DNA of 64,000 nucleotides from Candidatus Arcticimaribacter forsetii (lineage in GTDB: Bacteria > Bacteroidota > Bacteroidia > Flavobacteriales > Flavobacteriaceae). Made by a program: the position numbers and the translations under genes. The notes beneath the pieces were generated by a model. That model was not told where the DNA came from and did no database searches. It saw only the letters and a program-made list of their open reading frames with translations. Shown here one piece after another: positions 1-64,000 of this stretch. Every line of letters starts with the position of its first letter. Positions within the stretch are counted from its first letter, which is position 1. The stretch spans positions 1,849,501-1,913,500 of the forward strand of contig NZ_OU342399.1 of NCBI RefSeq assembly GCF_910589745.1, read 5' to 3'.

Positions 1-628
1 TATATTTTTTAAGAAAATCTTCCAGCCATATAATAGACTCAATATCTAAATGGTTTGTTGGCTCATCGAGGAGTAAAATATCGTTAGGTTGTAAAAGAAG
101 TTTTGCTAATTCAATTCTCATTCTCCATCCTCCAGAGAAAGTATCTGTTTGTTTATTGAAATCTTCAGACTGAAACCCTAAACCTTGTAAAATTCTTTCG
201 GTTGTACCTTGGTAGTTATAACCTCCTATAATTTCATAACGTTCTGTTACTTCATTTAATTGAATAATCAATTCATTGTATGAATCAGATTCATAATCTG
301 TTCGTGTAGTAAGACCGAGGTTAATTTCCTCCATCTGTTTTTCAAGTTCTTTTATTTCAGTAAAAGCTTGGTAAGCTTCTTCTAATACTGTTCGTCCAAA
401 ATCAAAGTCAATATCCTGTTTTAGAAATCCTAGTTTTACTGATTTCTCCTGAGAAATGGAACCCTCACTAACCGGAGTATCCCTGGAGATCAAATGAAGG
501 AGCGTAGATTTTCCAGCTCCATTTTTACCAACAAGGCCAACTCGATTTCCCGGACCTAGTCTAAATGAGATATCCTTGAAAAGATATTCACCACCAAATG
601 AAACCGATACATTCTGAACGCTAAGCAT
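1..628 (-). CDS. ABC-F family ATP-binding protein (N-terminal part, cut by window edge)
   Basis: The reading frame starts at the ATG complementary to 626-628 and runs off the left edge, so only about 209 N-terminal residues are present. The first nucleotide-binding domain is complete enough to identify: Walker A GKNGAGKST near residues 34-42, signature FSGGWRMR near residue 162, and Walker B ILLLDEPTNHLD near residue 182. The LLLDEPTNHLD form and the absence of membrane segments point to the soluble ABC-F class (Uup/EttA-like), which act on the ribosome rather than in transport. The subfamily cannot be set without the rest of the protein. Confidence 0.9.
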   Translation of the reverse strand, partial: MLSVQNVSVSFGGEYLFKDISFRLGPGNRVGLVGKNGAGKSTLLHLISRDTPVSEGSISQEKSVKLGFLKQDIDFDFGRTVLEEAYQAFTEIKELEKQMEEINLGLTTRTDYESDSYNELIIQLNEVTERYEIIGGYNYQGTTERILQGLGFQSEDFNKQTDTFSGGWRMRIELAKLLLQPNDILLLDEPTNHLDIESIIWLEDFLKKY

Positions 629-676
629 AAAAAATTTTTTGCAAATTTGATGAATGCATTTGAAATAAACTAGTGT

Positions 677-1732
677 TTAGTCAGTTTGTCTTAAATAACT
701 TTCAAACCTACTTATATCAACCTCAGAGTTAAGCATTGACTTACCCTCTATATAATCCAATAACCATTCCGACAATAATGGAGCTGCAAGTACACCTCGT
801 GATCCAAGCCCATTTAAAAGATGAATGTTTTTGTAAGCTGGATGTGTACCTAGCAAAGGTCTACGGTCTTGAACAGTTGGACGAATTTGAGTAATATGTT
901 CTATTACTTCTATTTCTGTTGAAATCATTTTATGTATTCGATTTAACACCCATTCTCTTCCCTTTGGAGTGCATCGGAGTGTTTTATCATTTCGCTCAAA
1001 AGTTGCTCCTGCCCAATATAAATCGCCTCCTATTGGGGTAATAAAAATAGGGCCTTTTAAAATTGCTTTTGATTTTAATTTTGGTGCCTTTATTATTAAG
1101 ATTTCTCCTTTAGAGCCAACCAAAGGCAAATTTTTAAAAAAGGGATTATTAATCATTTTAAAACCCTCACAAAAAACGATATGTTTCGCTTGGATGTCTT
1201 TATAAGTAATACTAGAATCCGAATATTTTAATTTTTTGAAATCGAATTCCTCTTCAATAAATTCATCAGAATTTAAAAAACTCTTGTATGAGTTTATTAG
1301 ATGATTTGTAGCAACTCTTCCAGAACTCATTACGTTCCCATAGCCTAATGTTGCATTTATAGAATCGTCATGGTTAGAATGAATTTTAGGATCTAGAAAG
1401 GGAGCTAATTTTTTAGTGTCAGAAGCAGAAATCCATTCATTATGTTCCGAGCGCTTATTGAATATCTTATGAATTTGAGCAGGGTAAACAATTTGAGTTT
1501 TTAGTTTACTTTCAAGATCGGAATAAAATGGCATTGCATATTGATGAAATACATCGGCATTCCAAGCTAAGGAAAACCTTTTCAATACCGTTGGGTTATA
1601 TATTCCAGCTGCAATTTGAGAAGAACCACCTCTTCCAGAATCTATAATAGAAAAAGATAAGTTACTTCTCTTTAGTTGCTCTGCAAAAGCCAAACCTGCT
1701 AGACCAAATCCTACGATAATTGAATGCTTCAT
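677..1732 (-). CDS. FAD-dependent oxidoreductase (DAO / MnmC C-terminal-like)
   Basis: A 351-residue protein starting MKHSIIVGFGLAGLAF, with a dinucleotide-binding GxGxxG (GFGLAG) directly at the N-terminus, a GSSQIAAGIYNP segment near residue 41, and a C-terminal GLGSRGVLAAPL segment typical of D-amino-acid-oxidase-fold enzymes and of the oxidase half of MnmC. Known relatives oxidise amine groups with FAD, but the substrate here is unknown. A longer reading starting at 1762 would place the start inside the gldN terminator hairpin, so the Met at 1732 is preferred. It lies on the same strand as gldN but downstream of that terminator. Confidence 0.8.
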   Translation of the reverse strand: MKHSIIVGFGLAGLAFAEQLKRSNLSFSIIDSGRGGSSQIAAGIYNPTVLKRFSLAWNADVFHQYAMPFYSDLESKLKTQIVYPAQIHKIFNKRSEHNEWISASDTKKLAPFLDPKIHSNHDDSINATLGYGNVMSSGRVATNHLINSYKSFLNSDEFIEEEFDFKKLKYSDSSITYKDIQAKHIVFCEGFKMINNPFFKNLPLVGSKGEILIIKAPKLKSKAILKGPIFITPIGGDLYWAGATFERNDKTLRCTPKGREWVLNRIHKMISTEIEVIEHITQIRPTVQDRRPLLGTHPAYKNIHLLNGLGSRGVLAAPLLSEWLLDYIEGKSMLNSEVDISRFESYLRQTD

Positions 1733-1745
1733 ACTAAATAAAAGT

Positions 1746-1780
1746 AAAAAAAAACGCTGCATAAAGCAGCGTTTTTTTAA
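1746..1780 (-). terminator. Intrinsic terminator after gldN
   Basis: ACGCTGC and GCAGCGT form a 7-bp stem around a five-base loop (ATAAA), flanked by A-runs on one side and T-runs on the other. It can act on both strands, and it closes the gldKLMN transcript 13 bases past the gldN stop. Confidence 0.85.
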
Positions 1781-1792
1781 TTAAGTAGTTTA

Positions 1793-2701
1793 TTAATTAT
1801 TCCATAAATCTTGTTCGAAATCTCTAATTTGAGATTTAATTCGTTCAGATTCTAAAAGTTGCTGTAAAGCATCTTCGTATATATATTCGTTAACAGAACG
1901 ATCTTCATAAACATTTTCTTCTTTGTAAATTACTGAATTGAATCGTCTTGAATTGAGCATATGGTCAAAAGTAATCGGCTGTGAGGAGTTTCTATTGTTA
2001 AATACAGTTGAATTATTTAAAGTAATTCTTGCGTCTGGGAACCAAACCCAAAACAAAGGCAAAGGCCCTTCTTGATCTCCTTCACTAGTATCTTCCAGCT
2101 TCAAACTAACATCAGGTGCACATGGAGCAATACCAAGTAAACGATATTTCAATTCTCCTTGTCTTTTATCGACATACCATGTACCTTTAATTTTGTACTG
2201 CTTAATCTCTGCAGCTCCTAAAGAAGCTGTTCTATAATCTTGATCTGTTATTTCTTCACCTGCGTTTAACTTTTCAATACTACTGTTTTTTAGTTTTCTT
2301 GCAAATAATTTTTCTTGGATATCAGCATAAGTCATTTTTTCGGTGAAGTATTCGTCCGAGTAGACTTCTTTGATATTTCCTTTCTTAATATTTTCTCTTA
2401 AAACATAAAATAAAGATCTACGGTCTGGACCAAGATTAGTCGTATCCGTAGGATAATAATATGGAAAGTTTATACGCTCGTTAAGATCGATAATTTCCCA
2501 AACAGTTTTTGACCACAAAATATCTCTGTCATCAACATAACCGTATGAAAGGGGTGTTTCATCATTAGCCACAATTTGTTTTTCATTTATTTTACCAATA
2601 TCCTGCGGTACACGAGCGTTTAACAAATTGGCTTGTGCATGGCCATTGCCGATGAAGCAAAGACAAATTAAAATAAAAGAATATATAAATTTTGAGTTCA
2701 T
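1793..2701 (-). CDS. gldN: Gliding motility / type IX secretion protein GldN (PorN)
   Basis: A 302-residue exported protein with an N-terminal signal peptide ending near NGHAQ (residues 1-23). GldN is a periplasmic component that, with GldK, forms the ring under the outer membrane of the type IX secretion system. Assignment rests on the conserved early region (LLNARVPQDIG, then DDRDILWSKTVWEIIDL near residues 58-74) and on its fixed place as the last gene of gldK-gldL-gldM-gldN. It starts 19 bases after the gldM stop and is followed by an intrinsic terminator. Confidence 0.93.
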   Translation of the reverse strand: MNSKFIYSFILICLCFIGNGHAQANLLNARVPQDIGKINEKQIVANDETPLSYGYVDDRDILWSKTVWEIIDLNERINFPYYYPTDTTNLGPDRRSLFYVLRENIKKGNIKEVYSDEYFTEKMTYADIQEKLFARKLKNSSIEKLNAGEEITDQDYRTASLGAAEIKQYKIKGTWYVDKRQGELKYRLLGIAPCAPDVSLKLEDTSEGDQEGPLPLFWVWFPDARITLNNSTVFNNRNSSQPITFDHMLNSRRFNSVIYKEENVYEDRSVNEYIYEDALQQLLESERIKSQIRDFEQDLWNN

Positions 2702-2720
2702 GACTTAACTATTAACGTCG

Positions 2721-4301
2721 TTATATTATTGTACAAATTACTGTTGATGTTTCCTTAAATTTATATTTAGGATTCTTAGGGTTTTCTACTTCAATACCAT
2801 AAACGGTAACTTGCATTCCTTTCTTAGCTCTTCTTAATGCAGACTTTGCTTTCGAGTTTAACTTATTCCCTTGAACGTTTACAGTTGCAGAACCTGGAAC
2901 TTTAAATTTGAAGTTCTTAACTTTTAAGTTAATCGGGAAATCAAAATCAACAAGGTCAGCTCCTATAGTTGCATTTGTAAGGTCGTTTTTAGAAATTTTA
3001 AAGTTACCTGACTCACCAGCTACTAATCCAGCAGGTGCAGGAACATCTTTAATTCTAAATACTTCAGAAGTAGATATTTTCTTACCATCTGGTAACGTAC
3101 CACTAACTACAAACTTAACCGTTCTTCCCTTACCCGGATCAATTACATATTTGCTTCCTTTAACTCTTCTTAGTCCAGGCGCAGATGCTTTTACTTTATT
3201 TGGTTGAATACCCGGAATAGAAATTGTCATCGGGTTTTCTACACCTCTATAGACAACATTCATCTTGTCGGCACGAATTAGAGGAGAATTAGGCTTAGCA
3301 ATTACTGGAAAAGACTGATTAACTTCAATCCTAGATTCAATACCATTATTCAAGAAAATTAGATCTCCTTCTATAACATGATCACCAGGACGACCTGCTT
3401 TAACATTTAACTTAATTCCTCCCGGAATAAGTTCATACTGATCATCTGTAAGTTTATTTCCATCTAGAGTTAAACTAACCTCATTTGGGTTTTGCGCTCC
3501 ACCTTTTCTTCCAAGGATAACACTACCATCAAAAGTTTCTCCTTGATAATAAGCTCCTTTTTCTGTTTTAAGGAAAGAGATATAATTGTCTTTGTTAACT
3601 CTACTACCTGCTTCTAACTCTTTTCCTAATAATGCGTTTAAAACATCACTTTCGGTAAGACGAATGTCGTTTTGCATCATTGTAAGCTTAGCAAGAGAAG
3701 AAATTAATGGAAAACCTTCATAATTTGCTACTAACCAAGGTACATCAACTCCATCTTTATTTTTGATGTTGTTGTTAAAATCACCTGAATAGAAACGTTC
3801 TTCTACTAACTCAGTATATTGTGGATACTGACTCGCAAAAACTTGAATAACTCTCATCTTGTAATTATTCATTAAATCAATGAATTCTTTACCTTCTGGC
3901 GATACTCCGCTTGCATCGAAGAAAATTAAATCTAATTTTTCTCCTTTATCCATTTCAGAATACTTCTCCAGGTTAGGATCATCTACTAAACGATCTGCAG
4001 TGATGGTATTCTTAATCTCCTGAATACGATTATAAAATGCCGTAGACTCTTTTCGAATCTCTTTTGCAGTTCGGTCGTGACCAATCCACTTTCCTTCTTT
4101 TTCCTCAGAATTAGTAGAAATTTTATTGTAGTATATCTCGTTTCCAGTATTTACGCGCTCATTAGCACTTTGAATTTTTTTGAACATTTGTCCAAATCCA
4201 TCCAATACTTCCTTACTAACGTTCAATGCCAACATGGTAATGAACACTAGGTACATCAGCGCAATAAGTTTATTACGCGGGGTTTCATTTGCTCCAGCCA
4301 T
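2721..4301 (-). CDS. gldM: Gliding motility / T9SS motor protein GldM (PorM)
   Basis: A 526-residue protein with a short cytoplasmic N-terminus (MAGANETPRNK), one membrane segment near residues 12-30 (LIALMYLVFITMLALNVSK), and a long periplasmic part rich in beta structure. In characterised systems GldM forms a dimer inside a GldL ring, uses proton flow to turn, and contacts GldK/N across the periplasm. Only 5 bases separate it from gldL, which fits translational coupling and the stoichiometry of a motor complex. Length matches the family. Confidence 0.95.
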   Translation of the reverse strand: MAGANETPRNKLIALMYLVFITMLALNVSKEVLDGFGQMFKKIQSANERVNTGNEIYYNKISTNSEEKEGKWIGHDRTAKEIRKESTAFYNRIQEIKNTITADRLVDDPNLEKYSEMDKGEKLDLIFFDASGVSPEGKEFIDLMNNYKMRVIQVFASQYPQYTELVEERFYSGDFNNNIKNKDGVDVPWLVANYEGFPLISSLAKLTMMQNDIRLTESDVLNALLGKELEAGSRVNKDNYISFLKTEKGAYYQGETFDGSVILGRKGGAQNPNEVSLTLDGNKLTDDQYELIPGGIKLNVKAGRPGDHVIEGDLIFLNNGIESRIEVNQSFPVIAKPNSPLIRADKMNVVYRGVENPMTISIPGIQPNKVKASAPGLRRVKGSKYVIDPGKGRTVKFVVSGTLPDGKKISTSEVFRIKDVPAPAGLVAGESGNFKISKNDLTNATIGADLVDFDFPINLKVKNFKFKVPGSATVNVQGNKLNSKAKSALRRAKKGMQVTVYGIEVENPKNPKYKFKETSTVICTII

Positions 4302-4306
4302 GTTTC

Positions 4307-4957
4307 TTAATTTTTATTCATTGCAGAAAGCATTCCGCCATAAACTTGGTTAAGTGATGCTAAGTTTGCAGACATTGCTTCCATTTGAGCTTGTAGCTGC
4401 TTAGCGTTCTCTGTTAATTGTGCGTTGTTTGAGGTTTGTGAACCTGCATCTGCAACTTGAGCACTGTATAATTGATTTAATTCTTCTAGTTGACTTGCAG
4501 CCTTAGACATTTGCTCAGAGTAATTATTAGAAGTAGAAACTGCATCTACAGCAGGTGTTAAAGCCGCTGCTGAAGCCTCTAAGCTTTTGATACTTTTTGT
4601 TAATCCACCTACTAGGTTTACATCTAATTTAGCTTCTTGAAGAATTGCATCGATTTTACCTGATAATCCTTCTTCAGATCCTGATGATTTTGGAGCATGA
4701 CCTGTTTTTTCTTCTAAGTGTTCAACATATGCTGCATGCTCTTCTCGTGCATCATCTAACATTAATCCTCCTACTAAGAAAATAATTGCTTCAGTTCCTA
4801 ATCCTAAACCTAATACAACACCTCCTGTTATTGGTCCTATCTCTAAGTGAAGAATTTTAAATAATGCTCCAACGATTACTACTGCTCCTCCAATTTGGAA
4901 TAGCATGTGCATAATAATTTTTCTTCTTAACCTTCCTTTTAATTGTTTTGCGTCCAT
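4307..4957 (-). CDS. gldL: Gliding motility / T9SS motor protein GldL (PorL)
   Basis: A 216-residue inner-membrane protein. Two hydrophobic segments are visible: residues about 13-35 (IIMHMLFQIGGAVVIVGALF) and 43-66 (GGVVLGLGLGTEAIIFLVGG). The second carries the embedded acidic residue (GTEAII) that family studies tie to proton-driven torque. The rest is a cytoplasmic helical tail rich in Ala, Gln and Asn. It lies between gldK (45 bases upstream) and gldM (5 bases downstream). Confidence 0.95.
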   Translation of the reverse strand: MDAKQLKGRLRRKIIMHMLFQIGGAVVIVGALFKILHLEIGPITGGVVLGLGLGTEAIIFLVGGLMLDDAREEHAAYVEHLEEKTGHAPKSSGSEEGLSGKIDAILQEAKLDVNLVGGLTKSIKSLEASAAALTPAVDAVSTSNNYSEQMSKAASQLEELNQLYSAQVADAGSQTSNNAQLTENAKQLQAQMEAMSANLASLNQVYGGMLSAMNKN

Positions 4958-5002
4958 TTTAATAAATTAGTTTAGTTATAAGCTTAGTTTAAAGATAATA
5001 TT

Positions 5003-6373
5003 TTATTTAATTTTTACTTTTTCCGATCCTAAATAGTCTTGAACAGTTCTGAATCCAATATAGCTTCTTGCGGTATCAGAATACTCGTAGTCTCTTGAAC
5101 TAACTCTCAAGAAATAAGCAACATCTTTCCAAGAACCACCGCGAACTACTTTTCTCGTTTCTTTTGCAGAAGAGAAATTTGGATTCAAAGAAGACACGTA
5201 TTCATACGCTCCTGGATCATAGGAGGAACCAGTCCACTCCGCTACATTACCAGCCATATTGTACAAGTTATAATCATTTGCTAAATATGACTTTGCTTCT
5301 ACTGTATACATTGCTTGGTCAGAAGAATAATCTCCACGAAGGGGTTTAAAGTTTGCTAAGAAACACCCTCTGTCATTTAGTAAGTATGGGGAACCCCAAG
5401 GATAAATACCGGAAGGAATTCCACCCCTTGCAGCATATTCCCATTCCGCCTCAGTTGGTAATCTAAAGTAATTTACTAAGGGTTTACCATTCTGTTTTTG
5501 ATATGAGTTTTTGTAACTAGTTCTCCAAACACAAAAAGCAACTGCTTGTTTCCAAGAAACTCCAACCACTGGATAATCCTGATAAGCAGGGTGTGAGAAA
5601 TAATCGTTGTGCATGGGCTCGTTGTAAGAGTAATTAAAATCTTTAATCCAAACTGTTGTGTCTGGATAAATTTCAAGATTTTTTTCTTCATGAATATAAT
5701 CAGATCTTCCTCTTAGGTTTGGATTACGCTTTCTATCTAAAGAGGCTTTCTCAGCATCAAACCAAGTATATCTATATTTTAATTTATTAACGTCTAATTT
5801 CATTTCACCGTTATACCAAACTTCCGGCGGAAGGTACAAGCTGTCCATTACCTCAACGTAAGCCTGATCCATATAATCTTCCGTACTCCATTCAATTTCT
5901 TCGTCCCAATTTAATCGACGACCAGCGTATAAATCTTCACTTAGGTCATAGTAATTAAGCTTCATGTATTTTTGAAATTCTGTAAGATCAGAAGTGTCAG
6001 CATCTGCAAATGCGTAAGCAGCAATCCCATCAGTAACTCCTTCTTCTTTATTTTCATCTGCTTTTCTTGCAAGCATATTAAGAGCGATAGAATCTCTTAC
6101 CCAATAAACAAACTGTCTGTATTCGCTGTTGGTTATTTCAGTTTCATCCATGTAAAAAGAACGAACTGTCACGGTTTTCGCCTGAGCATTTTGGAGTTGT
6201 GCCATGTCGTCATCTGCCTTTCCCATAATATACGCACCACCCTCTACAAGAGTCATACCATAAGGTTTTTCAGGAAACCACTTCTTCTGCTTTACTCCAA
6301 CTAATTCCCCTCTTTTGTTACCACAACCTGTAAGGAGTAGTACTGAGGCAACTAAAACAAATATTTTTTTCAT
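5003..6373 (-). CDS. gldK: Gliding motility / T9SS lipoprotein GldK (PorK)
   Basis: A 456-residue lipoprotein: the signal peptide ends in LLLTGC with the lipidated Cys at residue 17. The body is a formylglycine-generating-enzyme (SUMF1) fold, seen in FRLPTEAEWEYAARGG, NMAGNVAEWTGSSYD and VVRGGSWKD in the C-terminal half. GldK uses this fold structurally, forming the outer-membrane-associated ring with GldN. It is the first gene of gldKLMN. No clear TAnnTTTG promoter is visible in the 80 bases before it, so read-through from the arginase-like gene is possible. Confidence 0.95.
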   Translation of the reverse strand: MKKIFVLVASVLLLTGCGNKRGELVGVKQKKWFPEKPYGMTLVEGGAYIMGKADDDMAQLQNAQAKTVTVRSFYMDETEITNSEYRQFVYWVRDSIALNMLARKADENKEEGVTDGIAAYAFADADTSDLTEFQKYMKLNYYDLSEDLYAGRRLNWDEEIEWSTEDYMDQAYVEVMDSLYLPPEVWYNGEMKLDVNKLKYRYTWFDAEKASLDRKRNPNLRGRSDYIHEEKNLEIYPDTTVWIKDFNYSYNEPMHNDYFSHPAYQDYPVVGVSWKQAVAFCVWRTSYKNSYQKQNGKPLVNYFRLPTEAEWEYAARGGIPSGIYPWGSPYLLNDRGCFLANFKPLRGDYSSDQAMYTVEAKSYLANDYNLYNMAGNVAEWTGSSYDPGAYEYVSSLNPNFSSAKETRKVVRGGSWKDVAYFLRVSSRDYEYSDTARSYIGFRTVQDYLGSEKVKIK

Positions 6374-6453
6374 AAAAGATTTCGCTCTTCTAGGGCATTA
6401 CAATTTAATCAATATAGTTTACCGCGTCAAGATAAAAAAAAAGATTGATTTCT

Positions 6454-7602
6454 CTACACTCTTTTGGTGGCTTTCCACCATCTATCTGGTAAAACATCGT
6501 TACAAGCATCAAGATAATCTTTGTGCGTGCAAGATAATAACGTGTTACTTTTTGATTTATTATCTAAATAATTTTCATTTTCAATTTCTAACCACCATCT
6601 TCCGCTTTTTTCACTTTGATGAAATATCATTTCACGATCTGACATTTGAACGGTGTAACGTTTAAAATTGTTGTTTGTGTTTACAGGATATTCTCCAAAT
6701 CTGCAATTAACTCCTTCTATAAAATACCAGATTATTTGTGCAAATAATTTATGAAAAAGAGTATTGTTTGGAAGATCAAAAAAACCAGCTAAACTCAACC
6801 TATCACTAATTCCAGCATATCTAGCCAGTGCACAAATTGTTCTACTGTCTATTCCGTTTGGTGACCCGTTTAAATAAGTTCCGTCCGCAGAACTTCTTAA
6901 ACATTTCATGTCAAAACTTGCTATGTCTGCTTCTCTAAAAATCGGTTCTGTAATTTGACTATTATCCAATACCGTTCCCAGACGAATGGAATCAAAAAAA
7001 AGTTTTTCCATTAAATCTAATTCTTCTTGGGCAATCAAATAGGATTGGTAACCGATATTGGTATAATTCATTAAATAACTAGGAGAATCCATAATAATCT
7101 TACTCATATAAGATTTTCCTGAAATCAACTCTTCATCTTGTGAAAAATCGAAACGACTGTCGATCGAAACCATATTGACCAACTTTTTGTTTTGCTGAAA
7201 AACTTGATAAGCTGCAATTGTTAGATCCTGTGTTCCTCCTATAATTATTGGAATTATACTCATTTGCTGCAACTCAAGACAAGCTTCTTTTATTGCAAAA
7301 TAACTGTCTTCTGGAGTTTCACCAATAGGCAAATCGCCTAGATCAGCTATTTCTATTGCCCAATTTCCTGGGTAAAGTTGATATAAATTTCTACGAAATT
7401 CATTAATCTCGTATGAAGTTGATGCAAAAAAACCATTTCTATTTTCGTTCACCCCAAAAATAGCAATACTCACATTTTTTAAATCGGGAAAACCTTGGCT
7501 TTTAGTGTGTGCTTTTATTTTTTTACCCAAAACTTGTTTGGGAAGTAAAACGGATACTCCAAAAACAGTTTCATCAATTGGGTTAAAAAAATTTAAGCTC
7601 AT
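6454..7602 (-). CDS. Arginase/formimidoylglutamase-fold protein lacking metal ligands
   Basis: A 382-residue protein with the ureohydrolase layout, but the expected metal-binding motifs are changed. GGGHD is IGGTQD (near residue 126), DAHxD is SIDSRFD (near 151), and SxDxDxxDP is SFDMKCLRS (near 233). The binuclear Mn site therefore cannot form in the usual way. Databases often label the Bacteroidota relatives formimidoylglutamase. The start codon overlaps the topA stop (TAATG) and the gene lies just upstream of gldK, so it probably shares a transcript with both. A structural or regulatory role is inferred; catalysis is unlikely. Confidence 0.8.
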   Translation of the reverse strand: MSLNFFNPIDETVFGVSVLLPKQVLGKKIKAHTKSQGFPDLKNVSIAIFGVNENRNGFFASTSYEINEFRRNLYQLYPGNWAIEIADLGDLPIGETPEDSYFAIKEACLELQQMSIIPIIIGGTQDLTIAAYQVFQQNKKLVNMVSIDSRFDFSQDEELISGKSYMSKIIMDSPSYLMNYTNIGYQSYLIAQEELDLMEKLFFDSIRLGTVLDNSQITEPIFREADIASFDMKCLRSSADGTYLNGSPNGIDSRTICALARYAGISDRLSLAGFFDLPNNTLFHKLFAQIIWYFIEGVNCRFGEYPVNTNNNFKRYTVQMSDREMIFHQSEKSGRWWLEIENENYLDNKSKSNTLLSCTHKDYLDACNDVLPDRWWKATKRV

Positions 7603-10121
7603 TACTTTTTCTTTGAAGTAGCTTTAGGCTTTGCTTTCGATTTTGGTTTGGCTTTGGCTTTTGTTTTCTTTTTAGTGGGTTTCTTAGCCTCAATTCTTTT
7701 TTTAGCCTCTTCTAGAGTTATTTTAGTTGGGTCAATATCCTTAGATAGTTCAATTTTAATTTTACCCTTTATAATATTAGATCGACCCCAACGTGCTTTC
7801 TCCACACGAATACCCTCGTCTTTCCAATCATGAATAACCTTATCAATTTCTTTTTGGATTTTTTCATCAATCAAAGTCTCAATATCTCCTGTACTTAAAT
7901 TATCAAAATCATACTTTTTATTTACATTGATGAACATTCCACTCCATTTAATAAAAGGACCAAAACGACCTGTTCCCTTAGTAACGGGTAATTCTTTATA
8001 AGTATAAATTGGAGCGTCGGCTTTCTTTTTTTCCTCAATAAGTTCTATTGCAAAATCCTGATCGACTTCCATTGGATTCATTCCTTTAGGTAATGAAACA
8101 AATAGATCACCAAATTTTACATAAGGACCAAACCTTCCATTGTTTACAGTAACTTCTTGTTCTTCATATTCTCCTAAACTTTTAGGTAATTGAAATAATT
8201 CAAGGGCAGCTTCGAACGTAATCGTATCTAATTGTTGTTCTGCCGTCAAACTAGCATAAACTGGTTTTTCTTCATCATCAGAATTTCCGATTTGTGCTAT
8301 TGGACCAAATTTCCCCAAACGAACTTTTAATTCTCTTCCAGATTTTGGATCAACACCCAGACTACGTTCTCCGGATTCGCGCTCTGCATTTTCTTGGACA
8401 AAATCTACAGTTTTATGGAAATCACCATAAAACCCTTTGATCATTTTTATCCAATCTTCATTTCCTTCTGCAATTTCATCAAAGTCTTTTTCTACTTGAG
8501 CAGTAAAACTATAATCGAGAATACTTTTAAAATTATTAACAAGGAAATCGTTTACAATCATCCCTATATCAGTAGGAACTAATTTACCTTTATCTGAACC
8601 AACCGTTTCTGTTAGAAGTTTAACCTCAACTTCATCATTATTCAATGAAAGCTGATGATAGTTACGCTCAGAGCCTTCTACTGCTCCTTTAGCAACATAG
8701 CCTCTATTCTGAACGGTTGAAATTGTAGGAGCATAAGTTGAAGGACGACCAATTCCTAATTCTTCAAGCTTCTTTACAAGGGCAGCTTCTGAATATCGGT
8801 ATGGAGGGCGAGAAAATCGCTGAGTGGAAACGAGTGATTTTAAATTAACCGCATCTCCTATATTTACATTAGGTAACATTCCTTCTGCCTCTTCTTCATC
8901 ATCATCAGTTCCTTCTAAATACACTTTAAGAAAACCTTCAAACTTAATTACTTCTCCTTTTGCTGTAAAAAGTTGACTGTGAGTAGAAGCGTCTATTTTT
9001 AATTGAGTTCGTTCAAGTTGAGCGTCACTCATCTGTGAAGCTACTGTTCTTTTCCATATTAACTCATACAATCTAATTTGATCGTAATCACCTTCAATTT
9101 TAGAAAGAGTTAAATCTGTAGGACGAATTGCTTCGTGTGCTTCTTGCGCTCCTTTACTTTTGCTTTTAAAGGTACGTGCTTGAGCGTATTCTTTTCCATA
9201 GTTAGCTTCAATTGTAGATAATGCAGCAGTTTGAGCTTCCTTTGAAAGATTTACACTATCTGTTCTCATGTAAGTGATTAATCCCGCTTCATAAAGTCGC
9301 TGTGCCATAGTCATGGTCTTACTTACAGAAAAAAATAATTTTCGTGAGGCTTCTTGTTGTAATGTTGATGTTGTAAAAGGAGCTGTAGGGCTTTTTTTGG
9401 CAGGTTTAGTTTCTTTAGAAGCAATGGAAAACTTAGCACCCACATTTTCTAATAAAAAATCTTGAACTTCATCTGGTTGATCAAAAGTTGTATTCAACTG
9501 TGTTTTAATCTCCTTTCCCCCTGAAGTTAAAAACGCGGCTTGCGTTTTATACATAGATTTTGCAGAAAATTCTTTAATCTCGCGTTCACGCTCTACAATT
9601 AGGCGAACAGAAACCGATTGAACTCTACCTGCCGAAAGACCACCTTTAACTTTTCTCCAAAGAACTGGTGATAATTCATACCCAACTAAACGATCTAAAA
9701 CTCTTCGAGCTTGTTGCGCGTTTACTAGATTATAATCAATTTCACGTGGATTTTCGATTGCCTTTAAAATGGCGTTTTTTGTAATTTCATGAAAAACAAT
9801 CCTTTTTGTATTGCTGTCATTTAATTTCAAAGTTTGAGCTAAATGCCAAGCAATTGCCTCTCCCTCTCGATCCTCATCACTTGCCAACCAAACCATCTCT
9901 GCTTTTTTGGCTAGCGACTTCAATTCAGATACAATTTTCTTTTTATCATCAGAAACGATATACTTTGGAGAAAAATCTCCATCTACATCAACTCCTAACT
10001 CTTTTGAGGGTAGGTCAGCAATATGCCCAAAACTAGAGGCTACTTTATAATCTTTCCCAAGAAACTTTTCGATAGTTTTAGCCTTAGCCGGTGATTCAAC
10101 AATTACTAAATTCTTTGCCAT
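7602..10121 (-). CDS. topA: DNA topoisomerase I
   Basis: An 839-residue type IA topoisomerase that relaxes negative supercoils. It opens with the TOPRIM domain (LVIVESPAKAKTIEKFLG, residues 5-22, then DEDREGEAIAWHLA near 82), followed by the active-site region LITYMRTDS near residue 293, whose Tyr attacks DNA. Repeats of the form GRFGPYVKFGD and GRFGPFIKWSG lie near residues 665 and 717, and the C-terminus is a Lys/Pro/Ala-rich basic tail. A well-matched Bacteroidota promoter lies 20 bases upstream, and the stop overlaps the arginase-like start. Confidence 0.97.
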   Translation of the reverse strand: MAKNLVIVESPAKAKTIEKFLGKDYKVASSFGHIADLPSKELGVDVDGDFSPKYIVSDDKKKIVSELKSLAKKAEMVWLASDEDREGEAIAWHLAQTLKLNDSNTKRIVFHEITKNAILKAIENPREIDYNLVNAQQARRVLDRLVGYELSPVLWRKVKGGLSAGRVQSVSVRLIVEREREIKEFSAKSMYKTQAAFLTSGGKEIKTQLNTTFDQPDEVQDFLLENVGAKFSIASKETKPAKKSPTAPFTTSTLQQEASRKLFFSVSKTMTMAQRLYEAGLITYMRTDSVNLSKEAQTAALSTIEANYGKEYAQARTFKSKSKGAQEAHEAIRPTDLTLSKIEGDYDQIRLYELIWKRTVASQMSDAQLERTQLKIDASTHSQLFTAKGEVIKFEGFLKVYLEGTDDDEEEAEGMLPNVNIGDAVNLKSLVSTQRFSRPPYRYSEAALVKKLEELGIGRPSTYAPTISTVQNRGYVAKGAVEGSERNYHQLSLNNDEVEVKLLTETVGSDKGKLVPTDIGMIVNDFLVNNFKSILDYSFTAQVEKDFDEIAEGNEDWIKMIKGFYGDFHKTVDFVQENAERESGERSLGVDPKSGRELKVRLGKFGPIAQIGNSDDEEKPVYASLTAEQQLDTITFEAALELFQLPKSLGEYEEQEVTVNNGRFGPYVKFGDLFVSLPKGMNPMEVDQDFAIELIEEKKKADAPIYTYKELPVTKGTGRFGPFIKWSGMFINVNKKYDFDNLSTGDIETLIDEKIQKEIDKVIHDWKDEGIRVEKARWGRSNIIKGKIKIELSKDIDPTKITLEEAKKRIEAKKPTKKKTKAKAKPKSKAKPKATSKKK

Positions 10122-10140
10122 ATTTGTACAATTCTGCTGA

Positions 10141-10172
10141 CAAAAGTAATTCGTTTTTTCTTAGGTCTCAAA
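10141..10172 (-). promoter_or_regulatory. Bacteroidota-type promoter of topA
   Basis: Read on the minus strand, a -33 TTTG (10172-10169) is followed after 20 bp by a -7 box TACTTTTG (10148-10141). This fits the known TTTG-N19-23-TAnnTTTG consensus of the Bacteroidota sigma-A. The predicted transcript start lies roughly 13 bases before the topA ATG, so the leader is very short. Confidence 0.7.
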
Positions 10173-10426
10173 CTTATAGACAAACTAAAATTCATAATCA
10201 CTAAAAAAAGACCTCAGCTACAACGCTCTATGTGATCAAAAAAAGTATAGGAAATTTATGGTTTGTTAAAGTTCAGAGAAGCTCTTTTCTTTAAATGATT
10301 TAAGATAAATAATTTATCTATATTTAATTCTTATTACAAGAAAGTCGCTTTAAAACTGAATCACCATTTCATACGATCTCAATTGATTAACAACATTATT
10401 TAATTTAAACGTACTAACAGCTAATT
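10173..10426. other. Divergent intergenic region between topA and acyl-CoA dehydrogenase
   Basis: AT-rich spacer. Apart from the topA promoter at its left end I see no coding frame, hairpin terminator or repeat, and no clean TAnnTTTG box for the plus-strand gene. Confidence 0.5.
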
Positions 10427-11635
10427 ATGAATTTTGAATACACCCAAGAAACAACAGATCTAATTGAAAGAGTCGACCAGTTCATGAAAAAACATCTTTT
10501 CCCTCATGAAAATAAGGTCAACGAGTTTTGCAAAAATAATCTTTGGGAAAATTATCCAGAAATGGAACATTGGAAAAAATTAGCTAAATCAGAAGGGTTA
10601 TGGAATCTTTTCTTACCTAAAGGCTATGGAAATTTAAGCCCTGGTCTTTCTAATCTTGAATATGCACCATTAGCAGAAAAGATGGGAAGTTTAGCTTATG
10701 CTTCAGAAGTATTTAACTGCTCTGCACCAGATACAGGCAACATGGAAACCATTGCTAAATACGGAACAGAAGAACAAAAAGAAAAGTGGCTTAAACCTTT
10801 AATGAATGGAGAAATAAGGTCTGCATTTTTAATGACTGAACCTGCTGTTGCTTCTTCAGATGCAACCAACATCGAAACATCCATAGAAAGAGATGGAGAC
10901 GAATATGTCATTAACGGAAGGAAATGGTGGTCTTCTGGAGCAATGAACCCACATTGTAAGGTATACATTATAATGGGTAAAACAGACTTTTCAGCTCCAA
11001 AACACCAACAACAAAGTATGATTTTAGTTCCAGCAAATACACCTGGAATTAAAATACTTAGACCTATGGAAGTCTTTGGTAACGTTGATTCGCCTGAAGG
11101 ACACGCCGAAATAGAATTAATCAATGTTCGAGTACCTGTAAGCAACATACTTCTTGGTGAGGGAAGGGGTTTTGAGATTGCACAAGGAAGATTGGGTCCG
11201 GGTAGAATACATCATTGCATGAGGTTAATTGGAGCAGCACAAAGAGCTTTGGATCTTATGTGTATTCGATCGAACCAACGAACTGCATTCGGAAGAAACC
11301 TAATCAAGTTTAGTAGTATTCGTCAAGAAATAGCAAAATCAGAATGTGAAATTCAACAAGCGAGACTATTGACCCTTGCAGCAGCAGATAAAATTGATCG
11401 ATTTGGAGCTAAAGAAGCTAAAAATTTAATTGCAATGATTAAAATAACTGTCCCTCAAATGGCATGTACTGTTATTGATAGAGCCATCCAAATTCATGGT
11501 GGAATGGGTGTAAGCCAAGACACCCCTCTTGCAAAATTTTATGTGTATGCCAGAACCGTTCGCCTAGCTGATGGACCCGATGAAGTACATATGTTTCAAT
11601 TGGGTAGAAATTTAGCTAAAGAGTACGAATCTTAA
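10427..11635 (+). CDS. Acyl-CoA dehydrogenase family protein (ACAD10/11-like)
   Basis: A 402-residue flavoenzyme of the acyl-CoA dehydrogenase fold: helical N-terminal domain, central beta domain with FLMTEPAVASSDATN (near residue 134), and C-terminal helical domain with QIHGGMGVSQDTPLAKFY and ADGPDEVH (near residues 355-390). GPDEVH and IHGGMG are signatures of the group that includes mammalian ACAD10/11. It would introduce the alpha-beta double bond into an acyl-CoA, passing electrons to ETF; chain length is not readable. It stands alone, with its own intergenic space on both sides. Confidence 0.88.
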   Translation: MNFEYTQETTDLIERVDQFMKKHLFPHENKVNEFCKNNLWENYPEMEHWKKLAKSEGLWNLFLPKGYGNLSPGLSNLEYAPLAEKMGSLAYASEVFNCSAPDTGNMETIAKYGTEEQKEKWLKPLMNGEIRSAFLMTEPAVASSDATNIETSIERDGDEYVINGRKWWSSGAMNPHCKVYIIMGKTDFSAPKHQQQSMILVPANTPGIKILRPMEVFGNVDSPEGHAEIELINVRVPVSNILLGEGRGFEIAQGRLGPGRIHHCMRLIGAAQRALDLMCIRSNQRTAFGRNLIKFSSIRQEIAKSECEIQQARLLTLAAADKIDRFGAKEAKNLIAMIKITVPQMACTVIDRAIQIHGGMGVSQDTPLAKFYVYARTVRLADGPDEVHMFQLGRNLAKEYES

Positions 11636-11793
11636 TTAACAGAATAATTTGTTGTAACGACTTTCGACTGAAGAAAAAAGTTTGGATTTTATTCTTTTTC
11701 TTACTTTAATAATTCAATCAAATTTAGAAGAAATCGGTCAAACCATATTTGGAATTAAAATTTTAAAGAAATTCAAGTTAGATTTCATGACAT

Positions 11794-11826
11794 TTTGTCT
11801 TGTTATGAAAAATATCCCTATTTTTG
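11794..11826 (+). promoter_or_regulatory. Bacteroidota-type promoter of miaB operon
   Basis: A -33 TTTG at 11794-11797, 21 bp spacer, and -7 TATTTTTG at 11819-11826 match the TTTG-N19-23-TAnnTTTG consensus. The start of transcription is expected near 11833, about 77 bases before miaB. Confidence 0.7.
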
Positions 11827-11909
11827 CATTGTAATTAAAACAACTACTTTCTATTCAGTAGTGATCCAAAATTGAGATACCCCAAAATAGATCTCTAAAA
11901 ATTAAAATA

Positions 11910-13406
11910 TTGAAAACCAAAACAAAAAACATAAAGGAAAAAAAAGGATTGTCTGTTACCTCCGATAAGAACCCAAACCAGTACAATGGAGAAATACTTG
12001 ATGATCAAAATTCAAGAATAAAAAATTCAAAGCAGGTCTACATAGAATCTTATGGATGTAGTATGAATTTTGCTGATAGTGAAGTTGTAGCTTCTATATT
12101 ATCTAATGAAGGCTTTCAAACTACAGCAGAAATGAAAGAGGCAGATCTGGTTTTAATCAACACCTGTTCTATTCGAGACAAAGCAGAGCAAACAGTTCGA
12201 AAACGTCTTGAAAAATTCAACGCTATTAAACGTGTCAATCCAAAAATGAAAGTTGGAGTTTTAGGATGCATGGCAGAACGATTAAAAGAAAAATTTCTGG
12301 AGGAAGAAAAGATAGTTGATATGGTAGTTGGACCAGACGCTTACAAGGATTTACCAAACTTACTTCAAGAGATTGAAAGCGGTCGAAATGCAGTTAATGT
12401 CATCCTTTCTAAAGATGAAACTTATGGGGATGTTGCTCCTGTTCGCCTCCAATCTAACGGAATCAGTGCTTTTGTGTCAATAACACGTGGATGTGATAAT
12501 ATGTGTACTTTTTGTGTTGTCCCTTTCACAAGAGGAAGAGAAAGAAGTCGTGATCCAAAAAGTATTTTAGAAGAGGTTGATGATTTAGCTGCTAATGGGT
12601 TTAAAGAAATTACACTTTTGGGACAAAATGTAGACAGTTATTTGTGGTATGGAGGCGGTTTAAAAAAGGATTTTAATAAAGCTACTGATTTACAGCAAAA
12701 AACTGCTTTAGATTTCGCTCAATTACTTTCGCTTGTTGCCAAGCAACACCCTGGAATGCGAATCCGTTTTTCTACCTCAAACCCGCAAGACTTAACCCTC
12801 GATGTAATTCACACAATGGCTAAGTTTGATAATATATGTAATCATATCCATTTGCCTGTACAATCTGGAAGCAATCGAATTTTAAAGAAAATGAATCGAT
12901 TACATACGCGTCAGGAATACTTTGAACTTATTGATAACATCAAGAAAATAATCCCGGACTGTGCTATTTCACAAGATCTAATCGCAGGATTTCCTACCGA
13001 AACTGAAGAAGATCATCAGGATACGCTAAGTTTAATGGATTACGTAAAATATCATTTTGGATTTATGTTTTCTTATTCTGAACGCCCAGGCACCATGGCA
13101 GAAAGGAAATTTGAAGATGACATAAGTGAGGATGTCAAAATAAGACGATTGCAAGAGATCATAGAAAAACAAAGAGTGCATAGTCGTTATAGAACCTCAA
13201 GCTACAAAGAGCAAACTGTATGTGTACTAATAGAACGTGAATCAAAAAAATCGAAAGAACAATGGAGCGGAAGAACTTCTCAAAATACAGTTGTTGTTTT
13301 TCCTAAAGAGAATTATAAACCAGGAGATTTTGTTGATGTAAAAATCAATGATTGTACTTCTGCAACTTTAATTGGGATTCCCTTGGGAATTTCGAAAACT
13401 ATATAA
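11910..13406 (+). CDS. miaB: tRNA-2-methylthio-N6-dimethylallyladenosine synthase MiaB
   Basis: A radical-SAM methylthiotransferase that adds the 2-methylthio group to i6A37 in tRNA. The N-terminal cluster cysteines are in [28 protein letters not shown] and [11 protein letters not shown]; the radical-SAM CxxxCxxC is in [14 protein letters not shown], and a TRAM-like domain ends the protein. The only start giving a normal N-terminus is a TTG at 11910, because no ATG occurs in frame before the first conserved Cys. At 498 residues it is slightly long because of a lysine-rich, probably disordered leader of about 40 residues. Confidence 0.94.
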
Positions 13407-13408
13407 TA

Positions 13409-14674
13409 ATGGAATCAATTCAGGCTATAAAACAGCGCTTTGGTATCATTGGAATGAATTCGATATTGAACCGATCGCTAGAGAAAGCTTTACGCGTAGC
13501 TGTAACAGATATTTCTGTTTTAGTAACCGGAGAAAGCGGAGTAGGAAAAGAAAATATCCCTAAAATAATACATCAATATTCTCATAGAAAACACGCAAAA
13601 TACATTGCCGTGAACTGTGGTGCTATCCCTGAAGGAACAATTGACAGTGAACTTTTTGGTCATGAAAAAGGAGCCTTTACAGGAGCTACTACAACCAGAA
13701 GTGGGTATTTTGAAGTTGCCGATGGTGGTACTATTTTTCTTGATGAAGTAGGAGAACTTCCTTTAGCAACTCAAGTTCGTCTTCTTAGAGTTTTAGAAAC
13801 TGGTGAGTTTTTAAAAGTTGGCTCTTCGAAAACTCAAAAAACGAATGTCCGAATTGTCGCAGCAACAAATGTTCAAATGCGCGACGCAATTCAAAAAGGA
13901 AAATTTAGAGAAGATTTATATTACAGACTGAGTACTGTAGAAATTAACTTACCTCCTTTAAGAGATCGAAAAGAGGATATTCCATTGTTATTTAGAAAAT
14001 TTGCTTCCGATTTTGCGCAAAAATATCACATGCCAACCCTACGTCTAAACGAAGATGCTCAACAAATTCTTGCCCAATATAACTGGAACGGTAACATTCG
14101 ACAATTAAGAAATGTAGCAGAGCAAATTTCTGTACTCGAAAAAGAACGTGAGCTAAACCCACAAATTTTACGTTCGTACCTTCCAGATATGGGAAGTCAG
14201 TTACCTGCAATAAGTCCCAAAGAAAAAGAATCAGGTGATTTTGCTTCTGAACGAGAAATACTTTATAAGGTACTTTTTGATATGAAAAATGATTTAAATG
14301 ACCTTAAAAAGCTTACATTAGAACTAATGAAACAAGAAACATCGGAAGATGTACAAGAAAAAAATCAAAGCCTAATTAAAAAAATATATGGCGAAAGTTC
14401 TAATGACAGCAACCTTCAGCCACTTAATGCACTCCCTGTAGAAAGTCAATATCAAGAAAATAAAATGGATGCAGAGGAATCCTATGATTATGCTGAGACA
14501 ATTGTTGAAGAAGAACCTTTATCTCTTCTTCAAAAAGAAATTGAAATGATTAAAACTGCGCTAGAAAGAAGTAAGGGAAAACGTAAATTAGCAGCCGAAG
14601 AACTGGGTATTTCCGAAAGAACATTATATCGAAAAATTAAACAATATGATTTAAATGATGGCTCAGAAGATTAA
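13409..14674 (+). CDS. Sigma-54 interaction-domain transcriptional activator
   Basis: About 421 residues from the ATG at 13409, three bases after the miaB stop. The AAA+ domain starts almost at once: Walker A GESGVGKE, the sigma-54 contact GAFTGA, Walker B TIFLDEVGELP, then the arginine-finger region. The C-terminus is a Fis-type helix-turn-helix (KLAAEELGISERTLYRKIKQY). There is no N-terminal receiver, GAF or PAS domain, so control must come from partners or expression level. It sits between miaB and lptE and overlaps lptE by about 20 bases. Confidence 0.92.
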   Translation: MESIQAIKQRFGIIGMNSILNRSLEKALRVAVTDISVLVTGESGVGKENIPKIIHQYSHRKHAKYIAVNCGAIPEGTIDSELFGHEKGAFTGATTTRSGYFEVADGGTIFLDEVGELPLATQVRLLRVLETGEFLKVGSSKTQKTNVRIVAATNVQMRDAIQKGKFREDLYYRLSTVEINLPPLRDRKEDIPLLFRKFASDFAQKYHMPTLRLNEDAQQILAQYNWNGNIRQLRNVAEQISVLEKERELNPQILRSYLPDMGSQLPAISPKEKESGDFASEREILYKVLFDMKNDLNDLKKLTLELMKQETSEDVQEKNQSLIKKIYGESSNDSNLQPLNALPVESQYQENKMDAEESYDYAETIVEEEPLSLLQKEIEMIKTALERSKGKRKLAAEELGISERTLYRKIKQYDLNDGSED

Positions 14675-15191
14675 AAAACACAGTTCCTTTCTTACGCTAT
14701 TGATTAGCTTGTTAACTCTTCAGGCATGTGGCATATACTCTTTCACAGGTGCTTCTATTCCTGCTGGAACAGAAACATTCCAAGTGAATTTTTTTGAAAA
14801 TAATGCCGGAAATAGACCGGGATCTATCGTTGAGCCAGGATTAGATCAGGATTTCACTTTGGCGCTTCAGGATATTTTAATTAATCAAACTAACTTGAAC
14901 TTAGCCAGCAGCAATGGCGACCTAGTATTTGAAGGTGAAATTGTAGAATACGCAATAACTCCAATGTCTGCTACTGCTCAAAATACTGCTGCTCAGAATA
15001 GGCTTACGATTACAATTAATGTTCGTTATTTCAATGTTAAAAATGAAGAAGATAATTACGAAAAACGTTTTTCATTCTTTTATGATTTTCCTGCTGAACA
15101 ACAACTTTATGACATAAAAGATATCGCTCACAATGACATTTTTGATCGTATTACTCAAGATATTTTTAACGCATCTTTAGCAAAATGGTAG
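14655..15191 (+). CDS. lptE: LPS-assembly lipoprotein LptE-like
   Basis: A 178-residue (or 177, from the second ATG at 14658) lipoprotein with lipobox LTLQAC and a Cys near residue 26, followed by GIYSFTGASIPAGTETFQV. This start is typical of the Bacteroidota LptE family, the partner of the LptD barrel that places LPS in the outer leaflet. The start overlaps the end of the sigma-54 activator gene, which supports one operon with miaB, the activator and secG. Confidence 0.85.
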   Translation: MMAQKIKKHSSFLTLLISLLTLQACGIYSFTGASIPAGTETFQVNFFENNAGNRPGSIVEPGLDQDFTLALQDILINQTNLNLASSNGDLVFEGEIVEYAITPMSATAQNTAAQNRLTITINVRYFNVKNEEDNYEKRFSFFYDFPAEQQLYDIKDIAHNDIFDRITQDIFNASLAKW

Positions 15192-15192
15192 T

Positions 15193-15939
15193 ATGATGAA
15201 TCTCAAAGAATTTTCTTCCCTTTCTGAGAACTACAATCCTTTAGACGAGCAGCAACGCCTATCTCTAGAGAAAATAACGTATCGTTACCCTTATTTTCAA
15301 GCAGCATACGCATTGTACTTAAAGTCATTAAAAGAGCAGGAAAAATTTAATTTTGATCTAATTCTCAAAAAAACAGCTGTAATAACCCCACAAAGAAACA
15401 CCCTTTACAATTGGCTCTATAATGAGTTCAAAACACCAGTTCAAGAAAAAAGCATAACGGTAGAAGAACCAAAAGAAGTTCCTAAATTGGAAGAATCTAC
15501 TCTGAATACAATTCCAGATTCCGAACCATTCGAAATAACAGAAACTATTCGAGAGTTTCAAGCGGAAGAAAAAACAGTACCTATAAATCTAACTTTTTTA
15601 GATTGGATTGAATGGACAAAGAACAACAAGCAATCCGCATTTGAAGCAACTGAAACGAAGAGTCCTTTGGAGGATAAATTTGAACTGATTGACACTTTTC
15701 TTAAAAACAATCCTAAAATACCGCCTGTATCTTCTGCAACCGGAAAAGATAATTTAGCAAAAGAAACCAAGTTTAATAAAGAAGAATTAATGACCGAAAC
15801 TTTGGCAAAAGTTTATGTCAAACAAGGGAAGTTTAAGAAAGCTTTACTCGCATACAAGATATTAAGTTTGAAATATCCAGAAAAAAACAGTTTCTTTGCA
15901 GACCAAATCAAAGCTATTAAAGATTTACAACAAAAATAA
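15193..15939 (+). CDS. Uncharacterised protein with TPR-like C-terminus
   Basis: A 248-residue protein without signal peptide. The N-terminal 60 residues are helical (KEFSSLSENYNPLDEQQRL, then a YPYFQAAYALYLKSL segment), the middle is acidic and probably disordered, and the end (LAKVYVKQGKFKKALLAYKIL) reads as one tetratricopeptide-like helix pair. Genes of this form are usual between lptE and secG in Flavobacteriia. Function is not known. It starts 1 base after lptE. Confidence 0.7.
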   Translation: MMNLKEFSSLSENYNPLDEQQRLSLEKITYRYPYFQAAYALYLKSLKEQEKFNFDLILKKTAVITPQRNTLYNWLYNEFKTPVQEKSITVEEPKEVPKLEESTLNTIPDSEPFEITETIREFQAEEKTVPINLTFLDWIEWTKNNKQSAFEATETKSPLEDKFELIDTFLKNNPKIPPVSSATGKDNLAKETKFNKEELMTETLAKVYVKQGKFKKALLAYKILSLKYPEKNSFFADQIKAIKDLQQK

Positions 15940-15948
15940 CATAATCTA

Positions 15949-16305
15949 ATGAGTACATTTTCAATTTTCATCACACTGATATTAGTCGTGTGTTTACTTC
16001 TTATACTAGTAGTAATGGTTCAAAATCCAAAAGGAGGAGGTCTTTCTTCATCTTTCGGAGGTGGAGCTCAACAAATAGGAGGAGTTCAAAAAACTGGTGA
16101 TTTCTTAGACAGAAGTACCTGGGTATTAGCAACACTATTGTTAGTCCTCATTTTACTATCGAATTTCAGCCTACCAGGGGTTAAAAATAACATTAATGAT
16201 GAATCAAAATTACTTGATTCAAACACATTAGAAGAGATTTCAACAGAGGTAATTCCAGAAGTAATTCCAGAAACACCTATTGAAGATCCAGCTATTGAAG
16301 AATAG
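15949..16305 (+). CDS. secG: Preprotein translocase subunit SecG
   Basis: A 118-residue protein with two membrane segments (about residues 5-22 and 57-74) around the SecG loop NPKGGGLSSSFGGG near residue 25-38. SecG assists SecYE during export. The C-terminal tail of about 40 residues is acidic, rich in Glu, Ile and Pro, which is common in Bacteroidota. It ends the miaB-to-secG transcript; a strong terminator follows. Confidence 0.93.
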   Translation: MSTFSIFITLILVVCLLLILVVMVQNPKGGGLSSSFGGGAQQIGGVQKTGDFLDRSTWVLATLLLVLILLSNFSLPGVKNNINDESKLLDSNTLEEISTEVIPEVIPETPIEDPAIEE

Positions 16306-16320
16306 ACAATAATACCTTTT

Positions 16321-16359
16321 AAAAAATGCCAGCTTACTGACAAGCTGGCATTTTTTTTT
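16321..16359 (+). terminator. Intrinsic terminator after secG
   Basis: TGCCAGCTT (16327-16335) pairs with AAGCTGGCA (16342-16350), extended by an A6/T9 run. It is symmetric in A and T tracts. Confidence 0.9.
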
Positions 16360-16364
16360 GCTAT

Positions 16365-16390
16365 TTATGCCATATATCTAAATGGCATAA
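16365..16390. promoter_or_regulatory. Perfect 9-bp inverted repeat upstream of groES (possible operator)
   Basis: TTATGCCAT, 8 bp, ATGGCATAA. The layout of two 9-bp arms resembles the CIRCE element of HrcA, but the sequence is different (CIRCE arms are TTAGCACTC/GAGTGCTAA). It lies 48 bases before the groES ATG and just upstream of a TAGTATTTG that resembles a -7 box with one extra base. An operator for a heat-shock regulator is inferred. Confidence 0.5.
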
Positions 16391-16437
16391 TTTATGAAAT
16401 TTAGTATTTGAAATTATTTAACATAAAATCAATTCAT

Positions 16438-16716
16438 ATGAGTACAATTAATATTAAACCTCTTGCAGACCGCGTTCTAATTGAACCTGCTGCTGCAGAA
16501 ACCAAAACCTCTTCCGGTTTATACATTCCAGACACAGCAAAAGAAAAACCTCAAAAAGGAATTGTAGTTGCTGTAGGCCCTGGAACCAAAGAAAACCCGG
16601 TTACCTTATCAGTTGGAGATACTGTTCTTTACGGTAAGTATGCAGGAACTGAGCTTCAACATGACGGAAAAGATTTCTTGATCATGAAAGAAAATGACAT
16701 TCTTGCAATTGTTTAA
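16438..16716 (+). CDS. groES: Co-chaperonin GroES
   Basis: A 92-residue protein starting [18 protein letters not shown], with the mobile loop in the [16 protein letters not shown] region and the conserved YGKYAGTEL. It caps GroEL and closes the folding chamber. An upstream in-frame start at 16408 would add ten residues not seen in the family, so the ATG at 16438 is used. groEL follows after 18 bases. Confidence 0.97.
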
Positions 16717-18372
<1,656 letters not shown>

Positions 18373-18390
18373 TATCATTTTATTTTTCAT

Positions 18391-18421
18391 AAAAAAAAGC
18401 GACCAAATGGTCGCTTTTTTT
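18391..18421. terminator. Bidirectional intrinsic terminator between groEL and metal cluster
   Basis: AGCGACCA (18398-18405), a two-base loop, and TGGTCGCT (18408-18415), with A-run before and T-run after. It serves the convergent groEL and HMA-protein transcripts. Confidence 0.9.
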
Positions 18422-18437
18422 ATTGATTGAAATTTAA

Positions 18438-18791
18438 TTATTCTTTCACAATCCGATCATACAAACAACACATCGGAAGATTGTTATATGTTTCATCTTT
18501 TGCTGTTGCTAATTTAGTGTCGTGACCTGAATCAGCTATTCCTTCATGAATTTTTTCTAAACTAACTTTTGATGCATCATAAATAACCGAAAACTGATGC
18601 GAAGGGATGTCCCAAGTTGCTAACTTAACTCCTTTAATACTGAACGCTTTTTTCTCAATTCGACTTTTACACATTCCACAGACTCCTGCCACTTCAAAAC
18701 TTGTTTTTTGAATATCTTTCTTTTTCTTTTGAGTGAAACTTACTAGTGGAGCAAGTGCAATCAGTAATATTATTATTTTTTTCATAATCAT
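18438..18791 (-). CDS. Secreted heavy-metal-associated (HMA) domain protein
   Basis: A 117-residue protein (115 if started at the second Met, 18785) with a signal peptide to about residue 22 and one HMA fold. The metal site is GVCGMCKSRIEKKA (CxxC near residues 38-41). An extra Met-Cys-Cys (LPMCCLYDR) near the C-terminus may add ligands. It probably carries Cu(I) or a similar soft metal in the periplasm. The start overlaps the TonB-receptor stop, so the two are co-translated. Confidence 0.85.
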   Translation of the reverse strand: MIMKKIIILLIALAPLVSFTQKKKKDIQKTSFEVAGVCGMCKSRIEKKAFSIKGVKLATWDIPSHQFSVIYDASKVSLEKIHEGIADSGHDTKLATAKDETYNNLPMCCLYDRIVKE

Positions 18792-21022
18792 TAATTATTT
18801 AATTTAAAACGAAGCCCTGCATAAAACATTTTCCCAAAAACAGGAGCATAAACCAGGGAAGAATCAAAAGTTGTTCCAAACGGATTTTCAGATCCTATAA
18901 TTGGGTTTAACTGTTTAAAATTCCCTAAGTTTTCACCACCCAAATATAATTCAAATTTATTTGAAAAAACACGGGTCAATTGCATATTTAGTAGACCATA
19001 GCTATTCGAATAAAATCCAGATCCATCTCTGCTATTAGACGGAAGTCGCTGTGCTCCAACAAAATGATAGGTCCAATCTGCTTTCCATTGCGATCCATTT
19101 TCTTCATTTTCAAATCGATACTCAAAGTTGGCAAAAAAGCGTTCTTTTGGTTGTAATGGTTTTTGAAGTGTTTGAGTTCCATAAGTTGTTTTAACTTCAT
19201 AATTTTTATAAGCTAAACGCAAAGAAGTATTCTTAAAAGGAACATAATCTACTTCTAACTGAAAACTGTTTGCATAACTAGAACCCTCCAAATTATAAAA
19301 ACGAATGTGACTCGCTTGTTCCCAGTCAACAACTACCTGATCTTCAAACTGAGTTCTATAAAAGTCGACTGTTACATCTCCTTGGTTTTCAAAAAGCGTG
19401 AAGCCTTGTCTAAAACTAACTCCATAATTCCAAGCTCTTTCTGGTCTTAATCCATAAACAGAACCTCCATTATCTGACACTTGAATTAATCTATTTGTTC
19501 CAAATAATTTTTGGTTTTCAGCAAAAATATTAGCTACTTTCCTTCCACTTCCAACAGATGCTCTAAGAACAGAACGTTCCCAAGGATTGTATCGGACATG
19601 AATTCTTGGAGTTACAAAAAAACCGAGTCTATTATGAGAATCTACACGAATTCCAGCGGTTAAATTTAACTTATCTAAACTATCGTAACTGTATTCAAAA
19701 AATGCTCCTATTACTTCATCTCTTCTTTCATAATTAACTAAATCTACTTGCTCGTTATAGCTGTCATATGAAAAATTAATCCCCGTTTTAAATTTATTCT
19801 TAGTATTCGAAATAATTGAATTGAATAATAAATTAGTAAAAAAACTCTTATGCTCAATATCATAAGCTCTTAATCCAAAATAAGATTCTTGGTCATGGTT
19901 GCTATAGGCTGATTGAAACCCAAAACTCTGATAAGGAGTTTCAGGAAAAACATAACCTACTTTTAAGGACGCATCCATTCGTTGAGTAGCTATTTCACTT
20001 CCCCAAAAATCTCTGCTTCCTTTGTGTATCAAAGGGTCAAAGCTCATAGATCCGGTCTGTTTTTCATCATCTAAGAAACGAAGACTTGCAAAACCTACCC
20101 AACCTTTTGTGGCATCTGTATATTGCCATCTATTGAGAACATTAATTTGCTTTGATATAGGAACATCTAAAAAAGAGTCTCCATTAGCATCAAATTTTTG
20201 AGTTCGTTGATTAACATGTACGTAAGATCCACCACTCCATTTTTCATTAAACTTTGTGTTAAAATGAGTGTTAAGCTCTTTTCTTCCGTTTAAGGATACA
20301 TAAGCATTCACGAAAATTGGAGCATCTGCTGAGGGTTTTTGGATTTCTGTATTAATCTGACCCGCGATGCTTTCAAAACCATTAACAACACTACCTGCAC
20401 CCTTAGTAATCTGGATACTTTGGATCCAAGTTCCTGGTGTAAAAGTTAAACCATAAATCTGAGAAGCTCCCCGTACCATCGGTATATTTTCCTCAGAAAT
20501 TAAGAGGTAAGGGCTTGATAGTCCCAACATTTTAATTTGCTTTGTCCCGGTTAATGCATCAGCAAAATTGACATCAACGGAGGGGTTTGTTTCAAAACTT
20601 TCAGAAAGATTACAGCAGGCTGCTTTTAGCAACTCTTCACTTGAAACAAGAATGACATTCTGAGCTTCCAAATACGATTTCTGAATCGCTTTTCTTCTTT
20701 GAGTTATAGTAACTTCATCTAACACATCCTCTGTATTTGGAAGTAAGGTGTGTATTAGTTTTTTTGCAGTTGATATCTTCAGAGTATCGGTCTTAAAGCC
20801 AATATAACTGATTATTAATTGATTCGAATTTGAATTCATAGGAATTTCGAATTCGCCTTGTTCATTAGTTATTGCTCCAACTGTAGTGTCAAGCCAAATT
20901 AAATTAGCTCCACCAATTGGCATTTCAATACCAGATTCTTCGATTTTTATCTGACCATTTAGAAGTTGCTGTGCGGATGCAGACCAACCCATAAAAAATA
21001 ATAATATGTATGTATATTTCAT
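18791..21022 (-). CDS. TonB-dependent outer-membrane receptor, probably for metal
   Basis: A 743-residue receptor: signal peptide (to about residue 17), a carboxypeptidase-regulatory-like beta-sandwich (IGGANLIWLDTTVGAITNEQ, residues 37-90), plug domain with KAACCNLSESFETNPSVDVN near residue 133, and a 22-strand-type barrel ending FYAGLRFKLNN. The double Cys in the plug segment and the location between two Cys-rich metal proteins suggest a copper-type substrate. Transport is powered by TonB-ExbBD encoded elsewhere. Confidence 0.88.
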   Translation of the reverse strand: MKYTYILLFFMGWSASAQQLLNGQIKIEESGIEMPIGGANLIWLDTTVGAITNEQGEFEIPMNSNSNQLIISYIGFKTDTLKISTAKKLIHTLLPNTEDVLDEVTITQRRKAIQKSYLEAQNVILVSSEELLKAACCNLSESFETNPSVDVNFADALTGTKQIKMLGLSSPYLLISEENIPMVRGASQIYGLTFTPGTWIQSIQITKGAGSVVNGFESIAGQINTEIQKPSADAPIFVNAYVSLNGRKELNTHFNTKFNEKWSGGSYVHVNQRTQKFDANGDSFLDVPISKQINVLNRWQYTDATKGWVGFASLRFLDDEKQTGSMSFDPLIHKGSRDFWGSEIATQRMDASLKVGYVFPETPYQSFGFQSAYSNHDQESYFGLRAYDIEHKSFFTNLLFNSIISNTKNKFKTGINFSYDSYNEQVDLVNYERRDEVIGAFFEYSYDSLDKLNLTAGIRVDSHNRLGFFVTPRIHVRYNPWERSVLRASVGSGRKVANIFAENQKLFGTNRLIQVSDNGGSVYGLRPERAWNYGVSFRQGFTLFENQGDVTVDFYRTQFEDQVVVDWEQASHIRFYNLEGSSYANSFQLEVDYVPFKNTSLRLAYKNYEVKTTYGTQTLQKPLQPKERFFANFEYRFENEENGSQWKADWTYHFVGAQRLPSNSRDGSGFYSNSYGLLNMQLTRVFSNKFELYLGGENLGNFKQLNPIIGSENPFGTTFDSSLVYAPVFGKMFYAGLRFKLNN

Positions 21023-21076
21023 TTAATAAAATAAATTCGTTTTTAAATAACTTAGAAGTTTTAGATAAAAAAGAGT

Positions 21077-21487
21077 TTATTCATAGAAAACGAAAGAACT
21101 GTATAGTTTAAAAAGAGAGGAAGATATGGGAGGGGGTAAACTATTTTGCTCGACTATAAAATCAGAAAAAAGATTAGGCGCAATGAATTCATTTTGGAGT
21201 GATGGTAATAAATAGTCTAAGACTAATCCATTTGCTTCATTTGATAAAGTTATATCCTCTGCACTTTGAAAAACCTGAATATCATCTGAACAACAGCTTT
21301 TTTTTGAAAACTCAAGCGTGTTTGAAGACTCTTTTTTTATCTTTTCCATGCCACAGCCCTTTGGACTGAATGCAAATGAGACTTCTGCTAAATGATCTCC
21401 ACAATAATGAAAATTAAGCGCCATGCCCATTTTAGAATGGACAAAAAGTAGGAGCAGCAAAATAACTTTTAATTGCTTCATTTTCAT
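21077..21487 (-). CDS. HYC_CC_PP family protein (metal-cluster associated)
   Basis: About 136 residues from the Met at 21487. The signal-like N-terminus is followed by the named motifs: HYCG (FHYCGDHLAEVSF), KGCGM, KSCCSD and a C-terminal LPPPIS. All conserved Cys/His suggest metal binding in the periplasm. The family occurs beside TonB receptors and HMA proteins in Bacteroidota. It lies 54 bases before the TonB receptor gene and 29 after the HMA/MauE gene. Confidence 0.8.
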   Translation of the reverse strand: MKMKQLKVILLLLLFVHSKMGMALNFHYCGDHLAEVSFAFSPKGCGMEKIKKESSNTLEFSKKSCCSDDIQVFQSAEDITLSNEANGLVLDYLLPSLQNEFIAPNLFSDFIVEQNSLPPPISSSLFKLYSSFVFYE

Positions 21488-21516
21488 TGTTGTATAATAC
21501 AAATATACGTTTTTTA

Positions 21517-22212
21517 CTAAGCTAAACCAAAAAGCAGACCCAGGGACATAAAAATCATCAATAAATTTTCGATGAGTGTTGCTTCGGTCATCGGTAAATT
21601 AAGAACCGTTCCTAAGCATGCACATTTAATTTGATCTTTTTGCTTTAGTGATTTCAACACCCCAAAAGTTGTAACAGAAAGAATAACGAGTGTTGCTATT
21701 AAAACCAAATTCAACTCCAATCTTAACAAAAAAGAAATCCCAAGGATTGTTTCTATAAAAGGATATAACCACCCATAAAAAGGAATAACTTTTGCTACGG
21801 GATCATAGGTAGCAAAAGAAGAAGGGAATGACTTATATCCCAAAAACTTAAAAAAACTAAATACAATAAAAAAGAGCCCCATAAAACTGAGCATCAAATC
21901 ATCCAAATTTAGATCTGAACGCTCTAAATAAAGTGCTCCAAAAATCAAATAAACAAAAATCAGAAAAAGAGGAAATAACTCTTTAAGTTTAGAAAACTTG
22001 ACTTCATTGTTTAAATCCTTAACAGCATATTTGGATCCTAATACTTTTTCAAGAGAAGAAAAAGACCGTTTTGAATCTACCTCTATCTTCGTAAAACCAG
22101 ATTTTAAATCAATTTCAACATGTTTGATTTCAGGAATAGCGTTTAACTTAGAGAGCACTCCTTTTTTACAATTTTCACAAGTCATCCCTGTAATAATAAA
22201 CTCTTGATTCAT
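21517..22212 (-). CDS. HMA domain fused to MauE/DoxX-like membrane domain
   Basis: A 231-residue protein. Residues 1-65 are an HMA domain with MTCENC (CxxC at about 13-16); residues 77-231 hold about four membrane helices of the MauE/DoxX type with a KCACLG Cys pair near residue 197. Such fusions are found in metal-handling clusters of Bacteroidota, where they may move electrons or metal across the inner membrane. It is the first gene of the four-gene minus-strand cluster ending at 18438. Confidence 0.8.
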   Translation of the reverse strand: MNQEFIITGMTCENCKKGVLSKLNAIPEIKHVEIDLKSGFTKIEVDSKRSFSSLEKVLGSKYAVKDLNNEVKFSKLKELFPLFLIFVYLIFGALYLERSDLNLDDLMLSFMGLFFIVFSFFKFLGYKSFPSSFATYDPVAKVIPFYGWLYPFIETILGISFLLRLELNLVLIATLVILSVTTFGVLKSLKQKDQIKCACLGTVLNLPMTEATLIENLLMIFMSLGLLFGLA

Positions 22213-22366
22213 AATATTGTTCTTTTATTCTACTATAAAAATCTGATTTTAAAATGAAATAACATTCAAAAACAGAAACAAAATAAATTTATCTATCATC
22301 TACTTCAAAAATTGTTCAAAATAAGGAATCAATTCAAATCATTAAAATGGAAAATTTAATACTTTT

Positions 22367-22873
22367 GTGGAAACTATTTTCCAAGTGGAGCAGCATAAAG
22401 AAATTTTATCCTCAGTAGCAACAATTATTAGTGTTGACTCAAATTGTCTTGAAACAAAACTTACCCAAATTTGTGCTCTTTTGAAACAGGAAATTAAGAC
22501 CTACGATTGGGTCGGTTTTTATTTTGCAAAGCAAAACACAAAAACTCTTCATTTAAAAGCATTTTCAGGGATCCCAACGGATCATACGGTAATTCCATTC
22601 GGTAAGGGGATTTGTGGTCAGGTTGCAATTTCAAACAAAAATTTTGTTGTTGATGACGTGCATGCCCAAGACAATTATATCTCTTGTAATATTGATGTGA
22701 AATCTGAAATCGTGATTCCTCTTTTTCTCAATAATGAAAATATTGGTCAAATTGACATAGACTCAAATACAATTAACGCATTTAATGAGTCTGACGTTAT
22801 TTTACTAGAAAAAATAAACGAAAAAATAAGCAATTATATGCTTTCAAATAAACTATCCATAAACATCTCCTAA
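22367..22873 (+). CDS. GAF-domain protein, free methionine-(R)-sulfoxide reductase-like
   Basis: A 168-residue single GAF domain. GKGICGQVA (near residue 84) and a Cys in YISCNIDVKSEIVIPL (near 105) match two of the three catalytic cysteines of fRMsr; the earlier cysteine of the E. coli enzyme is not present. Relatives reduce free methionine sulfoxide. The start is uncertain: the frame opens with GTG at 22367, which lies inside a TACTTTTG sequence resembling a -7 box, so a later GTG at codon 7 is possible. Confidence 0.8.
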   Translation: METIFQVEQHKEILSSVATIISVDSNCLETKLTQICALLKQEIKTYDWVGFYFAKQNTKTLHLKAFSGIPTDHTVIPFGKGICGQVAISNKNFVVDDVHAQDNYISCNIDVKSEIVIPLFLNNENIGQIDIDSNTINAFNESDVILLEKINEKISNYMLSNKLSINIS

Positions 22874-22874
22874 A

Positions 22875-24407
22875 ATGAATTCAGCACACAAAATCAGTTC
22901 GGCTTTAATCTCGGTATTTGACAAAGAAGGCTTAGCCCCTATTATTAAAAAATTAGACACAATTGGTGTTACTATATATTCAACAGGAGGAACGGAAAAG
23001 TTTATTAAAGACTTAGGGGTAGATGTAATTGCGGTAGAAGACATAACTTCTTATCCATCAATATTAGGCGGTAGAGTAAAAACCCTTCATCCAAAAGTTT
23101 TTGGCGGGATTTTAAATCGTCAAAACGTAACTTCAGATCAAGAAGAAATAGCTCAATATGAGATTCCACAAATTGATCTCGTAATTGTTGATTTATATCC
23201 TTTTGAAAAAACAGTAGCGTCTGGTGCGCCAGAACAAGATATTATCGAAAAAATAGACATTGGAGGTATTTCTTTGATTCGTGCTGCAGCTAAGAATTTT
23301 GCTGATGTCATTTGTGTTTCAGACAAAAACGATTATCAAGAGTTTTTAGAACTTTTAAACTCTACAGATGGAGCGCCAACACTTGTAGACAGAAAAAGTT
23401 TTGCCGCAAAAGCATTTAACATTTCGTCTCATTACGACACTGCAATATTTAACTATTTCAATTCAGAATCTGAGGAAGCAAGTTTAAAACTTAGTATTCA
23501 AGAATCAAAGTCTCTCAGATATGGAGAAAATCCACATCAAAAAGCAAGTTTCTTCGGACCACTAGAAGAGTTACTAGAACAAGTTCATGGAAAAGAAATT
23601 TCATACAACAACCTTCTTGACATAGACGCAGCTGTTCAATTGATGTTAGAATTTCAAAATGAAGATCCTACTTTTGCTATTCTTAAGCATAACAATACTT
23701 GTGGGTTTGCAACAAGAAAAACACTTACACAAGCATATGATGATGCTCTAGCCGGAGACCCTGTTTCTGCATTTGGTGGAGTTCTAATTTGTAACCGAAC
23801 CATAGATAAATCAACTGCAGATAAAATAAATACTCTTTTCTGTGAAGTTGTAATAGCTCCTGGATACGATGCTGATTCATTAGAAGTATTAAAAAGTAAA
23901 AAGAATCGCGTTTTATTGATTCAAAAGAGTAATATTATACTCCAAGATTCTGTAAGAACATGTCTTAACGGATATCTGGTTCAAGAAAAGGATTCTATCA
24001 CAGATAGTATAGATCATTTGACTGTAGCTACTAAAGAACAACCAAGTGACGAGAAAATTGCAGATTTATTATTTGCTTCAAAAATCTGTAAGCACACTAA
24101 ATCGAATACCATTGTCTTAGTTAAGAATAATCAATTACTTGCTTCAGGAACAGGACAAACCTCTCGAGTAGATGCTCTAAGTCAAGCTATTGAAAAAGCA
24201 AAAGGATTTGGTTTTGATTTAGAAGACTGTGTTATGGCAAGTGATGCTTTTTTCCCATTCCCTGACTGTGTAGAAATTGCTTATAATGCAGGTGTACGAT
24301 CTGTAATTCAACCTGGAGGGTCTATAAAAGATCAGTTATCAGTTGATTTTTGTGATGCAAATAAAATGTCAATGGTATTCACGGGTATAAGACATTTTAA
24401 ACATTAA
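22875..24407 (+). CDS. purH: Bifunctional AICAR formyltransferase / IMP cyclohydrolase
   Basis: A 510-residue enzyme of the last two steps of IMP synthesis. An MGS-like cyclohydrolase domain covers about residues 1-150 (STGGTEKFIKDLGV, LGGRVKTLHPKVFGG), and the transformylase follows with KSLRYGENPHQKASFF and the KHNNTCG active-site segment (near residue 273), ending at the conserved GIRHFKH. It begins one base after the GAF gene. Confidence 0.97.
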   Translation: MNSAHKISSALISVFDKEGLAPIIKKLDTIGVTIYSTGGTEKFIKDLGVDVIAVEDITSYPSILGGRVKTLHPKVFGGILNRQNVTSDQEEIAQYEIPQIDLVIVDLYPFEKTVASGAPEQDIIEKIDIGGISLIRAAAKNFADVICVSDKNDYQEFLELLNSTDGAPTLVDRKSFAAKAFNISSHYDTAIFNYFNSESEEASLKLSIQESKSLRYGENPHQKASFFGPLEELLEQVHGKEISYNNLLDIDAAVQLMLEFQNEDPTFAILKHNNTCGFATRKTLTQAYDDALAGDPVSAFGGVLICNRTIDKSTADKINTLFCEVVIAPGYDADSLEVLKSKKNRVLLIQKSNIILQDSVRTCLNGYLVQEKDSITDSIDHLTVATKEQPSDEKIADLLFASKICKHTKSNTIVLVKNNQLLASGTGQTSRVDALSQAIEKAKGFGFDLEDCVMASDAFFPFPDCVEIAYNAGVRSVIQPGGSIKDQLSVDFCDANKMSMVFTGIRHFKH

Positions 24408-24450
24408 TTTTTAGTACATTTGAGATGTACCGAATAAAAAATATTTGATT

Positions 24451-25479
24451 ATGGGGTTTTTTGACTTCCTTACTGAAGAAATTGCTATAGACCTAGGTAC
24501 TGCAAACACCTTGATTATCCATAAAGACAAGGTAGTTGTAGATAGCCCGTCCATTGTAGCAATTGACAGGACTACTTCTAAAGTTATTGCAATAGGATTA
24601 GAAGCTAGTATGATGCAAGGTAAAACGCATGAAAATATAAAAACCATTCGACCTCTCAAGGATGGAGTAATAGCAGATTTTAATGCTTCTGAGCAAATGA
24701 TTAACATGCTCATCAAAAGTATTCCTACCCTAAAAAATCGCCTAATTACACCTTCACTAAGAATGGTAATTTGTATTCCATCTGGAATTACAGAAGTAGA
24801 AATGCGCGCTGTAAAAGAATCAGCTGAACGTGTTAACGGAAAAGAAGTTTATCTAATTCACGAACCAATGGCAGCTGCTATAGGTATAGGAATTGACATT
24901 AAACAACCTAAAGGAAACATGATTGTTGACATAGGGGGTGGAACTACTGAAATTGCGGTAATTGCTCTTTCTGGAATTGTATGTGATAAGTCTGTGAAAA
25001 TTGCTGGAGATGTATTCACAAACGACATCGTGTATTACATGCGACGTCAGCACAATTTATATGTGGGAGAACGTACGGCAGAAAAGATTAAAATATCAAT
25101 TGGTGCTGCTCTAGAAGAGCTAGACAACCCACCGGAGGACATGTCTGTTCAAGGAAGAGATTTATTAACTGGAAAGCCAAAACAAGCCGTAGTTTCTTAC
25201 AGAGAAATTGCAAAAGCATTAGACAAATCTATTCTTCGCATAGAAGATGCTATAATGGAGGCACTTTCTCAAACCCCTCCAGAATTAGCTGCAGATATAT
25301 ATAATACAGGAATTTACTTAGCAGGTGGTGGTTCTATGCTAAGAGGTTTAGATAAAAGAATTTCACTCAAAACTGATCTACCTGTATACATTGCAGAAGA
25401 TCCACTTCAAGCAGTTGTTAGAGGTACAGGTATCGCATTGAAAAATATTGAACTTTACAAGACTATATTGATAAAATAA
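24451..25479 (+). CDS. mreB: Rod-shape determining protein MreB
   Basis: A 342-residue actin homologue from the ATG at 24451 (MGFFDFLTEEIAIDLGTANT). Phosphate-1 motif IDLGTANT, phosphate-2 VDIGGGTTEIAVI near residue 160, and adenosine motif YLAGGGSMLRG near 291. It forms membrane filaments that guide cell-wall synthesis by the RodA-PBP2 pair encoded in the same operon. A TTG start two codons earlier is less likely. Confidence 0.97.
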   Translation: MGFFDFLTEEIAIDLGTANTLIIHKDKVVVDSPSIVAIDRTTSKVIAIGLEASMMQGKTHENIKTIRPLKDGVIADFNASEQMINMLIKSIPTLKNRLITPSLRMVICIPSGITEVEMRAVKESAERVNGKEVYLIHEPMAAAIGIGIDIKQPKGNMIVDIGGGTTEIAVIALSGIVCDKSVKIAGDVFTNDIVYYMRRQHNLYVGERTAEKIKISIGAALEELDNPPEDMSVQGRDLLTGKPKQAVVSYREIAKALDKSILRIEDAIMEALSQTPPELAADIYNTGIYLAGGGSMLRGLDKRISLKTDLPVYIAEDPLQAVVRGTGIALKNIELYKTILIK

Positions 25480-25485
25480 ACCCAT

Positions 25486-26319
25486 ATGCAATGGATTTTA
25501 ACCCTTATAATCCAATATAAAAATTTCCTTCTATTTCTTTTTTTATTAGGAATTGGGATTGTCTTTTCTAGTTACAGAAGCACGTACCATCAAAACAAAC
25601 TTCAAAAAGTCGGACTAGTTTTATCGGGAAGTATTTCAAAATCCATCTCTACTTCTCAATCATATTTAAGCTTAAGAGAAAGAAACAAGAAATTACTTCT
25701 TGAAAACAACATCTTAAAACAAAAACTAATTAATCAAAGCTCTATAGGAACTAAAAACACAAAGGACTCTTTTGATTCTGATTTAGTTGAATATGTTGTT
25801 GAACCAGCTTATGTTGTAAAGAATAGTTTTTCAAAAGCCAGGAACATTCTAATTATCGATAAAGGTGAATTAGATGGAATTAAAAAAGATATGAGTGTTA
25901 TTAGCTCTGACGGAATTGTGGGGATCGTAAAACAGACTAGCGATCATTTCTCTAGTGTAATTTCTATTTTATATCAAGATTTTAAAATCAATGCAAAATT
26001 AAAAAATTCAGGTGCTTTTGGATCCCTATCGTGGGAAGGTGGAAAACCTGATGAAATGATATTTTCTGATGTTTCTGTAATTAATGAGGTAAAGGTTGGA
26101 GACACAATAGTATCGGGTGGAATGTCTGCATATTTCCCAAAAGGGATCCCTATTGGAACAATTAAAAGTTATGATAATCAAAATTCAGGAGGATATTACT
26201 CTATTAAAATTAAGCTTTTGAACAATCTTACTGATTTAGAAAATGTTTATATAATTGATAACAAAAAAAGATCCGAGTTTTTAGATCTTGAAAAAACGAG
26301 TAGCAATGATTCAAGATAA
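25486..26319 (+). CDS. mreC: Rod-shape determining protein MreC
   Basis: A 277-residue bitopic protein: membrane segment near residues 10-29, coiled coil around residues 55-85, and the periplasmic MreC beta domain (LIIDKGELDGIKKDM, GIVGIVKQTSDHFSSVISI). It connects MreB to PBP2. It lies 6 bases after mreB and overlaps mreD. Confidence 0.94.
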   Translation: MQWILTLIIQYKNFLLFLFLLGIGIVFSSYRSTYHQNKLQKVGLVLSGSISKSISTSQSYLSLRERNKKLLLENNILKQKLINQSSIGTKNTKDSFDSDLVEYVVEPAYVVKNSFSKARNILIIDKGELDGIKKDMSVISSDGIVGIVKQTSDHFSSVISILYQDFKINAKLKNSGAFGSLSWEGGKPDEMIFSDVSVINEVKVGDTIVSGGMSAYFPKGIPIGTIKSYDNQNSGGYYSIKIKLLNNLTDLENVYIIDNKKRSEFLDLEKTSSNDSR

Positions 26320-26812
26320 TGTAAAAATCGCTGTTCAGTTTATAATCTTTGCCCTATTGCAAGTTTATGTTTTTGACCATGTTAATTTATTTGGGTTTTC
26401 TTGTCCAGCCATCTATTTATTTTTAATTATTTCCTATCGATTTGAAAAATCTGAATTTTTATTAATCCTATTGGGCTTTATGATTGGACTAATCATTGAC
26501 CTACTACAACATTCATCTGGAGCTAACACGATAGCCACTCTTTTTATTAGTTTCTTACGACCGTTTATAATTAAGTTCTCTTTTGGAATAAATCCAGACA
26601 GTCCCTCTATTATGAACATGAATACCAAAGTAAATAATCAGGTTTTCTATCTCATTTTAATGATCTTAATACATCAATTAATCCTTCAGAGTGTAGCTTA
26701 CTTCGATATGTCGCAACTATTTTTAATCATTAGGAATACAATTGTGAATACGGTATTAACCTTTATAATTCTATTCGCTGGAATCTTTTTATTCAAAAAG
26801 AAAAGTTCATGA
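26306..26812 (+). CDS. mreD: Rod-shape determining protein MreD
   Basis: A membrane protein of about 168 residues from the ATG at 26306, which overlaps the mreC end by 14 bases; a TTG at 26288 is possible. Around five hydrophobic helices fill the length, including LLILLGFMIGLIIDLLQ, whose D-L-L-Q is usual in MreD. Its stop overlaps the start of mrdA. Confidence 0.88.
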   Translation: MIQDNVKIAVQFIIFALLQVYVFDHVNLFGFSCPAIYLFLIISYRFEKSEFLLILLGFMIGLIIDLLQHSSGANTIATLFISFLRPFIIKFSFGINPDSPSIMNMNTKVNNQVFYLILMILIHQLILQSVAYFDMSQLFLIIRNTIVNTVLTFIILFAGIFLFKKKSS

Positions 26813-28668
26813 GAAAGTTACTACTTGCAGGACTTACTTTAATTATGGGTTTCATATTCATAATTCGTTTATTTCAGCTTCAAGTAGTTAACACATCTTA
26901 TCAAAAACTTTCAGATAATAATGCAATTTTGTCAATTTCAGACTATCCTGAAAGAGGCTTTATCTATGATAGAAACGGAACCTTATTGGTAGCAAATCAA
27001 GCGGCGTATGACATTATGATCATACCAGAAAATGTAATCCCTTTTGACACAGTTGCTTTTTGTGAATTAGCTGGTGTTTCCAAAGAAAAATTAATAAACA
27101 ACCTAAAAAAGGCAAGACGATTTTCCAGAAAATTACCCTCTGTTGTTGTAAATCAAATTTCTAAAGAAACATATGCTAAGCTTCAAGAGCAAATGTGGAA
27201 ATATGAAGGGTTTTTCATCCAAAAAAAGTCTCTTAGAGACTATCGTGTGAATTTTGGTGCAAATGTTTTAGGTTATGTGAGTGAGGTAAATCCTAATGAC
27301 CTCAAAAATGATGATTATTATCAACTAGGGGAAATAATTGGAAGACAAGGAATAGAAAAATCTTACGAAAAAGAATTAAGAGGTGTAAAAGGAAAGCGTT
27401 TTTTACAAAAAGATAGATTCAATAGAATTATTGGAGATTATAAAGAAAAATCATTTAATGTATCATCAAAAAGTGCTTCCGACATTCAATTAACGCTTGA
27501 TGCAAGACTACAAGAGTACGGAGAAGAACTAATGCAAAATAAAAGAGGAGGAATTGTAGCGATAGAACCTTCAACTGGAGAAATTCTCGCACTGGTGAGT
27601 GCACCTTCTTATAATCCAAATTTGCTCGTCGGAAGAAATCGTTCGAAAAACTATAGAAAATTAGCAAAGGACACATTAGAAAAACCTTTATTCGACAGGG
27701 GTCTTCAAGCATTATATCCGCCAGGATCTCCATTTAAGACCTTGAATGCACTAATAGCCCTTCAAGAAGGTGTAATTACTCCTGAAACTACTTTCTTATG
27801 TAATAAAGGGCACTATTATGCGCGTGGAGCATTTATGGAATGCCATTGTAAAAGAAATTCAAAAAACGATCTTCTCAAAGGAATCTACCAATCCTGCAAC
27901 ACCTATTTTGCGAATACTTATAAAAAAATAATCGAAAAATACGACACCCCAGATAAGGGGGTAAATCAGTGGAATGTACACTTAAAAAGTTTTGGGTTAG
28001 GGAATTATCTGGGATATGATTTATCTGTTGGAAAAAGAGGATTCATCCCTAATGCATCCTATTACAACGCTTGGTACAAAGAAGGAGGATGGAAGGCACC
28101 TACCATAATTTCAAATGCTATAGGACAAGGTGAGGTTTTAACTACGCCCATACAGCTTGCTAATTTCACAGCTGCCATTGCTAATAGAGGCTATTATTAT
28201 ACTCCTCATTTTTTAAAATCTGTAACAGGAGACACTTTACAACAAAAATTCATTCGTAAAAACACAAGTATTAATCCTGAACATTTTGAAGTTGTTATCG
28301 ACGGGATGCATAAAGTAGTAGAAAAAGGTACTGCAAGAATAGCAAGAATTAAAGACATTGAAGTTTGTGGTAAAACAGGAACTGCTGAGAATTTTACTAA
28401 AATAGAAGGTGTAAAAACACAACTTACAGACCACTCTATTTTTGTAGCATTTGCTCCAAAAGATGACCCTAAGATCGCGATAGCTGTTTTTATAGAAAAT
28501 GGATATTGGGGAGGAAGATGGGCAGCTCCAATTGCTAGTTTAATGATTGAAAAATATATTAATAAAGAAATTAAACGAACTTGGCTTGAGCAAAGAATGA
28601 TTAATGGTAGTCTAGCATCTGAATACGAAAAACCAATCTCTGGAAAACCATTTAAAATAAATGAATAA
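26809..28668 (+). CDS. mrdA: Penicillin-binding protein 2 (elongation transpeptidase)
   Basis: A 619-residue class B PBP. One N-terminal membrane helix (residues 5-24) is followed by the pedestal domain (PERGFIYDRNGTLLVANQ) and the transpeptidase. The latter has the active-site SxxK in PPGSPFK near residue 307, SxN in QSCNTYF near 364, and KTGT in VCGKTGTAEN near 523. It cross-links lateral wall peptidoglycan made by RodA, whose gene overlaps it by 8 bases. Confidence 0.96.
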   Translation: MRKLLLAGLTLIMGFIFIIRLFQLQVVNTSYQKLSDNNAILSISDYPERGFIYDRNGTLLVANQAAYDIMIIPENVIPFDTVAFCELAGVSKEKLINNLKKARRFSRKLPSVVVNQISKETYAKLQEQMWKYEGFFIQKKSLRDYRVNFGANVLGYVSEVNPNDLKNDDYYQLGEIIGRQGIEKSYEKELRGVKGKRFLQKDRFNRIIGDYKEKSFNVSSKSASDIQLTLDARLQEYGEELMQNKRGGIVAIEPSTGEILALVSAPSYNPNLLVGRNRSKNYRKLAKDTLEKPLFDRGLQALYPPGSPFKTLNALIALQEGVITPETTFLCNKGHYYARGAFMECHCKRNSKNDLLKGIYQSCNTYFANTYKKIIEKYDTPDKGVNQWNVHLKSFGLGNYLGYDLSVGKRGFIPNASYYNAWYKEGGWKAPTIISNAIGQGEVLTTPIQLANFTAAIANRGYYYTPHFLKSVTGDTLQQKFIRKNTSINPEHFEVVIDGMHKVVEKGTARIARIKDIEVCGKTGTAENFTKIEGVKTQLTDHSIFVAFAPKDDPKIAIAVFIENGYWGGRWAAPIASLMIEKYINKEIKRTWLEQRMINGSLASEYEKPISGKPFKINE

Positions 28669-29911
28669 GATAATTTACAGACTCGATTGGGTCACGATCC
28701 TCCTCTATGTTGCTCTTGTTATTTTTGGAATTTCGAATATCTATTCAACAAACTATAACGAAAACTCCAATCTAATTAATCTCAAAACACCCGTTGGTAA
28801 ACAGGTAGCATTTGCTGTTGCAAGTTTCATTGTTGCTATTGTTATGCTCACAATAAAAGCTAAAGTCTTTGAACGATTTGCAAGTGTTTTTTATCTACTT
28901 ACTCTGATTTTATTAATTGGTTTATTTGCTTTTGGCAGTAATATTTCTGGCGCAACCTCTTGGTATTCTTTTGGTGGAGTCGGTCTTCAACCTTCAGAAT
29001 TTGCAAAAGTTACTACTTCCCTAGCTGTTGCAAAACTATTAAGTGAAATTCAGATTGATATCAGAAAAATAAAGTCTTTAGTACAAGTAGCTCTTATAAT
29101 TGTACTTCCAATGATCCTAATCGTTCTACAACCAGACCCTGGAACCGCTCTTGTTTTCAGTGCTTTCTTTTTTGTTTTGTTTAGAGAAGGTCTTAATTCC
29201 TTTTTTTTAATCACTGCATTTAGTTTGGTTTTCTTTTTTATCCTCTCTCTTTTAGCTCCCATTCCTTTTGTTTTTGCTAGTATAATTACGCTTTCAATTT
29301 CTTTATATTTCTTTTCAAGAAAATTCAATAAAAAAACTTCTCTTCTCCCCTATTTAGGAGTAATAATTTTTAGTTGTAGTTATGTTTACTCTGTAGATTA
29401 TATCTTCAATAATGTGTTTGAACAAAGGCACAGAGATCGATTCAATATTATTCTAGGAAAGGAAGTAGATTCTCAAGGAATTGGATACAACATAAATCAA
29501 TCAAAAATTGCAATTGGCTCTGGAGGTTGGGAAGGTAAAGGGTTTTTACAGGGAACTCAAACAAAAGGAAACTTTGTTCCTGAGCAACATACCGATTATA
29601 TTTTCAGTACAATTGGAGAAGAATGGGGGTTTTATGGAAGTACAGCCGTGGTATTTGTGTTTTGCTTTCTAATCATACGTATTGTTTATCGTGCTGAAAA
29701 TTTAAAAAATAATTTTGCTAGAATATACGGTCATGGAGTTGCAGCTATTTTATTTTTACACTTTTTTATAAATATTGGAATGTCACTTGGTTTGGTACCT
29801 ACAATAGGAATTCCTCTTCCGTTTATTAGCTATGGAGGGTCAAGTTTGCTTGGTTTTACTTGCCTACTCTTTATTTTTTTAAATCTAGATGCAAATCGAC
29901 TCAGCGATTAA
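28661..29911 (+). CDS. rodA: Rod-shape determining protein RodA (SEDS glycosyltransferase)
   Basis: A 416-residue polytopic SEDS protein that polymerises lipid II into glycan strands with PBP2. About ten membrane helices, with family motifs GLQPSEFAK near residue 108, QPDPGTALVF near 157, HTDYIFSTIGEEWGF near 307 and PLPFISYGGSS near 386. It is the last gene of mreBCD-mrdA-rodA and is convergent with the permease gene only 4 bases away. Confidence 0.96.
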   Translation: MNKIIYRLDWVTILLYVALVIFGISNIYSTNYNENSNLINLKTPVGKQVAFAVASFIVAIVMLTIKAKVFERFASVFYLLTLILLIGLFAFGSNISGATSWYSFGGVGLQPSEFAKVTTSLAVAKLLSEIQIDIRKIKSLVQVALIIVLPMILIVLQPDPGTALVFSAFFFVLFREGLNSFFLITAFSLVFFFILSLLAPIPFVFASIITLSISLYFFSRKFNKKTSLLPYLGVIIFSCSYVYSVDYIFNNVFEQRHRDRFNIILGKEVDSQGIGYNINQSKIAIGSGGWEGKGFLQGTQTKGNFVPEQHTDYIFSTIGEEWGFYGSTAVVFVFCFLIIRIVYRAENLKNNFARIYGHGVAAILFLHFFINIGMSLGLVPTIGIPLPFISYGGSSLLGFTCLLFIFLNLDANRLSD

Positions 29912-29915
29912 CTTC

Positions 29916-30962
29916 TTAAGTTTTTACATCTAAAGCGTCTCTTAAACTATTACCTAGGGTCATAAATGAAAAAACCAAACTCATTATGGCTAAACCTGGA
30001 ACTATTGCTAAATAGGGCTTTCCCAAAAGTATATACCTAAAATGATCTTTAATCATTCCACCCCAACTAGGAACTGGAGGTTGCGCCCCAATGCCTAAAA
30101 AACTAAGGCCACTTTCAATTAAAATTGCAGAGGCAAAATTTGCAGCAGAAATAACAATTAATGGCGGAATTACGATGGGTAAAACATGTTTTAATAGAAT
30201 TCTAAAATTTGTAAAACCTAAAACCCGTGCAGCCTGTATATAAGTCTTTTCTTTAATCGATATAACCTGACCTCTAACAACACGAGCCACTTCGACCCAC
30301 ATGGTTAAACCTACAGCAATAAAAACTTGCCAATACCCTTTACCTAGAGCAAGTGTAATTCCAATTACAATTAACAAAGTAGGGATTGACCAAATTACAT
30401 TAATCAACCAAACTAAAAACTTATCTGTAATTCCTCCAAAATAACCTGCAATAGAACCTATTAAAACCCCTATTAATAAAGAAATTAAGACCGCAATAAA
30501 ACCAATCGATAATGAAATTCTCGATCCAATGATAACTCTACTTAACAAATCTCTCCCGTACTTATCTGTACCTAGAATAAAGGTTTTATCTTTTATATAT
30601 TGTTCTTTTATCTCATGAAAAGAGAGGTTAGAAGGAAATCTTTTTAAATCAATGGGTTGAAAATAAGTTTGAGGAGTTCCTTGTGCATGGAAAAACAGTT
30701 TCTTATCGACCCACTTCAAACTATCAATTGCTAACTCTTCGGAAACTGAGTGTACACTAGAACTCGGAAGAATCAATATTTTACTTGAAAAACCAGGAGG
30801 TTTTGAATGAATAGATAAATGCATCTGATTTGCATTTGGGGTGTTATCGGGAGCAATCCAATAGGCAGAGATTGCGACAAAAACCATGAAGATTATATAT
30901 AGGAAACTAATAAACCCTAAACGGTTTTTTAAAAATCGACGAAATAAAAAACCTACTGACAA
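29916..30962 (-). CDS. ABC transporter permease, oligopeptide DppC/OppC type
   Basis: A 348-residue inner-membrane protein with one N-terminal helix, a periplasmic insert of about 100 residues, then a BPD_transp_1 domain with five or so helices and the EAA loop (YIQAARVLGFTNFRILLKHVLP). DppC-like permeases pair with a DppB partner and ATPases to import peptides. None of these partners lies nearby, so it may use a shared set. The start is a TTG three bases after the upstream protease stop, consistent with coupling. Confidence 0.87.
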   Translation of the reverse strand: MSVGFLFRRFLKNRLGFISFLYIIFMVFVAISAYWIAPDNTPNANQMHLSIHSKPPGFSSKILILPSSSVHSVSEELAIDSLKWVDKKLFFHAQGTPQTYFQPIDLKRFPSNLSFHEIKEQYIKDKTFILGTDKYGRDLLSRVIIGSRISLSIGFIAVLISLLIGVLIGSIAGYFGGITDKFLVWLINVIWSIPTLLIVIGITLALGKGYWQVFIAVGLTMWVEVARVVRGQVISIKEKTYIQAARVLGFTNFRILLKHVLPIVIPPLIVISAANFASAILIESGLSFLGIGAQPPVPSWGGMIKDHFRYILLGKPYLAIVPGLAIMSLVFSFMTLGNSLRDALDVKT

Positions 30963-30965
30963 GAG

Positions 30966-33098
30966 TTATAATTTAGTTTGAGCAAGTTTATTTGTTTTTT
31001 TTAATGGAACACTTAAATCCTCTAGTACATTTACAGCTTCGAAAAGATAAATGTCTTTACTTAAAGATTCCTCCCAGCGTAAACGGCTTTCTTTTAAATC
31101 AGAATCTTTATTTAATTCTGGTAAATCAACCTTAAGAGTTTCTAACAAAAAAGGAGCTTTAAAATTATCCAGCTCATTATATTTTTCTGTTTCTTTTTCT
31201 CTTTGCTTTCTTTCTTTTAAAAAACGATCATAGTTGAGTGTGTATAGATTATCATCTTGTTGAGCTTTAATCCATTTAGCTTGTTCATTTATTAATACCA
31301 TATAAGAATTATTCTCAATTCTTGTTTTACTGTTGTTTATGGCATATTCAAAATTATAAGGAATATTATCCCAAGGTTCATATTCTGCAGGTGTAATTTG
31401 ATCCCATTCTAAGGGTTTATTTTGAGATCTTTCTCCGGTTTCTATATAAGAATATCTTCCTGGAATAACAACATCACTTTTAACCCCTTCTAACTGAGTA
31501 GAACCTCCATTTATTCTATAAAACTTATCGATCGTTAGCTTTAATGCTCCTAAATCCCCGTGTGTATTATTAGAAATAACTCGATTTAAATCGTATACCG
31601 ACTGAACAGTTCCTTTTCCATAAGTTTGTTTACTTCCAACTACAACGGCTCTCTTATAGTCTTGCAATGCGGCAGCAATAATTTCGGAAGCAGAAGCAGA
31701 GGATTCATTAACCATAACAACCAAAGGGCCGTCCCATGTAACGGATGGGTCAGTATCTCTTAGAACATTTTTTCTTCCACCCGTGCTTTTAACTTGAACT
31801 ACTGGTCCTTCTTCTATAAAAAATCCAGTCATATCAACTACAGTCTGTAGAGAGCCTCCTCCGTTATTTCTGAGATCTAAAATGATACCTTCAACATTTT
31901 CATCTTTTAATTTTTGAATCTCTTTCTTTACGTCACTAGCAGCATTTCGTTCGCTATAATCTGTGAAATCAATATAAAACTTAGGTAAATGAATGATTCC
32001 GTATTTTTTCTCATCTTTTAAAATAATCGAAGATTTTGCAAAAGCGTCCTCTAATTCGACTACGTCTCTTGTAATTGGAATAATTTCAACAGAAGCATCT
32101 ACATGTTTAACTGTTAGATAAACTGTGGTGCCCTTAGGACCTTTAATTAATTTAACAACATCATCAATTCGCATTCCAGAAATGTCTACAGGCTCTTCAT
32201 TTTCTTGAGCCACTTTCAAAATAACATCTTCAACTTCGAGGAGTTTATCTCGCCAAACAGGGCCTCCCGAAATAACCTCAACAATCCTAATCTCTTGATT
32301 TTTCTTTTGTAACCGAGCACCTATTCCTTCAAATTTTCCCGAAATATTAGTGTCGAAACGTTCTTTGTCTTGTGGTGCAAAATAATTTGTGTGCGGATCA
32401 AATTGAGCGGTAATAGCATTGAGATAGATAGAAAAATAGTCTTTGCGTTGCATATCATTTCTTACCTCAAAAAATGTTTCCATATTTTCTCTGATAATTG
32501 CACGGGCTTGTTCTTCAAGAAGATCATCAGCTTTCATAACATAAGTACTATCTAGCTCGAATTTCTTTAGTTCTTCATCTTTCTTCTCTACATAAATCCC
32601 TAAAGCAGATAACTTAAAGTATTTTAACCAAAGCCTTCTGAGCTCAGAAAGTGACTCGGTATATTCCATATTATCGTAATCCAAATTAATTTCTTCATCT
32701 AGCGAAAAATCAAAAGGCCGATCTAATAATGGCTCATAAAAAGCTTCAATCTGGCCTAATCTTTGGGTGTACTTTTTATATGCAAAGTCAAAGAAATTAA
32801 CATTTGCAGCTTTTATTTGATCATCTAAATCATATTTAAAAGGAGCAAAGTTATTGATGTCTGCTTGAATGAAAAAACGATGTTGTCCGTCTATGTTATC
32901 TAAAAAATTCATGAATACATTTTCTGAAAAATTGTCGTCAATAGTTTCTGGATCGTAATGAGCTCTTTCAAGAACGTAGGCCATGATTTCAATTAATAAC
33001 TTATCTTTTTCAGGATTAATAAGAGAACTTGAAAAAGTAAAGCTATAAAAGAGCCCTAGGACAACTCCACCTGCCAATAAAAATTTTATTTTCTTCAT
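30966..33098 (-). CDS. prc: Carboxy-terminal processing (tail-specific) protease Prc
   Basis: A 710-residue exported serine protease: signal peptide to about residue 24, Tsp N-terminal helical domain, PDZ domain (near residues 260-345; the substrate-binding groove), and S41 catalytic core with NESSASASEIIAAAL (Ser near 466) and KQTYGKGTVQS (Lys near 492). Known relatives trim or degrade periplasmic proteins from the C-terminus. The permease gene follows after three bases. Confidence 0.93.
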   Translation of the reverse strand: MKKIKFLLAGGVVLGLFYSFTFSSSLINPEKDKLLIEIMAYVLERAHYDPETIDDNFSENVFMNFLDNIDGQHRFFIQADINNFAPFKYDLDDQIKAANVNFFDFAYKKYTQRLGQIEAFYEPLLDRPFDFSLDEEINLDYDNMEYTESLSELRRLWLKYFKLSALGIYVEKKDEELKKFELDSTYVMKADDLLEEQARAIIRENMETFFEVRNDMQRKDYFSIYLNAITAQFDPHTNYFAPQDKERFDTNISGKFEGIGARLQKKNQEIRIVEVISGGPVWRDKLLEVEDVILKVAQENEEPVDISGMRIDDVVKLIKGPKGTTVYLTVKHVDASVEIIPITRDVVELEDAFAKSSIILKDEKKYGIIHLPKFYIDFTDYSERNAASDVKKEIQKLKDENVEGIILDLRNNGGGSLQTVVDMTGFFIEEGPVVQVKSTGGRKNVLRDTDPSVTWDGPLVVMVNESSASASEIIAAALQDYKRAVVVGSKQTYGKGTVQSVYDLNRVISNNTHGDLGALKLTIDKFYRINGGSTQLEGVKSDVVIPGRYSYIETGERSQNKPLEWDQITPAEYEPWDNIPYNFEYAINNSKTRIENNSYMVLINEQAKWIKAQQDDNLYTLNYDRFLKERKQREKETEKYNELDNFKAPFLLETLKVDLPELNKDSDLKESRLRWEESLSKDIYLFEAVNVLEDLSVPLKKTNKLAQTKL

Positions 33099-33311
33099 AT
33101 ACCGTTTGTAAATATGGTTTTGGGGTAAAAACTAAACCCTTTTTATCATCATCATTATAAAAAGCAATAAACGTGCCTTTTATATTTCAATTAGTTCTTA
33201 TTACTAAAGTATATAAACATAGAGCTATTCCCAAAAAACATCCTGTTTTTTGTATTTAATTAACAACCCTTATCCCTTGATTATTTCTTAATTTAGCATT
33301 AAATCCATTTT

Positions 33312-34088
33312 ATGAATCAAAGACCACTAATTCTTGTCACAAATGATGACGGAATAACAGCGCCAGGAATTCGAACTTTAATTGAGGTGATGAATACAAT
33401 TGGCGACGTTGTTGTTGTTGCTCCAGACAGCCCACAATCGGCAATGGGACACGCAATTACAATTAATTCTACTTTGTATTGTAGTGAAATGAAAAAAGTC
33501 GATGGACCACAAAAAGAATATCAATGCTCTGGCACTCCTGCAGATTGTGTCAAATTAGCAATAAATGAACTTCTTGATCGAAAACCTGACCTCTGTGTAT
33601 CGGGAGTTAATCACGGTTCTAATTCTTCTATTAATGTTGTTTATTCTGGAACCATGAGCGCTGCTATTGAAGCAGGTATTGAAGGAATACCTGCGATCGG
33701 TTTTTCTTTGTTGGATTATAGCTGGAATGCAGATTTTACTCCAATCAAACCTTTTATTGAAAAAATTGTTCGAGCTGCGCTTGAAAATAAACAAAGACCT
33801 GACGTTGTTTTAAATGTAAATTTCCCAGCTCTTGCCGAAGATAGAATCAAAGGAATTAGAATTTGTAGACAAGCCAAAGCTAATTGGGTTGAAAAGTTTG
33901 ACAAACGTCAAAGTCCTCTGGGTAGAGACTACTATTGGCTAACTGGAGAATTTATAAATGAAGACAAAGGTCAAGATACAGATGAATGGGCACTTAAAGA
34001 AGGTTATGTTTCTGTTGTACCAACTCAATTTGATTTGACTGCACATCATGCGATACAAGAATTAAATAATTGGAATTTTGAGAAGTAA
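33312..34088 (+). CDS. surE: 5'/3'-nucleotidase SurE
   Basis: A 258-residue phosphatase that removes phosphate from nucleoside monophosphates. The metal site is LVTNDDGITAPGI (Asp pair near residues 12-13), with Ser in DSPQSAMGHAIT and Asn in SGVNHGSNSS near residue 98. Its end overlaps the small membrane gene, and lpxB follows; this order is usual in Flavobacteriia. Confidence 0.95.
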   Translation: MNQRPLILVTNDDGITAPGIRTLIEVMNTIGDVVVVAPDSPQSAMGHAITINSTLYCSEMKKVDGPQKEYQCSGTPADCVKLAINELLDRKPDLCVSGVNHGSNSSINVVYSGTMSAAIEAGIEGIPAIGFSLLDYSWNADFTPIKPFIEKIVRAALENKQRPDVVLNVNFPALAEDRIKGIRICRQAKANWVEKFDKRQSPLGRDYYWLTGEFINEDKGQDTDEWALKEGYVSVVPTQFDLTAHHAIQELNNWNFEK

Positions 34089-34359
34089 AGAACGTTTAAT
34101 GGGAGTAGCAATGGGACTGGTTCTAACCTTAGTTGGAATGTCAGGGTTTACCTTGTTTTTTTCCGACGAAAGTCTTTTGGGAAGTATACAAATACTTTAC
34201 ATTGAAAATAAATTAGGGAGTCTTATAAGCATTGGAGCCTTATTAAATCTTCCTGTGTTTTTTGTGTTCATTAATCAATACCGATATGATCGCGCCTATG
34301 GCTTGGTGTTTTTTTCACTGTTCCTAGTTGCTTTAATTGCTATTCTAAAATTTATATAA
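34078..34359 (+). CDS. Small membrane protein of unknown function
   Basis: A 93-residue protein with three hydrophobic segments (residues about 9-28, 40-62 and 72-91). The TTG start at 34078 overlaps surE by 11 bases; an ATG at 34099 would cut into the first helix, so TTG is preferred. A gene of this type commonly lies between surE and lpxB in the family, which makes it likely real. Function unknown. Confidence 0.7.
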   Translation: MRSKERLMGVAMGLVLTLVGMSGFTLFFSDESLLGSIQILYIENKLGSLISIGALLNLPVFFVFINQYRYDRAYGLVFFSLFLVALIAILKFI

Positions 34360-34360
34360 A

Positions 34361-35482
34361 GTGAAGTATTATATAATAGCCGGCGAGGCCTCTGGGGATC
34401 TTCATGCTTCGAATCTTATGAAAGAACTGAAGTTAAAAGACTCTAAAGCTGTCTTTAGATTTTGGGGTGGTGACAGAATGGAAGCTGTTGGCGGAACGCT
34501 TGTTAAGCACTACAAAGAATTAGCATTCATGGGGTTTTGGGAAGTTTTTAAAAATCTTTTTACAATTTTAAAGAACATCGCTTATTGCAAAAAAGATATA
34601 TTAGAATTTAATCCAGACGCTATTATTTATGTTGATTACCCTGGTTTTAATTTAAGAATTGCAGAATGGGCAAAAAAACAAAACTTTAAAAACCTCTATT
34701 ATATAAGTCCTCAAATATGGGCGTGGAAAGAAAATAGAATTTCAAAAATCAAAAGAGACTTAGATGCTCTTTTTGTAATACTTCCTTTTGAAGAAAATTA
34801 TTACAAAGAGAAACATAACTACATCACGCAATATGTAGGAAATCCATTAGTTGATGTAGTTCGTAATTCGATCTCCGAGAAGGATAACTTCAAAGAGGAG
34901 TTTAACCTTGATAAAGAAACACCTATCATTGCTTTATTACCTGGAAGTAGAAAGCAAGAAATAACTAAAATGATGCCAACGTTCCTTGAGGTTATTGAAC
35001 GATTCTCAGAGTATAAATTTGTAATTGCTGCTGCTCCTGGAATTGATTTCGAATGGTATCAGCTGTTTTTAAAAGGGAAGCATGTGCTATTAGTTCAAAA
35101 TCAAACGTATCAGTTACTTAAAAACAGTTTTGCTGCTATAGTAACAAGTGGAACTGCAACTCTTGAGACTGCTCTCTTTAAGGTACCTCAAATGGTTTGT
35201 TACAAAAGTAGTTTTTTAAGTTTTCAGATTGCAAAAAGAATTATAACACTCCCTTATATCTCACTTGTAAATTTAATAATGGATCGAGAGGTTGTCTCTG
35301 AAATTCTTCAAAATGATTTTACTGTAAATCGTATTGAAGAAGAACTCCTCTTAATTACAAAATCTAATAAAAGAAAAAAATTATTAGAAGATTATGAAGA
35401 ATTAAACGACAAGTTATCTGCCGGAGGGGCTAGTTCAAAAACAGCACAATCAATATTTAATTATCTGAAAAACAGTAATTAA
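34361..35482 (+). CDS. lpxB: Lipid-A-disaccharide synthase
   Basis: A 373-residue GT19 glycosyltransferase that joins UDP-diacylglucosamine and lipid X. It starts at a GTG (KYYIIAGEASGDLHAS), and carries YISPQIWAWKENRI near residue 118 and ALLPGSRKQEI near residue 194, all family signatures. It begins one base after the small membrane gene. It is followed by the comEC stump. Confidence 0.96.
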   Translation: MKYYIIAGEASGDLHASNLMKELKLKDSKAVFRFWGGDRMEAVGGTLVKHYKELAFMGFWEVFKNLFTILKNIAYCKKDILEFNPDAIIYVDYPGFNLRIAEWAKKQNFKNLYYISPQIWAWKENRISKIKRDLDALFVILPFEENYYKEKHNYITQYVGNPLVDVVRNSISEKDNFKEEFNLDKETPIIALLPGSRKQEITKMMPTFLEVIERFSEYKFVIAAAPGIDFEWYQLFLKGKHVLLVQNQTYQLLKNSFAAIVTSGTATLETALFKVPQMVCYKSSFLSFQIAKRIITLPYISLVNLIMDREVVSEILQNDFTVNRIEEELLLITKSNKRKKLLEDYEELNDKLSAGGASSKTAQSIFNYLKNSN

Positions 35483-35508
35483 TATATTAAAAGAACTACA
35501 TTTATGAA

Positions 35509-35715
35509 GTGAAATTCCCAAATTTTACTTTAACTCCTGTCATAATATGTTTTGTTCTTGGTGTTCTTTGCTCCTTCCAATTCGAAATAAGCATAACAAT
35601 ACCCAACACCCTACTTCTACTAACAAATGCAATTGGACTTCTAATAGCATGGATTCTTTACAATAGAAAATGGATGTGGGTAGCTGGTCTTCTGGCCGTT
35701 TTTATTTACCTCTGA
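35509..35715 (+). pseudogene. Truncated comEC/rec2 (N-terminal stump)
   Basis: A 68-residue frame from a GTG, reading MKFPNFTLTPVIICFVLGVL and two more hydrophobic stretches, then stopping inside the 3' end of the convergent thioredoxin gene. The N-terminal motif, the membrane pattern and the place right after lpxB match the start of ComEC/Rec2, the DNA-uptake channel of around 600-700 residues in related bacteria. The remaining membrane and beta-lactamase-like domains are absent. I infer a deletion; a small independent membrane protein is the alternative. Confidence 0.55.
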
Positions 35716-36244
35716 ATCGGGGGACATAGCTTTTTAAATATTTTTTAAGCGCATCTGGACCTTGAAAAACCATGTAGTCTCCTTGCTTGATCATTTTAAG
35801 GTAAGGTTCCAATTCCTGAGCAGTATAGTACCCAACCACTGGCATAATTGGGTCACCATCTTCACTAAAAAATACCATCGTTGGGTAGCCTCTTATCCCT
35901 AAAAACTGAGTGAATTGATGTGTGGCATTTCTTCCTTTTTTACGTTGGTCGTAATTCGGATTTTTAAAATTTTGATCATAAAATCGAATCAACTCATCCC
36001 CTTCAGCATTAAATTTTACTGCGTAGAAGTGTTCGGATACGTATCGAGCTAGATCTTTATTTGCGAAAGTCTTTTTGTCTAACAATTTACATGGACCACA
36101 CCAAGTAGTGTATACATCCATAAAGATCTTTTTAGGTTCTTTTTTCTGAGCCTCAAGAGCTTCAGCTAAACTCATCCACTCAATTTGTTGTGCATAAGTG
36201 CCTACAAAACTTAATATAAATAAAACAAGAAGTTTAATTTTCAT
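35702..36244 (-). CDS. Secreted thioredoxin-fold protein
   Basis: A 180-residue protein with a signal peptide to about residue 19 and a thioredoxin domain containing TTWCGPCKLLDKKTF (CGPC near residues 49-52) and the cis-Pro in IRGYPTMVFF near 122. It probably reduces or transfers disulfides in the periplasm. It lies 9 bases after the POT transporter gene, so belongs to the peptide-use operon. Confidence 0.9.
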   Translation of the reverse strand: MKIKLLVLFILSFVGTYAQQIEWMSLAEALEAQKKEPKKIFMDVYTTWCGPCKLLDKKTFANKDLARYVSEHFYAVKFNAEGDELIRFYDQNFKNPNYDQRKKGRNATHQFTQFLGIRGYPTMVFFSEDGDPIMPVVGYYTAQELEPYLKMIKQGDYMVFQGPDALKKYLKSYVPRFRGK

Positions 36245-36253
36245 AGATAATTT

Positions 36254-37795
36254 TTAATGTACTTCTCCCATTAGTTTTTTCATCAAAGGAGAGAAAATAA
36301 TAACTATTAAACCCGCCCCAAGAGCATATTGTGAAATTAACATAAATCCATCGGTATAAATGCCTAACGTGTCTAAACCACCAACATTTGAATCTGTACT
36401 TTCTACAGCTAACTGTTTTCCTATAAAACCAACTATTTGAAAAGCATAAGCAGAAGATAAAAACCAAATACCCATCATAAAAGCTACAATGCGTTTTGGC
36501 GATAAACTTGTTATTTTAGATAATCCAACTGGAGACATGAATAATTCACCAATAGATAAAACGAAGTACATAATAATTAAATAAGCAAACGGAACCATTC
36601 CGTTTTCGTCTGCATTTCCTTTACTTAATGCAAGAATATAAAAACTAGCACCAGCAAGAACTAAACCTAAACCGAATTTATAAGGTGTTCGAGGGTTTAA
36701 ATTTTTCTTAGATAAATAACCCCATAACAATGAGATTGGAATAGCAAGTAAAATTATAAACATAGAGTTCAAAGAGTTCGTCTGAGCTGCAGACATAATC
36801 CCATCTAAAGCAACATTTCTTGATGCAAATAGAGTAATTACACTTCCTGACAATTCATGAAAACCCCAGAACATTGTCATAAAAAAAGTAATTAAAACAG
36901 CCATAAATAACTTTTTACGTTCCTCTTTAGTTGCATTAACCATAATGCTCCCCAAATAAATTAGAATTGTAACTCCTATTACCTTAAAAATCAATCCCAC
37001 TATAGTCTCATTACCAAGAACAGATTCTCCTCCCATAATGGCTTCATAAGAAGACAATACATAGGCTATAACAGGCACAAAAACAATGGAGAGAATTGGG
37101 ATTAATGTTTTTTGTGGAACTCCCAGAACTTCTTTTTCATAAACTTCTTTATTTGGAGGTAAGCCCCTATCATCAAAAACATTTTTTTTGATTCCACTCC
37201 AAAAAAACAATAAACCAGCCATCATTCCAATTCCTGCCAATCCAAAACCATAATGATATCCGTACTCAACCGCTAACCATCCACATAAAAGTGGAGCGAT
37301 CCAACCACCAATATTAATACCCATATAAAAAATGGTAAATCCAGAATCTTTTCTGACATCCCCATCTTCATATAGAGCACCTACAAAAGTTGATATGTTA
37401 GGTTTAAAGAAGCCATTTCCTACAATAATAAAGGCAAGAGCTAGAAAAAAAGCAATGTCGTTCTCGATTGCTAAAACAAAGTGACCAATAGCCATTAAAA
37501 TTCCACCTAAAAATATTGAAGAACGCATTCCTAATATCTTATCAGAAACTTGACCTCCAATCACAGTAGAAGCGTAAACTAATGATCCATAAGAAGCATA
37601 TACAGCAGCAGTTGCAAAATCTCTATTCGACAAAGATTTAAATATTTCTTCAACCATGTAGAGTGTAAGTAATGCTCTCATTCCATAGAAACTAAAACGT
37701 TCCCATAATTCTGCAAAGAAAAGATATAATAGCCCTTTTGGATGTCCTAGAAAAGAAGTATCATTATTCGGACTTGAAATTGTATTTTCTGACAT
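36254..37795 (-). CDS. Proton-coupled peptide transporter (POT/PTR family)
   Basis: A 513-residue MFS protein with about 14 hydrophobic helices. The proton-coupling motif ExxERFxYYG is present as ELWERFSFYGMRALL near residue 30. It imports di- and tripeptides with protons, which fits its place 5 bases after the dipeptidyl-peptidase gene. Confidence 0.93.
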   Translation of the reverse strand: MSENTISSPNNDTSFLGHPKGLLYLFFAELWERFSFYGMRALLTLYMVEEIFKSLSNRDFATAAVYASYGSLVYASTVIGGQVSDKILGMRSSIFLGGILMAIGHFVLAIENDIAFFLALAFIIVGNGFFKPNISTFVGALYEDGDVRKDSGFTIFYMGINIGGWIAPLLCGWLAVEYGYHYGFGLAGIGMMAGLLFFWSGIKKNVFDDRGLPPNKEVYEKEVLGVPQKTLIPILSIVFVPVIAYVLSSYEAIMGGESVLGNETIVGLIFKVIGVTILIYLGSIMVNATKEERKKLFMAVLITFFMTMFWGFHELSGSVITLFASRNVALDGIMSAAQTNSLNSMFIILLAIPISLLWGYLSKKNLNPRTPYKFGLGLVLAGASFYILALSKGNADENGMVPFAYLIIMYFVLSIGELFMSPVGLSKITSLSPKRIVAFMMGIWFLSSAYAFQIVGFIGKQLAVESTDSNVGGLDTLGIYTDGFMLISQYALGAGLIVIIFSPLMKKLMGEVH

Positions 37796-37800
37796 AATTG

Positions 37801-39963
37801 CTATAGTTTATTTAGTATAAAGTTAGTCATCTTATTGTAAAGGTGTAATCGGGTATTTCCCCCATAGATCCCGTGATTTTTATCCGGATAAATCATCAAT
37901 TCGAATGGTTTATTCACCTGAACTAATGCCTCAGCCATTCGCATCGTATTCTGTAGGTGTACGTTATCATCTCCCGACCCATGAACTAACAAATAATCAC
38001 CTTTAAGTAATTCTGGATAATTGAATGGAGAATTAAGATCATATCCATCTGGATTTTCTTGAGGCGTTCTCATAAAACGTTCCGTATATATTGTATCGTA
38101 AAACCTCCAACTTGTAACTGGAGCAACTGCAATTGCTAAAGAAAACACATCATTACCTTTTAAGAGACAGTTCGTAGACATATGTCCACCATAGCTCCAT
38201 CCCCATATTCCAATGCGATCTTCATCAATAAAAGTATTTTGACCTAATTTTCTAGCTGCTTCAATTTGGTCAAGTGTTTCAAAATAAACCAATTGTTTGT
38301 AGGTTACTTTTTTAAAATCCGCACCTTTAAAACCAGTTCCTCGGCCGTCTACACAAGCAACAATATACCCTTCTTGCGCTAAACTTTGATGCCAGTAATC
38401 ATTAAGACTATTCCAACTATTAGCTACCTGTTGCGATCCTGGACCAGAATATTGAAACATTAAAAGCGGGTATTTTTTATTTGGATCAAAATTTTTAGGT
38501 TTAATCATCCACATATTCAGATCATTCCCGTTTACTTGGATGGTTGAAAATTCTTTTTCAGAAATAATATAATCCGCAAGCTTTATTTTTAATGCTGCAT
38601 TATCTTCAATTGGACGAATTATTTTCCCTGTTTTCGTTGCTCTTAAATTATACTGAGTTGGTGTATTACTATCTTCGAATGTATGAATGTAGTAGGTGTA
38701 ATCTGCACTAAAAGCAACACCATTGGTTCCGTTTTCTGGGCTTAAAGCTCTTTTTCTTGAACCATTAAGTTTAATCGAATAAACAGCACGCTCGGTACTA
38801 CCTGGTTCAACAGAAGCGTAATAAACTTCTTTAGTTTTTTCTTGATATCCAAAAAATCGGGTTACCTCCCAAGCTCCTTTTGTAATTTGTTTTTTAAGAG
38901 TTCCGTCAGCCTTGTAATGATAAATATGGTTGAAGCCATCGCGCTCGCTTGTCCAAAGAAAACTCTCGTCTTTCATAAATTTTAAATTATCATGAACGTC
39001 TACATAAGTATCTTCTTTTTCCTCTAAAAGAATATTTGCTTTTTGCTTTTCAATATTGTAACTCCAAAGTTTCAAATGATTTTGGTGTCTATTGATTGTT
39101 TGAACAATTAACTTACTCTTATTAGGACTGAATTTAATTCGAGGAATATAATAGGGTTTTTCATCGCCAAGTTTAATTTCCGATAGGTTTTTAGAACTCA
39201 AGTCGTATAAGTGTAAACTAACAATCGAGTTATTTTCACCAGCCTTAGGGTATTTAAAAGTATAAGGAAAAGGATATAAATCCTTACCAATAACATCCAT
39301 AGAATAAGTAGGAACTAAAGTTTCATCAAACTGCATAAAAACTAGGGCTGTACCAGTTGCATTCCAATCAAATGCACGAACAAAACCAAACTCTTCCTCA
39401 TAAACCCAATCTGTTAAACCATTGATGATATGTTCGCTTCCATCTGTAGTTATTTGGTCTATAGTATCTGTTTCAAGATCTTTAATAAAAACATTTCTAT
39501 TATAAACAAAAGCAACTTTAGATCCATCAGGAGAAAACTTGGGCTCTTGGATTTTAAATCCAAAAAGTAAGTTTGATTTTTTTGTAGCACGATCATATAC
39601 ATAATATTTAGCGCGTTTTGACCTTCTATAAATGGGCTCTGTTTCTGTTTCTAACAAAAGTTTACTTTCATCCTCAGAAAAGCTGTAGGATGTAAAAAAA
39701 GGAATTAAAACTCCTGCTGATGAACTTACAATTTCTTCAGCAATTGCTGCTGTTGCATAATCATAAGCTACAACTTTAGAGGTTCTTGCTCTTCGATTTA
39801 CCTCTAAAACGGTGTATTGACTTGCAGAAGTTAAAGGATGTAGTTCTTGGAGTCTTTCTGCTGAAAATTCAAAATTCCAAATATCGTTATTTGTTATTTT
39901 TTTTGACTGTCCAAAAAGAGCAACTGGAGCTATAAAGAAAAGTATTACTTTAAGTAATTTCAT
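37801..39963 (-). CDS. S9 family peptidase, dipeptidyl peptidase IV-like
   Basis: A 720-residue exported enzyme: signal peptide to about residue 18, DPPIV beta-propeller N-terminal half, and alpha/beta hydrolase C-terminal domain. The triad is visible as GWSYGGHMS (Ser near 598), GSGDDNVH (Asp near 673) and DKNHGIYGG (His near 705). It removes X-Pro or X-Ala dipeptides in the periplasm, supplying the POT transporter encoded next. Confidence 0.93.
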   Translation of the reverse strand: MKLLKVILFFIAPVALFGQSKKITNNDIWNFEFSAERLQELHPLTSASQYTVLEVNRRARTSKVVAYDYATAAIAEEIVSSSAGVLIPFFTSYSFSEDESKLLLETETEPIYRRSKRAKYYVYDRATKKSNLLFGFKIQEPKFSPDGSKVAFVYNRNVFIKDLETDTIDQITTDGSEHIINGLTDWVYEEEFGFVRAFDWNATGTALVFMQFDETLVPTYSMDVIGKDLYPFPYTFKYPKAGENNSIVSLHLYDLSSKNLSEIKLGDEKPYYIPRIKFSPNKSKLIVQTINRHQNHLKLWSYNIEKQKANILLEEKEDTYVDVHDNLKFMKDESFLWTSERDGFNHIYHYKADGTLKKQITKGAWEVTRFFGYQEKTKEVYYASVEPGSTERAVYSIKLNGSRKRALSPENGTNGVAFSADYTYYIHTFEDSNTPTQYNLRATKTGKIIRPIEDNAALKIKLADYIISEKEFSTIQVNGNDLNMWMIKPKNFDPNKKYPLLMFQYSGPGSQQVANSWNSLNDYWHQSLAQEGYIVACVDGRGTGFKGADFKKVTYKQLVYFETLDQIEAARKLGQNTFIDEDRIGIWGWSYGGHMSTNCLLKGNDVFSLAIAVAPVTSWRFYDTIYTERFMRTPQENPDGYDLNSPFNYPELLKGDYLLVHGSGDDNVHLQNTMRMAEALVQVNKPFELMIYPDKNHGIYGGNTRLHLYNKMTNFILNKL

Positions 39964-40082
39964 TAGGAAATTGGTTTAATTTTTTACGATACCCAAAGTA
40001 GTAAATTTGGACTGTACTGTAAAGTAAACTTATAAAAGATTCTTTCTCGAAAACAGTATCTTTGTATTTATAAACTAATTTT

Positions 40083-41396
40083 ATGTCAAAGAATATTTCT
40101 GGTTTTTCAAAGAAATCAAAAGAAGAAAAGATAGAATGGTTGATTGCCACTTACTTTGAAGGTAATTTACAGGCTAAAGAAACACTTACTTCTTATTGGA
40201 ATACGGATCAAAAACTTCAACAACTTCATGACGAGTTTATAGAAAACACGGTGTCTAATTTTTATTTACCTCTTGGTGTTGCTCCAAATTTTATAATAAA
40301 TAATAAAAACTATACCCTCCCGATGGTTATAGAAGAAAGCTCTGTTGTTGCAGCAGCAGCAAAAGCCGCAAAATATTGGAGCACTCGCGGTGGCTTTAAA
40401 ACCACCATTCTTGGACAAGAGAAAATTGGACAAGTACACTTTATATTCAAAGGAGAAACTAAAAAACTAAATTCCTTTATTGATGAAATTAAACCCATGT
40501 TTTTTGAAGACACTAAAGGAATAACAAAAAACATGAGCGCTCGTGGCGGAGGAATCACATCAATTTCCTTAGTCGATAAAACCTCAGAAATAAAAGGTTA
40601 TTATCAACTTCATGCCTGCTTCAACACAATAGACTCCATGGGGGCTAATTTCATAAATTCTTGTTTAGAACAATTTTCTAAAACCTTAGTTCGTGAAGCT
40701 GGTTTAAATGAAGATTTAAAAAAAGAAGAGCCCATAGAAATCATCATGAGTATTCTTTCTAACTATGTGCCAAACTGTTTAGTAAAAGCTGAGGTTCGTT
40801 GTCCTATAGAAGCCTTAGAATCAGAAGATGGTTTGACAAAGTCACAATTTGCAGAGAAATTTGTTCGCGCTGTTGAAATAGCAAGAATAGAGCCTCACAG
40901 AGCGGTTACTCATAATAAAGGAATAATGAACGGTATTGATGCAGTTGTTTTAGCAACTGGTAACGACTTTAGAGCAGTTGAAGCTGGTATACATGCATAT
41001 GCATGTAAATCCGGACAATACAGAAGCTTAAGTCAAGCTTCAATCAAAGGAGAAGAGCTTTGCTTTTCATTAGAAATACCCTTAGCAATAGGAACCGTTG
41101 GAGGGTTAACCAATCTACATCCTTTAGTTAAATGGTCCATGCAGCTTTTGGGATCACCAAACGCAATGCAACTTATGGAAATAATTGCTGTTGCAGGATT
41201 AGCTCAAAACTTTGGCGCCCTAAGATCTTTAGTTACTTCAGGGATTCAGAAAGGTCATATGAAAATGCATTTACTAAATATCTTAAATCAGCTAAATGCT
41301 TCTTCTCTAGAAAAAGAGGCTGCATTAAATTATTTCAAAACTACAGCGGTTAGTTACAGTGCTGTCAATGATTTTTTAAAAAATAAAAATGCTTAA
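40083..41396 (+). CDS. Hydroxymethylglutaryl-CoA reductase (class II-like)
   Basis: A 437-residue enzyme converting HMG-CoA to mevalonate. Segments seen are EESSVVAAAAKAAKYWS near residue 85, THNKGIMNGIDAVVLATGNDFRA near 278 (catalytic Lys and Asp region), and the AIGTVGGLT segment near 337. Use of mevalonate for isoprenoids is usual in Flavobacteriia. The stop overlaps the next ATG by 8 bases, linking it to the GYDIA kinase. Confidence 0.93.
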   Translation: MSKNISGFSKKSKEEKIEWLIATYFEGNLQAKETLTSYWNTDQKLQQLHDEFIENTVSNFYLPLGVAPNFIINNKNYTLPMVIEESSVVAAAAKAAKYWSTRGGFKTTILGQEKIGQVHFIFKGETKKLNSFIDEIKPMFFEDTKGITKNMSARGGGITSISLVDKTSEIKGYYQLHACFNTIDSMGANFINSCLEQFSKTLVREAGLNEDLKKEEPIEIIMSILSNYVPNCLVKAEVRCPIEALESEDGLTKSQFAEKFVRAVEIARIEPHRAVTHNKGIMNGIDAVVLATGNDFRAVEAGIHAYACKSGQYRSLSQASIKGEELCFSLEIPLAIGTVGGLTNLHPLVKWSMQLLGSPNAMQLMEIIAVAGLAQNFGALRSLVTSGIQKGHMKMHLLNILNQLNASSLEKEAALNYFKTTAVSYSAVNDFLKNKNA

Positions 41397-42300
41397 ATTT
41401 TATAGCCCAGGAAAATTATTAATTAGTGCAGAGTATTTTGTCCTTAATGGTGCAAAAGCATTTGCTCTTCCTACGAGAAAAGGACAGCACATGAGCGTAA
41501 CAACAAATAAAGAATCTTTTATTTCTTGGAAAAGTTACACCCATGAAAACACTCTTTGGATGGATGTTAAACTTGATATTAAAAACTTTAGCTGTATAGA
41601 AAATAACAGTACTGCACCTGGTTTAATCAAAAAATTGCAAGAAATATTATTAAGTATACGAACTATAAATCCTAATTTTTGTTCCTCAGGATCCGATGTT
41701 GTTACTACCCTTGAATTCGACAGATCTTGGGGACTGGGATCCTCCTCTACTTTGATAAATAATTTAAGTCAATGGGCAGATATTAATCCTTATGAAATTT
41801 TATCGATTACATTTGGTGGAAGTGGATATGATATTGCTGTAGCCAAGGAAAATTCTGCTTTATTATACACCAAGAATGACTATTCTCCTCAAATTGATCA
41901 TTTAAATTTCAATCCCGATTTCAGAAATGAACTCTACTTCATTCATTTAAATCAAAAACAAGACAGTCAAAAAGAGGTTGCTGCATATAACAAGAAAAAA
42001 GCCCCTTCAAAAGAACAAATAAACCAAATAAGTCAGATCAGTTTGGCACTAACTGAAAGCAAAACGCTAGAAGATTTTAATAACTTAATAGCTTTACATG
42101 AAGATCTTGTGGGTTCGGTATTAAATCAAATTCCTATTAAACGTCGTTTATTTAGTGACTTTGAAGGTCAAATAAAGAGTCTTGGAGCTTGGGGTGGTGA
42201 CTTTATCCTTGCTAGTGGAGCTTCTTCACCAGGATATTTTAAATCCAAGGGTTATGAAGTTATCCTGAGTTACGATGAAATGATTTTTTCAAAAGAATAA
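41389..42300 (+). CDS. GYDIA family GHMP kinase (mevalonate-pathway associated)
   Basis: A 303-residue GHMP-fold kinase. The ATP loop is SWGLGSSSTLINNL near residue 115 and the family name motif GYDIA is at about residue 145. It lies in an operon with HMG-CoA reductase, so phosphorylation of mevalonate or a downstream intermediate is inferred; the exact substrate is not settled from sequence. Confidence 0.87.
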   Translation: MLKFYSPGKLLISAEYFVLNGAKAFALPTRKGQHMSVTTNKESFISWKSYTHENTLWMDVKLDIKNFSCIENNSTAPGLIKKLQEILLSIRTINPNFCSSGSDVVTTLEFDRSWGLGSSSTLINNLSQWADINPYEILSITFGGSGYDIAVAKENSALLYTKNDYSPQIDHLNFNPDFRNELYFIHLNQKQDSQKEVAAYNKKKAPSKEQINQISQISLALTESKTLEDFNNLIALHEDLVGSVLNQIPIKRRLFSDFEGQIKSLGAWGGDFILASGASSPGYFKSKGYEVILSYDEMIFSKE

Positions 42301-42302
42301 AT

Positions 42303-42332
42303 AAAAAAGCCTCTTTAAAAGAGGCTTTTTTT
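42303..42332. terminator. Bidirectional terminator between GYDIA kinase and PpiD
   Basis: AAGCCTCTT (42307-42315) and AAGAGGCTT (42319-42327) flank a 3-base loop, with A and T runs outside. It serves two convergent genes. Confidence 0.88.
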
Positions 42333-42352
42333 ATGAACTTAAATTCTTTTAT

Positions 42353-44464
42353 TTAGTAATATAAAGAACGATTGTCTGTAATTGAGGCAGAAGATTCTAA
42401 AGCATCTAGAACCAAGGCTGCAACTTTTTCACGTTCTAACTCAGATAAACGTTTTGCATAAATAGAATAATCTTCCTGATCCTCAGCTACATTTTTAGCT
42501 GTAAGTTGAATCATATAAACCCCGTTATTTCCTGTAATTAATCCTGAGCTTTGATTTACATCCAAAGCAAAAGCAGCTCCAATAACATAAGGCTCACTTC
42601 CAGAACCAACTAGAACTGGACTTTTTTGATTAACAACTAAAGCAGAAGCAACCTCAACACTATTAGCTGCGGCTAACTCTTCTAATGATTTTGAAGCTTT
42701 ATTTGCTTTAATAATCATTTCTGCTTTCTTTTCATTTCTTAAAATCTGGGTTACTTCAGCACGTACTTCATCAACTGAAGCTAATCCTTTTTCTTTAGCT
42801 TGTGTGAGCTTTACAACAGCGTAACCGCCATAGGAAAGATCAAAACGCTTAACATCTCCTATTTCGGTTTCAGAATCGAATGCCCATTTAACAATAGATC
42901 TTTGACTCGGAAGACCTGGAAGATTCTCATCCAAAATATTAATCTGATTCACAGATCTAAGGGTGTAGTTCGATGTTTCTGCTAAAGCATTAAAGTTTTC
43001 ATTTGCAGATTCCATTTCAAATTTTGTTGCTGCTTGAAAAACACCATCTGTTGTTTTTTCTGATGGTAGAATCTTTTGAGTCACATTAGCCAATAAATAC
43101 AAGTCTTGCTTATCTGTTACTTTAACAATATGGAAGCCATATTCTGTTTCTATTAAACCGACAGAACCAATTCTAGCTTTGTTAGCATAATCATAAAATT
43201 CTTTTGTGATTCCTCCCTCTTGGAAGAAACCTAAATCTCCACCACTAGTTTTTGAAGGACCATCAGAATGTTTTATAGCTAATATCTCTACTTGCGATGG
43301 TTTTCTTTTACATTGTCTTAGGTAGTCTTTGGCAATTTTTCTTGCCTCAGCTTTAGTTCTTGTTACTTCTGGGCTAGCCCCAACAGCGTCTTTATAAGCT
43401 ACAACAATATGACTAGCTCTTATGTTCCCTTTAACTTTACGGTCAAGTAGGCGAGTGATTTTATAAGAGTCTATATCGATATAAGGGCCAAATACCTCAT
43501 CTACATTTAAGTTTGCAATGATATCTGCATATTCAATAGGTAAATTTCTTTTCGAAACATATAATGAGTCAAAACCTTCCTCCGAATATTTATCCACAAA
43601 ATCCTGAACATCTGTCGTTGTTTTTAGTCCTTGTAGAGTATCGGTAAGCTTTGAAACGTCATTATACTCTACACGGTCATTAATTAGAGTCTCAAGATTG
43701 TTTCTGATTATATTCTTATCCTCGTTTGTCGGAGTATCAAGAAAAGCTACGAAATCAATTCCTCTACTTGCTTCAGTTTCATAGGAAGCAGAATTGTCTT
43801 TTATGTAAGATTTTATTTCAGCATCTGTAACAGAAACTAAACTGTCATTGATACTTGAAAAAGGAATTTGAACGAAGTTTAAATTAACATTATCGTTCTC
43901 TAAATGATATAAAATCTCAGCCTCTTTATCAGTAATACTTGTGCTAGATTTAATTAAATCAAAATAAATTGATTCTCTAGCTGATGATATAATTGCTGCT
44001 TCTTGAGATTTCCATTGTTCGTATGCTTGAGGATTTTGGTCTCTCATCTGTAAAATGAAATCTGCAAATAAACCAAAATCAAAAAATCCAGCTTCGTTTG
44101 TAAAACGTGGATCTGAAACAATAGATTCAGTGGATGAAACAACTTGTTCAATTTGTTCTTTACCAGCATCAATACCTAAAGTATTTAATTCTGCTTCAAA
44201 AAGAGTGCTTTTTACGTATTGATTCCAAACAACATTTACAGCCTGGATTGTTGAATATCCATATTGACGTTCTGTTTGATCTACAAGAAATCTAAAGTTT
44301 TCAATTTTAATTTCCTCGTCATTAACAATTCCGATAGGATCTGTTGGTCCTGTTTCTCCAGCTCCTGTTCCAAAAACTCCAGAAATAACAAAAGCAAATA
44401 ATGCAAGTCCTATGATTAGAATCAGAAAGAACGACTTTTGGCGGATTTTACCTAATATGGCCAT
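42353..44464 (-). CDS. Peptidylprolyl isomerase, PpiD/SurA-like membrane chaperone
   Basis: A 703-residue protein with an N-terminal membrane anchor (residues 12-30, FFLILIIGLALFAFVISG), a SurA-N-like helical region, a parvulin rotamase domain around residues 345-450 (IRASHIVVAYKDA, SGGDLGFFQEG, YGFHIVKVTD), and a second PPIase-like region in the last third. PpiD assists outer-membrane protein folding at the Sec exit. It is 110 bases downstream of the CorC-like gene. Confidence 0.9.
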   Translation of the reverse strand: MAILGKIRQKSFFLILIIGLALFAFVISGVFGTGAGETGPTDPIGIVNDEEIKIENFRFLVDQTERQYGYSTIQAVNVVWNQYVKSTLFEAELNTLGIDAGKEQIEQVVSSTESIVSDPRFTNEAGFFDFGLFADFILQMRDQNPQAYEQWKSQEAAIISSARESIYFDLIKSSTSITDKEAEILYHLENDNVNLNFVQIPFSSINDSLVSVTDAEIKSYIKDNSASYETEASRGIDFVAFLDTPTNEDKNIIRNNLETLINDRVEYNDVSKLTDTLQGLKTTTDVQDFVDKYSEEGFDSLYVSKRNLPIEYADIIANLNVDEVFGPYIDIDSYKITRLLDRKVKGNIRASHIVVAYKDAVGASPEVTRTKAEARKIAKDYLRQCKRKPSQVEILAIKHSDGPSKTSGGDLGFFQEGGITKEFYDYANKARIGSVGLIETEYGFHIVKVTDKQDLYLLANVTQKILPSEKTTDGVFQAATKFEMESANENFNALAETSNYTLRSVNQINILDENLPGLPSQRSIVKWAFDSETEIGDVKRFDLSYGGYAVVKLTQAKEKGLASVDEVRAEVTQILRNEKKAEMIIKANKASKSLEELAAANSVEVASALVVNQKSPVLVGSGSEPYVIGAAFALDVNQSSGLITGNNGVYMIQLTAKNVAEDQEDYSIYAKRLSELEREKVAALVLDALESSASITDNRSLYY

Positions 44465-44574
44465 CTTGTGGGTATTTAAATTTTTATTAGTTGCGAAAAT
44501 ACAATTTCCTTAGCAATAATAAAAGGGAATAAAACTATATAATACAGATTCCTATTGAGTTGATAAATGGTACA

Positions 44575-45843
44575 TTAGGAATCTTTTATGGTAATTAAGA
44601 TTCGCTCAATTTTAGTGGATGAAACTTCCAGTATTTTAAACTCATACCCTTCAATAGAAAAAGTGCAATCTTGATCAGGTATTTCTTCTGTGAAATGAAC
44701 AATTAATCCACCTAATGTCTCGTAAAACTCTTCCTCTGGAAGAGATAAACCGTATGTGGTATTTAAATAATCAACCTCGAGGCGAGCAGAAAATTCAAAT
44801 TGGTTTTCACTAATTTTTAATTCAAAATGATCAACTACGTCATGCTCATCCTCAATTTCTCCAAATAATTCTTCAACAATATCTTCAACTGTTATAATTC
44901 CAGATGTACCTCCATACTCATCTAAAACAACTGCTAAACTTTTTCGTTTTCGAGTTAGTTTATTTAGAACATCGTTAATTGGTAGCGGTTCATGAACAAA
45001 CTCAACGGGTAATAAAATACTACGTATTGTTTTAGGTTTTTTCAACAATTCAAAAGCATGGACATAACCAAGAATATCGTCTGCTGAATCTTGGTAAACA
45101 GGTATTTTAGAGAGACCTGTGTTCATGAATAGCTCTTTTAATTCTTTTATACTCTTATCAATATCAATGGTTACCAATTCCGCTCTAGGAACCATTACTT
45201 CTCGTGCTTTCAAGTCTGAAAACTCAAGTGCATTTTGAAAAATTTGAATTTCAGAGTCCAATTGCTCTTTATCCGATACAGATTCGACTTGTTTTTCTAT
45301 GTAATCCCCTAATTCGCCTTTCGAGAATGATATTTCTGAAACTTCTGCAGAGGTTTTAAAGAAAAAATGAAGCAAGCCATCTGTTATTTTGATAATAAAA
45401 AAAGTTATGGGAACAAACAGATAATAAAAAAAAGCTGCTGGAATTATAAAAAACTTAATGAGCTTATTGGCATAGAGCTGGAAAAATACTTTCGGAAGAA
45501 ATTCTGCAGTTAAGAGTATAATGACTGTAGATATTAAAGTCTGATAGAATAAAATATTGATAGGAAGATTTGAAGCATCTACTTCTGGAAAAAGACTTGT
45601 TATAATTCGATTTCCTATGAAAATCCCGTAAACAACTAACGAAATATTGTTCCCCACCAACATAGTAGCAATAAATTTGGAGGGTGTTTCTGTGATTAAA
45701 GTGAGAAGTTTTGCGACAATATTACCTTGATTTTTTTCAATTTCTAGAAAAATCCTATCGGAAGAAATAAACGCTATTTCTAACCCAGAAAAAAAAGCTG
45801 AGAGAATTAGACAAACAATAATTACGATGTCTGTTACAATCAT
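44575..45843 (-). CDS. Hemolysin C/CorC-type membrane protein (CNNM + CBS)
   Basis: A 422-residue protein: DUF21/CNNM membrane domain (four helices in residues 1-150), paired CBS domains (residues about 205-330, with VMVPRAELVTID and the LDEYGGTSGIITVEDIVEELFGE stretch split around residue 312), and CorC_HlyC C-terminal domain. Relatives take part in Mg/Co efflux. The family also includes the gliding protein GldE, but that gene normally lies beside gldD and ssb, so I do not assign it. Confidence 0.9.
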   Translation of the reverse strand: MIVTDIVIIVCLILSAFFSGLEIAFISSDRIFLEIEKNQGNIVAKLLTLITETPSKFIATMLVGNNISLVVYGIFIGNRIITSLFPEVDASNLPINILFYQTLISTVIILLTAEFLPKVFFQLYANKLIKFFIIPAAFFYYLFVPITFFIIKITDGLLHFFFKTSAEVSEISFSKGELGDYIEKQVESVSDKEQLDSEIQIFQNALEFSDLKAREVMVPRAELVTIDIDKSIKELKELFMNTGLSKIPVYQDSADDILGYVHAFELLKKPKTIRSILLPVEFVHEPLPINDVLNKLTRKRKSLAVVLDEYGGTSGIITVEDIVEELFGEIEDEHDVVDHFELKISENQFEFSARLEVDYLNTTYGLSLPEEEFYETLGGLIVHFTEEIPDQDCTFSIEGYEFKILEVSSTKIERILITIKDS

Positions 45844-46032
45844 CTAGGGTTTTCTATTGTTAAATTTCTTTCTGTAGTTCCTGCGGAATAAAACCATAAA
45901 TACAGAAAGAGCTGCAAAACCTAGAAACAAATATGATTTTTCTCGATCAATGTCCCACAAAGTAATTACCTCAAAAAGAGATACTGTAGCAACAACGATA
46001 TACATTAATTCAGATATTTTATAAAACTTCAT
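45844..46032 (-). CDS. Small membrane protein of unknown function
   Basis: A 62-residue protein with two hydrophobic segments (about residues 10-26 and 34-50) and a basic C-terminus (RRNYRKKFNNRKP). Its stop is next to the CorC-like start and it is 12 bases from lptC, so it belongs to the same transcript. No family recognised. Confidence 0.65.
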   Translation of the reverse strand: MKFYKISELMYIVVATVSLFEVITLWDIDREKSYLFLGFAALSVFMVLFRRNYRKKFNNRKP

Positions 46033-46044
46033 TTAAGTGTATTT

Positions 46045-46611
46045 TTATTTTTCAACAGGTTCTTGCTTAACAGCGACTGTTCCTGTTAGCTTCCCAGTTT
46101 GAAATTTAGTAAATTCTTTATTGGTATCCAATCGGTTTGCTAAGACATTGTACTCTGGACCTACAAATCTAAACTCACGTTCTGTAAAAATCCAATCGTT
46201 GTTTGCGTCCCAAAATAACTGTTCTGTATTTAAGACTGAACCATCACTAGAAGTCAAACTAACATTACCAACAAGATCAATTATTTTAGTAGAATTGTAA
46301 AGAGTACCGAAATCGGCAAGAACAATATTTTCATTATTGAATTCATCTAAAAAAGTAACTTTAAGACCCTCTGGAAACTCTGAATAAGGCAATGATAAAT
46401 TAGAATAATCTAGGTAAAGAGGCGCTTCCAAAATAGCTTTTACCTTAGTAGAATCAGTATAAACCATTCTTATTTCATATCCCTTACCTGCAGGATCTGC
46501 TTTCCCTAAATTATTAATTGCCGGCTTTTCTGCAGAGAAGTCACAAGAACAAAAAAGGGCTGTCGCAAAAACGACAACCCTTAATTTATATTTTAAAACA
46601 ATACGTTTCAT
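46045..46611 (-). CDS. lptC: LPS export periplasmic protein LptC
   Basis: A 188-residue protein with lipobox ATALFCSC near residues 16-23, then a beta-jellyroll of the Lpt fold (YEIRMVYTDSTKVKAIL, SLTSSDGSVLNTEQLFWD). In Bacteroidota, LptC is frequently a lipoprotein. It links the inner-membrane LptBFG to LptA. The start is one base after the TPR-gene stop. Confidence 0.9.
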   Translation of the reverse strand: MKRIVLKYKLRVVVFATALFCSCDFSAEKPAINNLGKADPAGKGYEIRMVYTDSTKVKAILEAPLYLDYSNLSLPYSEFPEGLKVTFLDEFNNENIVLADFGTLYNSTKIIDLVGNVSLTSSDGSVLNTEQLFWDANNDWIFTEREFRFVGPEYNVLANRLDTNKEFTKFQTGKLTGTVAVKQEPVEK

Positions 46612-48000
46612 TTATAAGTTAGGAACCTTAACACTACCTTTAAACCAGCAAGAAAACTCTATTACTGTTCCAGCATTCCCTTCTGTAAAAATATCTGTTT
46701 TACTAGGCGCACGTCCTTCGTGACTTAAAGCATTTTGTTCTGCTGTCTTTTTTAAAGAGGCATCTACACGTCCTGCTTTTCTAGCAGTTTCAGCTGCTAA
46801 CCAATATATTGCTCTTTTCTCGAATTGAGTGGTACCACAAGAATTTGCTGAACTAGCATATAACCTCGATATCAATAGGTAAGCACTTCCTAAAGATGGC
46901 TGAAATTTAAGTGCTTTGTTAGCATAACTTCTTGCTTTAGACTTTCTTCCTCTAGCTTCAAATTCTTTTGCAATTTTTAGTAAAATCTTAGCCTTCTTGT
47001 AAGGATCTGTTTGCAAGGTTATGGATTCTTCGTAATATCTTAAAGCCTCACTGCTGTTTCCTCTCTTATCGTTTAATATTCCTAAATAGTAAGCAGAATT
47101 TGCAGATGGATCAATTGTATGCAAAGCTTCAACAATAGTAACAAACAAAGGATCGTCTGAACATTCTTTATTTTTCATTCGAGAAGCAGCACGGTTTAAC
47201 CATACAGAATTGTTTTTGTTTTCCTCAAAATTTCTTTGATAAAGGGGTATTAAATTCTCACAAGATGATTCAATTGAAATGATAGCATCTAAATTCTTGA
47301 TGACTTTTGACAACTGAGTTAACTTTCTGTCGTAAATCTTTTTGTTTCTAAGATCTTTTTTAGACAGCGCTTTTCCAGCAGTTTCTTTATTTAGAATATT
47401 ATCTAATTTCTTGGAGGTGATAGTCCCTTCTAATTCAAGTTTTTCAGAAACTTCTTCGTATTTGTCAAATAATTTTTCAGCAGTAATTCCAGAATTTCCT
47501 TTTTTATACAATTCATGCATTGATTCGAAATAAAGGTAGAGTCTCTGGAAATCTGAAAAACTTTTGATGTCAGTTGTAAAAGCTTCGTCAAAAATTGCAA
47601 AGATTTCTTCTGTAGTTCCGGTCTTTGTATCGAGTAATAATTTTGCTTTTTTAGAGAGGATATTTCCTTTTAGACTTTTCCCTTTTCTAAGCGGGAAATA
47701 TTGTATCCATTGATCATAAAGCTTAACTAAATCTTGTATTTCAGCATTTTTGGTAGTCGCATCTGCTGCCTTTATTCTAGCCTTAAGTAATTTTTCTCCA
47801 GAAGTATAAATATTTATATTCAGAGATGGACATTCTTGTCGAACTGCAACCCACGGCTCATAGGCAACATCATAGTTTTTAATTTTTACAGATTCGTAAA
47901 AAATAGACAAGTTTTGAGCACAAGTTCCATTGTCCTGAGCACGAACAATACCTGCACTTAGAATAAAAGTTAAAATTAAGAAATTTGTTAAAGTTCTCAT
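46612..48000 (-). CDS. Exported tetratricopeptide-repeat protein
   Basis: A 462-residue protein with a signal peptide ending at RAQ (about residue 21) and helical repeats throughout, clearest at residues 305-380 (ALRYYEESITLQTDPYKKA, KARSYANKALKFQPSLGSAY). Residue 1-110 region has EPWVAVRQECP. Genes of this kind lie between the outer-membrane protein and lptC in Flavobacteriia. Probably periplasmic scaffolding; role unknown. Confidence 0.8.
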   Translation of the reverse strand: MRTLTNFLILTFILSAGIVRAQDNGTCAQNLSIFYESVKIKNYDVAYEPWVAVRQECPSLNINIYTSGEKLLKARIKAADATTKNAEIQDLVKLYDQWIQYFPLRKGKSLKGNILSKKAKLLLDTKTGTTEEIFAIFDEAFTTDIKSFSDFQRLYLYFESMHELYKKGNSGITAEKLFDKYEEVSEKLELEGTITSKKLDNILNKETAGKALSKKDLRNKKIYDRKLTQLSKVIKNLDAIISIESSCENLIPLYQRNFEENKNNSVWLNRAASRMKNKECSDDPLFVTIVEALHTIDPSANSAYYLGILNDKRGNSSEALRYYEESITLQTDPYKKAKILLKIAKEFEARGRKSKARSYANKALKFQPSLGSAYLLISRLYASSANSCGTTQFEKRAIYWLAAETARKAGRVDASLKKTAEQNALSHEGRAPSKTDIFTEGNAGTVIEFSCWFKGSVKVPNL

Positions 48001-48017
48001 TTATTGTTGTATTTAGG

Positions 48018-49274
48018 TTAATTAAATTTTCTCTTTATGAACCAGATGTCATTCAATGACAATCCAATTATCAAATTGTAATAAGACTCTTGAATGAGTC
48101 CGTTATCTTGACTTCCGCGTTTCCCATATTCAAATCCAATATTTGCATTAGAATATCCTGCCAATGGTAAACTCACTCCAAAAGATATGCCAGTTTCTTT
48201 GAGCGGCAGATTATTAAACAAGATACCGGTATTTTCTGATCGGTATCCAGCACGATAAACAATTCTTTTCCAGTAGCTTGTAATCGAACTGTAATCTGGA
48301 AGATAAAAACCACCTATCGACAAGCGATTCCCATTAGCGTAGGTTATGTTATCCAGTGTTATAAAATCATTTACATATCCACCAGAGTTTCTATGGGTAT
48401 ATTGACCTCCAAAGAACCATTTTTTATCTTTAGTAATTCCAAGGCCAACGGAAATTTGATCTCCCATTGCTATTTTGGTTTCTTGTAAATTATTTAAAGA
48501 CAAATCTACATTTTCTATATCTCCAATGTTAGATGTTGTAATGGAACGTGTAAAAAAAGTACTCTCGTTTGTCGAGGTCAATGTATTCTCTGGAACATAG
48601 AAAGACATTGCATCCAAACGGATTTTATTGGTCAGAGGAATTTTAAACTGTGCTGCAAAACGATAATTAAAACCAACTAATGATGATTTCTTGTTAAAGA
48701 AAGAACCAAAGTCGACATTTTGCTCCTGTCTTGAATACTCATTTGATATTCTACCAAAGTTATAATTTGCACTCACTCCAAGATTTAGGTAATCTGTAAC
48801 TTTAAAACCAATCGTAAAAAATGTTTGGTTTAGCCCACCAGAACCTTCGTTTTGGCTTATTACATTGTTAATATCATCACCTTGTGTAATTGATTGCAAC
48901 CTGTAACCTACAGAAGTAGCAGGGAGTATACCAAAACCAAAACTAAAGTGTTTTGTAGGAATGGCAACAAGAAAATAGTCTAAAGACCCTGAAGCAATTG
49001 TTTCTTCTGTTGCGCTGGAAGCGAGTTTGGTGCTTTTATAGTTAATCCCCACACCGTAGGTAACCAACTTTAAATCTCCAAAACTAGCAGGATTATTCAG
49101 GTTTGCATGAAGTGAATCTGAATAAATATCAAGACCTCCCATATGTCTATTAATCGCGTTTCCTTTAAAAGCTAATTCACCTAAACCCCCTATAGAGTAT
49201 GGAGATGAAGTATTGCTTTGGGCAAAAATTAAAGGCGATACTGCGAGGAATATTATTAGGTATAAGTATTTCAA
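48018..49274 (-). CDS. Outer-membrane beta-barrel protein
   Basis: A 418-residue exported protein: signal peptide ending near FAQS (residue 19) and SSPYSIGGLGEL, then alternating aromatic strands to a C-terminal strand. It resembles the FadL/PorV-type barrel proteins common in this group. The start is a TTG two bases after the coaX stop; no nearer ATG is available. Substrate unknown. Confidence 0.75.
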   Translation of the reverse strand: MKYLYLIIFLAVSPLIFAQSNTSSPYSIGGLGELAFKGNAINRHMGGLDIYSDSLHANLNNPASFGDLKLVTYGVGINYKSTKLASSATEETIASGSLDYFLVAIPTKHFSFGFGILPATSVGYRLQSITQGDDINNVISQNEGSGGLNQTFFTIGFKVTDYLNLGVSANYNFGRISNEYSRQEQNVDFGSFFNKKSSLVGFNYRFAAQFKIPLTNKIRLDAMSFYVPENTLTSTNESTFFTRSITTSNIGDIENVDLSLNNLQETKIAMGDQISVGLGITKDKKWFFGGQYTHRNSGGYVNDFITLDNITYANGNRLSIGGFYLPDYSSITSYWKRIVYRAGYRSENTGILFNNLPLKETGISFGVSLPLAGYSNANIGFEYGKRGSQDNGLIQESYYNLIIGLSLNDIWFIKRKFN

Positions 49275-49276
49275 AT

Positions 49277-50002
49277 TTATTTTTTGTTGAATTGTAATAT
49301 ATAATCCAAACCTTTAACCAAAAAATTCGGATGGGCAAATATGGGGTTTTTTAATCGTTTAGACAACTGCAAGCAGTCTCCTCCTGTTAAAATTATTGTT
49401 AAATTCTCATTTTTTTGTCTAAAAAATTCAATTTGACCTTCAATTTCATGTAAAATACCATTAAAAACACCTGCCTGAATGGATGTTTTTGTATCGTCTC
49501 CAATAACATCAGTAAAAGTTTCATTTTCAACAAGAGGTAGTTTCCCCGTAAAAGTATTTAAGCTTTTATAACGCATAGTATAACCTGGGGATATCATACC
49601 TCCCACGTAAGTTTGATCTTCTTTTATTAGATCATAGGTAATACAACTTCCCAAATCGATTACTAAAACATTAGAATTAGGATACTCCTTAACTGCTGCT
49701 GCAATTAATCCTATTCGATCTGCACCTAAAGTTTCAGGTGTTTTGTATGAATTTATGAAAGGAAGCTTCCAGGTACTATCTAAAATAAAAATATTTTTAG
49801 GGTCAAAAATTGTGTTTAAAAAACTCCAATCTAAGCCTTGGACATCACAAATTAATATTGAACTAATTTTTTCGAACTCTTCATAAATTCTTTTAAAAGT
49901 CTGAATATTAGGCTCAATATGTTTTGTTAAAAGCATTTCACCTTTACTAAATAAAGCAAGTTTAACAGAGGTGTTTCCCGCATCGACAATCAAATTTATC
50001 AT
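49277..50002 (-). CDS. coaX: Type III pantothenate kinase
   Basis: A 241-residue acetate/sugar kinase-fold enzyme making 4'-phosphopantothenate. It begins MINLIVDAGNTSVKLALF, with LGADRIGLIAAA near residue 92, VIDLGSCITYD near residue 114 and GGMISPGYTMR near 134. It heads the operon coaX, barrel protein, TPR, lptC, small protein, CorC-like, and lies next to tRNA-Phe on the opposite strand. Confidence 0.95.
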   Translation of the reverse strand: MINLIVDAGNTSVKLALFSKGEMLLTKHIEPNIQTFKRIYEEFEKISSILICDVQGLDWSFLNTIFDPKNIFILDSTWKLPFINSYKTPETLGADRIGLIAAAVKEYPNSNVLVIDLGSCITYDLIKEDQTYVGGMISPGYTMRYKSLNTFTGKLPLVENETFTDVIGDDTKTSIQAGVFNGILHEIEGQIEFFRQKNENLTIILTGGDCLQLSKRLKNPIFAHPNFLVKGLDYILQFNKK

Positions 50003-50051
50003 AGAAATTCGTTTCCGCTAAAATAAACAATAAGAAATTTAGATAAAATGT

Positions 50052-50083
50052 TTTGTAGAGAATTAAAAAGGACGTTATATTTG
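50052..50083 (+). promoter_or_regulatory. Bacteroidota-type promoter of tRNA-Phe
   Basis: -33 TTTG (50052-50055), 20 bp, -7 TATATTTG (50076-50083). The start site should fall near 50090, 7 bases before the tRNA. Confidence 0.75.
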
Positions 50084-50096
50084 CACCCACTTGAAA

Positions 50097-50169
50097 GGTA
50101 CCTTAGCTCAGTTGGTAGAGCAATGGACTGAAAATCCATGTGTCCCTGGTTCGATTCCTGGAGGTACCA
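50097..50169 (+). tRNA. tRNA-Phe (anticodon GAA)
   Basis: A 73-base tRNA with acceptor GGTACCT/AGGTACC (50097-50103 with 50162-50168), discriminator A50169, D arm (GCTC-AGTTGGTA-GAGC), anticodon stem ATGGA/TCCAT around CTGAAAA, and T arm with GGTTCGATTCC. No encoded CCA. Its 3' end serves as integration site for the elements downstream. Confidence 0.98.
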
Positions 50170-50171
50170 CT
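50149..50171 (+). repeat. attL: tRNA-Phe 3' end, copy 1 of 3
   Basis: This 23-base block, from the T-loop to two bases past the discriminator, is identical to 57629-57651; its last part, CTGGAGGTACCAC, is also found at 56266-56278. It forms the left boundary of the integrated elements and restores the tRNA. Confidence 0.85.
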
Positions 50172-50175
50172 ACCC

Positions 50176-50219
50176 AAAACCCGTAATCCCTTATAAACAA
50201 AGGGGTTTCGGGTTTTTTT
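50176..50219 (+). terminator. Intrinsic terminator after tRNA-Phe / element 1 left end
   Basis: AAAACCCG (50176-50183) pairs with CGGGTTTT (50209-50216), with a second inner stem AATCCCTT/AAGGGGTT, followed by T7. It should stop the tRNA transcript before the integrase gene. Confidence 0.8.
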
Positions 50220-50239
50220 ACACCCTTAAACTACAAAAA

Positions 50240-50259
50240 GGTACTAATTAGGGTACTAA
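50240..50259. repeat. Left arm-type integrase sites
   Basis: Two copies of GGTACTAA at 50240-50247 and 50252-50259, 12 bp apart, between the tRNA terminator and the integrase. They are the reverse complement of the right-end repeat TTAGTACC, as expected of arm-binding sites on both sides of an attP. Confidence 0.6.
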
Positions 50260-50306
50260 ATTGAGGAATTTTTCGTATACTAGTATAGTAAAAAAGGTAC
50301 GAAAAA

Positions 50307-51962
50307 ATGGGACTTTATTACCGATTAGACCACAAGAAAACCACCCCCCAACTTCTTCATAGTAAGGATGTTAGGGTGGTTATAGACTACTACTATAATG
50401 GAAAAAGAACCAAGATTTCTACGAACGTTTCTTGTTTAGTTAAAGATTGGGATAAAAAATGGAGAGATAAAACCTCCAAAAACCCAATAAAAACAACAGA
50501 TAAGAACCATAGGGTAAAGAACTTACTTATTAGAAATAAGTTAGATGAGATAAATGGTATTATACTCACCATCCAAAAACAAGATAAAGAACCCATAGTA
50601 GAACTCGTAAAGAGTTATTTACGAAAGGAAAGAAAGGAAAGAAAGGAAAAGAAAGACGATACACACAAAGAACTCCATTTTTTACCCCTCTTCACAGAAT
50701 ACGAAAAATGGATTAAAGGAGAGTATAACCCCCAAAGAGATAGTACCAAAAGAGGGGTTATGAGTAGTATTAAACAGATAATAGAATACACCACCCATTA
50801 CCAAAATAAAAACAATACACTCCTTTTTCCTGATGAGATAGATAGGGATTGGGTATATGGATATATCAAGTGGAGCTATGATACAAAAGGATTAAAACCC
50901 TCTACAATAAACAAAAGAATAAAAGTACTCTCCAACTTTTCCTCTTGGAGTAAAGAAAAATACAATACCTCCTTCCAAATAAGAAAACCCCAAAATGTTT
51001 ATTTAGGAAATGACGAAAACCTTGATATAGTTTTTCTTAAACGTGATGAGGTTATTAAACTCCACAAATACGATAAGTTTTGTTTTACCAATACAGAACA
51101 CGAAAAGATACTCACTAAAGAAAAAAGGTTGAGTTATATTTTAGATAAGTGGAAAAGAAAAGATGGAAAAGAAAAAGAGGTTAAATACACCACTTTTGAG
51201 GTATATAAAGATATGTTGTTATTCCTCTCCAACGTAGGTTGTAGATGGGGAGATATGATTAAAATGAAAGTGAGTGATATAGTTTATGATGATAAAACAG
51301 ACCCTGTTTTAGGATATAAAAGGGGTATGATTACCTTTTATATGGAAAAAATAAGACAACAAAGGGAACCCGTTAAAGTACCAAGAAATAGGTTAGTTTA
51401 TGAGATATGGAGGAAATACTCCAACGGAAAACACGGACAACACTACCTTTTCCCGAGAACCGAATTAGGAAATAGTATATCCAACAATAAGTTTAATAAG
51501 TATATAAAAGACGTTTGCAGAATAGTAGGGTTAAACAGAGAGATAAACCAACGTGATTGGGATTTGGTAGGTACAATAGAAAAAACCGAAAGATTACCCC
51601 TGTGGAGTTTAGTTTCTTCCCATATTGGTAGAAGAACGTTTGTACGGGAACAAATAGAAAGAGGAGTGCCAACTCGTATAATACAAAGTATGACGGGACA
51701 CAAAAGTAGAAAGGTATTTGATATGTATTATGAGGTACTTGATAAAGAAAAAACCCTCGTAAATGATGACTTGTTTTTAGATTATGAGGAAATCAATACA
51801 CCCCCAAAAACCTCCACAAATAAACCTCCACAAAAAACCCCTTCCCCCTTTTCCAAAGAACAAAAAGATAAAATAGAAAAACTTAAATACTCCCTTGATG
51901 AAGGGTGGATTGACCAAAATAAGTTTGATGAACTCTTCCAAAAAATAGTAGTCGGTGATTAA
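50307..51962 (+). CDS. Tyrosine recombinase / site-specific integrase
   Basis: A 551-residue recombinase. The N-terminal part reads as an arm-binding domain (VVIDYYYNGKRTKISTNVSC); residues about 140-225 are SAM-like core binding; the catalytic domain follows with Arg in GCRWGDMIKMK near 312, HxxR in SSHIGRRTF near 440, His in MTGHKSRKVF near 466, and nucleophile Tyr in MYYEVLDKE near 474. The set R-HxxR-H-Y is complete, so it should be active. Codon use (many CCC, ACC, CTC and AGA) differs from core neighbours. Confidence 0.93.
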   Translation: MGLYYRLDHKKTTPQLLHSKDVRVVIDYYYNGKRTKISTNVSCLVKDWDKKWRDKTSKNPIKTTDKNHRVKNLLIRNKLDEINGIILTIQKQDKEPIVELVKSYLRKERKERKEKKDDTHKELHFLPLFTEYEKWIKGEYNPQRDSTKRGVMSSIKQIIEYTTHYQNKNNTLLFPDEIDRDWVYGYIKWSYDTKGLKPSTINKRIKVLSNFSSWSKEKYNTSFQIRKPQNVYLGNDENLDIVFLKRDEVIKLHKYDKFCFTNTEHEKILTKEKRLSYILDKWKRKDGKEKEVKYTTFEVYKDMLLFLSNVGCRWGDMIKMKVSDIVYDDKTDPVLGYKRGMITFYMEKIRQQREPVKVPRNRLVYEIWRKYSNGKHGQHYLFPRTELGNSISNNKFNKYIKDVCRIVGLNREINQRDWDLVGTIEKTERLPLWSLVSSHIGRRTFVREQIERGVPTRIIQSMTGHKSRKVFDMYYEVLDKEKTLVNDDLFLDYEEINTPPKTSTNKPPQKTPSPFSKEQKDKIEKLKYSLDEGWIDQNKFDELFQKIVVGD

Positions 51963-52032
51963 AATACCCTCTCAGACTTAAGAAGATTTATGATTACTTG
52001 CATACCACAAATTTCTTCGCTACCTTCACCCT

Positions 52033-52182
52033 ATGAAGGTTAAAGTTTCCTCTCTTACTCACCATCCAAAGAACAAAGAAATCTACACCCTATCCTATAT
52101 AGAGGAACTGATGGAAAACATCTCAGAGGTTGGATTATTACAACCTCTAATTATTGATTCTCAATATTTTAATTTTATTTAA
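52033..52182 (+). pseudogene. Truncated ParB-like N-terminal domain
   Basis: A 49-residue frame beginning MKVKVSSLTHHPKNKEIYTL and continuing to ELMENISEVGLLQPLIID, then an unrelated SQYFNFI and stop. The pattern (hPxN, then EL..SI.E.GLLQPLII) is the start of the ParB/sulfiredoxin nuclease domain; the expected G-x-R-R segment is lost. In Bacteroidota mobile elements this domain is frequently fused to a DNA methyltransferase, and a methyltransferase tail occurs at 57862. It sits 70 bases after the integrase. Confidence 0.7.
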
Positions 52183-52282
52183 TTGAGTGTAAGAGGAAAT
52201 TTTTCATCACTGTCAGGATTATTTAAATAATTAATAATATAATCCTCATAGTTTTCTCTATCTTCCGGCTGAAAAAAACTCT
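52183..52282. other. Spacer between ParB fragment and nuclease-like gene
   Basis: 100 bases, AT-rich, with no start, terminator or repeat that I can support. It is probably the scar where the rest of the ParB gene was replaced. Confidence 0.4.
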
Positions 52283-52891
52283 ATGACTTATCTGAATATA
52301 ATTAAGAAGTCTTGCGACAAGATAATTATCCAAAATAATAATGAAGAGAAGTATCTAAATGAAAAGTCAGTTCAAATGAAACTTGCTATTGATATTTGGA
52401 AAGAAAAAAATATTGAACTTGAACTTGAAAAATGTTTTAACTATAAATCAATTGATAAAACCTACACCGATATTTTCATTAAAGACTATATTAAAATTGG
52501 TATTGAAATTAAATTTAAAACAAGAAAAGTTGAGGGTCATAAATATATAAATCAGGGAGCACAAACAAATGGAAAACTTAATTCTCTTATAGATATAAAA
52601 AGACTCCTGGATCTTAAGAAGAAAAAGGAGATAGACTCGGGATATTTTATATTTATATCTAATGACTACCTATATTGGAAAAAAAGTAGAATTGGGAAAA
52701 CAAATTCTCATCAATATAGTTTTGAAAATGAAAAAAAATTAAAAACAAAATTTGAAGAACCAAATTGGTCATCAAGAACTTATTCTGATGAAATTGATTT
52801 AACAGAAATTAAGACTGAAAAAATATTATGGAATGGAAAAAATAATGGAGTAAATAAAAATTCTTTTAGATATTTTGTTGTTGAAGTTTAA
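52283..52891 (+). CDS. Predicted PD-(D/E)XK nuclease-like protein
   Basis: A 202-residue soluble protein not assigned to a named family. It has an N-terminal acidic helix (NEKSVQMKLAIDIWK), then TDIFIKDYIKIGIEIKFKT, which gives Asp63 and Glu75-x-Lys77 on adjacent strands, as in restriction-endonuclease folds; GAQTNGKLNSLIDI follows as a Gln-containing helix. It is convergent with the next gene and follows the ParB fragment. A restriction or repair nuclease is inferred from motif and place, not from homology. Confidence 0.55.
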   Translation: MTYLNIIKKSCDKIIIQNNNEEKYLNEKSVQMKLAIDIWKEKNIELELEKCFNYKSIDKTYTDIFIKDYIKIGIEIKFKTRKVEGHKYINQGAQTNGKLNSLIDIKRLLDLKKKKEIDSGYFIFISNDYLYWKKSRIGKTNSHQYSFENEKKLKTKFEEPNWSSRTYSDEIDLTEIKTEKILWNGKNNGVNKNSFRYFVVEV

Positions 52892-52908
52892 ATTTTTAAT
52901 TACATAAA

Positions 52909-53496
52909 TTAATTTTTCTTAAAGGAATCTATAAATTCAATATAATTTGAAACTAGAAGGGTTTCTAACTCTAATAACTTATTGTGAAATTTTTCTAAAT
53001 AAAAATCATCCAAATTAGATTCATCCCAATCAAACTCCTCTTCAATATCTTCAATATCTTCATATTGGTTAATACCATATACAAATGATCCACTAGGATT
53101 ATATGATTCTTCTTCAAAAGTTCCTTTTAAATAACAATCTGAATCAATTTTTTGAAGATCATCTCTCAAAAATGATATAAAATTTTTGGGTAACCACCAA
53201 GCTGATCTAATTACTATATTACAAAACTCTGGATTGTCATCATGATTATACTCTACATATAACCATTTAGGTCCAATATATTTTTCCCAAATTTTATTGT
53301 TTGGATAATCAACCTCTCTATTCCATCCATCTTTTTCATCAGAAAAACAATAATTTGTCCCTTCTATATTATTGATTATATCTAAAGATGTAGTTTCATA
53401 ATTTCCCTTTTTACGATTAAATATTTCATTTAGACGTATAGGAACTTTTGGATTTTTTGATACCACAGTTAGAAAAGTTCTCATTTCGTTTGCCAT
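52909..53496 (-). CDS. Api92-like (DUF1281-type) protein
   Basis: A 195-residue acidic protein. GPKWLYVEY (near residue 73), then IRSAWWLPKNFISFLRDDL and KGTFEEESYNPSGSFVYG resemble the ferredoxin-like fold of Api92/DUF1281 proteins found on phages and plasmids, where a KWxYVE, SAWxxP, and YxExxxxFxG order is common. Function of the family is unknown. It is the last gene of a minus-strand run from 55061. Confidence 0.5.
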   Translation of the reverse strand: MANEMRTFLTVVSKNPKVPIRLNEIFNRKKGNYETTSLDIINNIEGTNYCFSDEKDGWNREVDYPNNKIWEKYIGPKWLYVEYNHDDNPEFCNIVIRSAWWLPKNFISFLRDDLQKIDSDCYLKGTFEEESYNPSGSFVYGINQYEDIEDIEEEFDWDESNLDDFYLEKFHNKLLELETLLVSNYIEFIDSFKKN

Positions 53497-53526
53497 GTGA
53501 AATCAAAATTTTAATCTTTAAACAAA

Positions 53527-54000
53527 TTATTTGATTTCCTCATACATACCTTTTTCCTCACTCCATCTTACTATCATTTCCTCATCAGTCAAAATTGAAA
53601 TCGATTTGTATTCCATAAAATCTTTTTCCCATTTATTCTGAAGATCCATAAGGATGTTCTCTAGTTTTTTGGATTCCTCATCAGTAAGTCTATCTTTAAA
53701 AATATGAAGATGATTTTTATCAGACATATCTCCAAAAACAGTCCATAAAAATGGAATAATTTTCTGAATATCAACTTGGAAACTAGATCTATCTCTAAAT
53801 GAAACTTCTTTAAATTCATTCTCTTTCCAACTAATTATAAAATCATTTAATAATTGATTTGGATTTGGACCATCTGTTCTTGTAAATTTTTTGTTTTTTC
53901 TAAGTAATTCAAATTCACATAATACTACGATTTGAAAATCTGAGAAATTTTGGAAATACTCAAAATCACTTTTTTTTGGTGGATTATTATATTTTTTCAT
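53527..54000 (-). CDS. Uncharacterised protein
   Basis: A 157-residue soluble protein with no recognisable domain. It is rich in charged residues, with an aromatic-rich N-terminal helix (SDFEYFQNFSDFQIVVLCEF) and a C-terminal acidic helix (EEMIVRWSEEKGMYEEIK). It sits 30 bases before the Api92-like gene and 13 after the paralogue-family gene, so likely one transcript. Confidence 0.55.
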   Translation of the reverse strand: MKKYNNPPKKSDFEYFQNFSDFQIVVLCEFELLRKNKKFTRTDGPNPNQLLNDFIISWKENEFKEVSFRDRSSFQVDIQKIIPFLWTVFGDMSDKNHLHIFKDRLTDEESKKLENILMDLQNKWEKDFMEYKSISILTDEEMIVRWSEEKGMYEEIK

Positions 54001-54013
54001 AATTTTTTTTGGG

Positions 54014-54427
54014 TTATCTTATCATAAACATATCTTCATCAACCAAAAATAATTGTAAATCTTTTATTTTAAGGGTTTCAGAATAATTTTTTATTGAGAA
54101 TTCATATTTCATTTTATGTCCCCCAAAACCAAGATTTAAATCACTTATACAGAAAAATATTCCATTATTATCAATGTTACTTATTAAGATATGGTGATAG
54201 GTAAAAAAAGTTTTTTTCTTAGTTTGATCCGTTCTTTTTTTTTCCCAATAGATATCTGAAATTTTATATTTTCTTCTTTGGTGTTTTAACTCTTTACCTC
54301 TTTTTCTAAAATATCTTTCTTTTTCTCTTTCTGACACAGGTAACCACTCTAATTTTCCATGTAAATCAAAATTTGATTCAGAAAAAAACTCTGAAATAAT
54401 AAATTTTAGTAAATTATGATAATTCAT
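54014..54427 (-). CDS. Uncharacterised protein, paralogue of the one at 61711-62118
   Basis: 137 residues from the ATG at 54427. Shared with the second copy are L-x-G-x-LEW-x-P, KER-x-F-x-K-x-GKELK-x-Q, the KYKI block, HH-x-x-I-S-x-I, and a final M-x-MIR. The middle block is highly basic, the HH pair could bind metal or act in catalysis, and the end is hydrophobic. No named family is recognised. The two copies lie in different integrated segments. Confidence 0.65.
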   Translation of the reverse strand: MNYHNLLKFIISEFFSESNFDLHGKLEWLPVSEREKERYFRKRGKELKHQRRKYKISDIYWEKKRTDQTKKKTFFTYHHILISNIDNNGIFFCISDLNLGFGGHKMKYEFSIKNYSETLKIKDLQLFLVDEDMFMIR

Positions 54428-54439
54428 ATTATACAATAT

Positions 54440-54646
54440 ATGTCTTTTTTTGAATTTATAGATCAATTAATTTATATAATCAAAAACCTAGGAATCTCCT
54501 TTTGGATTTCAGTAATCTTAGTTTCTCCTCTCTTTATGATTTTTGAAGAATTGGTGCAAAATATAATAACTAAAATTTTATATATAGTGGAGTGTATGGA
54601 CAATCCATGCAAGTGTTTTCTGTTATTTGATAACCAGTTATATTAA
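54440..54646 (+). CDS. Possible small membrane protein or acyltransferase remnant
   Basis: A 68-residue frame starting MSFFEFIDQLIYIIKN with one strong hydrophobic segment (FWISVILVSPLFMIFEELVQN). That segment resembles the C-terminal end of acyltransferase-3 membrane proteins. Its 3' 77 bases run antisense into the lipoprotein gene. It may be a remnant; a true small gene is not excluded. Confidence 0.25.
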   Translation: MSFFEFIDQLIYIIKNLGISFWISVILVSPLFMIFEELVQNIITKILYIVECMDNPCKCFLLFDNQLY

Positions 54647-55061
54647 GTGGGGGTTCATCATCAAATATATCGGTAAGATAGATAGTATACTCACCAACAG
54701 GAACTGGATTGTTAAACTCTTCATCAGTAAACCAACTAAGTACTGAGTAAACAGGAATTGTAAAACTCAAATTGTTAATCCAAACCCAATAATTTGAATC
54801 AAAAATGGTTTCTACTAAAGGAACTCCATTAATAACATACTTCTCATGTAGTTCATCAAGTTTTCCTTTTACGGTGAAATACTTAAATCCTTGATAGGAC
54901 ACTCTCCAATAACCATTACTATCTAGATATGAACTATAAGGAACATCTACATAAAATACCGAATCACATTTTCCATCCTTACAAGGGTAAAAAATTGGTT
55001 CGTCTAATTTGGAACACCCGATTAAAGTGGATAAAAACAGAAGTATGTAGATATATTTCAC
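54570..55061 (-). CDS. Lipoprotein of unknown function (element 1)
   Basis: A 163-residue protein with signal peptide and lipobox LIGC (Cys16), then CKDGKCDSVFYVDVPYSS, and a late Cys pair in NTCMDCPYTP. No family recognised. Four cysteines after the lipidated one suggest disulfides in the periplasm. It is the first gene of the minus-strand run that continues with the 54014 paralogue. Confidence 0.6.
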   Translation of the reverse strand: MKYIYILLFLSTLIGCSKLDEPIFYPCKDGKCDSVFYVDVPYSSYLDSNGYWRVSYQGFKYFTVKGKLDELHEKYVINGVPLVETIFDSNYWVWINNLSFTIPVYSVLSWFTDEEFNNPVPVGEYTIYLTDIFDDEPPLNITGYQITENTCMDCPYTPLYIKF

Positions 55062-55131
55062 ATATTAAATTTACAAAAAATCATTTTTCAATTTTACCCT
55101 ATCATTTTCCAAAGGGAAAAAAATTGACTCC

Positions 55132-55300
55132 GATATAAAAACCACCCCGATTAGGGCATAGGGGGAAGTACTTTCTCAGTTACGAGAAACTTCATCCTGT
55201 AAATACTGATACATTATTCAATTCAAAAGTTTTTAAGAGAGTCTATCAAATCTTCTCAACACTTCATTCTGATACACTTTGATTATTTAACCTCTTAACT
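55132..55300. repeat. ~170-bp dispersed repeat, copy A
   Basis: Nearly identical to 61256-61426, with a long perfect core around GATACATTATTCAATTCAAA. It covers the last codons and stop of the HTH gene (NQSVSE end) and the region after it. It contains TTTCTC-N6-GAGAAA, a short hairpin. Confidence 0.8.
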
Positions 55301-55476
55301 TTAATATTCCCTTTCAGACTATTTTCCCACTCTAATAAATCCTTTTCTGTAATGTATTTTGAATGAGTAGAGACTTCAATCATTTTCAATCCTCTATTTC
55401 TTCTCCAATCTTCTATGGTTACTCTATCTACTCCATAGAGTTCCATTAAATCCTTTTTACTCAATCTTCTCTCCAT
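55264..55476 (-). CDS. Excisionase-like helix-turn-helix protein
   Basis: A 70-residue protein. LSKKDLMELYGVDRVTIEDWRR (split at residue 5-26) is a winged HTH of the MerR/HTH_17 type, followed by STHSKYITEKDLLEWE. Such proteins act as excisionase or plasmid control factors beside tyrosine recombinases. The C-terminal KRLNNQSVSE is encoded by repeat A. It overlaps the upstream 64-residue gene by about 20 bases. Confidence 0.7.
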   Translation of the reverse strand: MERRLSKKDLMELYGVDRVTIEDWRRNRGLKMIEVSTHSKYITEKDLLEWENSLKGNIKVKRLNNQSVSE

Positions 55477-55651
55477 ATACTTTAATCTCCTCTTTTTCTA
55501 AAAGTTCTTTAAACTTCTTGCTATAGGTTTCTCTATCTCCACTTATTCTGTACTTCTCAATCTTATGGTAGAAGTTCTTAATCAATTCTGATTTCTTTTT
55601 TAGAATATCTACCATGTGTCTTGCTTGTTCATCTGTTATATTTCTTAACAT
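55457..55651 (-). CDS. Small helical protein next to HTH gene
   Basis: A 64-residue charged, helical protein (NITDEQARHMVDILKKKS...) of no known family. Its stop overlaps the HTH start, which suggests translational coupling and a joint role in element control. Confidence 0.5.
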   Translation of the reverse strand: MLRNITDEQARHMVDILKKKSELIKNFYHKIEKYRISGDRETYSKKFKELLEKEEIKVYGEKIE

Positions 55652-56139
55652 ATTATTTCCTTTCAGAGTATTTTAAAAAACAGTAATAACCTCGTACTCT
55701 AAATACTTAATCAGTTCGAGGTTGATACTCTTTATTATAAACTTTTATAATATTTAAAACTCATCTAATACTTCACAATTAGATATAGTGAGTCCATTAA
55801 GGGAAATTCCCTTTTAAAAAACTATTCCCATTTTTCAGTTGAATCTAACAGATACTCAAACAAGAATTCAACCTATCTGCATTTTAACGAGTTCAGACCT
55901 TTCTTATTTACCTCTCGGAACACTAATGACTGGTTTTACCTATCGGTGAGTGTTGGTCATTATCGGGCACTTCCCCCATGTGTCAGGTGTAGTATCTCGG
56001 TAGATTAAGTATTTCTTAAAGTAATCTACAACTCAGTAGAACAATTGGTTCTATATATAAGTATTAGAAACTTTAGAAAACGTAAAAAAATGTGAGAAAA
56101 AGGATGAAAATAACTTCTGCCAAATCTAACAGAGGTTGT
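55652..56139. other. Non-coding region, right part of element 1
   Basis: About 490 bases without a credible gene. AACCTCG (55688-55694) and CGAGGTT (55717-55723) form a hairpin with a 22-base loop. The stretch 55890-55990 is less AT-rich than its surroundings and could carry an RNA or a regulatory site, but I recognise no family. It is the likely control region for the divergent ends of the element. Confidence 0.4.
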
Positions 56140-56214
56140 TAGTACCCAGAGTTTAGTACCCAAAGGATTTTGATAGTACCCAAAAGGTACTTAAATTAGT
56201 ACCCACGGGTACTA
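56140..56214. repeat. Right arm-type repeats: TAGTACCC cluster
   Basis: TAGTACCC occurs at 56140-56147, 56154-56161, 56174-56181 and 56197-56204, and as its inverse GGGTACTA at 56207-56214; the last two form an inverted repeat with a 2-base centre. The cluster ends about 50 bases before the att copy at 56266, as expected of integrase arm sites. Confidence 0.65.
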
Positions 56215-56265
56215 TTTTTATTTATAACCTATTGTAAATCAGTATATAAAAATATGGTCTTGGTA

Positions 56266-56278
56266 CTGGAGGTACCAC
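56266..56278 (+). repeat. att copy 2: 13 bases of the tRNA-Phe 3' end
   Basis: CTGGAGGTACCAC, identical to 50158-50170 and to 57638-57650. Sequence before it does not match the tRNA, so it is a recombined site and not a tRNA gene. Right end of element 1 and left end of element 2. Confidence 0.75.
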
Positions 56279-56281
56279 CAT

Positions 56282-56318
56282 CCCTAACTAATTGATATTA
56301 AATTAGTTAGGGTTTTTT
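56282..56318 (+). terminator. Intrinsic terminator after att copy 2
   Basis: CCCTAACTAATT (56282-56293) and AATTAGTTAGGG (56301-56312) form a perfect 12-bp stem, followed by T6. It has the same position relative to att as at the other two copies, but a different sequence. Confidence 0.88.
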
Positions 56319-56477
56319 ATTTAGTAATATTTAGTACTCGAACTACTCACATAACTATTTGTTTTTCAATGTATTAATAATTTGAGTTGTTCTTTGACTC
56401 AAAAATTGAATAATGGATAGTTTATATAAAGAATTTTTATTTACTTTATAAAGTAAATTTATTTTAAAATTTGAATA

Positions 56478-57509
56478 ATGAAACTATCTATTAAATCTAT
56501 ACTCGTACTAATATTTTCAGTAATTATCACAAGTTGTTCATCGGATGATGGTGGTGATGAAATGGTTACACCTACTCCTCAAGAAACTTTTGGTAATTGG
56601 TCACCTGATTTTACAAATCAGACTTCTAATTTTACTCAAACTAGAACAGGTTCTCAAGGAACTGAACAAACAAGAACAATTAATGTTACTTCCTCCTCAA
56701 ATACAACCTCTTCTACAGAAGAAATTTTAGAGGAAGATATTAATGAAGATGGTGACTTATTTGAAGATATTGAAGTCATTACAATAACATATACAGGTTC
56801 TGAAAACCTTGGAAACCACCAGATTATCTCACATGAGGTTTTAGTAGATAATGATATGGAATTAAAAGTCGGGAATGATACTTGGTCCTTATCTAATGGA
56901 CATATTATGGATTATGGTAATGATTTCGTGTGTTCTGGTGAAGAAAGATATCATAATCTAGATCTTGTTTTGTACAGTGAAGGAAAGAGTCCTGACACTG
57001 ATGGATATACTTCAGGAGATGGTGTTGAAATCTCTCTCTTTTTATATCCCTCTGAATCAGAAATTGTTCCAGGTAATTATATGAATTACTTAGAATTTTG
57101 GAATTCAAACTCAACTATTTTAAATTCTACATTCGATAGTTACAACGAATTAATAGAATTTTTAGGGGATTTAGATGATGAATCAGAAGAAGGTTTTGAA
57201 CAAAAATTTTGTGAAATTTCTGAAACAAGTTTTTTAAGTTATGTTGAATGGGGGGAGTATGAAAATAACGGTAACACCACGAGTGATGGAGATGAATTGG
57301 ATATTTCAAACTCCAATTTAAGTATTGAAATATCCGATAGTAATGTTTACACAATAAAATTTGAAGGATGTTTTACTAAAACTAATTTACCTTTAAGTTT
57401 CTATTACAAGGGATATCTAGGATATTACGATAAAACATATACCGAATCTGGGAATGGTGATAAATCCTCGTCAAAACCAAAAAATACAAATTTGTTTTTT
57501 AATAAATAG
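56478..57509 (+). CDS. Lipoprotein of unknown function (element 2)
   Basis: A 343-residue lipoprotein with lipobox IITSC (Cys20) followed by SSDDGGDE, the acidic form seen in Bacteroidota surface lipoproteins. Residues 40-80 are low complexity (Thr, Ser, Gln, Asn). The remainder is acidic and beta-rich with Cys near 152, 242 and 295. No family recognised. As the only gene of its segment it is the cargo. Confidence 0.65.
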   Translation: MKLSIKSILVLIFSVIITSCSSDDGGDEMVTPTPQETFGNWSPDFTNQTSNFTQTRTGSQGTEQTRTINVTSSSNTTSSTEEILEEDINEDGDLFEDIEVITITYTGSENLGNHQIISHEVLVDNDMELKVGNDTWSLSNGHIMDYGNDFVCSGEERYHNLDLVLYSEGKSPDTDGYTSGDGVEISLFLYPSESEIVPGNYMNYLEFWNSNSTILNSTFDSYNELIEFLGDLDDESEEGFEQKFCEISETSFLSYVEWGEYENNGNTTSDGDELDISNSNLSIEISDSNVYTIKFEGCFTKTNLPLSFYYKGYLGYYDKTYTESGNGDKSSSKPKNTNLFFNK

Positions 57510-57533
57510 TTAGTTGTTCTTTATAAAATTCTA

Positions 57534-57584
57534 TTGTTCTTATTAAGAACAACTTAGAGTACAAATATGTTCTTTTTAAGAACA
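57534..57584. repeat. GTTCTT/AAGAAC palindromes
   Basis: Two inverted repeats: TTGTTCTT-ATT-AAGAACAA (57534-57552) and TGTTCTT-TTT-AAGAACA (57568-57584). A further single GTTCTT half-site lies near 57515. They lie 45-115 bases before att copy 3. They may be binding sites for a recombinase or repressor; poor T-tails argue against pure terminators. Confidence 0.5.
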
Positions 57585-57628
57585 ACATGTTTTTGTAACT
57601 AATTGTTTGTCAATAATATATGTGTATC

Positions 57629-57651
57629 GTTCGATTCCTGGAGGTACCACT
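57629..57651 (+). repeat. att copy 3: 23 bases of the tRNA-Phe 3' end
   Basis: Identical over 23 bases to 50149-50171, from the T-loop to two bases past the tRNA end. The 5' tRNA part is missing. This is the outermost boundary of the tandem integrations that I can identify. Confidence 0.88.
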
Positions 57652-57654
57652 TTT

Positions 57655-57686
57655 AAACCCTTTAAATCATTGATTTAGAGGGTTTT
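57655..57686 (+). terminator. Intrinsic terminator after att copy 3
   Basis: A 15-bp stem with one G-T wobble joins 57655-57669 (AAACCCTTTAAATCA) to 57671-57685, followed by TTTTGTCTTTT. It could be the original chromosomal terminator of tRNA-Phe or that of an older element. Confidence 0.75.
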
Positions 57687-57704
57687 GTCTTTTCATACAC
57701 CTCC

Positions 57705-57770
57705 TTGTGTAAAGTTTTGTGTAAAGTTATACGGTTCTTTTTTGTATCTTTGGTACTCATTGTGTAAAGT
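57705..57770. repeat. Three TTGTGTAAAGT direct repeats
   Basis: Copies at 57705-57715, 57717-57727 (12 bp apart) and 57760-57770. The position, just after the terminator following an att site and with a 12-bp phase, parallels the left arm sites of element 1. Confidence 0.6.
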
Positions 57771-58026
57771 ATGACAATAAATCTTGTACCATTATTTAGA
57801 AAGAAAAAGGAACTTTATCTACCTGAAGATGAGGTTACTATTCTTGTAAGATTATTTAGGAGAACATCCCGCTCCTTTCCCTGAAGAAATAATCACTCTA
57901 CCTATTCTTCAAACTTCAAAAGAGTTTGAATTGGTATTAGATCCTTTTATGGGGAGTGGAACTACAGGTAGAGTTTGTGATAAGTTAGGAAGAAGTTTTG
58001 TGGGGTATGATTTGAACTCATTTTAA
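57771..58026 (+). pseudogene. Fusion of integrase-like N-terminal stub and DNA methyltransferase tail
   Basis: From the ATG at 57771 the frame reads MTINLVPLFRKKKELYLPED and then EVTILVRLFRR, which resembles a recombinase arm-binding domain, and stops at TGA after 37 residues. In the next frame, from 57862, EHPAPFPEEII and LVLDPFMGSGTTGRVCDKLG, then GRSFVGYDLNSF, are the C-terminal motifs of an N6/N4 DNA methyltransferase (DPFxGSGTT binds AdoMet). The two halves are out of frame, so a deletion joined two gene ends. Confidence 0.65.
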
Positions 58027-58680
58027 AATAATATAAGTTGAATCCTTAAAAACTTTTTCTCCTATAATTTCAAAAAATTTTGACCCATCTTCTTTTTGAG
58101 TTATTGAATGAGTATAAGTCATTTTAATTTTCATTGTATCTCCAACCATTTCTTGAATAGGAGAAATTACAGTATTAACAATTCCAGTTTTTTCATCAGT
58201 ATATGAACTCTTGTTGATCGTGGGGACTATGATATCACTCCAGTTAAGAAGGGGAGGTAGATTAACGTATACTAATTCTCCAGTAAATAAATTAAGGTAG
58301 GTTTTTGTAATGTTTGCAACAGTTTCTCCTTCAAATAACCACCAATATAGATTAGACTCCCAATTAACCATTTTAGGTTGAGTACCACTCCACGAATCTT
58401 CAATAGGTTTTCCGTTTCTTAAAAGAACTCCTGTAATTCGTTGAATGGTTTGATTTTTTGATCTATCTAAATTTAATTCATAATATCCATCAATGTTTTT
58501 AGACAACTGAAATCTTGGATCATCGTTTAAACCGTCAATAAAATGAATTTGGATACCTTGACCATCGTCTGTAATAATACTTTCATTCTCACAAGAAAAC
58601 AAAAAAAGAATTGACAAAACTCCTAACCAAAAAAATAAATTCTCTTCTGCTCCACAATATTTCAAATTTAATTTGATCAA
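58018..58680 (-). CDS. Probable lipoprotein of unknown function
   Basis: A 220-residue protein. The frame starts at TTG (58680) and has a hydrophobic stretch ending in LFLFSC (Cys30) followed by ENESIITDDGQG, a lipobox with acidic linker. The rest is beta-rich with several Trp (WSGTQPKMVNWESNLYWWLF). No family recognised. Its 3' end overlaps the methyltransferase remnant by 9 bases. Confidence 0.6.
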   Translation of the reverse strand: MIKLNLKYCGAEENLFFWLGVLSILFLFSCENESIITDDGQGIQIHFIDGLNDDPRFQLSKNIDGYYELNLDRSKNQTIQRITGVLLRNGKPIEDSWSGTQPKMVNWESNLYWWLFEGETVANITKTYLNLFTGELVYVNLPPLLNWSDIIVPTINKSSYTDEKTGIVNTVISPIQEMVGDTMKIKMTYTHSITQKEDGSKFFEIIGEKVFKDSTYIILK

Positions 58681-58703
58681 AATGGGAATTTGTTTGTTGA
58701 ATA

Positions 58704-58813
58704 ATTAATACCCAGCATCTTTTAATCTTTTTATAACATCTTTTCCACATTCTTCACAACTTCCTTTTCTAACTGATTCAAGTCTTACAAATGATGGATA
58801 TTCAGTACCTAAT
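58704..58813 (-). pseudogene. Remnant of a small zinc-ribbon-like gene
   Basis: The frame read on the minus strand gives LGTEYPSFVRLESVRKGSCE, then ECGKDVIKRLKDAGY and a stop, with an in-frame TGA just before and KECKIKY-like sequence further upstream. A CxxC pair is visible. It follows yidD and has no start codon of its own. Confidence 0.35.
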
Positions 58814-58846
58814 CAAATTTTATATTTGATCTTACATTCTTTAAAA

Positions 58847-59056
58847 TTAAACAGGGTCATATCCACCTCGAGATCCATGTCTACACCTGAAGATTCTTTT
58901 AAGTCCTAATTTTGTTCCATTATATAATCCGTATTTAACAAGACTTTGAATAAAATATTCTGAACAAGTAGGGTTAAAAATACAACTACTATAAGGTTTG
59001 AAAGGAGAAATATTCTTTTGATAGAAACGTATAAATTTTATTAATACTGATTTCAA
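58847..59056 (-). CDS. yidD: Membrane protein insertion efficiency factor YidD
   Basis: A 69-residue protein with the family pattern [12 protein letters not shown], then [15 protein letters not shown] and [12 protein letters not shown]. YidD helps YidC insert membrane proteins. It starts with TTG directly after the stop of the zinc-ribbon gene, with no spacer, so it depends on translational coupling. Its place in a non-core region suggests a second, accessory copy. Confidence 0.9.
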
Positions 59057-59353
<297 letters not shown>

Positions 59354-59605
59354 TTTAATTTAATTTAGTGTTAATACAAAATGAATATAGTATTTTAATT
59401 GAAATTAAAAAAAAAATGTTAATAGATTTATGTAATTTATTAGTTAAATTTAGTTGCATCGTATTAATAGTACTTTACAACATATGAAAACAGTAAATTG
59501 AAGAATCTGAACTCAAAAAACTAAAAGTACTCTTTGATAAAGAGTTGATACCCGAAAAGTAAACTTGAAGATTAATATTAAGTATTTAAATAAAAATAAA
59601 AATTT

Positions 59606-60064
59606 ATGATTAAACACAAACCTAATAACCTTTGGGAAGAAATAAGACCTTTATTTAACTATGTTGGAAAATATCACAAAAATAAATTAGATAAAGTCGA
59701 TCTTGAATACGAAAGAGGACTCAAATCAAAAGTCTCAGAAAACGGTCTAATTTATGTTTTAATTGTTGATGATTATATAAAGTATATTGGAGAGTCCAAA
59801 AGATACAGTAGACCTCTTAATTACCACAAAAACAATGTAATGAAAGATGTTAGAGAAGGAATTAAAAAAGAAGTTTTATACAACAATAAAGAGGTCAAAG
59901 TCTATATATATGAACCTTCAAAACAAAAAACATTCATTTTAAAAGAGAATGATGATAAATTTGAATTTAATGATATAAATCTTTATAAATCAATTGAATC
60001 GTACTGGATAAAACTAAATAATGAACAAGAAAATAAAGGTCATTGGAATAATAAGATGTATTAA
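59606..60064 (+). CDS. GIY-YIG-like domain protein
   Basis: A 152-residue protein. GLIYVLIVDDYIKYIGESKR (near residues 47-66) provides the GIY and YIG strands, with an Arg after, and SIESYWIKLNNEQENKGHWN near the end supplies the Glu and Asn typical of the GIY-YIG nuclease core. A nuclease role is possible; the family spans repair, homing and restriction enzymes. Confidence 0.6.
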   Translation: MIKHKPNNLWEEIRPLFNYVGKYHKNKLDKVDLEYERGLKSKVSENGLIYVLIVDDYIKYIGESKRYSRPLNYHKNNVMKDVREGIKKEVLYNNKEVKVYIYEPSKQKTFILKENDDKFEFNDINLYKSIESYWIKLNNEQENKGHWNNKMY

Positions 60065-60084
60065 TTATTTAATAAAATTTGAAT

Positions 60085-60465
60085 ATGGAATTTATAGATA
60101 TAAAAGAGTTACCATTTTTAATATCAGTCGATTTACTCTATCCTGATAATTCATCAAAAAGAGTCCCAGGGGATTATGGTGTAATGAATTATGATCAAGC
60201 AAACAAACTTGTAAGTAAGATGAAGGATGGTTCAAGATTACCAAACAATGAAGAATTAAAATTAATACATAAATATCGAGAGAAAATACCTAATCTTAGC
60301 ATAGGGGATTCTTATTGGTCTTCCGAAAACTCAACAGAACCTGACTTCATTTACGGAAAAAAAGGAACTGCTTATTCAATGACCTTGTCTAGTGGTATCT
60401 TTTTAAAGGGTGGTCGAGGTGCGAGGAATAAATGTCTTGTGAAATTAGTTAAGGATAAATCTTAA
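60085..60465 (+). CDS. Lcl/FISUMP (DUF1566)-like domain protein
   Basis: About 126 residues from the ATG at 60085. SRLPNNEELKLIHKYR, then DSYWSSENSTEPDF and a final RNKCLVKLVKD resemble the C-terminal domain of Legionella collagen-like and Fibrobacter paralogous proteins, whose order is LPT.EEL, YWSS, and a final VRCV. No signal peptide is present, so it probably acts in the cytoplasm, unlike most relatives. Confidence 0.5.
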   Translation: MEFIDIKELPFLISVDLLYPDNSSKRVPGDYGVMNYDQANKLVSKMKDGSRLPNNEELKLIHKYREKIPNLSIGDSYWSSENSTEPDFIYGKKGTAYSMTLSSGIFLKGGRGARNKCLVKLVKDKS

Positions 60466-60578
60466 TCAAATCGAACTGATTTAAATATAATTAAAGGTCC
60501 ATTTTTTTATTTACAACTACTATCATATTCAACATTTTTAATAATGATAAATATTCTTTGAATTATAAAAAAAATATT

Positions 60579-61235
60579 ATGAAATTTCGACTTATTATGA
60601 GTGGAACTTGTTTTGATGGATCTGCACATATACTTTCAAATGATGAAGTTTTAAAAATCAACAACTTCAAAACAAAAAACGACTATTCTTCACTAGAAGA
60701 GATGTATTCCGAATTGTCTACAATACTTGGAGAAGAAAACTATATTGCTGATTTACTTACCAACTATTGGATAAATAAAACTTCAATTAGTAATTCTAGT
60801 CTCAATTTTATCCTTTTAGATGGAAATGATAATCTTATCTGGAGGTCACAAGAAATTCTTAATTTAATTGATACTCCTTGGGATGAAAAAGTTCCTGATG
60901 AAATATATGAACATATAGATACTCCAGTATTAGAATCATATATTCCATCAGGTAATCCAGAATGTGATGCTTATCCTTGCGATAAAAGACCTAATATTCT
61001 TTTTTACTATCAAGAATTAAAAGGCACCCTAATTAGTTATTCAATAGAATCTGACACAGAACCTAAACCAGAAGAATTTTCTCACACATGTATTACACTG
61101 GAAACACCTAATGAAGAAATAGAATTAGTGAATAATGTACTTTATAAAACTCAAATACTTCAAAGAGAATACGAATATGAAGATTTTAGAGGAAAAAATT
61201 TAACTGTTAAATTGTTTACTTTGAAAGATGTTTAA
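60579..61235 (+). CDS. Uncharacterised protein
   Basis: 218 residues from the ATG at 60579 (a TTG at 60558 is less likely). An acidic soluble protein with FRLIMSGTCFDGSAHI at the start, a NPECDAYPCDKRPNI Cys pair near the middle and an LYKTQILQREYEYEDF end. No family recognised. It is the third of three plus-strand genes that may be separate cassettes. Confidence 0.5.
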   Translation: MKFRLIMSGTCFDGSAHILSNDEVLKINNFKTKNDYSSLEEMYSELSTILGEENYIADLLTNYWINKTSISNSSLNFILLDGNDNLIWRSQEILNLIDTPWDEKVPDEIYEHIDTPVLESYIPSGNPECDAYPCDKRPNILFYYQELKGTLISYSIESDTEPKPEEFSHTCITLETPNEEIELVNNVLYKTQILQREYEYEDFRGKNLTVKLFTLKDV

Positions 61236-61255
61236 AAACTCTTTATAATCTAATA

Positions 61256-61426
61256 GATATAAAAACCACTCCGATACCCATTTTAGGGAAAAAGTATTTT
61301 CTCAGTTACAAGAAACCTCATCTTTGAAATACTGATACATTATTCAATTCAAAAGTTTTTAAGAGAGTCTATCAAAACTTCTTATTCCTTCATTCTGATA
61401 CACTTTGATTAATTAACCTCTTAACT
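61256..61426. repeat. ~170-bp dispersed repeat, copy B
   Basis: Matches 55132-55300 with few differences and encodes the same C-terminal NQSVSE and stop for the gene at 61390. See copy A. Confidence 0.8.
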
Positions 61427-61605
61427 GCAGAATAAATGACGGACATCCCTTTGTTCCAACGATTGTAACTATAAGCAGCCACATTCTTTACAACGAAAGT
61501 TTCCTCATTTTCAATAAACTTTCTAAGTTCAGAGTGAGAATAAGTTTCTTCAACGTTGAATTTAGAATCAAACAGTTTTACTATTTCAAAATATTTTTCA
61601 TCCAT
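61390..61605 (-). CDS. Small protein sharing C-terminal residues with the HTH protein
   Basis: A 71-residue protein (MDEKYFEIVKLFDSKFNVEE start) with no clear HTH. Its final KRLINQSVSE is almost the same as the KRLNNQSVSE of the unrelated protein at 55264, because both stop codons lie in the repeat. Residues NVAAYSYNRWNKGMSVIYSAV may bind nucleic acid. Confidence 0.5.
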   Translation of the reverse strand: MDEKYFEIVKLFDSKFNVEETYSHSELRKFIENEETFVVKNVAAYSYNRWNKGMSVIYSAVKRLINQSVSE

Positions 61606-61710
61606 AATATGTTTATAAAATTTAATGTGGTTATGAGATAATCTATGATTAAAATCTGAAATAAAAGTCGATTTTATTCACGAAACCTTTAATAATAATG
61701 AAATAAATTC

Positions 61711-62118
61711 CTACCTAATCATTATCATTCTCTTATCTAATAATTCGTATTTACATTTTGAATAATCCGATAAATTCAAATAATCAATTATTTTAAATTT
61801 ATATCTAAATGTTTGTCCCATTCTTTCAACTTTATGATCATTCATAATGTAAAATACACCATCTTTTTCAATTTCACTGATAACAATTTGGTGGTGTGAT
61901 GAAACGTTATCATCTTGGGTTTTTCCTTCCCAAAAAACCTGTTTAATTTTATATCTACTTTTTTGAGGTTTTAATTCCTTCCCAAACTTTTTAAAATGTC
62001 TTTCTTTCTGTTTTTCCGTTGTAGGGTACCATTCTAAACTCCCTTTTAAAGTAAAAATATGGTTTGGGAAAAATTGAATAATTAATTCTTCAAGTAATTC
62101 ATCTAATTTAATTTTCAT
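61711..62118 (-). CDS. Uncharacterised protein, paralogue of the one at 54014-54427
   Basis: A 135-residue protein that aligns along its full length with the element 1 copy: LKGSLEWYPTTEKQKERHFK, then GKELKPQKSRYKI, SSHHQIVISEI and a final MIMIR. It starts 40 bases after the DUF2779-like gene and probably shares its transcript. The repeated pairing of this family with different neighbours suggests a movable module. Confidence 0.65.
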   Translation of the reverse strand: MKIKLDELLEELIIQFFPNHIFTLKGSLEWYPTTEKQKERHFKKFGKELKPQKSRYKIKQVFWEGKTQDDNVSSHHQIVISEIEKDGVFYIMNDHKVERMGQTFRYKFKIIDYLNLSDYSKCKYELLDKRMIMIR

Positions 62119-62158
62119 ATAAAACCCTGTATTTTAAAAGAAACTTTTCTCCCCATAA

Positions 62159-64000
62159 TTATTTAGTTTTTTCTAAAAAATGTTCAAATATCATAACCAT
62201 TGCCATGGTGTCTAATTCACAATACTTCAATAATGACTTTCTAATACTCTCTTTTAAATTTTGATCTAAATCACCAAATTGAAGATATGCGTACGCTGTC
62301 ATAGCGGCACCACCATCATTAATTGTACTAAATGATAAATTTTCTCCGTTTAGATAACCTACATAATCATCATTTATATTTGAGAAAACTGGAGGTAAAC
62401 TTTTATAGGGATCCAATTCCTTATCATTTAACCATGAATGATTAGAAAAGTTTTTAGATGGAATTTGATTTGTACCATAAATTGGTTTCGAATACTTAGT
62501 TTTTAGAAATGAAGAATCATTGATCACCGATGGTAAAATATATTTTATACTGTTTGAACCTTTAGAATATGGAGAATAATAAAGAGAAACAATTAATTTA
62601 TACAAATCAACCATATTGTTCTTTGTAGGTTTCCACTCTCCTCTATTACCTCTTGTAGGTTGAGAAATCTCTTTAATAAAATCAATTAATTCATTTCTAT
62701 CTGGAACCTCAATAGAAGACTCATTAATTAATTGAGTGTAAATTTTATTGAGTATGGTATTTTCATGATTATGATACCTAAATATCGTTCCTTTCAAATT
62801 TGGAGAAAACTCATTCTTTAATGATCTAATAAAACTATAATTAGGGAACTCTGGATTGGTGTTTAAATATTCTCCTTTATGTTCAATTTTATCATCATCA
62901 TAAAGGTGGTAGGAATATTGAAAAGCAACTGATTCATAAGGTGATCTATTTTTATGAAATGGTATAGCCACTCCACTAGTTTCAAAATCAATAAAATGAT
63001 ATGGTTTTTCTAATCCTTGTATAACATCACTCAAATATTCATGATAGTAAGGAGTATTATCCCTCTCTTTATCTTTTTTTATCTGAATGTATTGTCTGAA
63101 TGAAGTCGACATTCCATTTTCATCCTCAACTTCATTATCAATATATTCTTCTTCGTTGACTTGATCGATTAAAAAATTCCCTTTATCAGTCTCTTTTTTT
63201 GTAGCTCTCCAAATCCTTTCAACCAAGTTAGATTCTTCATCGAGATTGTAACCAGAATTTTTAAAACATTCGTGAAATCCACTTTTCAATCCAAAAAAGG
63301 AATCATTTCTGTATTGACACTTGAAACAATCATGATCTATTTTTTTCCAATCTCTAATCTTCTGTTTGTATAATTTTGAAAGATACTCAATATGATTTTC
63401 AAAACTATTTTTTCCTATTTTCTCCTTCTCAATGAAATCACAGACTTGATCTACATTGATGACTTTTAAGGGTAATTTTCCAAGCTCAGTAATATTTAAG
63501 TCACCGCTTACCTCAACAGATTTTCTTCCATTTTTATTACTGATTTTAAAATACTGATTTAAACCGTCAATAGAAGTTTTCGAAAGTTTATCTGCCAAAA
63601 CAAGGTGAGTATTTATTTTCATTGAAGGAAATAGATTCCGAACAACATATCTTTGAAAGGCTATATCATAAAGATAAAACTTCCAATTAGGATCAATTTT
63701 CCTTTTACCCTCATTTTCTCCTCTTTTATACTCTTTTATAAATACCTTAAATTCTTGGTCATCCACACTTTCATACCCCCAAGACTTTGATTTTACCTCG
63801 TAAATATCGATTTCATTACCCTTCTTTTGGAGAAGATCAACCCTAACAAAAAGATTATTGAATAAAAAAGCAGGTTCAGCAATTGAAACTTCTTCATTTT
63901 CTAATTTGTGATTAGTCAACTTGACAGATTCAACATAATCTAGACTTTCAACAGTTATGTCATCGATATATGGATTATCAGAAATTAAAAATTTTGCTAA
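62159..64000 (-). CDS. DUF2779-type protein, putative Cas4-like plus DEDD nuclease (cut by window edge)
   Basis: The frame is open to the right edge (at least 613 residues), so an internal TTG near 63919 is not the start. The first third has FVRVDLLQKKGNEIDIYEVK, an Asp-x(n)-Glu-x-Lys pattern as in Cas4/PD-(D/E)XK nucleases, with later Cys (CFKCQYR and HECFKN) that could bind Fe-S. The C-terminal part starts with HFIDFETSG and ends with YCELDTMAMVMIFE, an RNase-H-like DEDD exonuclease pattern known as DUF2779. Function in cells is not known. Confidence 0.7.
   Translation of the reverse strand, partial: LAKFLISDNPYIDDITVESLDYVESVKLTNHKLENEEVSIAEPAFLFNNLFVRVDLLQKKGNEIDIYEVKSKSWGYESVDDQEFKVFIKEYKRGENEGKRKIDPNWKFYLYDIAFQRYVVRNLFPSMKINTHLVLADKLSKTSIDGLNQYFKISNKNGRKSVEVSGDLNITELGKLPLKVINVDQVCDFIEKEKIGKNSFENHIEYLSKLYKQKIRDWKKIDHDCFKCQYRNDSFFGLKSGFHECFKNSGYNLDEESNLVERIWRATKKETDKGNFLIDQVNEEEYIDNEVEDENGMSTSFRQYIQIKKDKERDNTPYYHEYLSDVIQGLEKPYHFIDFETSGVAIPFHKNRSPYESVAFQYSYHLYDDDKIEHKGEYLNTNPEFPNYSFIRSLKNEFSPNLKGTIFRYHNHENTILNKIYTQLINESSIEVPDRNELIDFIKEISQPTRGNRGEWKPTKNNMVDLYKLIVSLYYSPYSKGSNSIKYILPSVINDSSFLKTKYSKPIYGTNQIPSKNFSNHSWLNDKELDPYKSLPPVFSNINDDYVGYLNGENLSFSTINDGGAAMTAYAYLQFGDLDQNLKESIRKSLLKYCELDTMAMVMIFEHFLEKTK

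What the first reader, a model, noticed from the sequence alone, without database searches (positions are those of the whole stretch)
50149..57686. Three copies of the tRNA-Phe 3' end in a row, each with its own terminator
The 3' end of tRNA-Phe occurs at 50149, 56266 and 57629. Each copy is followed within 5 bases by a strong hairpin with T-tail, and the three hairpins have unrelated sequences. This fits stepwise integration of different elements that each bring a terminator right next to attP, so that the strong tRNA promoter does not read into the element. The terminator as a conserved functional part of attP is not commonly described.
Basis: partly seen in the sequence, partly recalled or inferred. 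Interest (0 to 1): 0.65.

Follow-up and report, generated by a model that had tools for sequence, protein, structure and literature searches.

The report
Integrated elements carry their own tRNA terminator
Three mobile elements inserted one behind another at a bacterial tRNA gene each brought a copy of the tRNA's tail followed at once by a transcription stop signal, and the same built-in stop signal turns up, at set distances, in most tRNA-adjacent elements sampled from related bacteria.

Summary
In detail: tRNA-Phe (50097-50170) plus two further 3'-end copies, at 56266-56278 (13 nt) and 57629-57650 (22 nt). All three are followed within 3-8 nt of the shared sequence by a strong intrinsic terminator. 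They are junctions of three nested elements, E1-E3. The native right flank (rmuC, etfBA) resumes 3 kb beyond the window, so T3 also belongs to an element, whose integrase is reduced to 29 codons. An empty site in G151 has one tRNA and one terminator; G166 carries an element with its own, different terminator and keeps the native one after the distal copy.

The pattern generalises. Nine of 10 close integrase relatives (next to tRNA-Phe, Met, Asp or Val) and 33 of 36 tRNA/tmRNA-adjacent integrases with an Arm-DNA-bind_5 domain (PF17293) have a terminator in the gap. Its position is set by the integrase class, it sits between core and arm-type repeats, and the stem shows compensatory changes. At paired junctions terminators are present on both sides (14) or on neither (2). 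Tandem accretion is known. The attP-borne terminator is a little-described variant, opposite to ICEKp1, which displaces the native terminator. Termination itself is untested.

The parts
49277..50002 (-). type III pantothenate kinase (coaX), conserved left flank of the tRNA-Phe site
   Evidence: TIGR00671 over cut-off; same cluster upstream of the tRNA in relatives
50097..50170 (+). tRNA-Phe(GAA), target gene; its last 12-13 nt form the shared att core
50178..50214 (+). terminator T1 of element E1, between core and arm-type repeats
   Evidence: -18.3 kcal/mol; compensatory G-C to A-U in the stem versus L165
50240..50259 (+). two GGTACTAA repeats 12 bp apart (putative integrase arm-type sites); a third, variant copy at 50291-50303
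50307..51962 (+). E1 tyrosine integrase, intact, 551 aa
   Evidence: PF00589 + PF17293 Arm-DNA-bind_5
52033..52179 (+). remnant of a DNA methylase gene (homologue follows the integrase in related elements)
   Evidence: 80-89% identity over 44-49 aa; full-length homologue is ParB_N + N6_N4_Mtase
56139..56208 (+). four (T/A)TAGTACCC repeats, inverted relative to 50240-50259: distal arm sites of E1
56266..56278 (+). second tRNA-Phe 3' end copy: right junction of E1 / left junction of E2
56282..56312 (+). terminator T2 of element E2
   Evidence: -14.9 kcal/mol; same 12-bp stem right after tRNA-Phe in G099/L065
56386..56394 (+). GTTGTTCTT repeat, left arm of E2; related copies at 57513-57586 on the right end
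56478..57509 (+). E2's only gene, predicted lipoprotein of 343 aa, no family hit; E2 has no integrase
57629..57650 (+). third tRNA-Phe 3' end copy (22 nt identical): right junction of E2 / left junction of E3
57655..57685 (+). terminator T3 of element E3
   Evidence: -15.3 kcal/mol; aligned with four element terminators of related species, two pairs with changes on both sides
57705..57771 (+). three TTGTGTAAAG repeats (first two 12 bp apart): arm-type sites of E3
57771..57857 (+). integrase N-terminus of E3, first 29 codons only, cut by a deletion
   Evidence: MTINLVPLFRKKKELYLPEDEVTILVRLF versus MSVYISPNLTKKKTDYKPSDKITIYLNYY
57850..58023 (+). remnant of the DNA methylase that follows the integrase in related elements
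   Evidence: 85-91% identity over 58 aa to L067/L071/L073

Best explanation
The locus is a tandem of three integrative elements at one tRNA-Phe gene. Each element's attP consists of the tRNA 3' end, then an intrinsic terminator, then paired arm-type integrase sites, then usually the integrase gene. Recombination in the tRNA's last ~12 nt splits the tRNA from its own terminator; the element restores both the tRNA 3' end and a terminator, so integration is roughly neutral for tRNA transcription and keeps the tRNA promoter out of the element. The incoming element always lands next to the tRNA, so older elements with their terminators are pushed outward (E1 youngest, E3 oldest and decayed). Shown by sequence: nesting, element ownership of the terminators, conserved position and pairing. 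Inferred: that the hairpins terminate transcription in vivo and that insulation is the reason they are kept.
For: (1) Empty versus filled site: G151 has tRNA + terminator + rmuC flank; G166 has tRNA + a different terminator + integrase, and at +6417 a second tRNA end followed by G151's terminator and flank. (2) Element terminators are near-identical in four species (L067, L071-L073) although two of those with known distal sites have quite different native ones. (3) T2 recurs in G099 without T1 or T3. (4) E3 starts with integrase and methylase remnants and the native flank lies at ~67069. (5) Generality: 9/10 close relatives of the integrase next to tRNA-Phe, Met, Asp, Val; 33/36 PF17293 integrases next to tRNA/tmRNA. 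(6) Position: for ~410-aa PF17293 integrases the hairpin ends +52 to +60 after the tRNA in 24/33, against 0/80 native-like tRNA-Phe sites; for ~550-aa integrases it fills the gap before arm repeats spaced 12 bp apart. (7) Compensatory stem changes. (8) Strong terminators upstream of 23/29 tRNA-adjacent versus 10/35 other integrases, p = 6e-5. (9) Paired junctions: terminator at both ends in 14, at neither in 2 (tRNA-Val L238, tRNA-Pro L253), no discordant case.
Against: Termination was not measured. The numbers in (5)-(9) are not phylogenetically independent. The 0/80 comparison uses native tRNA-Phe sites only, while the 33 are other tRNAs. Three of 36 PF17293 integrases and the tRNA-Val element lack a terminator. 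The right junction of E3 and its native terminator were not found, and T3's stem also resembles the native terminator of G151, so T3's element origin rests on context. In ICEKp1-type elements the native terminator is displaced and not replaced, so this is not a rule for all tRNA-targeting elements.
Confidence: 0.78

Rival explanations
1. The terminators were carried passively: elements picked up host DNA just downstream of a tRNA (tRNA end plus its terminator) by imprecise excision, and the hairpins are relics without function for the element.
For: Some element terminators resemble native ones: T3 and the G151 native stem, the two terminators of L158, and L143/L162, where the repeat includes the terminator.
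Against: Compensatory changes, a position set by integrase class and different from native sites, placement before arm repeats in elements targeting different tRNAs, and persistence across integrases of 36% identity argue for selection. Capture may still be how they arose.
Confidence: 0.12
2. The terminator serves the integrase: it blocks tRNA-promoter transcription of int so that excision stays rare, rather than serving the tRNA or host.
For: int lies 100-300 nt downstream, same strand, in most cases; in ICEKp1 tRNA read-through drives int and is attenuated by stem-loops (PMC13023037); upstream terminators are enriched at tRNA-adjacent integrases.
Against: In L093 and L100 the integrase is at the far end facing the tRNA, yet the tRNA-side terminator is kept (also present in L095, where no integrase was found in the stretch). 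E2 and G099 keep T2 without an integrase. Terminators are absent together at both junctions in two cases.
Confidence: 0.2
3. The hairpin is mainly a DNA feature of attP (bend or protein site in the core-to-arm spacer) and termination is incidental.
For: Fixed spacing before arm repeats, including one case without a terminator (L238 repeats at +57/+69); similar apical sequences in part of the ~410-aa class.
Against: A T-run follows nearly every hairpin; T1 and L165 differ in the upper stem while the lower stem pairs; two elements lack the hairpin altogether.
Confidence: 0.06
4. T3 is the native chromosomal terminator and only T1 and T2 are element-borne.
For: T3's stem resembles the G151 native terminator.
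Against: T3 is followed by arm repeats, an integrase N-terminus and a methylase remnant, not by the native rmuC flank, which starts at ~67069.
Confidence: 0.12

Closest known systems
Tandem accretion of ICE/IME/CIME at a shared att site (reviewed in PMC5704250)
   Same: Several elements with related att sites stacked at one tRNA 3' end; decayed members keep att sites but lose the integrase (E2, E3).
   Different: The review passages read describe att sites and gene content; here each att junction also carries a distinct terminator.
ICEKp1, ICEclc, ICEEc1 integrated at tRNA genes (PMC13023037)
   Same: Tyrosine integrase next to a tRNA gene; integration separates the tRNA from its native terminator, which ends up beyond the distal end.
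   Different: There the tRNA is left without its terminator and its promoter drives int (with stem-loop attenuation further in). Here a replacement terminator lies within a few nt of the tRNA.
KplE1/CPS-53 prophage at argW in E. coli K-12 (PMC2951348)
   Same: 16-nt core at the tRNA end, int downstream on the same strand.
   Different: No terminator between argW and intS by the same test; leuX-intB and ssrA-intA do have one.
Lambda-type attP (core plus arm sites, from general knowledge)
   Same: Core flanked on both sides by repeated arm-type sites that differ from the core; paired sites 12 bp apart at about +55 to +83.
   Different: The core-to-arm spacer holds a terminator hairpin; integrase binding was not tested.

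Membership tests
tRNA-targeting tyrosine-recombinase integrative element | Tyrosine recombinase gene with catalytic and arm-binding domains | tested here: met
   E1: PF00589 and PF17293 over cut-off; E3 has only an N-terminal remnant, E2 none
tRNA-targeting tyrosine-recombinase integrative element | Direct repeat of the tRNA 3' end at both element ends | tested here: met
   E1 and E2 yes; right end of E3 not found
tRNA-targeting tyrosine-recombinase integrative element | Empty site in relatives | tested here: met
   G151 versus G166 in the same genus; no empty site of the window's own species was available
tRNA-targeting tyrosine-recombinase integrative element | Excision and circular form | not testable with these tools
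   needs DNA from the strain
Tandem accretion array with CIME-like members | Stacked elements sharing att sites, some without integrase | tested here: met
   E1 intact, E2 without int, E3 truncated int
Integrative conjugative element | Relaxase or conjugation genes | tested here: inconclusive
   No Pfam hit for conjugation genes among ten proteins scanned at 50307-63919; not every ORF was scanned
ICEKp1-type promoter switching | Native terminator displaced and no terminator directly after the tRNA in the integrated state | tested here: not met
   T1 starts 7-8 nt after the tRNA end
Intrinsic terminator | Stable stem followed by a T-run | tested here: met
   termination itself not tested

The most novel reading that the evidence does not exclude
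In Bacteroidota a transcription terminator is a built-in, position-fixed module of attP in tRNA-targeting elements, held between core and arm-type sites, so that an element replaces both things it takes from the tRNA: its 3' end and its terminator. This 'replace the terminator' strategy is the counterpart of the 'displace the terminator and borrow the promoter' strategy of ICEKp1.
Probability: 0.6. Interest if true: 0.62.

Novelty: new variant of a known kind. Interest (0 to 1): 0.52.

Why it matters
It is well known that tRNA-targeting elements restore the tRNA's 3' end, but integration also removes its terminator. The data suggest many Bacteroidota elements solve that by carrying a terminator inside attP, at a spacing tied to the integrase class. 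This gives a practical signature for calling att sites in this phylum, explains arrays of 'tRNA tail plus hairpin', and makes a clear contrast with proteobacterial ICEs testable: insulated versus tRNA-driven integrase expression.

Tried and rejected
Rejected: one conserved three-hairpin locus (T2 and T3-type hairpins occur separately); island ending at 57.7 kb (native flank at ~67 kb); a further tRNA-end copy beyond 57650 (none in the genome). A shared apical sequence as a general terminator word of the genome was not supported: only 4 loose matches in 2 Mb, and the motif is present in only part of the ~410-aa class, so no claim is made. The genome-contig scan with a single protein gave only one relative. 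In one search the thousands of L075 rows are an artefact of a tRNA cut by the contig start and were ignored. Two E. coli look-ups were not useful: one missed ssrA and argU-intD has int on the opposite strand. The literature searches on attP/tRNA/terminator found no paper stating this arrangement as a rule; subscription papers, including early work on tRNA att sites, are not in that library.

Full report
OBSERVATION. tRNA-Phe(GAA) lies at 50097-50170. CTGGAGGTACCAC recurs at 56266 and 57638 (the third copy extends back to 57629, 22 nt) and nowhere else exactly in the 2.03-Mb genome. Hairpins with T-runs follow at 50178-50214, 56282-56312 and 57655-57685; none of 200 shuffles folded as well at any site.

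ANATOMY. E1 (50171 to 56278) has an intact 551-aa tyrosine integrase with an Arm-DNA-bind_5 domain, GGTACTAA repeats 12 bp apart just after T1, and four inverted TAGTACCC repeats before its right junction: a core with arm-type sites on both sides. E2 (to 57650) holds only a predicted lipoprotein gene; GTTGTTCTT-type repeats lie near both ends. E3 begins with T3, three TTGTGTAAAG repeats and 29 codons that match the N-terminus of related integrases, then jumps into the end of a DNA methylase gene which in L067, L071 and L073 follows the integrase. That methylase is ParB_N + N6_N4_Mtase. The native right flank, rmuC (PF02646) and the etf genes (named from general knowledge of the sequences), resumes at window coordinate ~67069 (L005). 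No tRNA-end copy remains there, so E3's right end is lost.

COMPARISON. One hundred tRNA-Phe regions from the family were read. G151 is an empty site: tRNA, one terminator, rmuC end. G166 has tRNA, another terminator, integrase, other genes, and at +6417 a second tRNA end followed by the G151 terminator and flank. G162 and G164-G166 share one element terminator type; at G166 and G164 the distal, native terminators are different from it and from each other. G099 has T2 right after its tRNA, with E2's left end but no integrase. Elements in L093 and L100 have the integrase at the far end, facing the tRNA, and still carry a shared terminator on the tRNA side; in L095 and L100 GGGACAACA repeats 12 bp apart follow it. 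So the terminator is not simply an integrase leader.

GENERALITY. Relatives of the window integrase at E<=1e-20 in 399 family genomes, plus one public contig, gave ten loci; all had a tRNA upstream (Phe, Met, Asp, Val) and nine had a terminator starting 4-11 nt after it. The tenth, tRNA-Val, has none at its distal junction either. PF17293 searches gave 87 loci, 36 of them behind a tRNA or tmRNA on the same strand; 33 have a terminator. In 24 of 33 it ends +52 to +60 nt after the tRNA, which none of 80 native-like tRNA-Phe terminators does (the comparison is limited to tRNA-Phe). Strong terminators occur upstream of 23/29 tRNA-adjacent integrases and 10/35 others. Where both junctions could be read, terminators were at both (14) or neither (2). 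G165 shows the same three-copy pattern at a tRNA-Met gene (0, +5997, +19670).

STRUCTURE. In the T3 family, 98.7% of cells pair, two pairs change on both sides, and slid controls pair at most 56%. T1 and its nearest relative (L165, integrase 92% identical) differ in the upper hairpin but keep the lower stem with a G-C to A-U change.

MECHANISM. Shown: nested elements; terminators belong to elements; their place in attP is set by integrase class. Inferred: they terminate tRNA transcripts, sparing the host's tRNA processing and keeping the tRNA promoter out of the element. The ICEKp1 study shows what happens otherwise: the native terminator is displaced and the tRNA promoter drives int (PMC13023037). 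E. coli K-12 has both arrangements: leuX and ssrA elements with a terminator before int, argW without (whether those two are element-borne was not tested).

KNOWN VERSUS NEW. Stacking of elements and integrase-less remnants at one att site is known as accretion and CIMEs (PMC5704250). A terminator as a regular, spaced part of attP was not found in the papers searched, a limited library. Verdict: a real and somewhat general feature, a new variant of a known kind.

Noticed in passing
attL of ~550-aa integrases: window 50240-50259, 57705-57728; L071, L073, L067, L095, L100, L239, L238: Element-specific arm-type repeats come in pairs exactly 12 bp apart, starting about +55 to +71 nt after the tRNA end, also in the one element without a terminator.
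   Followed up: partly
L196, L200, L275, L282, L309, L310, L312 and others, first ~22 nt after the tRNA: In the ~410-aa PF17293 class an imperfect palindrome of about 22 nt lies between tRNA end and terminator (e.g. CGTTCTgttatAGAACG in L310). Its role is unknown; it may be a core or excision-factor site.
   Followed up: no
L106 (G135), first ~640 nt after tRNA-Phe: Tandem units of about 92 bp, each with a tRNA 3' end, most with a terminator; L124, L143 and L162 have one such extra unit of about 120-180 bp.
   Followed up: no
L074 (G159), +1 to +221 after tRNA-Phe: A 221-bp miniature insert: element terminator, TGGTACACA arm repeats and a second tRNA end with its own terminator, no gene at all.
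   Followed up: partly
G000:C1:1313391 onward (L179, L241): A second PF17293 integrase in the same genome sits behind tRNA-Ser(TGA), with a terminator at +19 to +54; no distal repeat was found within 20 kb.
   Followed up: partly
G165 tRNA-Met (L239): Three tRNA-Met 3' ends in a row, each with its own terminator: an independent case of the finding.
   Followed up: partly
window 62159-63919 (-): 586-aa (or longer) protein with a DUF2779 domain in the decayed E3 region; function unknown.
   Followed up: no
window 54014-54466 and 61711-62118 (-): Two related small proteins, one in E1 and one in the E3 region, suggesting shared cargo between stacked elements.
   Followed up: no

Follow-up and report, generated by a model that had tools for sequence, protein, structure and literature searches.

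A divergent predicted PD-(D/E)XK-fold nuclease as probable defence cargo of a degraded tRNA-Phe element array in Candidatus Arcticimaribacter forsetii

The gene at 52283-52891 of the window (the whole 64,000-nucleotide stretch analysed, G000:C1:1849501-1913500 of a genome that consists of a single contig of 2.03 Mb) is best explained, with a probability that we put at about 0.55, as a metal-dependent PD-(D/E)XK DNA nuclease carried as cargo by an element at tRNA-Phe and independent of the ParB-methyltransferase whose first codons precede it. Judged from its sequence relatives and a structural model, it adds a divergent member to a known superfamily; it is probably functional and carried as defence cargo in a degraded array of such elements. 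Rather than forming half of a restriction pair, the enzyme probably acts alone as a weapon against foreign DNA. The original prediction had read the locus as a possible remnant of a restriction system, in which a nuclease was kept behind a broken ParB-methyltransferase gene; our reading does not require the nuclease to be a restriction enzyme deprived of its methylase.

The gene is an uninterrupted open frame on the plus strand with an ATG start, and its 202-aa product reaches full length, through the conserved C-terminal strand. Codon-position G+C (0.32/0.22/0.18) is similar to that of the adjacent ORFs. The D-x(11)-E-x-K motif that had been noticed directly behind the ParB fragment is present as D63-x11-E75-x-K77. 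By itself this motif is a mere hint, since it also occurs in 725 of 5000 shuffles of the lysine-rich protein and in 6 of the 52 stop-to-stop frames of at least 150 codons in the window; it is the match to a hold-out profile and the predicted fold that raise the nuclease call above chance.

As a direct query, the 202-aa protein gave 59 pattern stretches in the genome collection and 11 in viral contigs, none of them confirmed, and it found nothing in plasmids, phages or the PDB and only its own genome among 100 related ones. Weak direct matches in the bacterial family (2, in 2 of 397 genomes) and in the phylum (14, in 13 of 395 genomes) were all judged to be chance from their alignments, several being interrupted by stops; ORFs were listed for L002, L003 and L014 among these 16. 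Relatives were reached through a consensus sequence used as bait, which matched 5 of the 395 phylum genomes including the window's own, the latter match not being independent because the bait was composed with the window protein in view. Pairwise comparison with the window protein gave E-values of 2e-8 for L058 (29% over 156 columns), 7e-5 for L057 and 0.023 for L061. A search with alignment A2 confirmed 109 relatives from 160 candidate stretches in the genome collection, of which 80 were kept, and 3 of 56 in viral contigs; L058 has matches in 14 of 72,556 plasmid records and in none of the phage records. Members occur in Bacteroidota, Bacillota, Spirochaetota, Pseudomonadota, haloarchaea, Nanoarchaeota and other groups, and one relative, L071, is from Flavobacterium limicola.

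Alignment A3 comprises the window protein and 66 of 83 loci, the 17 left out being near-copies, truncated or over-long ORFs. A profile of the 66 relatives without the candidate scores the window protein at 76.2 bits (E 4.4e-22) and reports none of 2000 shuffles, which places the protein in this unnamed family of 200-240 aa. E27, E49, D63, E75 and K77 are retained in 67 of 67 rows, and the family-invariant residues are E27, E49, D63, I74, E75, K77, K79, T80, A93, D104, R107, N127, Y131, W162 and W183; E75 and K77 lie inside a search pattern, and E27, E49, D63, A93, D104, R107, Y131, W162 and W183 outside both. D63 and E75 are separated by 11 residues in 2 rows, 12 in 54, 13 in 8 and 14 in 3. 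At an overall identity of 18-34%, the window protein keeps 15 of the 17 columns that are invariant in the other 66 (F145 is changed to Y and Y179 to E), and 11 of the 30 columns conserved at 90% or more are changed. Its branch far exceeds all others in length (2.6-2.9 changes per site; median 0.34), and its position in the tree is therefore unsure. With a profile of A3, the window protein included, the family was found in 1 of 19 genus genomes and 5 of 397 genomes of the bacterial family, this genome counted in both, and in none of the 18 other genus genomes, several of which are 65-90% complete. At most 3 of the 67 members are matched by any one family of Pfam, NCBIfam, PADLOC or PHROGs (best E-values 0.0014, 0.0021, 0.00055 and 0.0024, respectively); in PADLOC-DB 2023, the window protein has no family at E ≤ 1 and no model matches more than 2 of the 67. 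Among the literature titles listed, none names this nuclease family or a ParB-methyltransferase element, a nameless family being hardly searchable by words.

The AF2 model, with A3 as its alignment (pLDDT 86.7, pTM 0.85), has the order H-H-E-E-E-H-E, comprising helices at 3-21 and 27-42, strands at 45-53, 59-67 and 71-79, a helix at 94-113 and a strand at 119-126; a C-terminal strand lies at 196-201, and residues from about 150 to 190 are less certain. The model contains the alpha-beta-beta-beta-alpha-beta core of PD-(D/E)XK enzymes, with D63 and E75-x-K77 on adjacent strands as the putative catalytic D and (D/E)-x-K. In BFVD, Foldseek ranks first a PD-(D/E)XK nuclease from Halogranum tailed virus 1 (E 4.5e-5 at probability 1.00, with a query-length TM-score of 0.39), the sole one of 539 matches at E ≤ 0.001. 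Against the PDB, no Foldseek match reaches E ≤ 1e-3; the best is SSO0001 (E 3.6e-3, probability 0.87), followed by SduA and HincII, and the first 20 rows include some unrelated chains. In VIA, 153 of 996 chains have Z of at least 5 and none reaches 8, a level below 8 being common according to the tool. The 50 rows listed are mostly EcoRV and HincII entries (families missing among them are not counted as excluded), with Z of 7.8 for 3ijm, 7.7 for EcoRV, 6.9 for SwaI and 5.9-6.6 for Hjc; OkrAI chains also rank high. Searched against PDB sequences, the family profile has one match (E 0.86), a chain that bears the name Cas4 family, with the similarity lying around the first D and E-x-K. The assignment of the modelled protein to the PD-(D/E)XK superfamily is safe, given the fold comparisons and the conserved D/E/K triad, and at the level of fold and residues they support the original prediction of a nuclease; the product would presumably be active as one. 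None of the named sequence families in the libraries fits the protein.

The gene lies in an array of elements behind tRNA-Phe(GAA) (50097..50170, +; ARAGORN and Rfam RF00005), the integration site, whose 3' end forms att copy 1 (50149..50171, +; direct-repeat families D1/D3). This tRNA is the single Rfam match above gathering; five matches below gathering, at 50097-50170 (minus strand) and 57651-57760, were taken as chance. The tRNA is followed by the 551-aa tyrosine integrase of element 1 (50307..51962, +; Pfam Phage_integrase 2.6e-11, Arm-DNA-bind_5 7e-9) and by the leader and first ~44 codons of a ParB-methyltransferase gene (51991..52182, +). At the junction 52165..52282, similarity to the methyltransferase stops near 52165, as seen in the comparison with L163, and a 32-codon open remnant lies on the minus strand (52182-52277; best non-self match E 0.95). 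Behind the nuclease gene, four minus-strand ORFs (52909-53496, 53527-54000, 54014-54466 and 54570-55061) gave nothing above the curated cut-off and are taken as cargo. They are followed by a repeat block (55090..55225), which recurs between cargo genes of sister elements, and by a backbone core (55226..56140) that consists of a gene for a 70-aa HTH_17 protein (55264..55476, -; Pfam 3.8e-6, near-identical in L028 and L029), a 64-aa ORF and about 480 bp of non-coding DNA. Att-like copy 2 (56266..56279, +; D1) is the probable right end of element 1. A lipoprotein-like ORF, recognised by eye (56478..57509, +; no Pfam family above cut-off), stands alone between it and att-like copy 3 (57618..57651, +; D3, sharing 22 identical bp with the tRNA 3' end), after which come a probable integrase N-terminal remnant of another element type (57771..57860, +) and the ParB-methyltransferase 3' end of a different element (57858..58026, +). 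The partial tRNA 3' end copies at 56266 and 57618-57651 indicate about three units stacked behind the tRNA, and an extra copy of the repeat block and core start at 61256..61426, the remnant of one more element, extends the array past 61 kb. The mobile-element setting that had been proposed stands, with a tRNA, a tyrosine integrase, far-side repeats of the tRNA 3' end and sister elements that share the site.

Several smaller observations concern the array. For a Bacteroidota-type promoter motif, one TAAGTTTG with TTTG or TTG upstream, at 51920 (+), lies within the integrase 3' end and was given no weight, and none was found on the plus strand from 51921 to 52400. By eye, three ORFs from different elements of this genome resemble one another (window 54014-54466 and 61711-62118; L163 9572-9970). 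A DUF2779 protein (Pfam 1.6e-19) is present in the array at 62159-63919, with a longer ORF at 660-2654 of L168 on the minus strand, and in L109 the nuclease relative has a DUF2779-like ORF (by eye) at a distance of three genes. GIY-YIG-like ORFs were recognised by eye in the array (59606-60064) and beside the nuclease relatives L074 (5242-5709) and L094 (4010-4474); Pfam gave no match for those of the window and L094.

Sister genes confirm that the methyltransferase ends at 52033 and 57862 are what the original prediction took them for, the start and the tail of ParB-methyltransferase genes. The frame 52033-52182 has 49 codons, of which the first ~44 match ParB-methyltransferase (89% protein identity over residues 1-44) before a stop, and the DNA of 51991-52162 shows 77-90% identity with the leader and the beginning of the sister-element genes; on its own, the fragment matches ParB_N weakly (Pfam E 0.008, under the curated cut-off). 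The full-length copy in L031 (454 aa) carries ParB_N (5.9e-9) and N6_N4_Mtase (1.6e-46; both Pfam). The tail, 57858-58016, matches these genes at their 3' end with 84.5-93% identity, the value for the full-length copy in the same genome being 93%. The idea that both ends come from one broken gene was rejected, since two further att-like tRNA repeats lie between them and the ends belong to different stacked elements. Upstream of the tail, att copy 3 is followed by a stretch that aligns with the att-integrase interval of L029, and the 29 codons ahead of the tail, the remnant at 57771..57860, resemble the L029 integrase start (1 of 2000 shuffles was as good; tblastn E 0.03-0.05 among 20 sequences); they show no similarity to the integrase at 50307..51962 (an equal score in 1916 of 2000 shuffles). 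Consequently, the tail is most likely the shortened front of another element rather than the other end of the gene at 52033. Five full-length ParB-methyltransferases are present in 4 of the 19 genus genomes, namely one each in G003 and G005, two in G013 and one in this genome (G000:C1:202966-204327, 454 aa), and G008 has residues 69-454 plus a damaged start. Loose starts or tails also occur at G000:C1:1538916, 1944751 and 211298 and in G012:C1 and C5 (L164-L167), some of them at sites where an integrase was not seen.

Relatives of the integrase are present in 9 of the 19 genus genomes, this one included, and their surroundings were read in nine stretches. The full plan, found in L028 and L029, consists of the tRNA, the integrase, the ParB-methyltransferase, variable cargo, the repeat block, the 70-aa HTH gene with conserved non-coding DNA, and att; L030 is the same with a damaged methylase. 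L031 (methylase full-length) and L033 (methylase shortened) are without most of the HTH/core part, L032 has the integrase without a ParB-methyltransferase, and L034, L035 and L036 run up to contig edges or contain fragments. The window carries the nuclease gene and the four minus-strand ORFs between a ~44-codon methylase stub and the repeat block, whereas in sister elements the methylase is full-length and the nuclease absent. The core counterparts (10536-11446 of L028, 13758-14665 of L029 and 8216-9128 of L030) are 91-94% identical in DNA to that of the window, although the integrases are only 39-59% identical in protein to the window's; this suggests exchange of the core or a strong constraint on it, and it is perhaps an origin or packaging region. 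The repeat block, of about 50-130 bp, stands after cargo genes, and in several places part of the 3' end of the methyltransferase gene comes next; besides the window copy, it was found in L029 (9922, 13452 and 13623), L031 (9745), L033 (5024 and 7974) and L163 (4771 and 7818). The arrangement looks as if cargo were exchanged like cassettes between fixed sequences.

A motif screen of 832 ORFs at 82 loci of relatives, with flanks of up to 6 kb that are shorter at contig ends (L133 had no called ORF), found a ParB-methyltransferase at none of the 82 loci and an accepted DNA-methylase motif at 5, although a screen by motifs alone can miss methylases. The accepted motifs are in L083 (+4), L094 (+3), L104 and L107 (both +2, C5 type) and L109 (+2, HsdM-like), and four of the nine lines returned (L071, L128, L131 and L139) were rejected by eye. 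In L109, an HsdS-like ORF (by eye) adjoins the relative and the type I methylase is nearby. Of the four further relatives in the bacterial family, two lie in or beside type I R-M operons: the L174 gene is inside hsdR-X-hsdM-hsdS (Pfam), 5 bases after hsdR and with a 4-base overlap with hsdM, and that of L175 follows hsdR and a peptidase-like gene (by eye). DNA modification genes were mostly missing beside the relatives, a setting that the original prediction had named as refuting it, and the ParB-methyltransferase wholly so, but a looser tie to restriction or defence survives through these two.

Among the other neighbours, a GmrSD gene lies four genes downstream in L066, and integrase or serine-recombinase ORFs (by eye) adjoin the family gene in L068, L083 and L132. 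Macrodomain proteins are found at 6 of the 82 loci and ADP-ribosylglycohydrolases at 4 (9 loci in total, one with both), always in the same orientation as the nuclease gene and at positions -1 to +2. The macro and ARH profiles were seeded with proteins that were later recounted, only L107 and L114 being newly added by them, and L104/L107 and L111/L114 are near-copies and thus not independent; L121, a near-copy of L119, has neither gene at the positions listed. Pfam on 144 neighbours (A4; mostly the genes adjoining 72 loci, with some hand-picked second neighbours, after ten near-copy loci and ORFs above 1000 aa had been dropped) gave Macro in 5 and ADP_ribosyl_GH in 3, among the top 25 families listed. 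Most relatives adjoin unrelated genes with nothing recurrent, and defence-type neighbours are a minority, which suggests defence use for part of the family. As a separate observation, the haloarchaeal loci L130, L131, L135 and L139 all encode a TBP-like protein (by eye) of 183 aa upstream; on the downstream side, an ORF of more than 1900 aa is present in L131 and L139, and pieces of it in L130.

A restriction-modification pair, in which the full-length ParB-methyltransferase elsewhere in the chromosome protects in trans, has in its favour that this 454-aa enzyme exists, that the nuclease begins right behind a methylase start and that EcoRV, SwaI and OkrAI chains stand high in VIA. Like the type II enzymes EcoRV and HincII in fold and size class, the window nuclease differs from them in having no cognate methylase beside its gene, where only the ~44-codon fragment is left. 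The fragment and tail are ends of ParB-methyltransferase fusions as known on mobile elements, but the nuclease belongs to no such module in any sister element or relative examined. Four full-length methylases in three of the 18 other genus genomes, and fragments in others, occur without any member of the nuclease family, and together with the sister elements and the 82 loci of relatives this makes the pairing that the original prediction had implied very improbable.

A structure-specific or repair nuclease of Hjc or Cas4 type, processing branched or broken DNA for the element or host without a part in defence, is unlikely. It would fit the fold, the best PDB match in Foldseek, SSO0001 (a Cas4-family protein), the weak profile match to a chain named Cas4 family and the Hjc chains in VIA. 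It would also fit E27, an invariant glutamate in a helix before the D...E-x-K core, which is reminiscent of Hjc. A housekeeping role, however, ill fits the very patchy occurrence in the bacterial family, and the neighbours that recur are R-M, macrodomain or mobile genes. Cas4 has a four-cysteine iron-sulphur cluster, which is ruled out in the window nuclease by its having only two cysteines, C11 and C51. It is likewise unlikely that the gene is drifted cargo that is dead or dying: the long branch, the 11 changed conserved columns and an array full of deletions speak for it, whereas the frame is intact to the C-terminal strand, the catalytic residues are retained and codon-position G+C is similar to that of neighbouring ORFs.

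Under the preferred reading of independent nuclease cargo, the gene occupies the place that the ParB-methyltransferase body has behind the integrase in sister elements. The methylase body would have been replaced by nuclease cargo, with the leader and ~44 codons left over, which may still supply transcription. The enzyme would cut DNA by metal-dependent hydrolysis at the D63/E75/K77 site, in a putative defence against phages or competing elements. Host DNA would be spared because the target, be it modified bases, strand ends or branched DNA, is missing from it, and not through the ParB-methyltransferase. Function may nonetheless have been lost, given the two changed invariant residues, the long branch and the decaying array. 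A bolder version, to which we give little credence, sees in this uncharacterised pan-prokaryotic family a stand-alone immune enzyme that acts on chemically marked DNA, triggered by ADP-ribosylated or otherwise modified DNA; if it were true, the pairing with macrodomain and ADP-ribosylglycohydrolase genes (mostly in Bacillota) and the insertion into type I R-M operons would point to such a trigger.

As far as their descriptions go, tycheposons and PICMI-type satellites resemble the elements described here in tRNA site, tyrosine integrase, fixed backbone and exchangeable cargo. In these small flavobacterial elements, integrase and ParB-methyltransferase recur as partners, with exchange of cargo around the two ends of the methyltransferase. 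The nuclease family is coherent and testable, with the signature E, E, D-x(11-14)-E-x-K-x-K-T, D-x2-R, and its relatives span bacteria, archaea, plasmids and viral contigs. The interest of the finding comes mainly from this family, which is widespread, unnamed in the libraries used and partly linked to defence.
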